Of a stretch of DNA of 64,000 nucleotides, positions 1 through 64,000 are shown in pieces. Below the pieces are notes generated by a model. The model was given only the letters and a program-made list of their open reading frames with translations, had not been told where the DNA came from and searched no databases. Both the position numbers and the translations under genes were made by a program. The number at the start of each line of letters is the position of its first letter. The first letter of the stretch is position 1. Source of the stretch: Toxoplasma gondii ME49 (Eukaryota > Apicomplexa > Conoidasida > Eucoccidiorida > Sarcocystidae); assembly GCF_000006565.2 (NCBI RefSeq), contig NC_031478.1:7408343-7472342 (forward strand). The letters are read 5' to 3'.

Positions 1-2336
1 TCACGTCGGTGGCCTCGTTCTTCGCCGGGGGCCGCGAGGAGACAGCTGCGGGCCTCGCGTCCTGCTGCCGTCGGAGACCACGAACTGGGACGCACGCGTT
101 GAGCCCAAAGGAGTGCGACGGCCCGGCGAGGAAAGAGGGCGCCAGTTGTGGAGGAAGCGGCGAAGGCGGAGAAAGTGGAGCAGACAACTCGTGTGAAAGC
201 TTGGACGCTCAGGCAGAGGTGAAGGACTGCAGCGGGTTCGGAGAGGCGGAAGGCGGGGGTACGTTTGAAGGCGAGAAAGAGTCTTTCTTGGCCACAGTCT
301 TGCGCTTGATTACCCAACACCTAGTGACAGTGTTTTCCTCTGTGGCGTATCTAACTGAAGAGGCATGTTTCGTCATCGTCTCCCCCCTAGTCGACGGCTT
401 GGCCGCCTCCGTGTCGACCCCGCAAACGACCTCGACCTCGAACTCTCAGGGCCGGCGGTTCTGTCTGCATGCGACGGAAACTGTCGCTGGTTTTTTCAGC
501 GCCGCAGCGACACTCCAGCAGAGCGTCTTGTCGTCTCTCATCGAGTGTTGGAGAGAAGCTGTGAAGTGGAAACAGGCGGGGGGGGTGTCTCCAGGCGCCG
601 CGCCCTCCGCCGAGAAGGGACCTAGCTGGCTCTCGGTCTTCCTTCTTCTGTTGTTGCTCCACATGGCCTATGGCGTCTTCATTTTGCGGTTTTTCTCGAG
701 AAAAACCAGCGAAGCGGTGACCCGCGCCGAAGCGGCGGTCCGCGAATGTCGGGACTTGCGCCTGTCTCTCGAGTTTCTTCTTCGGGCTCCGACGGAGCGC
801 GTGGGGTTTCTTGGACGCTGGCCTACTTTAGACGAGATCGAGATGGAGAGCAGTGCGAGAGCACTTTCGGCTGAAGACACCGCTCGCTTGGAGCCCAGTG
901 AGGGGGCACCTGCTTCTTTCTCACGACAAGAGAACGGCGAGGCGGAGCCGACAGTCTTGTCCGGAGAACGCAGAGATGCAGAGGCGAAAACGGGAACGCT
1001 GGACGCGGGCGCTCGCAGCGAAGATCGAGCTCACGGAAAGAAAGACACACTTCCCTCGCTTGCATCGCCACACCAGCGACAGTACGATGGTCCCCATGTT
1101 TCTCGGAGTCAGCCCGTGACAGATCGCGAGGAGTACGTCGGTGGCTATGAGCGCTTCCGCTTAGCTTCCTTGGCACTCCAGAGGGACACGATGAAGTGGG
1201 GGAGACACCGCAACGACGGAACGGAGCAGGGACGGCGACAGTCCTTCGACCTCTCTTCTGACGCGAGGGATTCGACGCGTTCGTCGCGCCTCCATCCGTC
1301 GTGGCAGGAGAGGAGGAAACCTGTTTTCCCTAGTCTGAAGAGTATTTCTACTTCCCAATCTTTGGAGATGGAAAAAGATCCTTTTCAGCCGTGCGATCTG
1401 CGAACCTGCCGCGCGACCGCGAGGCCTCCTGAGCGAAGCCCCCATCTTGCAGGCGATGTCCCTTCAGAGCCCCTAGGAGACTTCAACCTCACGCCTAGGC
1501 CGTCTTCTGCTCCAAGCAATGGAGGCGTCTCGCCTTCCTCTGGCGTGTCTGGGGGGGGAGCTCCAGTGAAGGCCACCGACGACAGCGATTCGCGGGTCTC
1601 GAAAACTTTGCATGCGCGAATCGACGTCCCGTTTCCCGAGGAGACAAACGGAGAAAAGGAGTGGGGAGAGGACGGGACAGACGGCCAGTTGGTCATGCCG
1701 AGCGACGTGAAGAGCGACCACGGGGCTTCTTCCTCCCCCAAGGAAACCTTGACAGCGTTGGTCCACTCTTCTGTTAGCCTGTCGCCCTACTGCGGATTCG
1801 GCCGGCAAAGAACTTCGGACGGAGGCGGGAGCGCATCGGAAGCAACGGAATCGACGCCTGCACATGTTGCGTCACCAGTGCCTCCCTTTTTGAAGCACAA
1901 AAAACGCACCAGTACGTGTGGAAACCTCGACGGAAACCGCCACAGTGGAGGGGAATTGCAGCGTGGTTTGTCGTCTGCGGCAGGGAGCAGAAGGGGAGAC
2001 AGAGGCGCAGACAGAGCGGGCAAGGAAGGCACGAAAGGTGAGGAGGAGAAGGCACCACAGAGGAAGAGTTACAACGGCCAATCTCACGGAAACCGGAGGG
2101 CTTTCAAGCTACAGAGACACACGGTCAAAGGGGTCTCGGGGGGTCCCAGCGGGTCTGTCACGACTCTTGGAGCTAGGAGACACCCCCTCGTTGCCTTGAA
2201 GGAGACACCTGTGAAGGACGCAAGAGCAGGGACTGTCTCCGTCGGGCCTGGTAGTGGGGCGGCGCCCCGCGACGAAGCCGATAAGCGAGGAGCCCCACGG
2301 GTGCAAGAGGCAGCTGGAATGCTCCCAGCTAACTAG
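1..2336 (+). CDS. C-terminal exon of a large membrane-anchored protein (5' end outside window)
   Basis: The reading frame is open from the window edge to a TAG at 2334-2336, about 777 codons, so the start and any upstream exons lie outside. The first possible initiator in this frame is a GTG, which is not a credible eukaryotic start. Counting from the GTG at 9, there is a single strong hydrophobic segment near residues 207-227 (leucine-rich, nt 625-690) followed by a basic stop-transfer patch and a short charged helix. An amphipathic stretch precedes it near residues 93-135. The remaining ~520 residues are low-complexity, rich in S, G, R and E, as is usual for coccidian proteins. The topology (globular part upstream, one membrane anchor, disordered tail) resembles a tail-region-anchored protein, but no domain is recognised here. 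The neighbour on the 3' side is the SRS array in convergent orientation. Confidence 0.75.
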   Translation, partial: TSVASFFAGGREETAAGLASCCRRRPRTGTHALSPKECDGPARKEGASCGGSGEGGESGADNSCESLDAQAEVKDCSGFGEAEGGGTFEGEKESFLATVLRLITQHLVTVFSSVAYLTEEACFVIVSPLVDGLAASVSTPQTTSTSNSQGRRFCLHATETVAGFFSAAATLQQSVLSSLIECWREAVKWKQAGGVSPGAAPSAEKGPSWLSVFLLLLLLHMAYGVFILRFFSRKTSEAVTRAEAAVRECRDLRLSLEFLLRAPTERVGFLGRWPTLDEIEMESSARALSAEDTARLEPSEGAPASFSRQENGEAEPTVLSGERRDAEAKTGTLDAGARSEDRAHGKKDTLPSLASPHQRQYDGPHVSRSQPVTDREEYVGGYERFRLASLALQRDTMKWGRHRNDGTEQGRRQSFDLSSDARDSTRSSRLHPSWQERRKPVFPSLKSISTSQSLEMEKDPFQPCDLRTCRATARPPERSPHLAGDVPSEPLGDFNLTPRPSSAPSNGGVSPSSGVSGGGAPVKATDDSDSRVSKTLHARIDVPFPEETNGEKEWGEDGTDGQLVMPSDVKSDHGASSSPKETLTALVHSSVSLSPYCGFGRQRTSDGGGSASEATESTPAHVASPVPPFLKHKKRTSTCGNLDGNRHSGGELQRGLSSAAGSRRGDRGADRAGKEGTKGEEEKAPQRKSYNGQSHGNRRAFKLQRHTVKGVSGGPSGSVTTLGARRHPLVALKETPVKDARAGTVSVGPGSGAAPRDEADKRGAPRVQEAAGMLPAN

Positions 2337-4356
2337 AGTTCGAATAGAGCAACAGAAACGGAGAACAGTCAGCTTCGGGTCCTCGTCCGGAAGGCCAGAC
2401 AGAACGAGGAAACCGAGAGAGAGGATCGCTGGAAACAGAACGGAAAGAGACAGAATGAACGTATAAATCTCCGAAAGAGACACTTTTTGTTTCCGCGGCA
2501 CAAAAGCAAAAGCAGGACCGTTTTAGGATCGATGGGGGCAGTGTGGAGAGAGTTTGCGGGGTGAAGTTCCGTTTTCGTTTCGGATCACTACGGGCTATTA
2601 TTGATCAGACACTTTGTTACTAACACAGAACCTACGGGTGGCGACAGCTGGTCATCACTGAGAGGCGACTTTCTAATTACAGTAGCCCAGAAGGAACTCA
2701 AGCAACGAGTTGTATGGCGCACTTTAGTTGTCCATGTTCACCTGAGAGAAATCGTGGGACTTGCTGCACGATTGAAACAACCAGTTACGGAACGGATAAC
2801 GCTGAGAAAAGTGAAGATAAGTGGCGGATGTGAAAAGGAAACATGTGGGATAGCTGCGGAATCAGGCCGCTCGTGTGACTGTGGATATGCCAGACGATGA
2901 AGAGAATAGACAGAAGCGCGGGAAAAAGTAGCGCGAGCTGTGAAGTGAAATTTCTACTGATGGACTGCCGGGTTGTTTGTCGCTATCTCCGTTGTAACTA
3001 CACTTGTGTCCGTGAATCGCAGTGACTAAGAAAACGGAACGAAGAAGCAAGAGTCACCGATGGAAGTGACCATGCGTCTGCACTGTGCCGCAAGCACTCA
3101 CCCTGAGAGCAGCGGTGTCTTCACCGTATAAGAATATCATAGACGCGCAGAAGAAATCAAAACAGTGATGTCGTCTATCTTCGTAGAATCTCACCCACTA
3201 CTAGACAGAAGATAACAATTTCACTTGTTTGGGGAATCAATTTCGTCCAAATGCGGATGCACATCTCCAAACAAATCGGGGCTACACCAGCCACGCAGAA
3301 ATACTCTTGCATCTCTCATGTCAGCACGTGGAGTTATTATGTTCTGTCTCTTCAGTGCAAGGAGTGTCAGCTTGAAAGTTTGGTTCTCCACACGTAGTCC
3401 TGGTTCAAGGAGAAAGTTTGTTGGGAAGAGATGCTGAAACCTCTTCCGGGGTTGTGAGGTCGTTTTGAGACGTTTCATACCTCGTGGATAAACCATCACT
3501 TAAAGAACTGGTTGTATTCAGGAAATAATGCTCCGCATCCGGGTGAATCTAATTCTAAGGAACAGACTTTGGGCACCTACCTATAAGTCCTCCTGCTGAG
3601 TGGCAGGCGTACTGAAACCTGTGCTGCCTGTGCCATGCCGTCTCGACGAGCTTCGCAGTTCCGTGGTATTTATTGGTTTTTACTCATTATCCTCTTCGAC
3701 GTGGGCCAGGGCTTTTTTACGAGGGAACGTGCGTATTCGTCCGTGTCAAGGTTACACGTGTCACTTCAAAGCAAGTAACACATAAAAAGACGAGTTGATC
3801 TGGCACCGCAGATGCAATGCTACCGGCAGCAAGCCCACGAAAAACGTGTTCGACAGTTTCGATGAAGTCACCGTAAACGTCACTCATTAGCACTTCGAGG
3901 CCCTTCACAATCGCCAGTGGTCTCAACGTCTGGGTGCGCGAACCGTTGCAAGTAGGCATGTAATCATACGCAACATTCCTACGGCCAGTGTTCATGGGCG
4001 TGGCGAAACAAGGGAACAAGGGTTCCTCGATTGTATCAAGAGAGGAAGTGGATGGACACCGCTTTTCGGGCTTCATATCGAATGCCCTCGGAAAAGCAAT
4101 GCATACATTTCATTACCTGCACACGTTCGGTACGTGCTAATGTGATTACCTGTACATCCCCGTACATGCATGCACATGCATTTAACATACGCCAGCAATC
4201 AACACAGCCAGCGAAAAAACAACATATCTCTCCCAAACGTGTAGACGCAGACTTTTTTTAAACGCTGGCGCGGTCCCTTCACGAAAATACAGAACGCAAT
4301 TAACTCTAACAGAACAATTTCTATTGCCCGCTAGTACAGGCCAGTGTACGAACGAA
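2337..4356. other. Intergenic, convergent between the partial gene and SRS copy A
   Basis: Only short scattered ORFs occur here and none has a recognisable domain or plausible splice structure. From about 3667 to 4190 it contains the first copy of the conserved 3'-flank block of the SRS array. The first ~1.2 kb presumably includes the 3' UTR of the upstream gene; no terminator or RNA gene was seen. Confidence 0.6.
3667..4190 (-). repeat. SRS-unit 3'-flank block, copy A (relic of coding sequence?)
   Basis: This region lies downstream of SRS copy A and aligns by eye with 6157-6665, 8660-9150 and 12485-12960, the corresponding stretch after copies B, C and D. On the minus strand near 3760-3900 it encodes a piece (VPDQ followed by a hydrophobic patch and a cysteine) recognisably similar in all four units, but frames are interrupted and the rest has diverged. 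It may be the remains of an ancestral second SRS-like exon or gene in the repeat unit. I could not establish that it is expressed. Confidence 0.45.
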
Positions 4357-5596
4357 TCAGCAGCAGATGGCTGAGAAACCATTCCCTGCTACCATTGCCG
4401 CAAACGACATGGACACAATCATAAAGCTGCTGCTCAGAACGACCCCTTGTTCACCACCCGAAGGTGCCGGCGTCGCAGTCGCGTCCGAATCTGGTCTTTT
4501 TTCAACGCTGATGAGAACTTTACATCCCTCTGGGGTTCCCGTGCGCCCGCTGCCGCCTGACGGTGGATTTGGGGGAACGCATTTGTAAAAGAACGTTTGG
4601 GCAGACGAAGGCAAATTTGGGCAAGACAATGTATAACCAACTGCTGTTGCCGTCGTGCCAGCTGCATTCTCGACCAGACTACTATTCGGGACAAGCGCCT
4701 GCAAGACAACCTCCTTCACTTCAAGGGTGGCTGCTGCGCGACTACTCTGGCTTTGTTCCTCAATGAACACATGCTCGAAAAACCTGGGCTCAAGAGTTGC
4801 ACTTTCGTTACATCCGAAAGTGACCGATTTCGTGGTAGAGGTGATTGCTAAAGCGACCTGTCCGTCCTTGCACTTATCTGAACAACACGACAGGCGCACG
4901 CGCAAAACAAGGCAAACTTCCCAGGAGGAATGAGTGGAGGGGTCAGCCTTAACAGAAGCCAGAAACACGTGGAGCGCATCAGGTTCTTCACTGGGGCTTC
5001 TGCATCAGCTTACTTGCATCAGGAACTGGCGTCGGCTTTTGAGAGAAAACAGACACCTGGATCAAGCAGGTGGTAGAAGACCCAGAACCTGTGACCTGCT
5101 TAGAACCACTATCACCGCCGGATGAAGAAGTTGGATCGCACAAAAAATAGACTGTGAAGGGAGTCTTCAGCAACGCATCGCTTTTAACTTTGAGACTGTA
5201 TCCTGACTCCGACTTCGTTTTGGAGGTAGGCGGTGTGAAGATGAGAGATGACGCGTCTACTTCCTTTGTGCAGGCGGCATTTCCCCAAAGCATTTCATCG
5301 TTTTCTGGTTTTGCTCTCAGTTGCAAGCCTGCGCCACACTTGAATTTCACCTCTTGGTTTGTGCTGCTAAGGCGTAAGAACAGGGGCGTTGCACTACCAC
5401 TGCATGACTGGACTTCGGATGCCTTGGCAACGGGCTGCTGCATGAAGTTGCGTGTGAGAAGTGCAAGAAGACAAAACGACTGAAACCGACGAGAGGAGAC
5501 GATGCGCGTGGAGGAGTATCTAGTTCGTCTCTCACGCAAGAGAGAAGACCTGCACGCTGAGTTCCGGCAGGTCGCAGCCGAGTGTGCAGCCGCCAT
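4357..5596 (-). CDS. SRS-family GPI-anchored surface antigen, copy A (2 exons, 367 aa)
   Basis: Exon 1 is 5596-5014 and exon 2 is 4877-4357; the 136-nt intron starts GTAAGC and ends TTCAG, phase 1, and the join gives PDANKCKDGQV. The start is the ATG at 5596 because the first residues (MAAAHSAA) recur in copies C and D. A long basic leader precedes a hydrophobic signal segment near residues 39-52. Two SRS domains follow: cysteines 65, 87, 109, 153 and 177 in domain 1, and 197, 217, 280, 294 and 313 in domain 2. Each has five cysteines rather than the six of SAG1, so one disulphide may be missing. The C-terminus (about 336-367) is small residues plus a hydrophobic tail, typical of GPI attachment. 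SRS proteins coat the zoite surface and take part in attachment and immune recognition. Which SRS subfamily this is cannot be named from here. Confidence 0.88.
4408..5059 (-). repeat. Near-identical block shared by SRS copies A and B (copy A)
   Basis: About 650 bp match 6902-7553 at a constant offset of 2494, with only about three differences seen by eye. The block covers most of exon 2, the whole intron and the last ~45 bases of exon 1. The identity of the intron, beside strongly diverged exon 1 sequence, points to recent gene conversion rather than selection on protein. Confidence 0.85.
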
Positions 5597-5725
5597 CTCC
5601 AGCAGGGCACGTATGAAAATTGTATTAGGACTCTAAAAAACGGCAAGGGAATCGGTAAGATAACGAGCACACCAGAAAATATGAGATCCGTTGATAAACA
5701 TCATAGATTGGCTCTTTAAATTTTT

Positions 5726-5790
5726 CAGTTTCCATTGCCACGCCAACAGCCAGTGCCGGAAGACCTGGGGGGGGGGTGGTTCTACACACC
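5726..5790 (-). promoter_or_regulatory. Conserved upstream block of SRS copy A
   Basis: On the plus strand this reads TTTCCAT then a GCCAGTGCCGGAAGAC core and a G-rich run. The same block lies upstream of the start codons of all four SRS copies at 130-170 bp, while reading frames through it are not kept. This suggests a promoter or 5' UTR element rather than coding sequence. In this copy the G run has reached ten bases (5767-5776). Confidence 0.5.
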
Positions 5791-6156
5791 AGCATAAAAA
5801 GCCAAAGAGGCCGACGAAAGAACGAGGCCCTGCGCTTCCCTGCGTAAGGGTCAAACATGACAGCACAACTTAGTACTCTGGTGTTAACATGTACTCCCAC
5901 TGTGTCACAACAGAATGTGCTAGCACCTTGGCCGCATGAAGTTGTTAGATTACTTGGTCGTCGATGCAAATTTTCCTGGTTCATGGTTTCGTTCATTTCC
6001 GTCGGTTGATGAACCAAGATCAGGAATCGATGTGCGTATTACGTACCCGTATGAATACCCGTGCTGAGCGGCAGACATAATGAAATCTATGTTTCCCGTC
6101 GATGCATACCTGTGTGTGCTTCGCGGTTAGATGACAACCCGTGGTTTTCTTCGGTG

Positions 6157-6665
6157 TTCTATCATCAAGTTCTGTTGAACGTGGGCATCAAATTTTGCTA
6201 CAGCGGAGCATGCGTTTTGACGGGTAGACTTAAGTGTCAAGGTGGCCCTTTTGAAGCAAGTAACAGATAACATGATATATTGATCTGGCACCTCAGGTGC
6301 AGTGCCTTCGGCAGCAAGCTGTAGAGAAATGTCTTCGACGGCTACGATGGAATCACCGCACAAGTGACTCTTCAGCTCTTCGAGTTCCACACACCCGTTA
6401 GCAGTCTCGCTCTTCGTGTATACGAGCTGCTGCAAGTAGCCACCTAGTCCAATGCAATATTTCTAGAACTAGGGCGTCTAGAAGTGACAAGTGAAGAGAA
6501 TGAAGACGCGTATAGTAGAATAAGAGAAAAGTAGATTCACGCTTGTATGTCAGTTCCACATCGAATGCCCACACACAAGCGAAGCATATACTTTATTACC
6601 TGCACACAGTTGCGTAGGCGTCGTTGTCAGCATCTACACGTACGCGTATGCACATACACAACCAT
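6157..6665 (-). repeat. SRS-unit 3'-flank block, copy B
   Basis: Downstream of SRS copy B, it aligns with the blocks at 3667-4190, 8660-9150 and 12485-12960. On the minus strand around 6255-6400 it encodes LAAEG, VPDQ and SVTCF motifs that parallel LAAG, VPDQ and CVTCF in copy A. The frame is longer here (about 100 codons) but has no convincing start or splice context. Confidence 0.45.
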
Positions 6666-6865
6666 CATATAGACGAGATCTCAGCGCAACTGGCGCACAA
6701 AAACGTGTCTCCCACTTGTTTAGACGACAATATTTGCTTCACACAGGCTCTGTCCCTTCTTAAATGTCGAATGGAGTAGAACGCACAACCTCCCGAAATT
6801 AAAAAAGGCATTGTCTACTGTCTGCCAGCACAGACGAATGTACGAACCAATGACAAGAAGATGTC

Positions 6866-8105
6866 TTAGAATAATTTCCCTGTCGCCGTCGTCACCAATG
6901 AAATGGACACAATCATAAAGCTGCTGCTCAGAACGATCCCTCGTTCACCACCCGAAGGTGCCGGCGTCGCAGTCGCGTCCGAATCTGGTCTTTTTTCAAC
7001 GCTGATGAGAACTTTACATCCCTCTGGGGTTCCCGTGCGCCCGCTGCCGCCTGACGGTGGATTTGGGGGAACGCATTTGTAAAAGAACGTTTGGGCAGAC
7101 GAAGGCAAATTTGGGCAAGACAATGTATAACCAACTGCTGTTGCCGTCGTGCCAGCTGCATTCTCGACCAGACTACTATTCGGGACAAGCGCCTGCAAGA
7201 CAACCTCCTTCGCTTCAAGGGTGGCTGCTGCGCGACTACTCTGGCTTTGTTCCTCAATGAACACATGCTCGAAAAACCTGGGCTCAAGAGTTGCACTTTC
7301 GTTACATCCGAAAGTGACCGATTTCGTGGTAGAGGTGATTGCTAAAGCGACCTGTCCGTCCTTGCACTTATCTGAACAACACGACAGGCGCACGCGCAAA
7401 ACAAGGCAAACTTCCCAGGAGGAATGAGTGGAGGGGTCAGCCTTAACAGAAGCCAGAAACACGTGGAGCGCATCAGGTTCTTCACTGGGGCTTCTGCATC
7501 AGCTTACTTGCATCAGGAACTGGCGTCGGCTTTTGAGAGAAAACAGACACCTGAACTACGCAAGGTTTATTAGATTCTGACGCTTCAACACGGGCGGACC
7601 CCCCACCGCCTGCTGCAGATTTGGGATCGCATGAAAAGTATACTGTGAGGGGAGTCGTTGGAAGATTGCCTTTCACTCCGAGGCTGTACTCTGTATCTGG
7701 GGTAGAGTTGTTCTTGGCTCCCTGTGATTGTGGTGTGAAGGTGAATGCAGATGCATCTATTTCCTTTGTGCAAGCGATATTCCCACAGAGTTTCCCATCT
7801 TCAGTTGGCTTTTTGTGCAGCTCCAGTCCTTCGTCACATTTGAATTTCACCACTTTTTTGGTTGTGGTGAGATTCAACGACAGGGGCGATGCACTAGGGC
7901 TGCATGTTGGAACTGGTTGCTGTGGGACCGAGTCGCCTTGGGAATGTTGCACGAAATTGCAAGCAAAAATTACAAACAAGTAGAGCGGTAGGCACCGACA
8001 AGAACGCAAAACAGAGAAGGAAGAGTGATCAGATCGTATACCCTGAAAGAGAGCAGGCCTGAACGTCGAGTAACGGTTGGCCACAGTTGAGTGTGCAGTC
8101 TCCAT
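6866..8105 (-). CDS. SRS-family GPI-anchored surface antigen, copy B (2 exons, 367 aa)
   Basis: Exon 1 is 8105-7508 and exon 2 is 7371-6866, with a 136-nt phase-1 intron identical in position and nearly in sequence to copy A. The start ATG at 8105 (METAHS) corresponds to MAAAHS in the other copies. A hydrophobic signal segment (LPLYLFVIFACNF) lies near residues 40-52. Domain 1 has the motifs TCSPS, FKCDEG, ACTKEID, FSCDP and PCVVQV; domain 2 is almost the same as in copy A. The last ~20 residues differ from A but keep a hydrophobic GPI-signal character. Domain 1 differs strongly from copy A while domain 2 does not. Expected location is the parasite plasma membrane. Stage expression cannot be inferred. 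Confidence 0.87.
6902..7553 (-). repeat. Near-identical block shared by SRS copies A and B (copy B)
   Basis: Partner of 4408-5059. The differences seen are two bases near the GPI-signal end of exon 2 and one near position 7212, which changes a residue in the TLE(V/A)KEVV segment. Identity stops abruptly after CACCTG at 7553, inside exon 1. Confidence 0.85.
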
Positions 8106-8247
8106 CTCCAGAAGGGTGAGTACGAAAATTGGACACGGATTCTAGGTAGCCGTAGAGGGAAACGGAAAAACGACAACCTAACCTACAGCTGTGAGAACCG
8201 CTGAGAACGAAAAACGCATGCTCTATAATGGTCCCACTCCGGAAACT

Positions 8248-8310
8248 GTTTAGTTTCCATAGCCTGGCCGCCAGCCAGTGCCGGAAGACATGGGGGGTGG
8301 TTCTGCACAC
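8248..8310 (-). promoter_or_regulatory. Conserved upstream block of SRS copy B
   Basis: This carries the AGTTTCCAT and CCAGCCAGTGCCGGAAGAC motifs found upstream of the other three SRS genes, about 143 bp before the ATG at 8105. The surrounding sequence differs between units, so the block stands out as conserved. No function has been shown. Confidence 0.5.
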
Positions 8311-8659
8311 GAGGAGAAAAGCCAGGACGGGCGCTGGAGGAATTAGAGCGCGGGCGTCCTTGGCTAAGTGAAGGTCGACAGCATCGAGTTGTATCATGTA
8401 CTCGTTTTCAAGTAGACTGTGTTGTCACAAGAGATCATTACAGAGCCTTAACGGCAAAAAATAGTTGAATTATCTTGCAAATGCAAAATTTCCTGCGCCT
8501 GTTTTGTTCACTTCCGTGGGTCGATGAACCAAGAGCAGGAATGGATGTGCAAGGAATACGTAAGTGTATGGTTCCTGCACACAATCGGAAGTCTGTGTTC
8601 TCTATAAATAACCATTGCTGCCCTGCAGTTAGAAAAATTATCATGGCTTCTCTTCTTCT

Positions 8660-9150
8660 CAGTCATTATCAATTCTTTCTCAAAGTGGCCAATTTGGTTG
8701 TGCAGAGGTAGCATGTGTTCTCATGAATATTCATCCGTGTCAAGGCTGCATTTCGAAACAGGGAATGGATAGGATGGTACCTTGATATGGCACTGGACAC
8801 GAAGTGCCATCCGCAGCCATATCTGAAAAAACGTGTTCGAAAGAAACATTCGCGCCATCACGTCGCCTTCTTCAAGGTTTCGAGCTCGATATCAATCCTT
8901 GGCAGTCTCAATCTTAGTGTACGCGAATTACTGCTATTCGGGCTCAAAAGCAATAAAAAACTGTTGTAACTAGTTTGCCTGGCAGTGACAACGGTACCAC
9001 GATCCTCATAGCAGATTAGGAGAAACGTAGATCCAAGCTGGTATGTGGGTTCCACATCGAACGCCCCCAGAAAAGCAAAGCATATAATTCATTACCTACA
9101 TACAATTTTGTACGCGTCATGTTGGCATCCATGCATATATGGATGTTCAT
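8660..9150 (-). repeat. SRS-unit 3'-flank block, copy C
   Basis: This is the region after the C gene that aligns with 3667-4190, 6157-6665 and 12485-12960. On the minus strand near 8745-8890 it encodes an NVSFEHVF motif followed by a VP and an SIPCFEM segment, similar to NVSFKHAF in copy D and VEHVF in copy A. The motif FEHVF also occurs in SRS domain 2 of copies A and B, which supports an SRS-derived relic. Confidence 0.45.
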
Positions 9151-9218
9151 CTGCATATACTGATGTTAAGAGGGGACTCAGCCCAGGTGGTGCAACAACA
9201 CAACGTGTCTCAGACACG

Positions 9219-9884
9219 CACACGAGAAGAACTTTGCTTCGAACAAGTTCGGTCCCTTCTTCGACGGAGAAAGCTGCCTGAAAAAAGAAACATCTTTTAC
9301 CCCCTTACAGTACAACAAAGTGTCAGACCGGAGACGGGATGGCGACAAGAGCACTTAGAACATATTCCCTGTCACCAATGCAAAACAAGAAATGAACGCA
9401 ATCATAAAGGCACTGCCCAGAACGACTCCTTGTTCCCCTCTGGAAGGTTCAGGCGTCGCAGGCGTTTCAGCCTCGGGTTTCTCTTCAATATTGATAAGGA
9501 CTTTGCATTCTGTTTGTGTTCCCACCTGTTCGCGCGCCGATGCTGATGAGACACATTTGTAAAAGATGTTTTGGGGAGACGAAGGCAAATCTGGGCAGGA
9601 CAGCGTATAGCCAACTGTGTCATTTCCGGTATTAGCTGCATTCTCAACCAAACTACTATTTGGAACGAGGTCCTGCAAGACAACCTCCTCCTCTCTGCCA
9701 GTTGATGCGCCACCACTCTTCTCAGTTGCTTTCTCAATGAAAACATGTTCGAGGAGAGCGGGCTTCAGGGTGGCGCCTTCGCTACATCCGAAAGTGACAG
9801 ACTTGCTCTTGGAGGTGACCGCTACAGTGACCTGTCCGTTCTTGCATTTATCTGAACGACACAACACGCACGTGCGCAGCACAG
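9219..9884 (-). repeat. Near-identical block shared by SRS copies C and D (exon 2 plus 3' flank, copy C)
   Basis: About 665 bp match 13038-13703 at a constant offset of 3819 with only a few differences. It covers all of exon 2, the 3' flank and the acceptor end of the intron. Identity ends within the intron, and the rest of the intron differs in length (165 versus 130 nt). Confidence 0.85.
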
Positions 9885-10642
9885 CGCAGACACTGAGGGC
9901 ACATGACTGCAGAACAACGCAAACATCAGGGAAGCATGAGTATACGGATCGTCCTCAACAAAGACCGGAAAAAGGTACACAGCGGCGGTTTCATAGGCGC
10001 TTCTGTATCAGCTTACTTGAATCAGGAACTGGCGTTGGTTGTTGAGAGAAAACAGACACCTGAACTAGGCAGGACTTCTTTGGGTCAGAAGCTTCAACCC
10101 GCCCAGACATCCCTCCACCTGCAGGAGATTTGGGATCGCACGCGAAGTAGACTGTGAAGGGGGCCTGCTGCAAAGTGCCGCTCTTTAGCTTCAGGCTATT
10201 TTCCGCCTCTGCATTTTGTTCCGGCTTAGGGTTTTTTAAAACTTAGCGATAGTGAAGACGTCGATGAGGATGGCGTGAAAACGAGGGACGACGCATCGAC
10301 TTCCTTAGTGCAGGCGGCATTTCCCCAAAGTTTGTTAGAGTCTGTTGGATTTGCCCTCAGCTGCAAACCTGTGCCACATTTGAATTTCACCTCGTTAGTT
10401 TTGCTTGTGATTCTTAAGACCAAAGGCGATGCATTACTCTCGCATGTTACAGACTGTGAGTTTGCCTGGTTTCCTGCCGACTGCTGCACGAAACTGGCCG
10501 TGAGAATTACGAGAAGAGATAGCGACAAGAACTGAGAAGGATAGACGAAAGACACGGAAGAGGTGCCACTTTGTCTCTCCCGCAAGAGACAAGGCCAGAA
10601 CGTGGAGTAACGACAGGCCGCAGCCGAGTGTGCAGCCGCCAT
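9355..10642 (-). pseudogene. SRS-family surface antigen, copy C, frameshifted in exon 1
   Basis: Exon 1 would run 10642-10017 and exon 2 9851-9355, with a 165-nt phase-1 intron (GTAAGC to TTCAG) at the same place as in the other copies. The start is MAAAHS at 10642. Reading stops at the TAA at 10226-10228, in the middle of SRS domain 1. The downstream half of domain 1 (ending in the VFSQQPTPVPDS segment) is intact but in another frame, offset by one extra base; a run of six T on the plus strand (10232-10237) is the likely place. Exon 2 is intact, with domain-2 cysteines and a GPI-type tail. It is either a true pseudogene, a copy that needs frame change, or a homopolymer error in the assembly. 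The 5' half resembles copy D, the 3' half of exon 1 resembles copy B. Confidence 0.75.
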
Positions 10643-10858
10643 CGCCAGTAGCGCCAGAAGGAGAACTGGATTAAAATTGTCTGTGGCGGTAGTTAGAAAC
10701 GGAAGTGCGGCAAGCCGAACAAAACAGAGAAGACTATTGACAACGAAAGACACGAAACAGAGAAACCTGTTGACAACGGAAAACACTAGTGCTGTCTTAG
10801 GTGTGACTCGGGAAACTGTTCAGTTTCCATCGCCACGCCGCCAGCCAGTGCCGGAAGA
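10286..10858 (-). repeat. Near-identical block shared by SRS copies C and D (exon 1 5' part plus promoter, copy C)
   Basis: About 570 bp match 14042-14614 at an offset of 3756 with few differences. The block spans the first ~355 bases of exon 1, the 5' flank and the conserved upstream element. Similarity to D drops sharply below 10286, close to the frameshift of copy C. Confidence 0.85.
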
Positions 10859-10872
10859 CCTGGGGGATGGTT
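10811..10872 (-). promoter_or_regulatory. Conserved upstream block of SRS copy C
   Basis: Plus-strand motifs CAGTTTCCATCGCCACGCC and CCAGCCAGTGCCGGAAGAC lie about 170 bp before the ATG at 10642. They are shared with the upstream regions of copies A, B and D. Confidence 0.5.
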
Positions 10873-11649
10873 GCCAGAGATATCGTGGGAGGAATGGGGG
10901 CGTGCGCGTCCTTGGCTAACAGTGAAGATCGACAACATCGAATTGCAACATCAGGACAGCAGCAAGTAGACGCACAGTTTCACTGGAGAGCCGGATAGTG
11001 TTCTGAGTGCCTTAACAGCATGGCGTAAACAGCGCTGCCTGGTCGCAGATGGGAAACTTTCTGTTTTGTGTTGCAGTTCCCGTGGATTGACGAACGCAGA
11101 CCAGGAGTCGACGTGCAAGTAACACAAGGAGCATCCCCAAAATAGGAAGGGGAGCATTGGGTGGTCGGGAATTCAGAGGGAAGAAACGTGACGACGTCAA
11201 TTTCCTGTCTTTCTACTAGTAACCCACCCATGCGGCGTAGTGAGTACTTCGTTTGTTCGTGACCAGTGGCAGGCAGGATCTCCCTCTGGAGAATTGGGGT
11301 ATAGGGATGCAAGCAAAGTCGTTCTCGGTGTATGACAGATAAAGGAGTCTAAAGACTACCATAAAAAACAGTTCCTCCGGCTGAGAAATGTTCAGACAAC
11401 ACATTCTTTTCAAAGGGTGTTTGGCAGCCAATCGTTCCTTAGTTGTAACAATATGCTCTCTTTTGTACACTCGTGTGAAGATTTATAGTTCGTACAGAAA
11501 GCCTACACCTTTTTGTTCCTCAGGAACCAGAACCCGTGTGTATCTGCATCTACTCCTTACACGTCTGCTGAAGCAGGATGCCGGAGTTTGTGAACTCTCC
11601 TCATTTTTGCCTCATGTCTGCCTCGAACTGCCTGAACAATTGGAGCCAC

Positions 11650-12130
11650 GATCTTTTTGTGTCTCTGAGTGCCTCTTGTAGCATTCACAAGGTGACCGTA
11701 CCTAAGGTACTTAAGTTAGGTGTGGTGCCTTTTCAGCAACATTCGATAGGAAGCGGCAGACAAATACTGATGTTGCTGTTCAACAGTCGTTTCTGATGAT
11801 GCCAGATCAGTCGGTACCGAGAAAACGGGTTTGGCTATGGTATGACAGTGTCGGCCTGAAGAAGCTCCCGTCAGGGCTGGTGGCTCTTTTTGAAAGTGAA
11901 CAAGATGGGTTGACGACTTCTCGCAGAACGAGAAAGCCATGTAAAACAGCATCACGAATAAACCGCCTCTAGATGATTTGACTAGCTACCGGATTTCCAT
12001 CAGGCTCTCCGACTTCACAGTCGAAATGTGGGTTTTTACCATATGTCGGAATACAACTGCCAGCAAAAAGACACGCCAGGCAGTGAATAGGCGGGCTCTT
12101 TGGACGACCCCTACCTTGCGATTTTAGTCT
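11650..12130. repeat. Extra segment of the 3.8-kb SRS units, copy C
   Basis: This segment, absent from the shorter A and B units, matches 15375-15910 by eye: a shared TTTTTGTGTCTCTGA, a CAGCAACA..CGATA patch, and a long patch beginning CATCACGAATAA (11950 and 15733). The divergence is higher than in the SRS genes. No open frame is kept, so it looks like non-coding DNA duplicated with the unit. The rest of 10873-12484 holds nothing I can name. Confidence 0.7.
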
Positions 12131-12484
12131 TCGTGCTCGTACATAGAACCGTGTAGCGATATTACCGCATTGAAACAGCTACGGAAAACCACCTATCCCT
12201 ACCACAACTGCTGGGAAGCGAATATTCTAGCGTATCCACGGGACCAACGTGTTATCAATGTTTTATTCCGCTAATTTTTCATACAAGATGCATGCTTATA
12301 CGAACACTTGTTGATAGGAAACACCTGCTTCATGCCCCAGTGTTGCTTGGCCTTGCAGCTGTGGGTCTGTCGCTAGAGGTAGTCACAGAACTCCACTAAT
12401 GGGCTGCAGACAAAATACACTCTGTTTTGACGGGGTCTCTGCATCTCAATGTGACTCGCTGGTAGAGGGTTTATCATGGTTTTC

Positions 12485-12960
12485 TTTCGTTTGTAATCAT
12501 TACCAACTCTCCTTCAATGTGATCAACAGGCTTTGTCATCGGGGAACATGCGTCGCAACGGTATGCCTCAGTGTCAAACAACCCCAAGCACGGAACGTAT
12601 GAGATGACAAATTTATCTGGCACTCCACGAGCTCTGCCATCGTCACGAGGCTCCAGAAAAGCATGTTTGAAAGATACATTCGAGTTATCCCAAGTCCCCT
12701 TCTTCAGGATTTTGAGCTAGTACTCAATCGTCAGTATCTGGAATCGCTCGGCGTACGAGCTGTTGTAAGACGGCACAAAAACCAACGCAGAATTGTTTCA
12801 ACGAGGGTGCCCGGCAGCGACGGGATATGGGAACTGAGATTCCCCAATTTGGTCAAAGCAAAAGGGAACCCACGCCGAAGCGTGTTACACCTCGAACGCC
12901 CCAAGCTAAGCGCAAGGTTCACTATCAACACTGTTTTCTGTGTGAATATGTATCTGTCCA
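12485..12960 (-). repeat. SRS-unit 3'-flank block, copy D
   Basis: Downstream of SRS copy D, this is homologous to 3667-4190, 6157-6665 and 8660-9150. The minus strand near 12575-12730 encodes NVSFKHAF and GVPDKFVISYVPC, matching the relic motif of the other units, with stops before and after. Confidence 0.45.
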
Positions 12961-13037
12961 TATTTCTACAGTATACTAGTTAATACAGATAGCGAATCAA
13001 CGCAACTGCCATAGAACTACCACATTTTTCCCGAATG

Positions 13038-13703
13038 CACACGAGAGGAACTTTGCTTCGAACAGGTTCGGTCCCTTCTTCGACGGAGAAATCTGCCTGA
13101 AAAAAGAAACATCTTTTACCCCCTTACAGTACAACAAAGTGTCAGACCGGAGACGGGATGGCGACAAGAGCACTTAGAACATATTCCCTGCCACCAACGC
13201 AAAACAAGAAATGAACGCAATCATAAAGGCACTGCCCAGAACGACTCCTTGTTCCCCTCTGGAAGGTTCAGGCGTCGCAGGCGTTTCAGCCTCGGGTTTC
13301 TCTTCAATATTGATAAGGACTTTGCATTCTGTTTGTGTTCCCACCTGTTCGCGCGCCGACGCTGGTGAGACACATTTGTAAAAGATGTTTTGGGGAGACG
13401 AAGGCAAATCTGGGCAGGACAGCGTATAGCCAACTGTGTCATTTCCGGTATTAGCTGCATTCTCAACCAAACTACTATTTGGAACGAGGTCCTGCAAGAC
13501 AACCTCCTCCTCTCTGCCAGTTGATGCGCCACCACTCTTCTCAGTTGCTTTCTCAATGAAAACATGGTCGAGGAGAGCGGGCTTCAGGGTGGCGCCTTCG
13601 CTACATCCGAAAGTGACAGACTTGCTCTTGGAGGTGACCGCTACAGTGACCTGTCCGTTCTTGCATTTATCTGAACGACACAACACGCACGTGCGCAGCA
13701 CAA
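13038..13703 (-). repeat. Near-identical block shared by SRS copies C and D (exon 2 plus 3' flank, copy D)
   Basis: Partner of 9219-9884. It covers exon 2 of copy D, its 3' flank and the acceptor end of the intron. Only a handful of substitutions were seen, including one changing SSASAR to SPASAR in the protein. Confidence 0.85.
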
Positions 13704-14398
13704 CGTAACTTTTTGGTTGAATGACTGTGCGGGACGTCTTAGCAGAGACAGGAATCACATATACGGCGGCAGCTTCGATTGTGTGCCTGGTTTCGCTTAC
13801 TTGTTTCGGGGACAGTCACAGCTGTTTGGGAGAACACGGACACCTGAACTATGCAGGTCGTTGCAGAAGCAGGTACTTTTGCTTTACCAGTTTCTCCAAC
13901 GCCTGTTGTAGATGGCGGGTCACACGAAAAGTAGACTGTAAAGGGACTCAGTGGCAGGCTGCTGTTCTTCAGTGCGAGGCTGTATTCTGTGCCTTTATTT
14001 CCGGCCACCTTAGCGGGAGAGGGTGATGACGTGAAAGTGACGGACGACGCATCGACTTCCTTAGTGCAGGCGGCATTTCCCCAAAATTTGTTAGAGCCTG
14101 CTGGATTTTCCCTCAGCTGCAAATCTGTGCCACATTTGAATTTCACCTCGTTAGTTTTGCTTGTGATTCTTAAGACCAAAGGCGATGCATTACTCTCGCA
14201 TGTTACAGACTGTGAGTTTGCCTGGTTTCCTGCCGACTGCTGCGCGAAACTGCCCGTGAGAATTACGAGAAGAGATAGCGACAAGAACTGAGAAGGATAG
14301 ACGAAAGACACGGAAGAGGTGCCACTTTGTCTCTCCCGCAAGAGACAAGGCCAGAACGTGGAGTAACGACAGGCCGCAGCCGAGTGTGCAGCCGCCAT
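13174..14398 (-). CDS. SRS-family GPI-anchored surface antigen, copy D (2 exons, 364 aa)
   Basis: Exon 1 is 14398-13801 and exon 2 is 13670-13174, joined over a 130-nt phase-1 intron (GTAAGC to TTCAG). The start chosen is MAAAHS at 14398, conserved with copies A and C. An in-frame ATG 48 codons upstream (14542) is possible but is not supported by copy A. The hydrophobic signal segment is LSLSLLVILTGSF. Domain 1 motifs are VTCESN, FKCGTD, AACTKEVD, FSCDPP and TTCIVQV. Domain 2 starts NKCKNGQVTV and contains FGCSEG, LSCPDLP, YKCVSP and ECKVLIN. A GPI-type hydrophobic tail follows an acidic, proline-rich stretch near PSRGEQG. Five cysteines are seen per domain. This is the only copy of the C/D type that reads through without a break. 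Confidence 0.88.
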
Positions 14399-14614
14399 CG
14401 CCAGTAGCGCCAGAAGGAGAACTGGATTAAAATTGTCTGTGGCGGTAGTTAGAAACGGAAGTGCGGCAAGCCGAACAAAACAGAGAAGACTATTGACAAC
14501 GAAAGACACGAAACAGAGAAACCTGTTGACAACGGAAAACACTAGTGTTTTCTTAGGTGTGACTCGGGAAACTGTTCAGTTTCCATCGCCACGCCGCCAG
14601 CCAGTGCCGGAAGA
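14042..14614 (-). repeat. Near-identical block shared by SRS copies C and D (exon 1 5' part plus promoter, copy D)
   Basis: Partner of 10286-10858. Below 14042 the two genes part company: copy D continues with a VTFTSSPSPAK segment while copy C carries the frameshift and a copy-B-like segment. Confidence 0.85.
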
Positions 14615-14637
14615 CCTGCGGGGTGGTTCCGCACACT
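14568..14637 (-). promoter_or_regulatory. Conserved upstream block of SRS copy D
   Basis: Contains CAGTTTCCATCGCCACGCC and CCAGCCAGTGCCGGAAGAC, about 170 bp before the ATG at 14398, as in copies A to C. Confidence 0.5.
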
Positions 14638-14644
14638 ACCAGTA

Positions 14645-17013
14645 GAAAAGGCCAGGAAGGTCAAGAATGAGGACGAGAGGGTCCTTGGTTACAGTGAAAG
14701 TCGACGACATCGGGCTGTAGCATGTTGGCGTCAACAGGTATATCCGTAGGATCACAGTAGGGTAAGACAGCATCATGACGCCAAGAAACGGATAGAAGCC
14801 CCCCGCCATACAGGCAAACTTATCACTTGTTGCTGTATCATTCCCTGGGTCAGTGATAATGAAGCAGGAATCGATGTTCAATCAGGTGAAAGAGAAACAC
14901 GCTACTAAAAGGAAAAAAGGATATCGGACTTCGACAAATGAGAAGAAGAAAGGTATGCGCAGGCATCGACTATCTGTCTGGTTCTTGATAATCCACACGT
15001 AACTACCAAACGCCCTTGCCTTCTTTGCCGCCATTTGTGGAAATCGGATATTGCTGTAGCAGAATAGGGGTAAACGGATAAAAAAAACTGTCTTGATTTC
15101 AAGAAACTAGAAAAGCTCCAAAGACAGCCTCCCCACCAACACTTCGGTCGGAAGGTTGCTGTTCAGACGATATACGGCTTTCTGCGATAGCCTCAGCAAA
15201 TCGATCTCTTGTGAACACTCTTCTCACTAACTACAGACTAGTGTTGCGTGAACGTTTGAGAGTCAGAACCGAAAACGCAAATCTGTACGTACATGGTTTT
15301 GGAAACTTGCACACTTACGCATACGCAGTTCCTTTCTTTATACTCGCTAGATCTGCGTGAAGGGTGTTCTCGTGTTTTTGTGTCTCTGATCACTCTTGTT
15401 TCCTGTGTGCCTCGAGCTCGCTGAACAGTTTGGTCCATGAATCAGATCTCCGAGTACGAACAATATGATCATGCTAGACACATATGAACTAGGCGCGCCG
15501 GTCCTTCAGCAACAATCGATACACAACTGCAGAAGAATAATTATATCGCTTTCGATGCACGCTTTGTTGTGGCTAGATCACTTCACAGTGAGACACGTGA
15601 ATGTGGTGCTGTACGGAAGTGTCCGTTTCAAGGAACTCCTATGTGTTAGGGCAGAATGCTCTTTTCAAGAAGACCGAGAAAATGAGTTCAGAGGGCCCTG
15701 TTACGCAAATCTGGAAAATCGTATAATCCGCCATCACGAATAACTCGCTTCTACACGATTTGACCAGCTACTGGATTTCGATCAGGCTCTCCGATTTCAG
15801 GATCGAAGTGTGCGTTGTTGCCGTGTGTCGGATTACAACTGCCATCCGACAGTCATGTCTGCCACTGACTAAAGGGGCTCTTGGGACGACATTACCGTCC
15901 ACTTCTTTTCTTCGTGTTGTGCAGTGCACCAGACTACCGATACCCGCATATGGAAAAGCGAAGATGAGCAACAACGAAATGCTATAATTACAACTGGGAA
16001 GCGAGTGTTCCCTAACAATCCGAGCGTGCAACGTGGGATGGACTTCTTGCCCCACTACTGACCGTCTATACAAGCTCTATGTCACGGCTCAAATCTATAT
16101 TCACAGTGCATTCCTGTTTTATTCCCACCGTTGCTTGGCAGTGTAATTGAGGCTCTAGAGCAAAGACACCACTGGTGAAGAACCCTGTGTCAGTCGAAGG
16201 TGACCAGTAAAGAGACAAGAAATCAAAGGCAACGCGCAGAGCGGAACTCAGTGGGCTTTAGGATAAATCAGTGTCATCATGCAGCGTAGCCGTAGTGGAA
16301 CCCAGCAAGACGCCAGGTCATGGGATACCACAGCCGTTGGGGCTACTTTCCAGAAGTCTTATGAGGAAACAGATAAGACAGGTTTCGACTGTTAGTCTCC
16401 CCTCTCACGAGGGCATATCGGTACTCACTGCAGGGATGTGATTTTGTGAGGGCAATGCTGTTTCACACTTGACGAGTTTTGTTAATACAAGCTCACCTAG
16501 TATCCAAGTTTTCGGCTTGTAGACGGTCCGGGGATCGCGCATGCAGTTTTTCGCTGATTGTCGGCCAAGTCGACGACAACGACATACGCCCCCGTTGTTT
16601 CCCGTTTCCGTTTCCTTTGTGTGGCTTTAATTATCTCCCTGTGGATCTTTCGCGGACCTCAGAAAGCACATACGCTGTCGTCGAGGCTCGAGACGCTACC
16701 CCGAGTTTTCTCTCCTGGACGGAGAAGCGTTTCTGTTGCGCACGGGGACTTCGGTTTTCCTTCCAGTAGGCTCCAAGCCTTTTTTCTGTCCCATTTCTTG
16801 AACCCTTTTCTGAGAGACCCGCCATTTTCCGTGAGTTTGGAAGTACTAGATTTTATTTCGACCGTTCGTCTGGACGCCGCGGTGGACCACCGATCCTTGT
16901 AGAGTCGACAGGAGTTTTCCCTATAGGGACTCCAAGGAAAAGCGTGTACCCTTGGGGTGATCAAACTGCACCACAGTGTCTCCCTTGCTGCCACGTCTCT
17001 CCTAATTGGCAAA
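14645..17013. other. Intergenic between the SRS array and the 141-aa gene
   Basis: The first ~1.5 kb is the tail of SRS unit D, including the duplicated segment at 15375-15910. From about 16.2 kb the sequence leaves the array and becomes the divergent promoter side of the plus-strand gene at 17014. ORFs of 60-115 codons occur but have no recognisable features. Confidence 0.6.
15375..15910. repeat. Extra segment of the 3.8-kb SRS units, copy D
   Basis: Matches 11650-12130 (offset about 3720-3785, with small indels). The strongest part begins CATCACGAATAA at 15733. It marks the C and D units as one duplication event separate from the A/B pair. Confidence 0.7.
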
Positions 17014-19239
17014 ATGGCAACTCACAACTGTCTCCGCCAGACTGCGGCGCAAATGCTTGGCCAAAATGCCAACGTCTTCCGCTTCTTCTCCAAGTCGGCA
17101 CCCTCCCGCCCCTCCGGCAACGTCGCCCTGGAGTCTGTAAAAAACGCCGCGGTTGCCGAAACAGAGGTAAACTTCAAGGCCAGCTTTTAATGGACACATG
17201 CACTACCCACATTTATGTGTATATATGTGTGTACACGACGAAGACAACTGCTCATATGGAAAAAACGTTTCTAGCTGGTGCAACTTGCTTTAGCGCAGTG
17301 GAGGGAGAAAGCGGCACTCCCTTCGTTCCCTTCAAACTGTGATTTTCCAGACTCCTGACCAGGACAGAGTTCTCTTTCTGTTTTTTGACATGCCTTGTCA
17401 GTTGTTTTATGTTATCTGCAGGATTCGTGATGGGGAGTTTTATAAGTGACTCACATTCCGTCTGTAGCGTCTGAGTTGTTTATGTTCCCCGCCTTCCCGT
17501 TAGGTTTGGAGTTGTCAGCTATGCATGCGATTCTGTCGTCTCTGCTCAGAGAGCAGCCCTCGCGATCTGCTAACGGAGCGAGCTAGGGTGCCCATTCCAC
17601 TTGTGTCGAGACTGCGGTCACCAGAGTTGTCAAGAGCCTCCCTTCTTCGAGGGCCTCTGGAAATAGTGTATTCTCTCAGTGTCTCCTCTGCTTCTTTGGA
17701 TATCCAGAAAAAAACAGCCCAGCTCGGAGCTTCCTTCTCGCAGAGCTGTGGCCTCACGACGGCTTCTGCTCCCAGTCAAAGTGGATGCGCATCCAATCTC
17801 TGGCAGACTTCAGTCTTTAAACGTGAACGTTTCTCTGGGCGCAGCAGGGGTAACTCGCTTGTCGTTTCAGCTCTCTCTGATGTGCAGACGTTTGCGGGCA
17901 GAGCCAACGTAGCGGCAGGCACTGGGAAACTCGAAGGATCCCTGTTGCCTCCGCCTCACATTCCTGGAATCCGCAGAGCCCCCCGAGAGCCTGCGTCTCC
18001 CAAGATGGCTGGCATGGAGGGTCGAATGCCTGTTCGCCTTCCGCCTGAGGGCTCTCGCTTCCGTCAATACGTAAGCCTCTCTATAGTGTCTATAGTGCTT
18101 TGAACAGACCTGAAAAAATCCTTTCTGAAAAAAGTGTGATCTCTGCAGTTCGTGGTCCAGCTAGGATCTCCATTTTCTTGGTGCCGTCTTTGTAAGGAGG
18201 AGATGGAAACTACTTGGTACCATCCTACGCTGGGGTTGCGGAAGTCGGTTTCCAAGAACCAACGGCCAACGTCCCCTCAGTCGGGGTCTCCTTAATCCCG
18301 CAAATAAGTGCTCTACCTCTTGAGGTGTCTCCCCTCTTTCTTTCCTCTTAAATGTAAAGCGATTTTTCTTCAGCTGCTGACATAGCTGGAGTTGTACGTA
18401 CCACCCCGCTGGACCGCATAAGACACACAAAGCGCTGATTTCCAGCTTTTCAACGTAGCGTGGGTTTGCATCGGAGATGTGTACACGAAATGCACTGATC
18501 GCAGTGGTTCGAGCTCTCAGCTGGCGCCAGAAAGTCCTGCCGCGGCCAAACGTCTGGAGAGAGGGACGGACTGTGGGGGAGGTGTCTGGGACGCACCGTT
18601 TTTTTCTGAATAGGAACCCGGTGAAAGTCTACTCAGGGAGAGAGAAACGGGAGACTTGTGGGTGGAATAACGTGCTGGCACCAACGTGAGAGGAGGACAC
18701 TGAGTGTGGATCTTCACACTGAGGCTGCGCAAGACGTCCCTGCTTCCACGAGGCTCGTGAGCTGAGACTCGACGGGTTTGAGCAAGCTTAAGTTTGTAGT
18801 TCTCGCTCGTAAGACGCGACTCGATGTAACACTTATACCCGTGGTTATTTCGCCTGCTGTCTACAAGGGAAGACTGGCATACGGCGCGCTAAATTCGCAG
18901 TTGGCGCTGCACGAAGGTGCCTCTTCTTCCACTGATCCACGCGTTTACGGCGTTTACCGAAGATCTGTGAGGGAAAACAACACTCTTTGTGCTTCCCTGT
19001 ATCTCTGCACAGCAGGGAACAACAAGGAGGGTATCCGTATGTCTGTGTTGGAGAGCAGTTTGCGCATGCAGCCGGGTCTCCTCCGCGAAGAACCTTGTCT
19101 CTGTCGCACAAGTAGGATCGGTTTTGTGTGCCGGTGGCTGTTTTCGCAGGTCGACCCGCGGGCGGACGTTTACTTTCCTCTCACGGCTGTTTTGGTGACG
19201 CTGGGGCCTCTCTACATGTTCTCCAAAGCCTTCTTCTGA
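17014..19239 (+). CDS. Small mitochondrial-type membrane protein (3 exons, 141 aa), family not recognised
   Basis: The exons are 17014-17166, 17888-18070 and 19150-19239, all phase 0, with donors GAG|GTAAAC and TAC|GTAAGC and acceptors GATGTGCAG and TTTTCGCAG. ATG 17014 is the first in-frame ATG. The N-terminus (residues 1-30) is basic, has no acidic residue and contains FRFF, like a mitochondrial presequence. The middle is proline- and glycine-rich. The last 29 residues (exon 3) form one hydrophobic segment, LTAVLVTLGPLYMF, ending KAFF and then stop. A single C-terminal membrane span with a short tail is typical of small subunits of inner-membrane complexes, several of which are lineage-specific in Apicomplexa. 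That role is an inference from size and topology only. A further small exon in the 1.1-kb second intron cannot be excluded. Confidence 0.7.
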
Positions 19240-21117
19240 AGCTGGTTCTACAGTGCCGTGGTGCGCGTCTCTCCTCTGGGGCGCGAACTCCAAGAAAGCC
19301 GCGAGAAAGGCGCCGTTTTGCGAGTTCTGACGGAGAGCTCGACTCGATGACTTCGCGCCGTCTGCGCTCCGGTGGTGCCCCTTCCTGCGTTGTCCATGAT
19401 GTGTTCCTCAAGTTCAACTGAAGCCGAACGGTCGTCTCTGGACACTGTTTCACGAAACCTCAGCACAGTTGATGTTAAAAGCAAGAACAGTCACTGTTCC
19501 TACGCCGCTGTCCAGTCTGGTGGAAACGGAACATTGATACGGATGAGATTCCCTGCAGCAGCTTTGCTTTCGCCTAGTGAACTCACTACAGTCAAATTCG
19601 CCACAACTCTTTCGGTAGTGTTGTGTGGCGGCTCAGAGAACTGGAAAAAGGATGTTTGCGGGTAGCCGTGACCACAGTCACCATCGAAGCTTACGTGCTT
19701 GCACTTTGTCGTCGAGCGGAACGTGACGAAAAATATAACAGTCCACTCCTTTCTCTTCGGACGGAATCAATAATGTGATTTATTCAGTCGCCACAAGCTG
19801 TCGAACACTACGCATCTCGGCGTACCCCCAGCGAACCTTTCTGTGCCAGCGCTGTGCGCATGGACTTCCGCGCTAGACTACCGTGAATCAGCGAGCATGA
19901 TGCACACTGTGGAGATCAGAAGGGTAGTTTTCCCATACAAGTACAGCCTCGAAATAAAAGACAACGGCAGAAAACCTTACCGAGGTCGGGTGTCCAGAAA
20001 CTTACAGCACTGCCGAGTGGAACCTGCGGAAGTGTCGGTGGTCCAACTAAGGCTGCTCAAGGTGGAATGGCGGTCAGAGAGAGAACTTTCGTTGCCAGGT
20101 GTCGTCGATTGTGCGGATTCTGCTTCAAAGCTTGTTAGAACTGAGCCGAAACGGTTCTTCCGACTGCCCTTTGCAAGTGAAATATTGCGAAACAGACGGC
20201 CTCTGCATTTATATAATCAATATATATAGCGACAGAGCATGTCTAAACTTTATACGCTCACGAAATCATCTGCTGGCAGATCAGTTATTGAGACGTGAAG
20301 GTGACATTGAAAAAAATTCCGAAGCCCGTAGAATTTCGTACGCGACTTAGGCTGCGGCGCATGCATGCGATTTTCTCAAAGAGAGGTGTCGGCAACCTGC
20401 TGCTCCCTTATCGTTCGACGATAACGTTCAACTTTTATTCCGTCACACGGTGGAGCCTTCGGTTCGATGTTGTTAGGTTGTCTTGCACTTTCCTGGCACC
20501 AAAGAGGAGCTGTACTCAAGCAATTGTCTTGTGAACACCCAGAGACATACAGCGGCGCGATGCTGTTCTTGTCTCGACGTTTTTCAAGCTTGCATGACCC
20601 GTCCATTCGGCACACCACTACATTCAGTTGAAGAGAGCTGAGCCAGCCATTTCTGGCATTTTCTTTGACTTAAAAGAGGAGAACCAGCTCTTCTTCGCTG
20701 AGGCGTTGGCTACTGCGTGAACTTCGAAATGTGCCTTTCGGCAGAACACAGTAATGTGGCGGACGAGTCGTCGCCGATCTTCGCGAGTTGTGGCTGGGGT
20801 AGCATCCTTTCCCTTTGCCATGAGCGCACATTTCCTTTCACCTGTCAAGGGATCTCACACCGTAAAACGCTCTAAATAAAGAACTCGAGTCCCCCCCCCC
20901 TCGCCTCCGCGTCAAAGCGGTATGACATTCCAGTTGTGTCGGCTGTTTCGATGTGGTGGCGAGTCTCCATCTGCCCCAGAAGGGCATTGCTCACAAGCAG
21001 GATGTGCTATTTGCAGCTTACTTGGACTGCTTTCGCCAAGAAGTCTAGAAAATTCCATGGAACTACCTTACCCTGTGCAACTAACGCACAAAGTGTCGAG
21101 GTAGAAAGTCGTTCCTG
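19240..21117. other. Intergenic, upstream of the IGPS-like gene
   Basis: No gene is supported. It should contain the 3' UTR of the 141-aa gene and the promoter of the gene at 21118. A GCATGCATGC sequence at about 20359-20368 includes TGCATGC, a motif often found in coccidian promoters. A run of ten C lies at 20891-20900, about 220 bp before the start codon. Confidence 0.55.
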
Positions 21118-24100
21118 ATGCTGGTCCCGTCTCGAATTGTTTCGGGGCTTTCTCTGCTGCTCTTCCTTCTCTGCACCTCTCACCACTTTTACGGGCCGCT
21201 TATTATCAAGAGGGGAGAAGCAAATGTATTTCTAGCTGTCCAACCAACCACCGCCCTTGTCCCCTGTTTCCGCCAGTGCCGAGAATCCACGCAATGCGCC
21301 GCATCTCACATGCTTTCTCCAGGCTCGACTCCTCTGCGGGTTTCTGCCGTTTCTCTCCCTGCCCCGTTCTTCGCACCTCCCGCTTCCTCCAGTTCCCGAG
21401 TTTTTGTAGAACGAGAACTCTCAGCTGTGCAGCAGCTCTGTGCGGCTCCAGCGAACGCCCCTCAGGGGTTGCCTGGCTTTTTGCCAGGCTGCACTCTCCA
21501 CACCTCCCTTTTCTCCCCCGTTGCACCACTTTCGCGAGAGTTCCACAAACTCAGACGCCGGAACGCATTTTCCAATGGCCGCGCAGAGGTGACGCCGGGT
21601 CGCGGCAGGGCTGCGCGTTGCCTCCGGGCAGCCGTCAGAGACCGACGTCTGCCTTCGCTGGCTCTCGACCAGCTGCAGAGACTTTTGGAGGCAAAGCAGT
21701 ATGAGGTAGGCTGCTGCGCGCCGTTTCAGTGTAAAGAACTGACTTCTGCTCCCCTTCGTTTTGCCACTGCTGGGTTGCAGCAACCCAAAAGCGAGACCTC
21801 TGACTCTCGACAGGATACAAGAACTGTCAGAACTGTTCTTCCGGTGCCCTCTTTCCCGGTAAAAACGGGTGAATACCTTGGGTGTGTGTCTGGTGGTTCG
21901 TCACCTGGGATGCAGACAATGTCTTTCACGGCGGTTTTGCTGCGCGTCCGTTGCATCGGTGCTAGGCCTGTGGGCTCAGAGCTTCCTGTGGCGTGCGTAC
22001 ATCCGACGAATGAGTCACTCGTTTTTCAACGACTCTGCAGGTGAAGCTTCTGGTGGAGAAGCACGGCAGCTTGCTGGATCCGCTTACGCTCCGTCAGGCG
22101 TACGTCCACCACACGTTGAATTCGAAGTTGACGGAACGCATGCGCATCCAGCCAAACGCCCAGGAACGCGACGAGAAGATTCGAGCCCTGCACGCAGCTC
22201 GCTGGGACGGTAGCTGCAGAGAGACACGCGAAAAAGAAGGAGAGGAAAGACGCCAGGAAGGGAACTGCGAGCATGTACGCAAGAAACACAGCCGCCTAGT
22301 CGGTGAAGAGAAACCTGGCTACGACCTCCAGGAAGTCCTTCAGGAAACGGAGACGCCGCACAGGCTGAGTGTTGCCTGTGATCTGAAGCGACGGAGCTGC
22401 ACAAACATGGCTGTCAATCCTCGGCGGCTGTCGTACCGAAATCCAGGAGACATCGCTGTCGACTGTGCTAGCGCTGGTGAGTGGAGTGACGCGTTTGTCT
22501 GTGTTGGGAGAAAATGAAGACATGTGGAGTCGCCACAAATCCTGAGAACGCGGCTGTTCCGTTGATGTCGCTTCGTGACGGAGACCACGAAAGGAAATGC
22601 CGCGATGTTTGTCCAGTGCAGGCGCGAAACGGTTGGTTGAGTGTTTTTTCCTCGTTTTTGTAGTGGTGGAGAGCGACTCTTTCGTACGAAGCTGAAGGCG
22701 AGTGTAGAATTCTGTTCGCGTAGGCGCGACTCTGTTAACGGCGTCGAGTGACCCTTTGTAAGACAACGCCTCGGGACTGTTTCCTCGCGTGCAATTTAGA
22801 AACAGAATTTGCCATGCTGGTTCTCTCTTCAGGCGCAGATATCATCTTGGTGAATACAAACAAAGAAGGCTGGGGCGGCAGCTACGATGATCTGCAGGCA
22901 ACTACGAAGGCACTTCGTAACGCGTACACCTGGTCGGACCGACCTGCGGTTGTGATGAAGGACATCATCATTCACCCGATCCAGGTGCGCAGTTTCTTGC
23001 TTTGCCGAAAAAAAACGAGATTCCTTTTCGGTTCGCCACTGGTAATGTCCTACGCGTTCAACCACACAGTTTTGATCTTCGAGGTCGTCGTTTACCGCAT
23101 CGAACTTCTACGGTGTTGGCAGAGCATGCAGAATCACAAGTCGCCAGGCATGCAGTGTCAGTCAGGTACCAATTGATGGTAGACTTCATGCTGCACATGA
23201 AATATGGGATTTCTCTAGTTCTATTCAAGGTGGAAATTACTGTAGAAATAGCACGAACTGAACACCAGGTTAGATCTAACAAAAAAGTCGAGCAGTCTGG
23301 AATCCTTCTTGGCATAATGTCGCGTCGTTCTCCGTAGAACGAGTAACATAGTGCAAGCTGAGAATACAACAGGCAAATACTGAAACCAGTTCTCGACTTT
23401 TTGACGAACAGCAAAACTATGTGGCGTGTGTCTGGTACGTTGTTCTCTGTCAGGTGGCGCAGGCTGTTGAAGCGAAGGCTGATGGAGTTTATTTGCATTT
23501 TTGCATCCTCGGCAAAGATCTGGAAGATTTGCTCTTCGCCTGCTCAACCATGGGAACCCAGGCACTCGTCGAAGTGCACAGTGAGGCCGAGGCCCAGCAG
23601 GCAGAAGACGCTGGCGCCACGCTGCTGGTGGTAAGCGAAGCTCTGATGATTGTCGCCAGGTGCCTGCGACATCAAGCCTATTCCTCAACGGTTGTTCTAG
23701 CCACAATACATGGATCACCCTAGGTACCTACGGCGAACAGTGTTAAATTTCAATCTCCTGCCGCCTTTCTTGTGTGCTTGGAAGCTGTGGTCGTCAACAG
23801 TGTTGGTTTCGTGTACGCATAGAGCCAATCCGATTTGGGTTTCGCCTTCCTGTTCCACCGGCCTCTTCATTGGGAACCCGGCCGTTGCGCTCTGAAGAGG
23901 CGCGCCTGCGCGACTGCAAGTGGAGGAGCAGCGACTAAATCCCAACTCTTTCCTGGAGGCTGCGCTACGTCGCGCTACTAGATGCATGCGTACATCGTCG
24001 TCTTTTCTCTCGTCTGTTTTACCAGGTCAATCAGTGGGACCGCTACACAGGTCGCCTCGTCCCTGAGCAGGCGCTCCGAGTCCGGAGTGTCTGTTCTCCT

Positions 24101-27100
24101 GAGGTCATCGTGCTCGCTTCCGGCGGCCTGATTTCCTTGGCGCAGGCGGCAAAGTGTGCAAAGTGTGGCTTCGATGGAGTTGTCCTCGGACAAGCTCTTA
24201 CTCGCGTAAGACTGAAAAAGGCTACATGCGTTACACGTTTGACTCCTATCCAGAACTTCAAGGTCTGTGTCTGCCGGATCCAGGTTCTGTTGTGTTCGCG
24301 TGGGTTCGAGAACACCTAGTATATCTGTGAGTCTACTACCGACATGCCTCGTATTTCCTCGCAGTTTCCTCTCTTCGTCGTGGAGGAACATATAGAGGGT
24401 TCGCAGAAATGTGTGCCCTTCTTTTCCTGGAGAAATGCGGCTAACAAGGCGCAGTCCTTTCGTTGAGACGAGGGCTGTCTTATCTGGCTAGGATACTGCT
24501 GAATTCAACACTTGTATCTGTCTTTACCACCTTGTGGCTTCGTGATGGTGATGTTTTTGAAGGCAGAACCCACGGGTCTTTCATGAATCTCAGATGTCTG
24601 TAATAATGCGGTGTACGCAAGCCGTGTGGCTGCTGGTGAGTCTCCGATGTGAGACAAAAGTTCGCTGTTCGCTCTCTTGCTAGCAGCTACAGCTGATTCT
24701 GTTTGCCTGTTGAGAAGGTGTTTTTGGGCATGCATCGCCTTCAAGCAGAAGCAAGGGAGTTGTCGGTTCCAGCCCCACTGAGTTCACTCAAAGAAAACAC
24801 TAGAAAAAACTTTCATGCTGAGCTGCGTATGTCGCACGCTCTTGCTGCTTCTAGCCTGTTTTCCTCCTTCTGCCAGAATACAATTGGTCTGTTTGTTTTT
24901 GGCGTTCGAGTGTTATATTCCTTATTATTGCCGTACACCACAACCTCACTGAACTGCCTAAGACAGCGAGAAGCGTCGGATTTCAGTACCCTGCCGGCGT
25001 TCATGTTGCTTTTTCTGGCATGTGTATTTGTGACAGCCTGGGGCGCTAGACTTTATTAAAGAAGTCAAGTCTTGGCAAGGCGCTCCTCGCGAGCTCGTGC
25101 ATCTCTTTGCCCCCAATCCACGTGGAGCGGCAGCAGCGGCCAGGGGCCTAGAAGACGCCGCTGCCGCAGTCGAGGAGGAGGAAGCGGCGCTGAAGGCCGA
25201 GCGTGAAGCCCGTCGAGCCGCAGAACGCGCCCGCTCAAAAGAAGGGCAAAACCCAACCTCTTTATCCGACGGTGAGGCCTTTGTGGTCGACACGAAAGAC
25301 GCTGAATCGATAGATGACTCCCTGGACGAAGAAGACGACTTGGACGTGGCGGAGAAGGTCTTCGAGGAGGCGAAGCGCGGGTGGACATGTCACACCGGAG
25401 CAGAGAGAAAAAAAGAAAATTTTGACGAGAAACCTACTGAGAGGCGGCGCGCCTGGGAATCGGAGCCAGATGATCCGTCAGCGCGAGACAGAGGAGGGGT
25501 CAGGCGAAAGGAAAGAGCAGAAAGCTGCCAGGATAGGATCCGCAACAAAGGTTTTGGTTGTCCTTCGCTGGCCGATTCTGAATTGTATGAAGACGAGAAC
25601 TCGGAAACGCTAGGTAAAAGATGTGGACAGATGCAGGGCGGCGCAGGTTTGCGTGAAGAATTTACTGAACGGATTCTCCGACTGTCAGGGCCGGACTTCC
25701 AGCCTCGACAGCCGGCGGCGTCTGCCTTCGGTTCGCACACAGTGCCAGCTCGAGAAGGGGATGCAGTTGGTAGGGCGCAGTCTCTCTCGTCGCTCAATGA
25801 CAACTGTGGAGACTCTGCATCTCCTTCCCGCAAGTCTGGAGATGGCGGCTACCCAGCCCCGCCGCCGGGCATCGTTGATGTGTCAGGCGAGGAGGACGAG
25901 CATTCGCAGAGGGTCGGGAGTTTCCACGCATTTTCCAGTTTACGTGCGCCGGATAATAGCAGCGGGCGAGAGCGAACAGAAGACCCGCAGAAGAAGGCAA
26001 ATGTCTTCGACAAGAGCGACTCTGCCCCCAACGAAGAGCAGGTGCTCCGGGCTTTCACGCGCGAATTGTTAGGGCAGATCGCGCGCGAACGGCAAGTGCA
26101 CCGGATGGCGGAGGAAGAGCACCGAGATCAGCAACTGGCGATGTTTCGGCAGTACCAACAGCTCGCTCGGGCGTTTTCGGAGGCCGAAACGAACACCGAA
26201 GCCGTCAGAAACGGCTCTTTGTTTGTCCCACCTCTAGCCCTCCAGGAGCAGCTCCAGAGTGATCCGCATTTCCGGGCTTCGGGGCCTGCAAAAGAAGACC
26301 TCGACCCCCTGGCTGTGATGGCCCAAGACGCCGACACGGTCGCGGAACCCTTCAAAGAGGCCTTCCCTAACGACCCCGCTCGCGCAGCCGCTGCATGCAC
26401 AGCCGCAGCGGCGGCGGCCGTCGCCGACCCCGCAGGTTTCGCTGCCGTGGCGCGGGACCATCTGGAGAAAGCAGCGGAGAGAGGTGCGTATACGCTGGCA
26501 GATGCGAATGACCCAGCGATGGCCCTCAGCGCGGCTGCCCCGACTTTTGCCGCCGCCTCTGCCACCGCCGCCTTGACTGCTGCGGTGGCCCGGGGTGAAC
26601 GAGACGCCTCTACGGCAGCCAAGGCGGCGGCGGCAACTCTCAAGGGCACTAACCCTCCGAATCCGAATGCCCTTGCGGCCTTGGCGGCTGCGGCGATTCA
26701 GAGAAGGAAGGCCTCAGGCATTCGCCCCGACCTTCTGGGGGTCCCCTTAGTGCAGGCTGGAGGACTAGAGTCACAGTGTGGAGAGGAGCAGAGACTCGCG
26801 ACAGTTGGAGGCGACTCGAAGATCGTGGGCGCTTCGCTCACACCACATGCAGACTCAGGCTTTTCGGGGACCGTAGGTTCCAGGGGCGAGGGGAGAGGAG
26901 CACCGGGCGGGGACGCTGTTGTGGGTTTGGGGGGCGGACAGGATGAGAAAATGGAGCTGTTTGACGAGGCTGAACTCGAGCGAATTGGGCGTCTGTTCTT
27001 CTCAGAGGAGGAATTAGATGGATTTCTCAAAGAATTGAGGGCGAAGAAAGCCACGCGACAGTCCGCGCAGGAAAGCTCCGGTGCAGGGGGACCTGGTAGT

Positions 27101-28522
27101 CCTCTGGGCTCGGAGACACACGCTGATCGGAGTACAGAGGCAGGGTTTTGTATTAGTCAACAGCCGGAGAGAGCAGGCGAGGTATCCTTTGCTCCACACC
27201 AGGAAGCAGCTGTTGACACTCAGGCTGGTGTTAGGACAGGCACCGAAAGTTCGTCCCCAATGTCTCAAGGGCCAATCGTGAAAGAGAAGCAGTCGGATGG
27301 TGAAGAGCACGAAGCGCGAGATGATGAAGAAAAGGCACACTCGAAGCAAAGCGCTGACGAGAATGGGTCTTATCAGAACGTTCAAATGGAGAAGGCGCGG
27401 GGGCACTCTGGAACTCAAGACAGTGTCGAAAATCAAGAACCCGATTCTTCAAAAGGCAGTAGACATCCTTCTGAATCATATTCTGAGCCGCATGCACCGC
27501 TCTCCGAAGCTGCCTCAAGGGACCTTGGCAGTGAAACAACTGGAGGTGGACCTGCGTCCAGCTGGCGAGTCGAGAAAGTCTCCTTCAACACACAAGAGTG
27601 GTTCGCGCGGGCGGATCGCCGAAAGAAAGAAGACCACGAGTTAGAACAGCAGTTTCTCCAGCAGAGTCGCCAGGCAGCGGCTCAGATGCTTCCATGCAAA
27701 AGCGAAGAAGCCGCCCAAAGAGGCTTAGAAGCCATCGATGCTCCGGAAGCCGTTTCGGCAGCCGGAGCGAGCGAGAAAGGCGGTGATGCCTCCTTCGGGG
27801 ACGGGGGGAGAGAAACGTTTTCTCGTTTTGGGAGACATACCCCTGAGCCGTCGCTGACGACTCCAATGGACCAGATGGAGGCGTTTCTGCCGTTTTTCCA
27901 GGGCCACGGGAGTCACCATCACCTGGACGATCCTCCTGAGGTGCAGGAACGCATGCAGCAGGAGGCTTTTCTCGAAGAGCTGAAGCAACGCGGGAGCGGT
28001 GGATCGTCTTCCGAGGCGTCTCTCGACGACTCCTCCCGCGGGTTGCCACGCACTGGCCACCACGCCTACGAGCTCCTCAAAGAGCAGCAGAGGCTGCAGG
28101 CAGAACGGCGACAACTCCCGCCCCCCGCAGCGGCTCTCAAATCAGATGCCGTCACCGCAGCAGCCTCGGCTGCAGCTGCGGCTTTGGCAGAGGGAGCCTC
28201 TCCCCAAGCTGCTGTTCGGGCAGTCAAGCGGGTGACTTCAGCAGGCACTTCCAGAAGTCCCGAACGCAGTTCCCTCGAAGAAGAAAGAGAAGAAAAAGGC
28301 GCTTCTACGCAAAATCCTTGTGGAGAAACAGATAACAAGGGCATCCCGAGGTCAGATGCGGCAACTGCTGCCGCTGTTCAAGGAGCGATGTTGGGCGGCG
28401 AACGCGGTGCCTACGCTGCGCTGCTGGGTACCAGCAGCCAAGGCGCTGGAGGGTTTTTCGAGAGCTATGTTGATGATCTAGCGAAAACTGGCGGAATGGA
28501 AGTGGAGACTAGAGAAGACTGA
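21118..28522 (+). CDS. Indole-3-glycerol-phosphate-synthase-like protein with bipartite leader and giant C-terminal extension (6 exons, 1,672 aa)
   Basis: The exons are 21118-21705, 22041-22476, 22833-22984, 23454-23630, 24026-24205 and 25037-28522; phases join without a break. Residues 7-20 are a signal-type hydrophobic segment, followed by ~160 S/R/A-rich residues, a layout typical of apicoplast leaders. Residues ~300-530 follow the TIM-barrel order of IGPS (TrpC), which makes indole-3-glycerol phosphate. Against the well-studied Sulfolobus enzyme, catalytic lysines and the base are kept (K312, K384 in VMKD, E432 in LVEVH, N453), but E51 is D310, R182 is W455, E210 is A482, and the phosphate-site SPSG and GSS motifs are altered. 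From ~540 the protein is acidic and low-complexity, with an alanine-rich stretch near 960-1066. Exon 6 was started at 25037 because only that acceptor restores LTRPGALDFIKEV in frame. The fold is confident; activity is doubtful. Confidence 0.85.
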
Positions 28523-29997
28523 AAGCCACAAAGGCTGCGTGCTTGTCTGTGTCTCGTACCTGAGTCATATTCAGTATCCTAGGGATTACAGTGTCTCTGT
28601 ATTCGATTTGAGTTACGCCTTTCTGGATCGCGGATCATTCGTAGAGACAATATCTACGTATATTATGACTACCACAATGCGTGGTCTAGCTATGATCTTT
28701 GTGTTATCAATGTTGGCTTTGCACGGAGAATATGGTAACTTCGTTGTACCCATCTATACTGGTGGTTCAGAAGTCGTTATGTAACTGCCGACTGGCGTGT
28801 CGGGCGCATTTTAAAATGCATGCCACTACATACAGGGGACTGTCCGTGGCGCAAAGAGATCCTCACATTTGCGAGAAATGCTACTTCAGCTAACACTTCC
28901 TCGCTGCAGCCAAAGCTTTGGATGCCGTGGCGGCGTACTGTTGCAATGGACCAGGTTTTTTTATAGAGCCCACGCGCGAATCGGCCGGGAAGCAGCTGAA
29001 GTGCATTCGAAAAGGATTACGCTTGTCATTATAGAAAGGGGTAGGCGTACTTTGTGTGCTACAGAGGAGTGTTGTTTGTTCTATCATGTTTCATTCTGTA
29101 CGCGCCCACGCATGACACTCATGTATGCGGAGAATGATCCGAATACGCGCGGACACACAGGCGCGTCTGGACACTGAAAAGTGAACGCATGCAACATCAT
29201 AAATGCCCATCCTGCGGCTACTTCTTTAACTAGGTGTTGAACTCAAAAACGTTTAATGTATCTCTGAGTCGGTTCGCAATCACGTCAACTGCTCTCGAAC
29301 GTTACCCGACAATGTACAGAACGAAGTAACACACATGGTGCGGAGAGCAACGGCTTGCGACAATTTCCGATTCTGCGTGTCAGTGATGGGTCCGACCTCG
29401 GTGTTCCACAAAAATGTTTCTTACCGACGAACAGAAAAACAGCCCCGGATATGTTCAGTAACAATTCCCCTCAGGTACACACTTATGGATCTTCGGTGTG
29501 GTAACACTTCAGACTTCACCAACGGACTAATTAGATGGGCGTATTATTATACAGTAATTACGATAAACCACTGTGACGTGTGTTGTAAACTATTAAATTT
29601 TCACTATATTCGGAAAACAAATTCTCATCCTGAGGCGTACACAGGCAGAGTGTCCTGGACAGTTTGAGGCTCGAAGGAATAGCGGCCTCGGCACGGAAGA
29701 GATGACACGAAAGGTGGTTGACGGTCTTTCTCATGTACATTCCGAGTTTCCGTAGCAAGGCGGTTCACATTCCCTGACTTCCATGAGTGCCTCCTGTATC
29801 GTGCACTACTCTGGGAAGTTTGCTTTCCAAGTCGTGTTTATTTCGCAAGCATGCGGGTAGAATAGGCTGTTTTCCCTGGGTCAGCGTGGTGCACACGCCA
29901 AGAGACAGAGACACTTCACGACAGTTCCCTCTACCAAAGTCGGGGCTTGTCACCTCTTCACGTTAGACGATACCTCTAGCGTGCATCGTCTCTAGTT
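28523..29997. other. Convergent intergenic region between IGPS-like and RAP-like genes
   Basis: The two flanking genes end toward each other here, so it should hold both 3' UTRs. Short ORFs on both strands have no recognisable features. No repeat or RNA gene was seen. Confidence 0.55.
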
Positions 29998-32900
29998 TCA
30001 CCAGCCTGAAGGAATTTCGAAAGGCAACTCTTTCTTCTTTCTTTCTTTCACGCTCCAGGGATCTTCGATCTCTCGTTCAACCTCTCTCTCATACGGACTC
30101 GCGTGCAACTCGGGCACTTGGCTGCACTGTTGTTCCTGGCGGCCGTGCCACCTGGTGGGTTTTCCCGTGTTGAGAGTCCGTCCTGGTCCGCCGACAGGGG
30201 TCCTGGTTCGGCCCTGACTGCCATCTTGGCCCTCTTGCATCGAAGTTCCACGAGACGCGTCCTCGAGGATGACCGCCACAAGAGCGTAGTCTGAACGACC
30301 GCGACCTTCACCTCCGTTCAGAGACTCCAGAATGTCTCCATTCGGGAGACACGACGCCTGCCCTGTCACAGACGTGCCAGGGAGCTTCCCACAGATTTTC
30401 GAACCATCGGATGGGAGTGATCCCCTTGTGTGCAGCGAAGGAGAAGCTGCTGCGGCGATTGCTACCGTTGACTGCTGGCCAGCAACCAGATGGCGACCTG
30501 GTCTGTTCTCGTGATTTGAGCTTGCGTCAGAGAGCTCCCCGGGACATTCTGGAAAGGTTTTGTTCGAGAAGTGGCAGTCTGACCCCTCTGGTCTCTCACT
30601 GCGACTCCTACAGAGTCTGTGAGCAACGGGCCGCACGCCAGGCGACGCAGACAGTGCTCTCCACTCTTCATCCTTGTTTTGCGCAGTGTGTTCTGGAGCG
30701 ACCCCTGTCACAAAACTCACCTGATCGAGGTTGTGTAGGTGGTGGCCCTGAGAGAATTCGAGGACCGATGCTTCCGGGTACCTCTGTCCAGGCCGTTCTG
30801 AGCCAGAAAGCGCTTCAGGGCTTACCCCCTCGTGCGAAGAAGCTCGTTCGTCTGATGCCGGTCCCCAGTGGAGATCTCGCGGTATGGTGACAATCAGATC
30901 GAGAATGAAAAGCCTCGCAACCCGAACTTCAGCTTCGTAGCGGACATTCAGCGAAAGCAGCGCCGAGGCCACGTCAACGTGAAACGTTGATGATTCTGGC
31001 GCCCAGGAATCCCCGCGGCCATTCTTCGCCGTTGTTCTCTGCAGCTGCTCAGGTACATCGAGAACAACCGAAAGACAGAAGCTGACAACGGAATAAGTTG
31101 CCACTGTGCAGACAACCACGTTGTTCGCGGGGAGGCTAGTCTACGTGTAGAACACACACGACACGTGCAGTGCGTGCTGTCGAAAATTTCAATGCACAGA
31201 CTCTTTCTTGCAAACTGCGAAGCGAGAAAGCGAGCCATCCCCGATTGTCAAGAGGGGGGAAGCGAGTTGCGGCCAAGACGCGAACGGTCGTTTTCACTCT
31301 CGGGCACCGCCCCTCATCTAAGCGAGACAGGTTCGACCACCCCGAGAAGACCGTGCGAAGGGCAGATGACACGAGGGACTCTTCGCAACTGCTTTTTGCT
31401 GATGATATTCGGCGTCAGCTCCACTAGACTATGGCACGCTGCGCTCTACTTGCGCGTTAATCAATCAACTCGCCGACGAGCAATGTTTCGCAGCGAAAAA
31501 CTAAATGGCACAGTATCGAGCTAGCCAACTCGCAGAACCTTCACCACAAGACTGACACTGAACTTACTGCTTCGTCTAGCTGTTTCAGCTTCTCTGCTCT
31601 TGCTTGGAAATCCGGCATTGGGGGCAGCAACCCCAGCTGATACGCCTCACATAGAAGTCGGTGTCTCCTGTCGCACGACCCGAACAGAGCACGAAAGGAT
31701 GGGTTTTGCGCACATGACGTAGAGTGCCACGAGCCGGGGTAACGAAAAAAGAAAGTTCGAAAACAGAGACTCTCAGCTTCCTGTTGCAGGTCACGCTGAT
31801 TACCCTGGATATCTTTAGTTGGCTTTATAACTGATTTGTTGGAGAAATAATTGTTCTATCCAGACGTGGTGTTCTTCACAATAAATTTGAAACAGGGCCG
31901 CATCCTGGAGAACATGACGATACCCAGATCCGCTAGTGCTCGTCCGTCAAGGTGAGAAGAGGCGCTTACTGAGCAGGTGCTCCAAGTCTCTGTTTGAGTT
32001 CGGCACTGAAGATCGGTTCGCATAGATGCAACCACAGATCGATGAACGCTGCCGTTTCCTGTGGTTGCTGAAGTACCACTTGTGGCAGCAACGCCGACAC
32101 ATCATGAATCAAGGCCCTTCTCCTCGAGGTAGCGATGGGGCGTCGATCGAGAGCGGTCACTTCCGCTTGAAGTTGCGTCACGTAAAGGCGCCACATGCTC
32201 TTGAGCCGAACCTCTGTGACGTCCAGGAGACCTACGAATCAACCGAGAGGAATACAAACTACTTGCCTAGGATACTCAATATGACTCCGTTTACGGGATA
32301 CAGACAACCACGTTCTGTATGGTTGCTGTACACCACCATCCCACTGGACTGCTTAAGACACCTATAAGTGTTGGATTTCAGTACTTTACGACATTAAGGT
32401 TATTTCACATCGGCTATGGTCTAAGCGTAATACGTGCTGCCAATCAGTCGCCGTGCCACAGTTGCTGTGTCGCGTTGGCATACAAGTCCCAGTCAACAGA
32501 AAGACAGGTGAAGACCCAAAACGCCTTGCTGGTAACCCAACCCCCCCCCAGAAACACATCTGTCTCCATCGTATTACGTATCCGCGGGAGGCCGTACGGT
32601 CCAACGGTGGAGACTTCCTTGTCGAGTAACTACCGTCCCGCTGCCACATCTCAAAGAACCCATGCGACAGTTCCAGCTACTCTAACAAGTTCAGGGGTAC
32701 CAGCAGCTGCGGCGCTGGCTCAAGTTTGCCTTCGTACACTCGATGGCCTTTCTGTGTGCCCCTGTAAAAGTGGTTGGCTAACGGAACATAGTCGAAGACA
32801 GCTCCTGCCGTTTGCGGAAAGACGTGCATCCACTCGGATACGGCTATGAATATTCGAAAAGAGCAAGTCTCGTGCCCCTGGTAGTTGGCCAACACCAAGC

Positions 32901-35900
32901 AGGAAAAACCTCCTATTCCTCACCTGCTGTGCTGATGGCTGTCTCGACAACAGACCGAGAGGGGAATCGCAAGGGCTCTCCAGAAGCCTTCGGCAAAGCA
33001 CAGCATGGATGAGGACTTTCAGCTGATCCGCTTCCCAGCAAAGCTGTTTCCCTCCACGTCTCGCCTCGATTTGCACGCAATCCAGCACCGACGCTCTCCG
33101 CAGAGGTGAGCCACCGACCAGTGCCAGACAGGTGGCGGCGTGCGCCTTCCTCCAGGCTAGTGTAAACCAAAGTGAGGAGTTCCTCGTCTCGAAATCGAAC
33201 CTGTCACCAACGCACAACACATACTTTGGAGCTTTGGGGGGGGAGGACGAGGTGCTGTAAGTGAGACTCCTGTTTTAAATCTCGAACGTCTTTGTTTACC
33301 AGAACCAAGTTGTATTCATCGTTTCATGGCCTTCGTGTAAAGCGCGTTATGTATATTGGTATCCAGCGTATCTTTGTAAAACAAACATTTGCATACACGC
33401 TCGCTGCCGTGAACGAGTGAAGAACTGCAATTTCTATATCTCAAGACGCCCAGAGAGATCCCCTCAAAGGCGGAATCGCTGTGAACCACCACATGTTCAA
33501 ATCGATTCTACCCATCTACTGACTATATTACGCGTCAAGAATTGTTGGCGCATGACCATTCGTGTGTTCAGAGCTCGAATCTCAGATACTAATCCTAGCT
33601 TGAAATGGGATGACACGAATACTAGCAAAACATCGGTTGTGGATAGAATTACTTCCAACATCGCCTTTCCCAGGTAGCATTTTCCTTCGGAAAAAGAGAA
33701 TCAGAGTCGTATTGATGGACGGTCCTCAAGAGGGGCAGGCAAACCATCTGGCAACAGGCTCGGTCACACCGAAGTTGCCAAGGCAAAGCTGCAGCGCAGA
33801 GCCTAACAACACAACGCGTACCTTCTGAAAGCCACTGAGAACTGTCACCAGCTCGGGCGTTGTGAACGCCGAAAACTGTCTTTTCACTTGTTCACTCAGC
33901 GTCTCGTAGAACATAGAGTCCTGAGAAGCAAAAGAGTCACAGGACTTCACTCTGGGCAGCATGCATACCACTTCTCTGTGGTGTTCATTTTGTTTCGTGA
34001 TTCGTCGTTGACTGTTGATTGTTGCCAGGCCGCACATGTTCACGGCCATCGGAGTCGCTGTGCGTGGTCGGCCCCAAAAATGTCAGTTTCCCAACATACG
34101 AGGGCTCCGGAATTCGACCATAATAAAGTGGCTACTTTCTGCTCTCCTGTCTGCCTTGAGCGCCCCGGCAGTTCATGGAAATGCATCGCAATTTAGCTGG
34201 GCCAGCCAGTATGAGTCGATGAATGAGGGAACTCCCCTTGGGTTGCTACTCACCTCTAGACCAGCTCGAGTGTAGGCTTCAATCACAAGCGCGAGCCACG
34301 CGGGCTTTAACTGCTCCGGTCGCTCTTGGATGAACTTAGCCAGCAGAAAGAGAGAGAACTCATCGGAAGCTGAATTGGACACGACAAAAAATCCCTGGTT
34401 TCGGCGTGGTTGGCTAGCTTTTCCAAGAGGCAGAGACGCAGTCCGCACGAGCTTCAAGTTGCGTTTCCCGAAATTTAAACTGGAAAGAGGAGAGATTTGG
34501 CAGCGGTTTTGCTTCCAGTTTGTACTCGCACTTGATCGAATTCTACACGCGTTGCCGCATTTTCTTGTGCTGCACCTAAAGTCACAAGACGTAAGCCTCC
34601 TCAGGACACAGGTGTCGGGGCCTGTAATCTCAGCAACGAGTCCTGGTCACTCAAGCGATTCATCGAGGCACCTCGTCTAGCACGAGGACATGGGGGTTTG
34701 CGGAAACTCACCAGCGGCATGCTGTTCCTCATTCCTAGGGCTCAAAGCACACACAAGGTTCGTGACATCAGCTGGCAGAAGCTGATGCAGCCTTGCACCT
34801 ACAACATTAGCACATCGCAGTGGCTCCATTCAGTTCGTATCACGTCAAAAACCGAATGTTACAGCACAGACAAAAAACGCACATGCCACTCGTGAGGCAT
34901 TCGGCACCACATATAGTGCTTGTCAGACTGTCACACTTCTGATCGATGATCCCTAGGGTGTGCATCGCACGGCTTCTAGTCCTTCGCGATTATACTAGTG
35001 CCGAGAACAGAAGCAGACATGACTATTCCAAATTCACCTGGTTTAGGCCCTGCCTATGGGTGTGAACTTTCTGTGGCCTATATGTTTCGCCGGGGCTTCC
35101 ACTTTGCTGGAAACGACATCCCTGTATTCACGCTTGGCATGCACCGCCTTCCGGACACGACCACGTATTTGTCAAAGGCCTGAGGGAAAACGTCTACGTG
35201 CCCGTTAAAAGGCCCCTGATTCGGCTTACAGCAGTAATCTGTCAGTGTCGTGACGGCATCTCCAAAGCGCTCTGGTAGGCAGAAGTTTCCTCTCGACGTG
35301 CTGAGAATGGAAATGAAAGTAATAAGAGGCCTTAGAGGCAAGTTTAGATGTGCTTCGACTTCCGCTGGGCGCTGAGACAGATCATTCGTCCCTGCGTTTG
35401 TCTCGGCAAAGTATCGCGCGCTCCCCACCCTCAGTCTGACGGCGTCGAATTCTTGGTTTGGGTCCTCCGTTTCCTGGGGCGACGCGAGTGTGAGGAGTCT
35501 CGGCAACACAGACTCGAGAACCACCAGAAACTCGGAAGAGCAAGGCGTCGAACTCTCCCTCCGGCTGCCGCGTTGCATGTGTCTGGACTCGCCGTGAACC
35601 TCAAGTGCACGCGTTGCCTGGAGGGCTGCACTCAAGCGCGACAGACGCAGACTCGAGGACAGAACGTCGAGGAGCAGGTGTGGATGGAGGCTCGGCAAAC
35701 TCGGCAACACCTGCTCGATAAGGTGTCGAAAGAACTGGGGGAAGTGTGGAGACGTCCGAGATGTGCTTCGGCATGAACCATGGGAGCCAGACGAGTCTTC
35801 GTTCTGTCCGAGATCCCGTCCCTTTGAGAAGTCCCCTATCGCTGGATCACGACCCGTCATGGGGAGGGTGTGTCTCGGCGGCGGGTCAGGCGGTGGTAGA

Positions 35901-38077
35901 CCACTGAAGGAGGCTGGAAGCGCTGCGAAGGCAAACAACAGAAAAAGATTCTCTCTCCGGTCCAGGCACGGTAGCCGCTGCAGTACGGGACCGAGGAAGT
36001 CGTCGCCGTTGCAGCTGGAGCTAGAACGAAGCATGGGGGTCCGGGAAGGAGAGTCGCGGGGTCGACCAGAAGGCAAGTGGGTGGCCACCAGTTCCCCCAG
36101 GGCTCCCCACCAGAGCGGTTTCTGTCGTGTCTGAAGACCTGGCCGCTCTCTGGTTACGAACGGCAGAATGGAGTGGATAGAAGACCCGACTGAGAAAATC
36201 GGGAAACAGAAGACGGTTGAAGACAAGCGTTCACAGTTCGCCTCGCGATTTGGCAGGCAAAACACATAATTCCTGTCCTCACTAGGTGCGTCCGAATACG
36301 CTGGTGTCGTGTCTCTGTGCAAGCATCGCCTGGAAAGAATGGGCAGCAACAAATTACGGTAATATCCCACTGATTTCACAGCAATTCCGGTTCCCTCCTC
36401 AATCCGATCGCTGTGTCCGCCGTTATCAACCGCACGCGCGGCCTCTGGAAACCCTTGGCTAGATCGAGGGGCATGGGTGACGGGTCGGTGCGCTGACCTT
36501 CTCGACAGGGTACCGACATTTTCGGGCAAGAGACTGAAAACAATTTGCCCAGCTGGTAAACCAAGAGAGGTATTTAGAAGGCACGACGATGCACACGCAA
36601 GCGGCAATGTCACTTCTTGGTCTGTTTGGGGAGGGCTCCAGTCAGGTTCCAGCGATTGCTGGCAACCAGATCTCCTCTCGATTCCGTCTCTTGCTATGTC
36701 TTCTGTGGCAGGTACAGAACTGTCTGGTGACCCCCTTGCCTTCGCTTGCCTCCCAGTTTCGCTGCACACCTTCATCGGGCTCCGGTGGAGAAAGGGAGAT
36801 AGAGTGAGAACGTGTTGTGCAATGTGCTCCACGCAGCCGCTGTGCTCTCGATCAGTCCACGTCCAATCCTCTTCGACAGTTGGCGAGTCCTCAAATGTAG
36901 TTCTCGAGACGAGTGTAGAATTTGCAGCAGCACCAGCAGCAGCGCATGCGACAAGCGGCGTGGCATGTCCATCTGTTTCGGCCGGTGGTGCCTTGTCACA
37001 GCGATTCGGCTGCGATCCCAGGATAGCTTCATGCACTTGCTCCGCTCCAGAAGAACTCTGAGACTGGCCCCAGTTCTGCTGCATGCAGAGGTGCCGCACA
37101 ACCCTCCAGGCTCCCTCAAAGCCGCCAATGCTAGCGTCCAGATCTGCACCCTCTAGCATCAGAAGTTTGGTCGTCTCTTCTTCTGTAAAAATAACTCCGC
37201 GCAAACCAGCGAGTCTATCCGGGGTTTCGTGCAGAGAGTGCTCGTCAACAAACGGTTCTGTCTCTCGCTTAAGACTGGCTTCTCGTCCTGGCAATTGTAG
37301 AGCTGTCTCTGGACCAGGTCCAGGGTTGGGGTGAGGCAGAGCCCCTCCCATAGCGTGGCTCACAACATCCTCTGGGTGTTCTTTTCTGACCGTTGTTTCG
37401 GCATCCAAAAACGAGCTCCTCTTGCTACCAGCGTCGGTGCACTCGTCGCTGGAGACGGCAAATCGTTCGGCAGGCGAGGCGACACTCAACTGTGCAGAGA
37501 GAAAAGATGCATCGCGGGGGGAGGCGCCGATGTTGAAGCGAGTCCCAGGTGCTCCGCAAAACCTGGCAGACGTTGCCGTCGAAAACCTACAAATCCCTCG
37601 ACTTCGCCCAGGGAGGTCTGACAAAGGAGAGACGATCGGCATTTGGGAGCTAGCCACTTCAGCGGTCACCGGCGATGTGGCCAGAGGGCCGGCGAACCAC
37701 AGTCGAAGAACGTGACATTTAGGGCACTGAAAAAACTTGTTTTTTGAAGGAATCAAACACAAAAGTTTTCTGTCCTCTGCATCTCGCATGCATCCGGCTG
37801 AAACAAACTCTGAAGAGTCAGAGGTCTGAAATTCCTTGGCCCAAGAACACAGTGCGCGGGTATGCATTATTCTCGCTGCCGTCGGCCGCAGGGGTAATCG
37901 GCGGGTTCCTGCTTTACCGTTGGCGCATTGGTTCAGGTTTAAAGCGTGGATCCGACGACTCCAGTGGCAAATGTTTTTTGGCCAAAGAGGCAGATGTTCT
38001 GCGTGCGCGCGTGTCTCGCGACACCGAGGCACCCGGACGCCGGCGGTTAGATGCATTATGCAGAAGGGGGCTTCCAA
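29998..38077 (-). CDS. Probable RAP-domain/FASTK-like organellar RNA protein (6 exons, ~1,540 aa)
   Basis: The exons are 38077-35230, 34369-34254, 33920-33822, 33200-32924, 32213-31970 and 31036-29998. Donors are T|GTAAGC, GAG|GTGAGT, AAG|GTACGC, G|GTGAGG and CA|GTAAGC, and all phases agree. Only the last acceptor is weakly supported; without that splice the protein would stop at TAA 31966. The N-terminus (about 1-70) is rich in R and H with few acidic residues, like a mitochondrial presequence. Residues ~950-1194 (exons 2-5) are helical, with motifs such as WLALVIEAYTRAGLE and ELLTLVYTSLEEGARRHL that recall FASTK/OPR-type repeats. Residues 1213-1246 (DVASALLSLNVRYEAEVRVA, LFILDLIV) look like the first half of a RAP domain; VAVILEDAS near 1446 and QVPELHA at 1501 look like its second half. 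They are separated by ~190 low-complexity residues. RAP proteins of this phylum act on mitochondrial rRNA and mRNA. Function here is inferred from weak motifs. Confidence 0.65.
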
Positions 38078-41000
38078 AAATTTCCAGCTCTCTCTCTTCG
38101 GCCGAAGGCAAATCAGATCAAGCAGCAGACGGTGATCGCGCGTTCAGCATTCCTCACTACAAGCAAGTTGTGACCTCGCGCGAGTGGACAAGTGTCACTG
38201 TACTCCACAACTCGCTGATTTCTTAACAAAAGCATTGGCTCACTAATAAACCGGAAAAACACGGCGGAATACGGCGACATCTGTAGGAGGCCTCCCACGA
38301 CGAATGGTGTGGGAAGCCCCCTAAGACAGACCTCAGTTCGTGGGATACCGCTCGTCTTGCCTTTTTAAGCTGAGTTCTGAGCAATGACGCACCGTCGCGA
38401 TATAGATGATACTTTGCTGTTTCATACTCCTCCAGCCATGGGTTCCGAAGACCCACTAACGAGTTGGCTGTTCAAAAATTTGACTCGGTGATTCAAGTGG
38501 AAACAAGTCGAGAACGGTCGGGCCTTTCTTCCGGATGATGCCAGAATTTGCCGCCGTTATCGCTCTCGCATGCACACTCAAGTGCATGTAACAAACGACA
38601 GTGCACATGCAGCTGAAATGACCGAACCGCAAGAAAAATGAGGGTGAAGCTCGAAAAATGAATTCGCCAGTGTATGGTAGACCTGACAAGTTGTTGGAAA
38701 TGGGGGAAGAAGTGTATTCACGAAGACTGAAATGTCTGATGTCGGTAACCCAGGGCGCATGCATCATCACTCTTCCCCTGTGAAAACCGTCAACAGTAGG
38801 TTGCGGTCAGAGGACCCTGCGAGCATTCCACTTCTCATATATCTCAATTCGCGCCTGAATCAAACTCCACGGTAACGAATTCTCCCGTTTGCTGAGCGCT
38901 GCATGTGCAGTGTTTAGGGGAGTGATGCGTTGTCGCTCCTCTGTCAGGCGCTATTTCACAAGCATTAGTGTTTATTTCACATGAAATATAAATCCATTCT
39001 GCGGGTGTGCGACATATAGCGTGCACTCGGCTGTCGTGAGTGAGGGGACTACAGAATAACGTGGTTGTCTGGCAGGCAGTATGTGTATGCTCACTGTTGC
39101 GTTAGCCCTTCGTTCTCTAAAAGAGGCACGAAATCAACCTGTTGCACGAACTGTGTCGTGCCTGGTGTCACTGAGCCGGAATCACAGGCAGATCCAGTTT
39201 GACACATCCCCTTTACATACCTTGGAGGTTTACTTTGTGCATTGATAAGGGACTGTCTTTCGCCCCATACATGGCACTAGCCAAGAAAGGTAGGTTTCAC
39301 ATGCTATATCGGGATGAACTGTTACTCCTTACAGCAATTCTCTCAGGTACAAACCGCCTCATCAGAGACAGCTGGTATCCGGTATATCATCCTCATGCGA
39401 AAGCGGCAGTGACATCATTTTCCGGGTGGCAACTGAAAGATAACTGGGAGAGAAAACTGTGGGATTCCAATCCACCCTTCTCTCTCAGTCATTCACGTCT
39501 TAGTACACCGGGTGTATCTCACGAAGCTTCCTTCGGTACTAATCACAGTCCAGATCTAACATGTATGTAAGCACATAGATGAACTGAAAAGCATACCACC
39601 GCATGCTAACGACTGCGCTGCGAACTATTCTTTTCGCTTGACGTGTATCGCCCTACGCTTCACCTACCATCATTCCAGGGCAACCGGATTTGCCCGCAAG
39701 TTCCCAGAAAAACTAACTGAACTTGAGATTACAGCGTGTTAAGACGACAACGGTGATCCTCTCGTAAAATCAAGTTTCGAATGTGTATACAACTGAATGG
39801 TAATCAAAAGTAGCGAAAGGCGGTTGACGCCACCCTGTCTCATCGGCGACATTACACTGTCCCGAAATGCTGGAGAAAACACCCAAAGGAAATGCGTTGT
39901 TCCCCCCGACCCCGCTCCTACTGTCTGTCAAGTGCAACTGCGCCTGCTGGACATTTACAGAAGGCTTCAAACAGTCATGTAGCGCGTCTGAGTTGCAATA
40001 CGGTGCGCGCTGCAACAGTGCACGGCAGGCAGTCGCCAAAATGCGGAATCGGTTTTGACCCGCTGACTCCGCGATCTCGCCTACTAGACTCATGACGTCC
40101 GATAGACTTACCTGAGTTATCTTTCACGCAGTGGTTGCAGTGCTCCCCAAAATGTAACGGAGAAGAAAAGGCTATCTCAATGGCTGGAATGTTGCTGTGT
40201 CGCTAGCGTGCAACGCCAGCAGGTTCCTGGGATGTTCTGTGACCTTATCCTGAAGTGCACCCACAGATTCGTCCATCAGTAGTTTACGTGGGTGATCAAA
40301 GCAGCCCTCTTGGTGGATTATTCGTGAACGGAAGAAAACTTGCAGTGGAAGCACCAGATTTTCCCTGGACAGCTTCTGTCTTCGTTCCGTGCAGCAGAAT
40401 TGCAAACCGGCACGATCAACACGAACGCCATTGCTTTCAACAGGTTTAATCTCCATTGACACCACTGTATGCGTTGAATGTCTTTAAAGATTGAGTTCAC
40501 TACGTGAACGTGATTTGTGGACCGACGCCACTCCTCCCACAGGGGCCTTGCCTCTTCACAGTCGGCGCAGGTCAGTTCAGGCAGTCAATATCCTAAAGAA
40601 GCGGATTCGGCGTCCAGAGCAGGAGTGTAGCACATATGTCGGCAGAGGTTTTCACTGTCACTGACCGCAGCTGACTTGGTCACCGCCCCAAGACAAGATC
40701 GCCTACACTTGGCTTGCCATTGGAGAAGGCGTCGAGAGAATTCGGCGTTTATCTTCTTTCCGTCTGCGACCGTGAGGGACGTTCATTAGCCCCTCCTACG
40801 CAATCGAATATTCACTACAACCAAAGGCATTTGCAGGAAACAACTCAGTCTCGTTTTTCTGTTAATCCATAAGTCGGCATCATGTGACCGTGCTCACCAT
40901 CGAACTGTGCGGGTCCTTGACATCACAGGCGTCTCCACGCGGTTCGCGCACGGCTGTCACACCAGAAACTTTCGAATTACGTGCACACTGACAGGTCGCG

Positions 41001-44000
41001 GTAAACAAAAACGCAAAATACTAAACTCTATCACAACGAAGCAATGTCTTGTACTGTGATGACGCTGCTATGTGGGTGACCTTAGCGCGCGTCCATTACC
41101 GTTCAGGAAAAGTGCAGAGCTCCCGCGGCACCCCCCCAGCGAAAATTTGGGGTTGTGCTGCATAAGGTACCCCGGAAGATTGTGTGCATCAACTGCATTA
41201 CTGTCGTTTCAGAGAGCTCTCGTACACGATTTCTAGAGCTCCTTTGACGCATTCCATGGAATTCAACTACTCCGCATCACAAGGGAAAATTTGTCGTTTC
41301 AGGTGGCCAGTCGTTGATATATACCGTTTTCCTTCCGCTCGTGCTCCACGTGAAAGCCTGGCTGAGGCTCTCTTCGACATTCCTTTAAGCGCGTATCTCG
41401 GTTACACGTAACGTTCGAATCTTGGTAGCGCTGGACACTGGCCAACAATGCTTGTTGCTGGCGGTGTCTGGAAAGTGGTCACCTGGATACTGTCCCCCGT
41501 CTCACCCAGGGGTGTCTCTCTGACCGGTTGATTTCTCTGGAGATGGCTTTCAACATGTCTGTTCACTTCTACAATGTCCTGTTTCCGTGACACAATGCAG
41601 CCAAGTGTGCAGATGACGCGTGGGGGTTGCAGCCCCACTGCGACTTAATGCCAGCTTTCGTCGCTTGCCCCCTCTTGATGTGCTGCCTGGTTTCCGTAGC
41701 AGCTGCGACTTCTGCGCCTCTAGACGATATCAATCTCGGAATGGGAATGCCTCGTCGTCTCCCTTCCTTAACAGACTACTCATGTCGAACGCAGATAATT
41801 CCTCTGTCGAGTCCATGACGGATGCAACGGATTCGATATCACGCCATCGATTGCCGCACGCGTATAAATGCTCAAGAAAATGGTGCGACAGTGGGGGAAA
41901 GCTTGAGTGATCCTCTGGAGGAGGAATTGCAAGTAGGAGCTGCAGAGGAAGACACTGCACTGTAAATAGAGGAAGACACTGCACTGTAAATAGAGAAAGA
42001 TGGGGACCGGCTGGTGCTGAAAACGCATCGAGCTCCTCTGGTGTTGCATGTAGAGTGCAGTGGAGGGGGGCATCGCTTCGATAGAGCGGAGCAATCAAAG
42101 GTCCCGCGTGTGACAGTCTCCTCCGTGGTTGTCGATGGCTTGATCCTGTTATGTACCCTGGCGCTTAGCTTACAGGTCGTGAAGGCTTTCATGGTCATCC
42201 GCCGCTGACTAAGAAAGCGAGGCAGTCAAAATCTGACACATACGAGGAAACCCATCCGACACAAGTGAGGGAGGTTAACGGCGTTGGACGAAATGTCATT
42301 GAGATGCACCGTAGCATATCAGTTCTTGTTTCGGTGACCTTATTTTTATTGGTCCTAGCATCTGCACTCACAAGACTGTTGTTGTCGCAGTTCAAGCTCA
42401 TGAAACGTTTATTTCTTGTTCTCCGTCTGCTCCTTTTTTGCAAAGGATGAACAGCGCGAAGGCGCGTCGCACTTGCAGACAGCTCGTGCATTGCTGTGTA
42501 TAACTTAAGAAATGTGAAGAAAACGGGATCTCCCCCCTCGAGAACCGAATCATTCGCGAATCTGTGGAGATTTTGAAGACGTTCTTTAGTGTACACAGTC
42601 CTCCTCACCGTTACGACCCTCTTCGGCCGGACACAGAGCGACGCCTATGCTTTGAACAATCCACAGTCACGCCCACAGCGTCGATGGTCTGTTAATCTTA
42701 CCATTTTACCACACATCACGACGAAGTGGCTCGGGCCAGCAATACGCCTGCCGCGCCCTCAATAGAGCAGCGTGTCTCTCACAATACTGTAAGCTCTCAC
42801 GGTCTAACGAGTACCCAGGGTTTTGTTGCCGTGCCTAAGTGTATTCACCTCATTCTCAGATCCTGCCGCATCTTTCGCTGTATCTAATGCGAGCTCTCTC
42901 CAGTTAAAGACAACGAAGAGTAGTTTACATGGCAGTGGTCAAAGATTTACTCCTCACGTCAGTATGTTGCGTTTTAGGGCAAACATTTTTAGCAGGCACA
43001 CTCTATGAAGTTCACGGCTTGAGCGGTCCTCGCCTACCAAAAGCTAACCGTCCTGAAGAAGCACTGTTACAGGTGACGGTTTCGAGGGAATCGAGTGCTG
43101 TGAACTCGCCAGCGCCCCACATAACCTGTTTAGTTCCCGCTCAATACTCGATCCGTGTGCTTCATTACTCGTTCCCCTTCGTAAGAAGACGAGACAGCGG
43201 CCCCTTAGTGTCGTGCAGTGGAGCACACACGAACATTAGTTTGCGCTCGTGCACCGATGTGGTGCGTGTCTATTTTACTGTGTCTTCACGCTGCACACGT
43301 CTTCAATCATCTGCAGTGTGCATCCCATCACCCACCAAAAATCCCCGGTAGTGCCACGCGTGGATGAAACCAGTGGACCGTGGCCGTCTGTAACACAACG
43401 CGGTTGTTACTGGGCCCATACTTTGTTCTTCGCCGCGACATTCAAGTGTGACCAACGACGTCCAGGGCAATGACAGCATGGAACCTCGAAAAAGCGGTCG
43501 CCAAATGGCATCTTGCACACCACCGTCTGGTGATGTTCATGCACGTTTTAGCTGCCCTAAGCCTTCACTGGACTTGAGTGTTTTACTGGTTGTCATGCAC
43601 GTCAGTTGATGTGTGGGATGCCGGCAAAACTGCCAGACGTCCCGGTAGTCGAACACCTGGAAGTTGGCGTGCGATGGTTGCCCGATGCTCATCGCGACGT
43701 CCAGTGGCGACTCACCTAGATGGTGGACATAAGTTTTGTGCATTCCTTCGACTACTAAACTGAAGTATGGCCTCGTGAAGCAAAAGTGTGTAAAATTAAG
43801 TTTCCCAGGCCGTGTTTTGCTGGGGAACGTTAAGGAGGAGAAGCTGTTCTTGACTGGTCTGACTACAGGACAACTGGGTTCAATTCGAGAAGTCCCGGTT
43901 TGTGCGGTGCAGCTCGTCATTTCGCCAGCGCAGTTCGCATCGTTGTGCAGCGGGACCCTTGGACGAGTAACCTTCCTTAAACGTAGGACGTCAAAGGGGT

Positions 44001-44085
44001 GGAACGACGTTCTTCCCAGGGTGAGGAGCCGTTGCTGCCTGCTGCAGGTTACTTCAGTTGTGTCGCCCGGAATCGTTCCGGAAAG
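38078..44085. other. Long stretch without a supported gene
   Basis: The first part is the 5' side of the RAP-like gene; a GCATGCATCATC near 38758 could be a TGCAT-type promoter motif. Several ORFs of 60-140 codons occur on both strands (for example 39199-39570, 42014-42208 with a membrane-like segment, 42265-42450 with a signal-like hydrophobic start, and 42929-43351), but none could be joined into a convincing multi-exon model. A 24-bp tandem duplication lies at 41944-41991. A small secreted or membrane protein gene near 41.2-42.5 kb (+) cannot be excluded. Confidence 0.5.
41944..41991. repeat. 24-bp tandem duplication (two copies)
   Basis: Two perfect head-to-tail copies of a 24-base unit beginning AGAGGAAGACACTGCACTGT lie here, followed by a partial third start. 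On the minus strand the unit is 8 codons and keeps frame in a 122-codon ORF, where it reads LFTVQCLP twice. It is probably a recent slippage product. Confidence 0.9.
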
Positions 44086-44418
44086 ATGGCGGCGAATACC
44101 ACAGCCACTGGTACTCATCCGGCTCAGGAGTGCCATCTGAAGCATCCTCCCGAGTTCGATGGAGGGAAGGTGCATCCTTGGGTAGCGTCATTTGAGCATT
44201 TTATGCGTATCAAGAAGGTGCCGGAGAGAGAATGGGCTAACTCTGCGAAGACATACTTTTCTTTAAGTGCGTGGGAGAAATGGATGCGCCATGAGGGCAA
44301 AGAATTTGAGAAGGAGCCTCATTCGTGGGAAGAGTTTAAGGAGAAGATTGAGAAGATCTTTGGTCACCACGAGAAGGGTGAAGAGAAGCTAGAAAGGGAG
44401 GGGAAGAAGAAGCCATAA
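44086..44418 (+). CDS. Gag-like ORF, Ty3/gypsy-type capsid core (110 aa)
   Basis: The ATG at 44086 follows a long 5' region and the frame ends with TAA at 44416. The frame is open upstream to 43999, so a spliced N-terminus is possible. The protein reads PPEFDGG at 21-27, then VHPWVASFEHF at 29-39, VPEREW at 45-50, a YFSLSAWEKW stretch at 57-66 and WEEFKEKIEKIFG at 81-93, and ends in a lysine/glutamate-rich tail. This order (PxFDG, a W, VP.E, an L..A..W helix, then W.EF...I...F) matches the retrotransposon Gag domain (Retrotrans_gag). There is no zinc knuckle and no protease, reverse transcriptase or integrase motif within the next kilobase, nor an obvious LTR. It is either a decayed element or a domesticated gag. 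Composition is more lysine- and glutamate-rich than its surroundings. Confidence 0.6.
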   Translation: MAANTTATGTHPAQECHLKHPPEFDGGKVHPWVASFEHFMRIKKVPEREWANSAKTYFSLSAWEKWMRHEGKEFEKEPHSWEEFKEKIEKIFGHHEKGEEKLEREGKKKP

Positions 44419-45592
44419 TGGCGGAAGTGCAACAGTGCCTACTGAGTGGTCAGTTCATTCGATGATCGTCGAACTCATCGTACTTCAGTGTATACATTTT
44501 TTCGTTGTGCAGAGTAACAGACGTAAACAAACATCAACAGTGTTTGAAGCTGTCCACGTAGTTAGCATACGATGGACGGGCACGTGCGCGGCACTGCAGC
44601 GTCGTAATGAAGGAGGGTCGACATACGGAGGTCTACAGAAGCGTAATGGGCGTGCGCCCGTTTTCAGGAACGACGTTCGGTCGTCCGGTTGCGTGCTGCC
44701 GAAATCATGCGCGTGGCAAGCGACATCAACATGAAGATGTCCCAATGTGGCAGGGCTGTTGCAGAGCAGCGCACAGAGGCTAGTTGCCAGTCGAACAACG
44801 AAGAAGCAGAACGTGGAAGTGTAGTCAAAAGGTGGTGAGGTCGGGGGACCTAGGAAACTGCGGGATGTCTGCCCTGGTGCAATTACGCGAGGGTGTTAAT
44901 TCGAGAGCAACCCGTTTACCTGCGTGCACACAGAAGAGTAAGTTTCAAAGCTAGTCGTACTGATGCAGCGGTGAGGGTACAGCCAGGCCTGACACGGTGG
45001 AGCGAGCGACCGTGCCGCGTGAAGCTAACGAGGCGGTTGCTTCCAGTTCCGGGAATCGTATTAGGTACCTAGGGGTATGCCAGAACGTGTGCCGACCAGT
45101 CGTCAACTCTTGTCGTCGACCATACGTGTGGCGACAGGTAAGGACAGCCTTAGCCCTCGGAAGAGCGGCCAAACCGTTGAGTCCTCGATAAAAGCGCAAC
45201 ATCGACGGACGGCACAGAGTGCAATGCCTGGCGTGACGCCCAGGAACAGCGCGCAACAACTGAAGACTATTGTTGCTCGGTCGATGTACAGGCGCCGCGC
45301 CGGCGAGGAAAGGGAAGTATCCTGTGGTGTCGGCAGCATGGTGTTTCAGTAGCTGACACTGTGGTACTGAAGGATACGTATGATGTCTTCATTTGGATGA
45401 GCAGTTTCGAACTTCGTTCCCGGGAATTTTTAATAAGGTATTGCATTCCTACACAGACAATACAAGGAACTAGGACGTACAGATGCTATACCCAGATGCC
45501 GGCCGGCCAACAGGTACGGGAAACAGGTTGCACGTTAGTTCAATAAACTATGGGGCCGCCTGGTTTCCGTGACTCTGAACAAAACAGATGCG
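44419..45592. other. Region downstream of the Gag-like ORF, nothing assigned
   Basis: Short ORFs exist (such as 45077-45352, +, basic and S/R-rich) but none shows pol motifs or a host domain. It may hold remains of the rest of the element and the 3' UTR of the minus-strand gene at 45593. Confidence 0.5.
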
Positions 45593-48500
45593 TCACTCCA
45601 CACGTACGACACCGGCGTGAAGCAACAGTCTACGTCTTCCTCTCTTCAACGCGCTCCACCCGGATCCACCTGTGTTTCCCCACGCCGGATCTTCTTGCTG
45701 CATTCGCAGTGCTCGTGGCTTTACAATCGCCAAAACTACCGGTTCTGTCGACCAGTGAGATTTCTTTTTCTCGCCAGCAAACCCGTTCTTGAGTTGCCTG
45801 GAAGAGTCTTGCACGACCATCTGCGTCCCCTTGTCGAGTACCAGTGCTTCGGCTCTTCGACCACCCGATGGCTCGCCGGCATGATCTTCTGCTGATTGCC
45901 TGATGTGGCGCCAGCTTCGCGGAGCAAGAATACACTGAACGCGGATGTCATCAGGTACTGTCCGTCCGCGAACCACATAGAAAATGTTAGCTAAACTTCC
46001 AAAAACTACCGCACCTTCATGGATTATCTTCGTAGACTTGACATGCATCAGAAGAAAACGTCTGCACCATCGCCCAAAGCTAGGGTGACTCTCCGATGCA
46101 GGATTTCTGGGCCAGCTGCCGCGACGGACATCCGTAGAAGCTGGAGGACGGAACCGAGTATGTGTGCTGGCGGCTTTGCTTGAATCTAGAGTTGGGCCCG
46201 CGGTCGCATCGATTTCTGTGTCCTGTGACGCGACTCCCGCACTGCCTAGTGAAAGTGCAGATTCCACGGACACGGAATGCCCCATAGTGCTACTCTCAGA
46301 CCTTCGTAGCCGCGAGGCAAAAAGAGACTGCTGAGACTTCCGCGAAATATCGACAGCGCATGTCATCGAGTTCCTCACACGGGAATATAGTAATTTGGCA
46401 AGTGCACGCAGAGGCAAATACCCGCACAGCGGGTCATCGCACCCGTTTCCCGCTACCCTGTTTCGTGACTGATTAAAACGCGCCTGGATGTCTTCATCCT
46501 CAAACGCTTCTTGGAAGCTCTCTCCCAAAAGCTGTAGGTCGTTATTTTCTGTGCCTGCCGGGAAACAGCTATCCAAATTCGCGCGTTCATCTGTCTGCTT
46601 TGCACTCGTCCATACTTCCTGCAGAAACTTCCGTAGCTGTCGGATTTCCAGTGCCGCAGCACTCCGCACCGCCGAAATACAACGCCGGAAATGATGCGAA
46701 CCATTTTGACGCATGCGACACCTCGAACGTTTGTCCCCCTCAGCGAGGGGTGCTCTTTTAACTCGTGCCAGCGTCGCTGATCTCTTGCTAGTTTCTGCAA
46801 CTGGTATGAAGCAGCTTGTATTGAGACTCCACACTTTTTTGTCGAGCGTCGTAACATGATCAGAAGTTGCAATGGCAGCTTTTGATTCCTCAGACGTTTC
46901 TTGCGAAATACTTGTAGTTTCACCTACATGCGGAGTGTCTGCGGCTGCGGAGCGGGGAGGCCACGAGTAAGTTGTGTGATATCTGTGACGTTCTCTAGGT
47001 GCCCTCAGTGACAGGCTATGACTCCCTTCTCCATTCGTGGCTGTTACAAAGCAGGACGCCGTACATGCTGCAGGATTGCTTGTAGTGGCATTGTGTCTGC
47101 CTTCAGCACCTCCGGGAGAGGTAGCGGCGACTTCAGAGGTCGTTGCTGACGCCAGGCGGCCCCCCCTGCCCTTGGGGTCCACGGTGTCCACCGTAACCGT
47201 AGACTGATAAAGACTCGGAGCTTTTGTGCAGTCGTGCCCTTGCCTGGAGAGCATCACGCCTCCACAGCAGTTCTCCTCGTCCTCTCTCGCAGACAGGCGC
47301 ATGAAATGTGGAGACGTGAAACCGGCATACAAAAAGTCGTGCAGTCCTGAGTCGGCTGAAGTGCTGCATGCACAGAAGGCAGGCAAGCAGGCAGAATCTG
47401 CACACGTGAAAACATACACAGCTCAATGGACACCTTTCTTCCTGGGTGGGCTAGGAAAGGCTGATACTGCCACTAGGGTGGGAGTAAAGCTCAGGCGCCA
47501 GTTCTACGAACAACTCCAACGCAGACGCGCCTTCCAGCGTCAGTTTACGAGGACTGAGATGCATAAAATCGGTGCAAAATCAGATGCAAGACTTAGACTG
47601 CAGAGCAGATAATACTCACCGCGTAGCGGTGTCGCTTGAGGCATCAACATACGACGTGATCGAATCGACCGACGCTCGGGGACCTGCAGTTACAGTGCCC
47701 TTCGAGGAATTTCCTCCTTTGAGTCCACACGATAATGTTGAACCATGTGCTGGCGCGACTTCCTCAAAAAGGGTTGATCTCAAATGTTCACTTCCACGCT
47801 TGCCAGAGTTCACGGATACAATGTCGTCGGGCTTGAGTTCTTCGTTGCACGCGTTCACTGGCTCATGTTGTTGAGAGTTTTCGTCTGTTTCATGTGTTGT
47901 CGCTGCGCCTGTCGGCAGACGCAAGGCGACCCTTGCTGCGACGGTTCGCTGCGCGCTGTCCATGAGGGATGATCGACCCCAAAACGCCGATTTCTCTTCA
48001 TTTTCGGAAGAATTCGCTGCTTGACAGGGCCCCACAAGCGTCTGCGGACGGACACCAGGCGCAGGCGGCCGGTCATTGCGTAGCGGCACTAACCTTAGGG
48101 TCTTCAACTGTCGGCGACAAGAGTCCGGGCTAGTTGTGCGCATGGCCTTGGCCTTCAAACGGTCTGCCTCCTGGTTGATCTCCCTACCAGCACTTTCATT
48201 CTCGCTTTGCCTGCGCTGCTGTTGTTGACACGATGACGGAGACAGTGATTCGGACACGAGCAGGCGTGTCTGCATCCCTCCATTCAAGAGGCGTCGAGTA
48301 GACGCGCCTTCACTAACACTGTCCACTGCCTCTGCCCTCCCCGGATCCTGCTCCCTGTCCCCAGCCAATGACATTTGACCTTCAACATTATCCAGCAAGT
48401 CCGTACCCAACGGTCCCGCCAACGCTTCCTGCTCTTCCCTTTCACAGCGCCGTTTATTCGACAGATGAGTCTGTGCCTGTGTGGGTTCGCCGTCGCTATT

Positions 48501-49595
48501 TGAGTCCTCCTCGTCTGAAGCAATGACGGTCTCCCGCGCAAGCCCGTGGTGCGAATGCATCATGCGATCGACGGCTGAAGAGAGTTGGAATTGACTTCCC
48601 TGTTCTGTCAGGCAGTGGCTTCTGAGTGGGAGCCTCGGCGCAGGGTTCGCTGCGGAAACAAGCGTCGACGGTTTTGGAGGAGCAGTGCATCTCGAAAAGG
48701 GTTTCTTTTGAGAAACACGCATCGATATCCGAGCTTGCTGATCGGTCTTCCCTCTCGCCAAAGGACGAAAAAGGGAGTAAGGCCGCTGTCTGGTCAACAT
48801 TTCCGCGGCACGACCTGCAGCTTCCGGGGTAGTCGACATAGACTGTTCTACAGTATAAGGTGCTGCATCTGTTGGTTTCCCAGCGTCTCCTCTGCATGCT
48901 TTTGTGGTGTCTATCCCAGTGCCACGCCAATGAGTCAGACACTCACGGGTTCCCACGGAAGCCATCAATCGCCGCTGCGTTCCTCTGCAAAGCAATGCAG
49001 ACGGCGTTGGTGTGTTCAGGGACGCGAGTGTGCACTCATTTGATCCATTGACAAAGGCCGTCCTATGCGATAGTACAGCGAAGTCATGCCTAGGAAAAGG
49101 ATAAACTGGCGGCTCTTGGTTTGCCAGCTCTCCTTCCTGTTTTTTTCCATCCCTGCATGCACGTCGCCACTTCAGGCGACAGCACGACTTTGCGTTCAGC
49201 ACATTAGTCTCTGTCCCCTCAACCGACTCTGGCAGACGACTGTCACACTTGCGACCCCGTCTCTCAGTTGCATACTCGGTGGGGGCATACCAATCGTCTC
49301 CGCATTCACGGAGGTTTTGGCACTGGGTACTGCAGGCGGTTTCCACTTGCCGCGTCCTCCGCTTGCTTCTCTGTAGGCACTCAGCAACGTTTCCTTTCTT
49401 TCTATACGTCATTTGTGAGAGGGACAGGGAAGTCGCCTCGGTGCTAAGGTGCCCGTTCCTCAGGCTGTCGAAAAAAAGTGCCGTCTCTGAGGCTGTCTCC
49501 CCAGCGTCAGCTGAACCAGCAGCATGGAGACGATGAGGCATTCTTTCCCGCACACTTCGCCTGGATACACTTGCTTCGTCACCAGTTCTCGACAT
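45593..49595 (-). CDS. Protein of unknown function (2 exons, 1,248 aa)
   Basis: Exon 1 is 49595-47620 and exon 2 is 47363-45593. The intron is 256 nt, donor CG|GTGAGT, acceptor TGTGCATGCAG, phase 2; the joined codon is CGC. Two long open frames meeting at consensus splice sites in matching phase make the model solid. The protein is mostly low-complexity and polar, rich in S, T, R and A, with many cysteines scattered through it. More structured parts are a likely helix near residues 800-850 (AALEIRQLRKFLQEVW) and a hydrophobic patch (AVVFGSLANIFYVVRG) about 150 residues before the end. There is no signal peptide or clear membrane span and no recognised domain. Upstream exons beyond 49595 are possible; an open stretch around 50000-50410 on this strand was looked at but could not be joined. 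Confidence 0.72.
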
Positions 49596-51637
49596 TGTGC
49601 GAGGCTACAGTTTCGACGACTGTTTACGGGGGCGCTACTCGGCCGCGAACAAATGGGCATCGTCGACACCAATCCTATGTGACCTGTGGCGAACACGCGA
49701 CCACCTCCCCAGTGCTGGCGGAGAGAGGCGAAGAAAGTGTGAGGAAGAAAATGCTTACAGTCGTCGACTTCGCGGGGGCAACCTGCCTTGCCACGAGATT
49801 GTCAGTGGCCCACCACCTGGACTAGGGAAACCACGGCAGTCGTGGTACAAACCAACGCGTGCTAAAAACCGGACCACCGCTTGGAGGGTTCTTATCACAG
49901 ACAATTCAACCAGAAGGAAAAACACATCCGCTGCTTCATTCTTCGATAAAAGTAAACCACAGGTCAATGAGCACAAGAGTTGGCATGCCGGTGTATGCTT
50001 CAGTTACGTTGCCGATGTTTCCACCACATGTCGCGTGGCCGGAGACAACGAAGACATCCAGCTTCTAACAGAGTGACACCTACTGTCTGCACCGTAGTTA
50101 CTAAGAGATAATCGTATACCCTGAAAAAATAAACCACATCGGAAGGTGATTCTACGGAAACAAGTTCGATACGAAAACGAGTGAGATTCTTGAGAGCTCC
50201 CCCTTCGTGGACGGCGCATGCAACAGGATGGCCGGCACCACGCCGTCGCCCGGTGTCCTCGCGTGGCCAGTGGGAGCAGGTCACTCCTCCTGACGACCTA
50301 GCATCTCCGTTGAACTTGTACAAGCATGCTGCCCGAGAGGAAAAAAACAATGCAACACAGCAGCTTGTCAAGACAATCTGACTCGCTTCATCGTTTCTTT
50401 GCAGTATCACCAACCATCACCCCAGTCTTCAACCTGATTTCTGCAAGCAAGCCTACTACATTTCCTTTGTCACGAGCGCTTTTCTACCTCAGATAGTCAA
50501 TCTAGCCGCACACCACGTCGAGATGTGGCAGTATGCGTGGTATCAGGCCGTACAGCGTGAGCGCAGAGAAATGAGCCACAAACCCACACACACTTTCAAT
50601 CCGGTGACAACATAATCTTTCATAATCGATAGTAGGCTTCTTTATGCTTTCAAACACATTAAAGAACGAGCCGACGTCTCAGTTGGAGCCTTCCGTGTCC
50701 TGAACCGTGGGTGCCTTTCTTTTTCACACTACGGCACTCCTGTGATTACCCGCTGCCTGCGCCGACGGGGCAGCGGCGAGTTCCGTGTCCACAGTTCCAG
50801 AGGGTCTGCGTACGGTCGTCGCGGAGGTGAGATTAAAAACCTGGGATCATCCGTGGTTCCTCTTCGCACCGCTCCAGGACCAAGTCTTTTACTGATGTGT
50901 TTCTGTCGAAATCGAGGTCCAATTTCCTCTTGAAAATTCGGTCCGGGGACCTCCGGGACGGCTTATTCCGTTTCGCAGACGCTGCCGCGAAGAAAGTGCA
51001 TGAGATTCAGGGAACCACAGTATCCCCTTCGTTTTGAAATGCTCAAAAGACGAGTTAAAATTCCTAGAATTTGCCGTTGGAAAAGGATCGAAACATGTAC
51101 CTGGATGTGAAATTGTGGTTTACTGAAGTTTAGGAACAATTCCTAATTTAGCCTTCCGCCACGCTTGTGTCGTGTTGCTGACACAGTTGGGGGTTTGGTC
51201 TCTCCCTCGCAACGAAATCCTGTCTTGCCTTTTTTTCTTGCGATTTCTCGTGTCAGTTGCTGGTTATCTTCCGAGAAACTACCTCACTCGTGTCTTGGAC
51301 AGTGGAGTTCTCGAACCTACCTCGCAAGGAGGTTTTCTTTTTCAAAAATCTCAGCTTCGGCCCCGGTGACGGGGAAGTGTTTTGGACGTATTCCCGGTTT
51401 ATTCTGCTGAAGAGGATCTCACACCAGATTTCATATGAGCGCCCTGTGCCAAGATTTCTAGTGTCACACGTAGTCACACCAGGGCCTTACAGCGGACGCT
51501 TTTTTTGTCCCTAAGCGTCGGTGAGGTACGGGTAACACCACTGCGGTGCGGCTGGATAACTTGCTTCATTGTAGACGATCTGTCCATTCTTGTGACCGTA
51601 CGGCAATTTTCGTATCAGTAAACATAAAGAGTTTACA
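49596..51637. other. Divergent intergenic region between the 1,248-aa gene and the UBL gene
   Basis: The flanking genes point away from each other, so both promoters should be here. No gene is supported. The sequence from about 50.9 to 51.5 kb is rich in short T and A runs with ORFs overlapping on both strands, which looks non-coding. Confidence 0.5.
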
Positions 51638-52326
51638 ATGGCGACAGACAGCAGTAGCGGCCTCTCCTTACCGCCAAAGAATGCCGAACTGCGGGAGAAA
51701 GAGGATGCTGCACTCCAAGGAGATGATCTCCGACTCATCGTGGCGCTCGCCGACAGAAATCCAGTTGAAATTGAGGTAGCCTATTTGTGATGAGCCAAGC
51801 TGACCAACTGAACGCAGGCAAAACACACTTCTTAAATGACAATTAGGTGCAGGTCGCAAACAAAGTTGCTGACAAGGTAGACCATGCAGCATCTGCTCAC
51901 TGTACAGGAAGTGCAACGTGACAGTTTCGTTTAAAACGCACCACATTTTGACACACTTGCTACGATTCAGACGTTATGTGGGCGAATTTGGGAGGGAAAA
52001 GTGAAAGCAGGGAAGCGCATCTGCTTGATATCCGCAAGCGCCGCTACAATGTCGAGCTTTTTCAGTGTCGTATAGTGTTTTTGCACTTTTTATCCTCCAT
52101 GTCGAACAATGTTTATGTATGAGCGATTTTTTCACAGGTAAAGAGCAGTACCGAGGTTGGATACGTGAAGCTATTACTGGCAGACCGCCTTGGCATCGAA
52201 GCGCGGCGTCTGCGCCTGTTCTACCACAACGACAGCAAAGAAGTGACTCTGATTGATCCGATGAGCTTGTGCGACTTCAAAGGCATTCGGCCACCTAGCG
52301 CCGAGATCCAAGCCCAGATATTGTGA
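51638..52326 (+). CDS. Ubiquitin-like fold protein (2 exons, 108 aa)
   Basis: Exon 1 is 51638-51775 and exon 2 is 52138-52326, phase 0, donor GAG|GTAGCC and acceptor TTTTTTCACAG. The first 25 residues are polar and probably flexible. From residue 30 the order is strand (LRLIVALA), turn, strand (NPVEIEV), helix (VGYVKLLLADRLGI), then RRLRLFYH, an acidic turn and a last strand (EVTLIDP). This is the beta-beta-helix-beta layout of a ubiquitin-like domain, close in style to the C-terminal UBL of tubulin cofactor E. There is no C-terminal diglycine, so it is not expected to be conjugated. The whole protein is little more than the domain, so it may be an adaptor or a free-standing cofactor-like protein. 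The ATG is the first in frame and sits in an A-rich context (TTTACAATGGCG). Confidence 0.7.
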
Positions 52327-54413
52327 ACTTCGTCTGAGAAACTGCTTTCTAAATGTCCACTGCAGTGCCACGGCAGAAGAAAGGCGAGCGACATACTATT
52401 TCAGCGTACATTTGAGAGCTTTGTAGGCAGTGTGGTAGCGCTGGCGGCACAGTCATCCCACGACTGTGCAAGCGGTGATAGTGAGTCGTTACCTGTGGTT
52501 TTTACACTCGAGGTACATGTTCAGATATCCGACGGACGCAGGCAAGAGCTGCAGAGTGATTGTACTGCGACATCCGGGAATGCGTGCACCTTCGTGACGA
52601 TGACTGGCATCGTGACTGTAGGAATCGTTTCGTTTTTTCGAAGCATATCTCTCGTATTTTTCAATGGCTGGACGTACGGCAACGTAGTCTCCGACCGAGT
52701 TTCAGGTCGGCTGCTCTAGAGCGGCACTGACTCTTCACAGTATGAATAGTGTTCGTTTCGGGTACTCAACTCTTTTCGAGGTGATAAGCTGAATGCTTCG
52801 AGTTCTGTTATGGATGTCATCCAGAAGGATTAGTCGTTTTCAAACATTCCAGGATGTCAGCAGTCGCAGGGCTTGCCAGGATCGGAGCATGCATGCACTT
52901 CCAGATTTGTGATAATCCGGCCCGGTAAATTCATATATCCCACCATACGGAACGTACTCTTTTGTTTTTCTCTACCACCTTCAGCTACAGTTAATATATA
53001 TCCATCTGCTTGAAATATTGAATGGAGAGTCAGTTAAAGGCTTTGATAAAATCATACCACGTTTTACTTCCGTTTTTTGTGTTCAATTGGTTATATTTCT
53101 ACAACAGTGGTCATCTTAACTATGCTCTGCTAACAATAGAACTCACAAGGAGAGTGAACAAGAGCGGGCCGCGCTATCAATACCTTTTTATAGCAGAATT
53201 GGGTGGGTTGTATATCTCTTATTTCCTCCTACTGAAAGCTGTCCGTGGAAGGGAACTACGAGAGGCAAAATATGGAACGGGCAAGAATAGTAACCTGGGG
53301 AGTTCTCTTGCGTAACCCCGTGGACAATCTAGAAGCTTGTTACTTCCATCAAGTGATTTATCGCGTTTCATTGACATCTGTGCAGGCGAATGAGTGCCTA
53401 CGGTAGTCACTGTGATGGCGCCCCTGCGCTTGAATGCGGCAGTGTGTGCGTGTTTGCGAGCGTAGGCAAGTCGATCGCATCAATCGATGGAGTAGCCGTT
53501 CTACGGATATATTGTGAGGAGCAACAACGTGTAGGTGCGAAATTTGCGAGGGATATCTAGGGAGAAACCGAGTGCGTGCATTTTCACTACCGCACAGAGC
53601 CACTAGGCCAGCACCGTCAGCCACCCTATATTACAAACGGTAATGCACGGTTGTAAGAATGGTAAGGAAGGAGACGCTCAGCGAAAGACCTTTTCTCCCT
53701 CAAGTGTGACGCAAATTCCGACAACACAAGTGGGGTCCACACTATAACAGTGGCAGCACTTCAGCCTTGGGCACGTGAATCTATGAAAGGCTGCGATTTT
53801 CACGAATGCTGTATGAATATTATGAGCAGAATCGCGTCAAAGACTACATTGAGATGTTTGCCAAAGAAAGGTTCCGCGTTTTTATTATGAAACGGTGTCA
53901 CGCATCCAAATGCCCCACCAGCTAGACGCAATATCTGTCACAAAACTTTAGTGCGGTTTTTGATTTGTCAAGGGCTGACCCCTTTCCAGCCTCTGATGAA
54001 GTTTGTGTTCTCAAGGGTTGTATACAGACGCGAGCGACCTTGAAAGGGAGACTGAAACAAGAGGGATAGGGCTGAAATTCCGGCAGTAGGAAGCTACTTA
54101 TACGCCACAGTAGAAGTCATTTCGCACTCTCGCCATATAATTCTCTTATAACATCTGTTCCGTACGCATCGAACTCCAGCGTGAATTCGACAGTCTTGCA
54201 CATGGTTAATACCTTACATTACAGCCTTTTAAGCAGATTCCCATGCATTCCCTACAGAGCTCCTAACTCGCCGTGTCCTTCAAACGGGGATGCATCAGCC
54301 AACGGACGGGCAACTCGAAACCAGCATGTGCCACAGTCGAGGCAGCCCACGCACTTGATTTTGTCTCTGACGCTGAAGCAATCGGCACTGTTTCATGGTG
54401 GAGTAAGTCGAGC
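52327..54413. other. Intergenic between the UBL gene and the ETF alpha gene, with an AT-rich island
   Basis: The two genes converge here. The part from about 52920 to 53260 is distinctly richer in A and T than its surroundings and carries a 97-codon plus-strand ORF (53022-53315) with hydrophobic stretches. An organelle-derived insertion is one explanation, but I could not identify a source. No other feature is supported. Confidence 0.45.
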
Positions 54414-57400
54414 CTACTGTTGAGGTAGTTTTGCCGTCAATTCTGGAACGACTTGGAACAAATCGCCATATACGCAGTAGTCTGCGATCTAAAGCGCACG
54501 TGCACCCAGTGAGAACACAACGTGAAAAAATGTCAGTTTTTAGCACGGTGCTTTCGCTATGGCAGACATCAGGCTGGGAAACCGGTGGACTTGTATTGAG
54601 TGATCTGGATTGGATAGTTCCATCAAACCAAAAGCCCCCGAAAAAGCACATGAAGAGAATGGACAATGGTATTCAGTCATCTACAAGCCTGGTGGGCATA
54701 CCACTGCGAACGAGACGCCTACAAAAGGGTACGCATCTTTGCCAGTAACACGTGGAAAACTACAAGGGGCACATTGGAGAAGAGGATGCCACTATTGAAG
54801 AAGTTGGAAGGACACAGCTGGTGGCACGCAACTAGTTTTTCATTCCAACACTACTTTTTTTAGCAACCATCATTCTATCCTCACGAAGTGTTGTCATATC
54901 CTGTAGCAGGGAACAAGACTCACAACAGCAAGAAATGTTTTTTTCAGTTTCCGGAGCTTTTCAATGTGTGAAGCAAGAAGGCACAAATCTTCCGGTCACC
55001 TATCACACATTCATTCAGTGTGAAGGAAGCTCTCTCTCATTCACCATCGAACTGACCCAGAACATGAGTTGTTCTCCCCTGTCTGACACGGGACATCGTT
55101 GATCATTCAGACGGTTACTGTGGGTTTGGAGGTCAATTCCAAACTCTTCATGATGGATGGAACTCTCAGTTCGACTGAAAAGAAACCGTAGCTCCTTGAA
55201 ACCTCAAAACTAATTTAGAACTCACTTGAAATATGGGTGCCCCGAGGTCGTTGTTGATGGCTACAATGACTTTCGAGTCCTTCATTCCTGTCATGTGCTG
55301 GATCGCCCCGCTGAGCCCCACTCCAATGTATAATTTCGGTGCAACCACCTTTCCTGTTTGTCCTATCTGTCCCACAATGGAAATCACATTTCAGATCACG
55401 ACCGGATAGCCAGACTTGCCTATTGGTGCCTCTTTGACGGAGAGGCAACTCTCCGCCCCGCCCGACCGATGCGTGACAAACCAGAATATGTCCTTAATAC
55501 CAAAGAACATGTCCATGGTACGTTGAGTTGAAAAAGAAGTCCCCGCAGTGCAACAACATTGCAGGGTTACTGAACATCACGTTCTGGACTACGTACTCTT
55601 GGAGCCGAGGGAATATGACACGATGCACCCTGGAGTAAGCGTACACACCCTACTGGCCCCGAGTAGCTAGAAAAACTTCCGTCACCGGGGGTGGTATCCA
55701 GCTTGTCAGTACTTCCCTGGTCGTCGAAAAAATTCCGTTTTTCCAAAAACTCTCCGCTTGTTCAAGGCCACGTGATAGGTTGCTCACTCCTAACGGATAG
55801 TGTGCCCCCACATGGAAAGACGATGATAAACAGCTACCTGATTCGGGTGGAAGGACGCATCCAACTTACTTGGAGATCATAAGCAGCGTACCCAGAGTCA
55901 ACAGCCGCTCGCGAAGCTCCAACTGCACAAAACAGTCGTCCGAAGAAGAGGGGCCCCGGTGCACGACCACTAATACTTGCGTAGGCTCACGTGAAAGCCG
56001 ATGATGGTTCCACGCTTGCCATCATCTTCTCTCATAGAAAATTAATATGAAAACATATCTCCATAGAGAAAACAAAACGAGTAAGAACAAACTTCTCGTA
56101 GTCCTGAGAACAGTGAGGTAGCCAGTTTGTTTTGTGCGTCAGACACTACCAGATCATTGACAAGGTCGATCCGTGCAGGGTTACGCCACATCCTCGTACT
56201 TTCGGCTCCTGAACATCGAAAAAAACGAAGATTGCATGCAAGCTGGGTCAATGTCACCAACAGGGTCCTCGGAAGCAGTCCCTCTTCACTAACTTGCTGC
56301 GTTTCGAAGCCTGGCTCTGAGGGGTTCCAAGAGCCGGGTGAACTCAGACCTGCTTTTCAGTCCTCGACCCCCTGCTACGACCTGCAACCAATGAGGCGAA
56401 GTAAGGAACATCGACAAACCACGTTTTGACTCTTTTGCTGTTGTAGATACGTCAGCACGTGCAGAGGCGGCCACTACTCGGAAACAGCGTCAAGACCAAC
56501 GTTAGGGCTTCGTTTCACGAGCTTGATCTTTTAATCGAATTTGGCTGCGCCTGACGCCATTTTTTGTCGAGTGCGTTCGGCTGGAGCGCACATGCGCGAC
56601 GCTTCATTATAAACTGCATAAGTTGCTCATATTTGTGAAAAAACATGCAGAGAAGGATATCAACCCGGCTGATGCAGAGTGGCGTGTCAACTGGACACAA
56701 CAGACAAATTCTCAAATGAGAAACACTTGCGCGCACTATTTCCGCGGCGTCGAGTTGAGGCTTATCTGCCAGTGTGACGTCCTCGGTTATCCACGTCTGT
56801 AAACAAAACACGACAACAAGGTATATCTGAGGCCGTTGAATTTGGACGGCAGACGTTGGCATGGAGTTCACAGACGCAAAATATTTCGTGCTCACTGGCA
56901 AAATTCATCGGCGTCCCGTTCTCAAAAAGAGCTTCCCGTCACGATCGGAGAACACAGATCTATAACCGCAAAAAACAAGAGATTTTAGACCTCAGGAAAG
57001 GTAGTTCACTTTGATCCCTTTGTACTGTCTTGGTCCCCCAGCCATTTCCTGTCATCCCTTTCGCATGACGCCAATTCATCAACACTGGAACGCTCACAAG
57101 CTGAGAAATCTCATCAACCGCTGGCAGGTGTTCGATTGGAGCAGGTTCATTTCCCGTCCTTTCATTCAATTTCTCGCTGAGGGGGAACGCTGTGGCACAT
57201 ACCGTTAGCACCTGCAAGCAACAGTAGTTCACATGAGGCAAAAGCTACCCTAAGGCGTAATAATTAACAACATTGGGCAGCAGTAGTTGGAAATTGATGC
57301 CGTGGAAATGCTGCTGTATTCAGCACCACCCTGTGTCACCGCGTTCCTTTTTAAATTCGCATTTCTATTATATGCATGGCCCCATAATACTGCACCGTGC

Positions 57401-59616
57401 GGACCTGATACGGAATTTTCTGTTAGCTGCCTGAATCCTCTACTCTTCGACCTCGTCGGTTGGGTGGGGGGGCAGGGACAATGTTAGCGCGGCCAGCGGC
57501 GATAATCTCACTTTAACTTTATCGGAGGACTTAACGGTACACAGAGCGGTGCCTGCATATATCTGTCGGACGAATGTATTGGCGTCCTGAATGAACCGAA
57601 GAAGTCCACATGGGCTCGCCACACATCATGTGTCTTGCCACTCAATTTTGCTTAATCCAAGGGAAACGAAAGCCATGACGCAGCGTATGTGGCGATTTGA
57701 TAATCGTTTGGATACAAGTGACTTGCGTGGAGCCTCTAGAGAGTAAAACAAACAACGTAGTATACGTATCCTTATGGTTGCTATATGCCTCCTCGATACT
57801 CCGTCGCAGTATTTGAGGATGCCTGATTCTTCATGTTTTTAACTACATGTATAACACGGCATGATTGAGCTTGCACACCCAGTAGGATGTCCCCCGTCTT
57901 TCGTGTCTGTTTGTTTACGACACGTCGACGTGGTAGCCGTATGTATTGCAGCAACTGAGGAGCTCTGTTCTCATGCGTAGATGTTTTGCACATGTCAACA
58001 GTACCTCGGTGCCAAGCAGCTCGCAGTAATACAGCCAGTTTCAGCAATAATCGTTTGAGTGGTTTGCTTACTTTGACAGCAACCACATCTGCAATGGGCT
58101 GCACATCGAGAAGAGCTGATAAACGGGGCAGTGCGTCTACGCAGATGCCGCTGGATGATCCGCAAATGACAGACACGTCCCGTTCGTGCTGAAGCCGACG
58201 TAGCAGCACTGCCAGAGCAACTGGTGGATAATGCTGCATTGCGGCGTTCGTGTACTGCAACACCCTGGAGACGCCGGGCATGTATGACAGACACTCAGCG
58301 TGAGGCGAAAGAGAGGTGTTTTTTCCACATAGCAGGACTTCTACCTGAGAGCACCCACCAAGCAAAAAAAGCGCTTCATCGAAGGTTCGTTGGCACCGTT
58401 TATGAGGTGCATGTAAGCCACATTTCACATCGAGTCTGGGGACATTGTTTTCCGTGGTGCGTCTAAATGCAGGAGAACGTCGGAACCACTCTCCCGACCA
58501 CACGTGTAGCTAAGCTTCTGTCGGTAGCACAGGGGTATCGACCAATTGCGCTGACGAGGAGGCAGCTTCCATGAGTGCTGTGGAGTCAGGATGCATGGGA
58601 GGAGAGTCGCTGGAAATGGCTACGCTCGCTGCATTGCAACCGAGAACGATGGTGACAAAAAGAAGGATCATTTGGTACTGTGGTAAACCTTACCGGCTGC
58701 CGGAAAAAAGATGCAGCCTGGATAGCGGCGAGCGTCGGAGGGGTCACCGTTTTAGCGGTTCCATGATCATTTGAGCCATGAGTAGCTGCCTGTTTTGTTT
58801 TGTCACTGTGATCAGCTATGACAAGCGTCACGGTGAAGCGTCTACGAAAAACCAGCCCAGTCGTTGTCACCACGGGGTTCTGCGAAAACAACCAGAAGCC
58901 AGCTTATCAATCTGCCAATATCACATGCAAATTGAGAAAAAGCGACCACCTGTATACCGATAAAAAACATCATTCTTGCATTTCATGACTACTACATTTG
59001 TGTTCATATATGGAACGAGGAAACGACCTAATGCAGCAGAAAACAAACATAGTCGGTTTCCTCTGTGGAGAAAACCAGCACAATCGTTTGACAGCACTGA
59101 GAAGAGACCTGAAGACGCTTGATCATGGAGAGCGGCCAAGGAACAACACGAAACGGGAATAGTAATAGCTTAGCGTTTGCCCTCAATGTATAACTTGAGC
59201 TCGTTGAGTCTGAAACAGGAGTTCCCTGTACCATGTTGTTTGCTGTAGTTGTGCAGTTGACTCGACTGACCACACCACATCCCATCATTGTCCAGGTTAG
59301 CTGCAAAAGAGCGAATATCTTCGTCTCCTGTGACCACAGAAATCGTGGCATTATTTCCTTGCAAAGTGGTCTTGTTCTACTGTTCAATTACCGTCGGTAA
59401 GGCCGTGGAGAAGAAGCTACTAGATATTTCTCGATGAGAACACACTGGCGAAGCCAGGGATGACATTGATTTTTCGTAGCAGGTGATGGGATACAGTGCC
59501 TGATGCCGCAGGGTGCCACTTCTTCGGTGTAGAAGGCTTCTACGGTTGAGGTGGCAGCCTGCGACCCTGTCCATCAACGTTTGTTTCCCGCCGCGGCTGA
59601 GTCTGCCTGCAGTCAT
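54414..59616 (-). CDS. ETFA: Electron transfer flavoprotein alpha subunit, mitochondrial (10 exons, 429 aa)
   Basis: The exons are 59616-59392, 58879-58694, 58344-58072, 57586-57512, 57211-57098, 56796-56737, 56381-56294, 55922-55870, 55366-55226 and 54488-54414; all phases fit. Exon 1 encodes a 75-aa presequence rich in R, S and L. The N-terminal domain starts [10 protein letters not shown] (with a ~20-residue insert) and continues [17 protein letters not shown] and the [12 protein letters not shown] segment, then [16 protein letters not shown]. The FAD-binding domain shows AGGRGLKSR (314-322), [11 protein letters not shown] (342-352), GQTGKVVAP (360-368) and [14 protein letters not shown] (377-390), and it ends [21 protein letters not shown] pairs with ETFB in the matrix and passes electrons from acyl-CoA and related dehydrogenases to ETF-ubiquinone oxidoreductase. 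The usual APELY is APKLY here. Donor GTGCGC after exon 6 and GTTAGT after exon 7 are non-consensus but the only ones that keep the family alignment. Confidence 0.92.
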
Positions 59617-62600
59617 GCCGGCTATAGTGGTGGTTTGGTTAAAGACAGTCATGGGTGGGACGAGGAAAATATACTGCATGTAAATGCCACCAAAACCACG
59701 GCAAGTGCACGATTCGCTCGCCAGGGGATTTCAGAATGTCAACTCGTTTTTGCGTGCAACTCGCTGGCCGTGCCAAGAGTTTGTTTGATATGCCAATGAT
59801 CAAGTGCATGCCAACTGGTTACCCTCCGTCTGTTCTTGAAATCTTTTGTTCAGCGCTGGCAGACGACACATGACGGGTCTGAGGTGCAAGGGCCATCGAA
59901 GCAATACTCACTCCGCTCACGGCGATAGCACATTGGCGGTAGAAAGCTTTTTTCGAGGACAATGTAGAGTGTCTCTGTTTTGACCACAGTGGGCAAATGC
60001 ACAGAACACATAAATATGGTTGATCGCATTCCAGGACGCAAAACATTTGCCATATACTCCGTGTATCTTTGTTGGAACAGGAGGACAAGAGAGCGGCGTG
60101 CGTCCAGTTGTCCGACGATTAAGGAGTCACAGAGTTTGCTGTCCCAGGGGTGCTCGAAGGTTAATACGCAAATCTACTCCATCCCCAATACTAGAGCACA
60201 GCCGACGCAAAACGCAGAGAACAACAAATAAAACAGGGGGAAAAACGGCGCATGGGACTGGAGGTAAGTGACATTGCTTTTTGGCCAACGACGACACGGA
60301 GAAGTCATGTATATAGGGCATGGTGCATTCTGGAAGAATGCGCTCGCTGGCTCCTGGTTTTGCTTCCTCCACCTTTACGCCTTCATGAAGAAGCGATAGA
60401 TTTGCCTGCACTCGTTGCTTTCATAGCACTGACTTGTGTACCCAAGAATAGAGGTCATTCCTTATTTACTGTCATTGTAAACTGAAAGTGTACTTGCTGT
60501 TTCGACCCGGCAGAGATGGCGCGTCTTCGGTATAGCTTTCACCCAACAACTGTCGACGTAGCGGCTCAAACAAAGGTTTTCTACACGGTATGAGACACAC
60601 AGTGCAGATAATACGCCAATGAGTCCTTAGCTGACGAGGCAGTGAACTGAAGATTGGTGGTCCTGTTCGCATTTGAATACATGTCCCGGCATCCATTCTC
60701 ACACTAGCTCCAAGTGCAGCCTGGTTGTTTCATCCTTTCATCCAGCGTGTCACTGGTTTCACTCACTGTAGTCCCGACAACATGAGAAGCCTTATTTCGA
60801 CCTTTATTTGAACTCTGCCGTTCAACGGATAGTTATCATTCCTGAATGTAGTGTTGGGCTCCTCTGGTAACACAACAATTGACGAAATTGGCATCGGTAA
60901 GTGCTGAAGTTCCGCCCAGTGAGTTTTGTGACAACATTTCTTCTGCTGTCGCGATACTTATATTTCAGAACTGATGCGGGCGATATCGCTTACAAGTGGG
61001 CAGTGCTTCGTTTTGAATGCATGAACTACCAGCCAGTGTGTTGTAATCAGAATCATACACACGTCCTGGCAGTTATCATTTGTAAATCAATCACTTTTCG
61101 GAAAGAACTTTACTAGTGAGAGAAGAGTGCCAACGTTCCAGGGGCTCCCAGGCACACGTCGTCCTTTTCTAGACGCGATGACAATCGGATCAGACGTGGC
61201 GCATCTATACAAAGTCGCCCAGAGACACCAAGGGGACGGTCCAAAGTGCTGACAGTCAGCAGCGGGACACCGAAGCCTTGAAGGACACGGTATCCAAAGA
61301 GAGAGAAAACGCTATCATCAGCGGTGCTGTGGAAAGCATGGGGTATCAATGACCCAAAGGTCCACCCTAGTGCTATGAGCAACGAGGTGCAGATCCACTA
61401 CGCAGATATTCACGAGATGGAAGTATCGACCAAGTTAAGAAATATTGCGCCCTTACTTCCCAGAAGCTCCGAAGCCGTAAAATAACTCCTGTACGAACCT
61501 GGAGAAACTCGACACGGTAGTCACGTTCTCTTGCAGAGCAAGAAAATTCTTTTCCTCACAGTGCGTCAGTGTGGTAACGTTTCGCATCATATGAATCCAC
61601 ACATAACCATGGTAGACACAACAAGCAGTGCCACTCCATCGTGCGGATGCTTGCAGCAGTTGGCGCACTTACAAGTGCCTGCAACGGGTCGAACACAACA
61701 CCACACCACATTCTGCTAACGTGAATGCTCATGTGCACGCAGCTCGGCAGTATATACATGAGCATCTGAGACAAGGTGGTTGCCTCTGTCGTGTCTGTGC
61801 AGGAGACCCGCTGTTGGGGGGTGATCGTCTGAATTTGCACTTTTAATGCTTGTGCATCAAATACATCATCTGGCTTACACCTACAACAGGCGTAGGGCTC
61901 TGGCCTTTTCATCACTTCACAATTCGAGGTTTCACATGACAAACGGTGTCCCCCACCCTGGTGACTTGCTCACTATGTGCTGGTCTCACTTCAACCCTTT
62001 AAACAATCTACCAAGTGTGATATACACCAACAACGATAAACTTCGATCATCGTGAGATGGCGTACATGCCTTAAGAGTCAGTCTGTTGTTCACTGTGCCA
62101 TAACGTGACAGGGGTATTTGATGTAGAACCTGCGGCTGAATACTTAAGAAGAAGATAGCAGTTGCAAAACAGCAGTCCGACCTGTCGGCACATAGAGAAC
62201 ACCCTTGAATGCAACACTCAGACTACCATCCACAGCTGAGCGGCAGCAGTCAAGAGACGGCAGAACGACTGTTGTTACGTGTAAACACGCTCTAATCAGT
62301 GGCCGGTCAATGAGTTTGTCTTCCTGCGGCATCAGTCTTTTCACTTCCCCTTCATGACGAGAAGGAACATGGACAAATACTGGTGAAACATCAGAGTGGA
62401 GCCAGGGTACTCCAATAGGGTCCCCTTCTACGCACATGGAAGAAGCTGGCCCTGCATTCAAAGTCCATGACATCTTTCGATGGAGGATGTTCCAGCTGAC
62501 TCAACGCAGGTGAAACATAGGCGAATGAAGCCGAAAGTATGCAGAATGATGGAAACCGGACTGTAGCCGGTCGACTCCCTTGCGTGATGAACCACCAGGT

Positions 62601-64000
62601 TACAAAAACGTCTCCTGCCGCTTCACGCCGCTTTTCAAGTCTTAGACAGGGATATTACGCCTTTGACTTGGGTGCTGTCCTACAACTCAAACGTCTTTAT
62701 ACAAGCCTCTTCTCGCGTTTGCATTTCAATGCAAGCCCGATGTTTGCTGCGAGACAAACACGTATTTTCTGCGACTAGGGTGGGGCCGTCGTTGTTGGGC
62801 AGACACGTGCCAAGGCCGTCGGCGCGCATGGTGGACCCGTGGCTTATCGATTCGTTGATATTTTTCTCATGATGTAGATGGTCCTCTTCCAAACGTGGAA
62901 CACGTCTCCTCCGATCTAACACCTGTCATCAATCGTCTCGGCAGCTCTCCCGACCCCTGCATAGTGGAAAACTGACTTACTCCATGTGCGTATTATCCTT
63001 TCATACCTCCACCTGATTAAAATAGTGGCGAATCTACCTTCGTCTACCGCTAGGGTCTCTTTCGTTGTCGTTGGCTACGCTCTGCACAGCTGCTGTATTG
63101 GTACTCGGGCAATGGATATAAATTTTTTGGAGTTCGTACTAGGTACCAACAGCAGGGCATAGGAAAGCGATGCAGCATTGGTGGTCTCCAACTCAGACAT
63201 ACTTGCTCTAAAGAACCAGCAAGGAACACTAGCTGGTGGTCGTGTGAAGAAGCCGAGGGGGTAGGGTCATGCATTGATGTGTGAAGTAGAGTCATTTGAA
63301 CCCAGGAGTGGTAAGGGGACTCTCAAGGTGCCTCGATGGGAGAAACTCCCGTGATTCGTTGCGTTCCCAATATACCGTCCGATATGGACTTTGGTCCCAA
63401 TTGGTAGCCTTCATGGGAACCATCGTCGTTCGTCGACCAACTGAACGCGTTGTGGAGCATCCGAAAGTTGTCCTCTGTCTTGCCAAGTGGTGCTACTTTT
63501 GCCAGCCTCAATGCACACGCTCACTTGCTCAGTTTCAGTGACGATTCGTTCGGCACACTCTACCAGCGAGTACATAACAGTATGTGTGTTTGACGGCTGC
63601 AAAGCAGCCGGGATCAAGGCAAGGGTAAAGCAATGACGTCACAACGTACGAGGAAGACTATTGCAGCGACGGTAGCCGTTGTATTAACAGCGGATTTGCG
63701 GGTACTCCTGGCTGGTGTCAAGGTACAGCAGTGTCACCGGGAATTGTTAAAAACACTCAGAGGAGAAAGTACAGGAAACGCAAGACGACGACACGAAGAG
63801 GGCAACTCATAAGCTCAGCTCTGGTGTGTTGTGTGCTGTCCTTTTCATTAAGGCCACGAATCTGACTCACCATCCTTCCACAGCTCAATGACAACTCCTC
63901 TCACATAGCATTCAGGGCAGTAAAATGTGAAGTGTGATTTGCGTTGTGCGGAGATGTCGCAGCGTCGCAGCCGCCCCTACTAAGCGACGGATTGGTACGA
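59617..64000. other. No supported gene to the window end
   Basis: The start of this stretch is the promoter side of ETFA. Further on there are ORFs of 60-130 codons on both strands. The most protein-like is 61113-61382 (-), with a membrane-like start (LGWTFGSLIPHAF), and 62144-62473 (-). Neither could be extended across splice sites into a recognisable protein. A diverged multi-exon gene on the minus strand between 60.9 and 62.5 kb remains possible. Confidence 0.4.

Follow-up and report, generated by a model that had tools for sequence, protein, structure and literature searches.

The Toxoplasma gondii AMR1-family protein appears to keep the IGPS catalytic quartet around a replaced anthranilate pocket

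A six-exon gene on the plus strand of Toxoplasma gondii almost certainly encodes this parasite's member of the AMR1 (IGPS-like) family. Judged from aligned sequences, its barrel has kept the catalytic chemistry set of indole-3-glycerol phosphate synthase (IGPS) and lost the parts that hold anthranilate. In the best reading the protein is probably an active enzyme of the apicoplast whose substrate has changed, catalysis on that new substrate being the weakest step. The gene, the paradox that it poses and its role are already known; the combination of a retained quartet and a replaced pocket goes unmentioned in the text of Tang et al (2019), although a figure there may show it.

AMR1 is PF3D7_1363700 of Plasmodium falciparum, an IGPS-derived TIM barrel that has lost key IGPS residues (Tang et al, 2019; PMC6380595). 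PfAMR1 is essential for apicoplast biogenesis: knockdown stops growth, the apicoplast is lost, and growth is rescued by IPP (PMC6380595). The same study raised the paradox of such a protein in a tryptophan auxotroph, included the T. gondii IGPS homolog in its PfAMR1 alignment and found that retention of IGPS-like proteins tracks the apicoplast rather than tryptophan synthesis. HA-tagged PfAMR1 did not colocalise with ACP, for which the S4 Fig legend offers low expression as a possible explanation. A 2021 metabolomics study, in the excerpt available, describes disrupted isoprenoid synthesis upon AMR1 loss, with raised DOXP and MEP (PMC8022201). The IGPS-like domain of PfAMR1 and a distant T. 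gondii relative had already been reported in 2013; the accessible portion of that study gives PfAMR1 none of the conserved IGPS catalytic residues, from an alignment at 5% identity, so that the Plasmodium member may not be catalytic. Our literature searches listed no functional study of the T. gondii gene.

Results

Gene model and family assignment

The gene lies in a 64,000-nt stretch of T. gondii ME49 DNA (the window). Its exons, as proposed in an earlier note made from the sequence alone, splice into a single frame of 1672 aa. We enumerated GT/AG site combinations near the expected borders, of which 144 were open in frame, and retained the set with the best consensus borders among 40 of these. 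The exon model holds: the deposited T. gondii protein (P0011) is also 1672 aa long, agrees with these joins and differs from the spliced model by 13 substitutions, leaving 1659 of 1672 residues identical. Exon 1 (21118–21705) encodes aa 1–196; exon 2 (22041–22476, aa 197–341) carries conserved N-terminal helices up to about aa 235, a variable linker and the first barrel strand. The barrel continues through exon 3 (22833–22984, up to aa 392), exon 4 (23454–23630, aa 393–451) and exon 5 (24026–24205, aa 452–511). Exon 6 (25037–28522, aa 512–1672 and the stop codon) adds the last barrel helix and then, from aa 549, a tail of about 1,120 aa. Deposited orthologs come from Neospora caninum (1652 aa; 63% identical to P0011 over the full length), Besnoitia besnoiti (1735 aa) and Cystoisospora suis (1760 aa, partial). 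Set beside this 63%, the near-identity of the spliced model to P0011 supports T. gondii as the species.

A barrel query against the 65.3-Mb T. gondii genome, with the best candidates scored, gave four matches, each an exon of this gene; no second IGPS-like locus was found among the best candidates of the protein query at E up to 1. A Pfam IGPS family search of the same genome returned zero matches, this gene included, its division into exons being the probable reason. We assign the gene to the AMR1 family because the T. gondii homolog figures in the PfAMR1 alignment of Tang et al (2019) and because the barrel query found a single IGPS-like locus. Like PfAMR1, it encodes an IGPS-derived TIM barrel in a tryptophan auxotroph, with IGPS residues lost, large extensions and, very likely, an apicoplast association; large extensions have also been described for noncanonical IGPS-like proteins (PMC6380595). 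The tryptophan paradox, the lost IGPS residues and the likely apicoplast role, all raised in the earlier note, were right, but had been published for AMR1 in 2019 with the T. gondii homolog aligned.

In protein searches, a 627-aa query retrieved eight proteins with ordinary IGPS domains (about 8,000 candidates sharing most words were scored) and a 329-aa query retrieved two; the matches to these queries were bacterial, metagenomic and, in one case, from an oomycete. The full-length query retrieved 12 proteins, four of them coccidian, again with about 8,000 such candidates scored. Because no Plasmodium, Vitrella, Theileria or Eimeria name appeared in the match lists of the three queries, we limit family-wide claims to four coccidian genera. 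Elsewhere in the window there are four long open frames on the minus strand, at 35078–38143 (1021 aa), 45593–47422 (609 aa), 47616–49604 (662 aa) and 29998–31140 (380 aa); none has a Pfam match above cut-off.

Active site of the barrel

The barrel matches the Pfam IGPS family (PF00218) with 78.1 bits, above the family cut-off. No listed TrpC model reaches its own cut-off: the best NCBIfam score is 75.1 bits, against an equivalog cut-off of 329, and stand-alone TrpC cut-offs range from 258 to 414. The structure prediction suggested in the earlier note, made for a P0011 fragment from eight sequences, has a mean pLDDT of 68 and block means of 75–93 over most of the barrel; the best solved-structure matches to this predicted barrel are IGPS and designs built on IGPS. 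Compared with canonical IGPS (TrpC, PF00218; for example M. tuberculosis 3t44 and S. solfataricus 1igs), the fold and the N-terminal helix are common to both, whereas the coccidian protein has an added leader and tail, and its first loop is longer and has lost the SPSxG motif.

For residue comparisons we aligned the four coccidian proteins with 93 canonical rows, made up of the best 80 of at least 248 relatives, each trimmed to the stretch around the matched pattern, and 13 non-coccidian proteins from the protein searches. Conservation at aa 384–392 is biased in those 80 because the gathering pattern fixes Lys110 and neighbouring residues; at the Phe112 position it allowed Ile or Phe. In Sulfolobus numbering, Lys53 (Lys312, 22386–22388, exon 2), Lys110 (Lys384, 22958–22960, exon 3), Glu159 (Glu432, 23571–23573, exon 4) and Asn180 (Asn453, 24029–24031, exon 5) are kept in all four coccidians, as the earlier note had claimed for T. 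gondii. This quartet is named as essential for catalysis by S. solfataricus IGPS in the excerpted text of PMC7681013. Ser56, Gly212 (Gly485) and Gly233 (Gly506, like Gly485 in exon 5) are likewise kept in 4/4. For PfAMR1, in contrast, the accessible part of the 2013 study reports no IGPS catalytic residues.

Counted over the canonical active site (Glu51, Lys53, Lys110, Glu159, Asn180, Arg182 and Glu210), four of the seven residues are retained. The earlier note was right about Asp310 (22380–22382, exon 2) in place of Glu51 and Trp455 (24035–24037, exon 5) in place of Arg182. In canonical IGPS this Arg contacts the carboxylate. Its placing of Ala482 at the Glu210 position was a register slip by one: an ungapped strand alignment and the 1igs offset give Ser483 (24119–24121, exon 5), which is Ala in Besnoitia. 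The neighbouring Ser211 is replaced by Gly (Gly484, exon 5). When Asp replaces the Glu51 equivalent of M. tuberculosis IGPS, 35% of kcat is left. At the Glu210 equivalent of that enzyme, Glu219Ala has undetectable activity, Asp leaves 1.2% and Asn 47%, and Gln raises activity tenfold. Loss of Glu210 is the strongest argument against activity. An otherwise canonical oomycete IGPS, the IGPS-PRAI fusion of Achlya hypogyna (P0009), has Leu at this position, as do two of the 93 canonical rows in all; Glu210 may thus not be absolute in nature.

On the anthranilate side, Phe89 is replaced by Trp (Trp355, 22871–22873, exon 3), Phe112 by Ile (Ile386, 22964–22966, exon 3), Leu131 by Tyr (Tyr405, 23490–23492, exon 4), Ile133 by His (His407, 23496–23498, exon 4) and Leu184 by Arg (Arg457, exon 5). 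Gly460 (exon 5) occupies the position of Leu187, which by our own equivalence matches Phe201 of P. aeruginosa IGPS, a residue described in the excerpt of PMC7681013 as enclosing anthranilate. Together with Trp455 these residues form a new conserved pocket set, and nearly all of the new residues are identical across the four genera. At least 95% of the canonical rows agree at 34 positions, and of these the coccidians keep 16 and change 18; the chance of the whole quartet falling among the 16 is 0.039, which is only modest support, and the pattern behind the canonical set fixes Lys110. In the barrel, 25 residues shared by all four coccidians occur in none of the canonical rows.

Conservation and phylogeny

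With gapped positions excluded, barrel identity to P0011 is 207/225 in Neospora, 189/225 in Besnoitia and 160/225 in Cystoisospora (92, 84 and 71%), against 621/1068, 493/1082 and 311/930 (58, 46 and 33%) for the tail. In a tree, a branch of 3.03 + 0.84 changes per site (the midpoint root falling between) parts the coccidian group from the 93 canonical rows, and branches inside the group measure 0.02–0.26. Such a difference is consistent with an episode of rapid change and later constraint, with long-branch error possible. The tree has unsettled bootstrap values and a midpoint root, and plastid and nearly all eukaryotic IGPS are absent from the set, so it says nothing on origin. Two sequences from Chlamydiia MAGs (L008 and L009) are the best bacterial IGPS tblastn matches to the coccidian barrel among the matches listed (E = 7e-25 and 1e-23); they do not group with it in the tree.

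Leader and N-terminal helices

Exon 1 begins with a hydrophobic N-terminus followed by a basic, acid-poor stretch rich in Ala, Ser and Pro, a putative signal and transit peptide. In the three genera scored (the partial C. suis protein was left aside), this stretch spans 136–148 aa with 2.8–4.1% acidic and 11.5–15.4% basic residues. Such a composition is the expectation for a bipartite plastid leader, and it supports the bipartite leader proposed earlier; location of the protein in the apicoplast is very likely. Identity to P0011 in the leader (aa 1–165) is 65/155 in Neospora, 28/137 in Besnoitia and 22/101 in Cystoisospora, gapped positions excluded.

A conserved N-terminal helix begins near aa 171. 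At 21628–22157 (aa 171–235, with an intron between) there are two helices whose conservation is nearly that of the barrel (64/70, 60/70 and 54/70 in the same order, gapped positions excluded). The first resembles the IGPS N-terminal helix, and the second is an insertion relative to the canonical rows of the alignment.

The tail

The tail, which the earlier note proposed to look for in other coccidians, occurs in each of the four deposited coccidian proteins, T. gondii included. The description of it as alanine-rich, acidic and free of recognised domains stands in so far as none of the four proteins has a Pfam match there at E up to 1; it falls short in that the tail also holds discrete conserved islands. 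Going by the structure model, in which 753 of the 1161 exon 6 residues lie below pLDDT 50 and no strands are predicted, the tail is largely disordered, interrupted by helical islands that are conserved.

Two confident predicted helices fall on such islands. One is a long helix at aa 840–890 (26021–26173; block means 80–93), with 42/51, 32/51 and 32/51 residues identical to P0011 in Neospora, Besnoitia and Cystoisospora; the other lies at aa 1150–1187 (26951–27064; block means 77–91; 35/38, 29/38 and 24/38). Alanine-rich helices of low to middling confidence (block means about 38–74) are predicted at aa 945–1078 (26336–26737; 113/134, 105/134 and 70/134), and the island at aa 1436–1486 (27809–27961; 47/51, 42/51 and 28/51) has mostly low model confidence. 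A third confident predicted helix, at about aa 1363–1393, is in a part unconserved in Cystoisospora (3/25 over aa 1352–1384).

The alanine-rich segment at 26366–26653 (aa 955–1050) looks like a tandem duplication with a unit of about 47 aa: none of 500 shuffles aligned aa 955–1001 with aa 1002–1050 as well, this being one of ten alanine-rich pairs tried, and the other nine were unremarkable against the shuffles. No other genomic copies of the tail were found with three tail queries, each of which matched one place in the T. gondii genome.

Discussion

The earlier observation of an altered IGPS-like gene is partly confirmed, and its interpretation partly supported. That interpretation offered a choice between a new substrate in the apicoplast and a catalytically dead scaffold; the retained quartet together with a conserved new pocket favours the new substrate and leaves the scaffold as the main rival. 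In the mechanism that we propose, the bipartite leader would direct the protein into the apicoplast, where the barrel would carry out lysine/glutamate acid–base chemistry. The substrate would differ from CdRP but most likely still carry a phosphate, since the phosphate site is partly retained. The reaction product would be needed for apicoplast biogenesis, and the short conserved helices of the tail would probably tether or regulate the barrel. More tentatively, and at somewhat less than even odds in our judgement, coccidian AMR1 may be a working enzyme with intact quartet and swapped anthranilate pocket that makes a metabolite needed solely to build the plastid, with the disordered tail linking catalysis to the biogenesis machinery.

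The conserved residues could instead mark a binding site that functions without turnover. In that case the barrel would bind a ligand or partner as a pseudoenzyme, and the tail would do the work, serving as an assembly platform for apicoplast biogenesis. The losses of Glu210, Ser211 and the SPSxG loop fit this account, as do the conserved islands in an otherwise disordered tail and the 2013 description, in its accessible portion, of a PfAMR1 lacking catalytic residues. We nevertheless consider it less likely than a working enzyme, though a serious competitor: the acid–base quartet is kept in all four genera, the barrel is conserved far better than the tail, and a pure scaffold has no evident need for active-site lysines.

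Much less probable is that exon 6 belongs to a separate downstream gene and that the giant tail is an annotation artefact. The TrpC model NF001369 does not discriminate the join, giving 75.1 bits with the exon 6 start, 74.6 without it and 75.7 with intron read-through. The same join is, however, present in the deposited T. gondii, Neospora, Besnoitia and Cystoisospora models, all of them predictions that may share a bias, and aa 525–548 just past it are conserved at 23/24, 21/24 and 17/24 positions in Neospora, Besnoitia and Cystoisospora. Least probable of all is residual or genuine IGPS activity on CdRP. The Pfam match and the quartet would suit such an enzyme, but the TrpC scores fall far below the stand-alone cut-offs, and the barrel lacks Arg182, Glu210 and the anthranilate pocket. 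Neither PfAMR1 nor the IGPS-like proteins of Vitrella substituted for E. coli trpC, in an assay where the protein was not detected and expression is unconfirmed, and the other trp enzymes were looked for and not found in more than 30 apicomplexan genomes, save TrpB in Cryptosporidium (PMC6380595).

If the barrel is a working enzyme with a changed substrate, the seven substituted pocket positions should help to define that substrate. The coccidian quartet argues for turnover assays rather than scaffold tests alone, and the coccidian orthologs make AMR1 function more testable. As the apicoplast is essential, AMR1 is of interest as a drug target.
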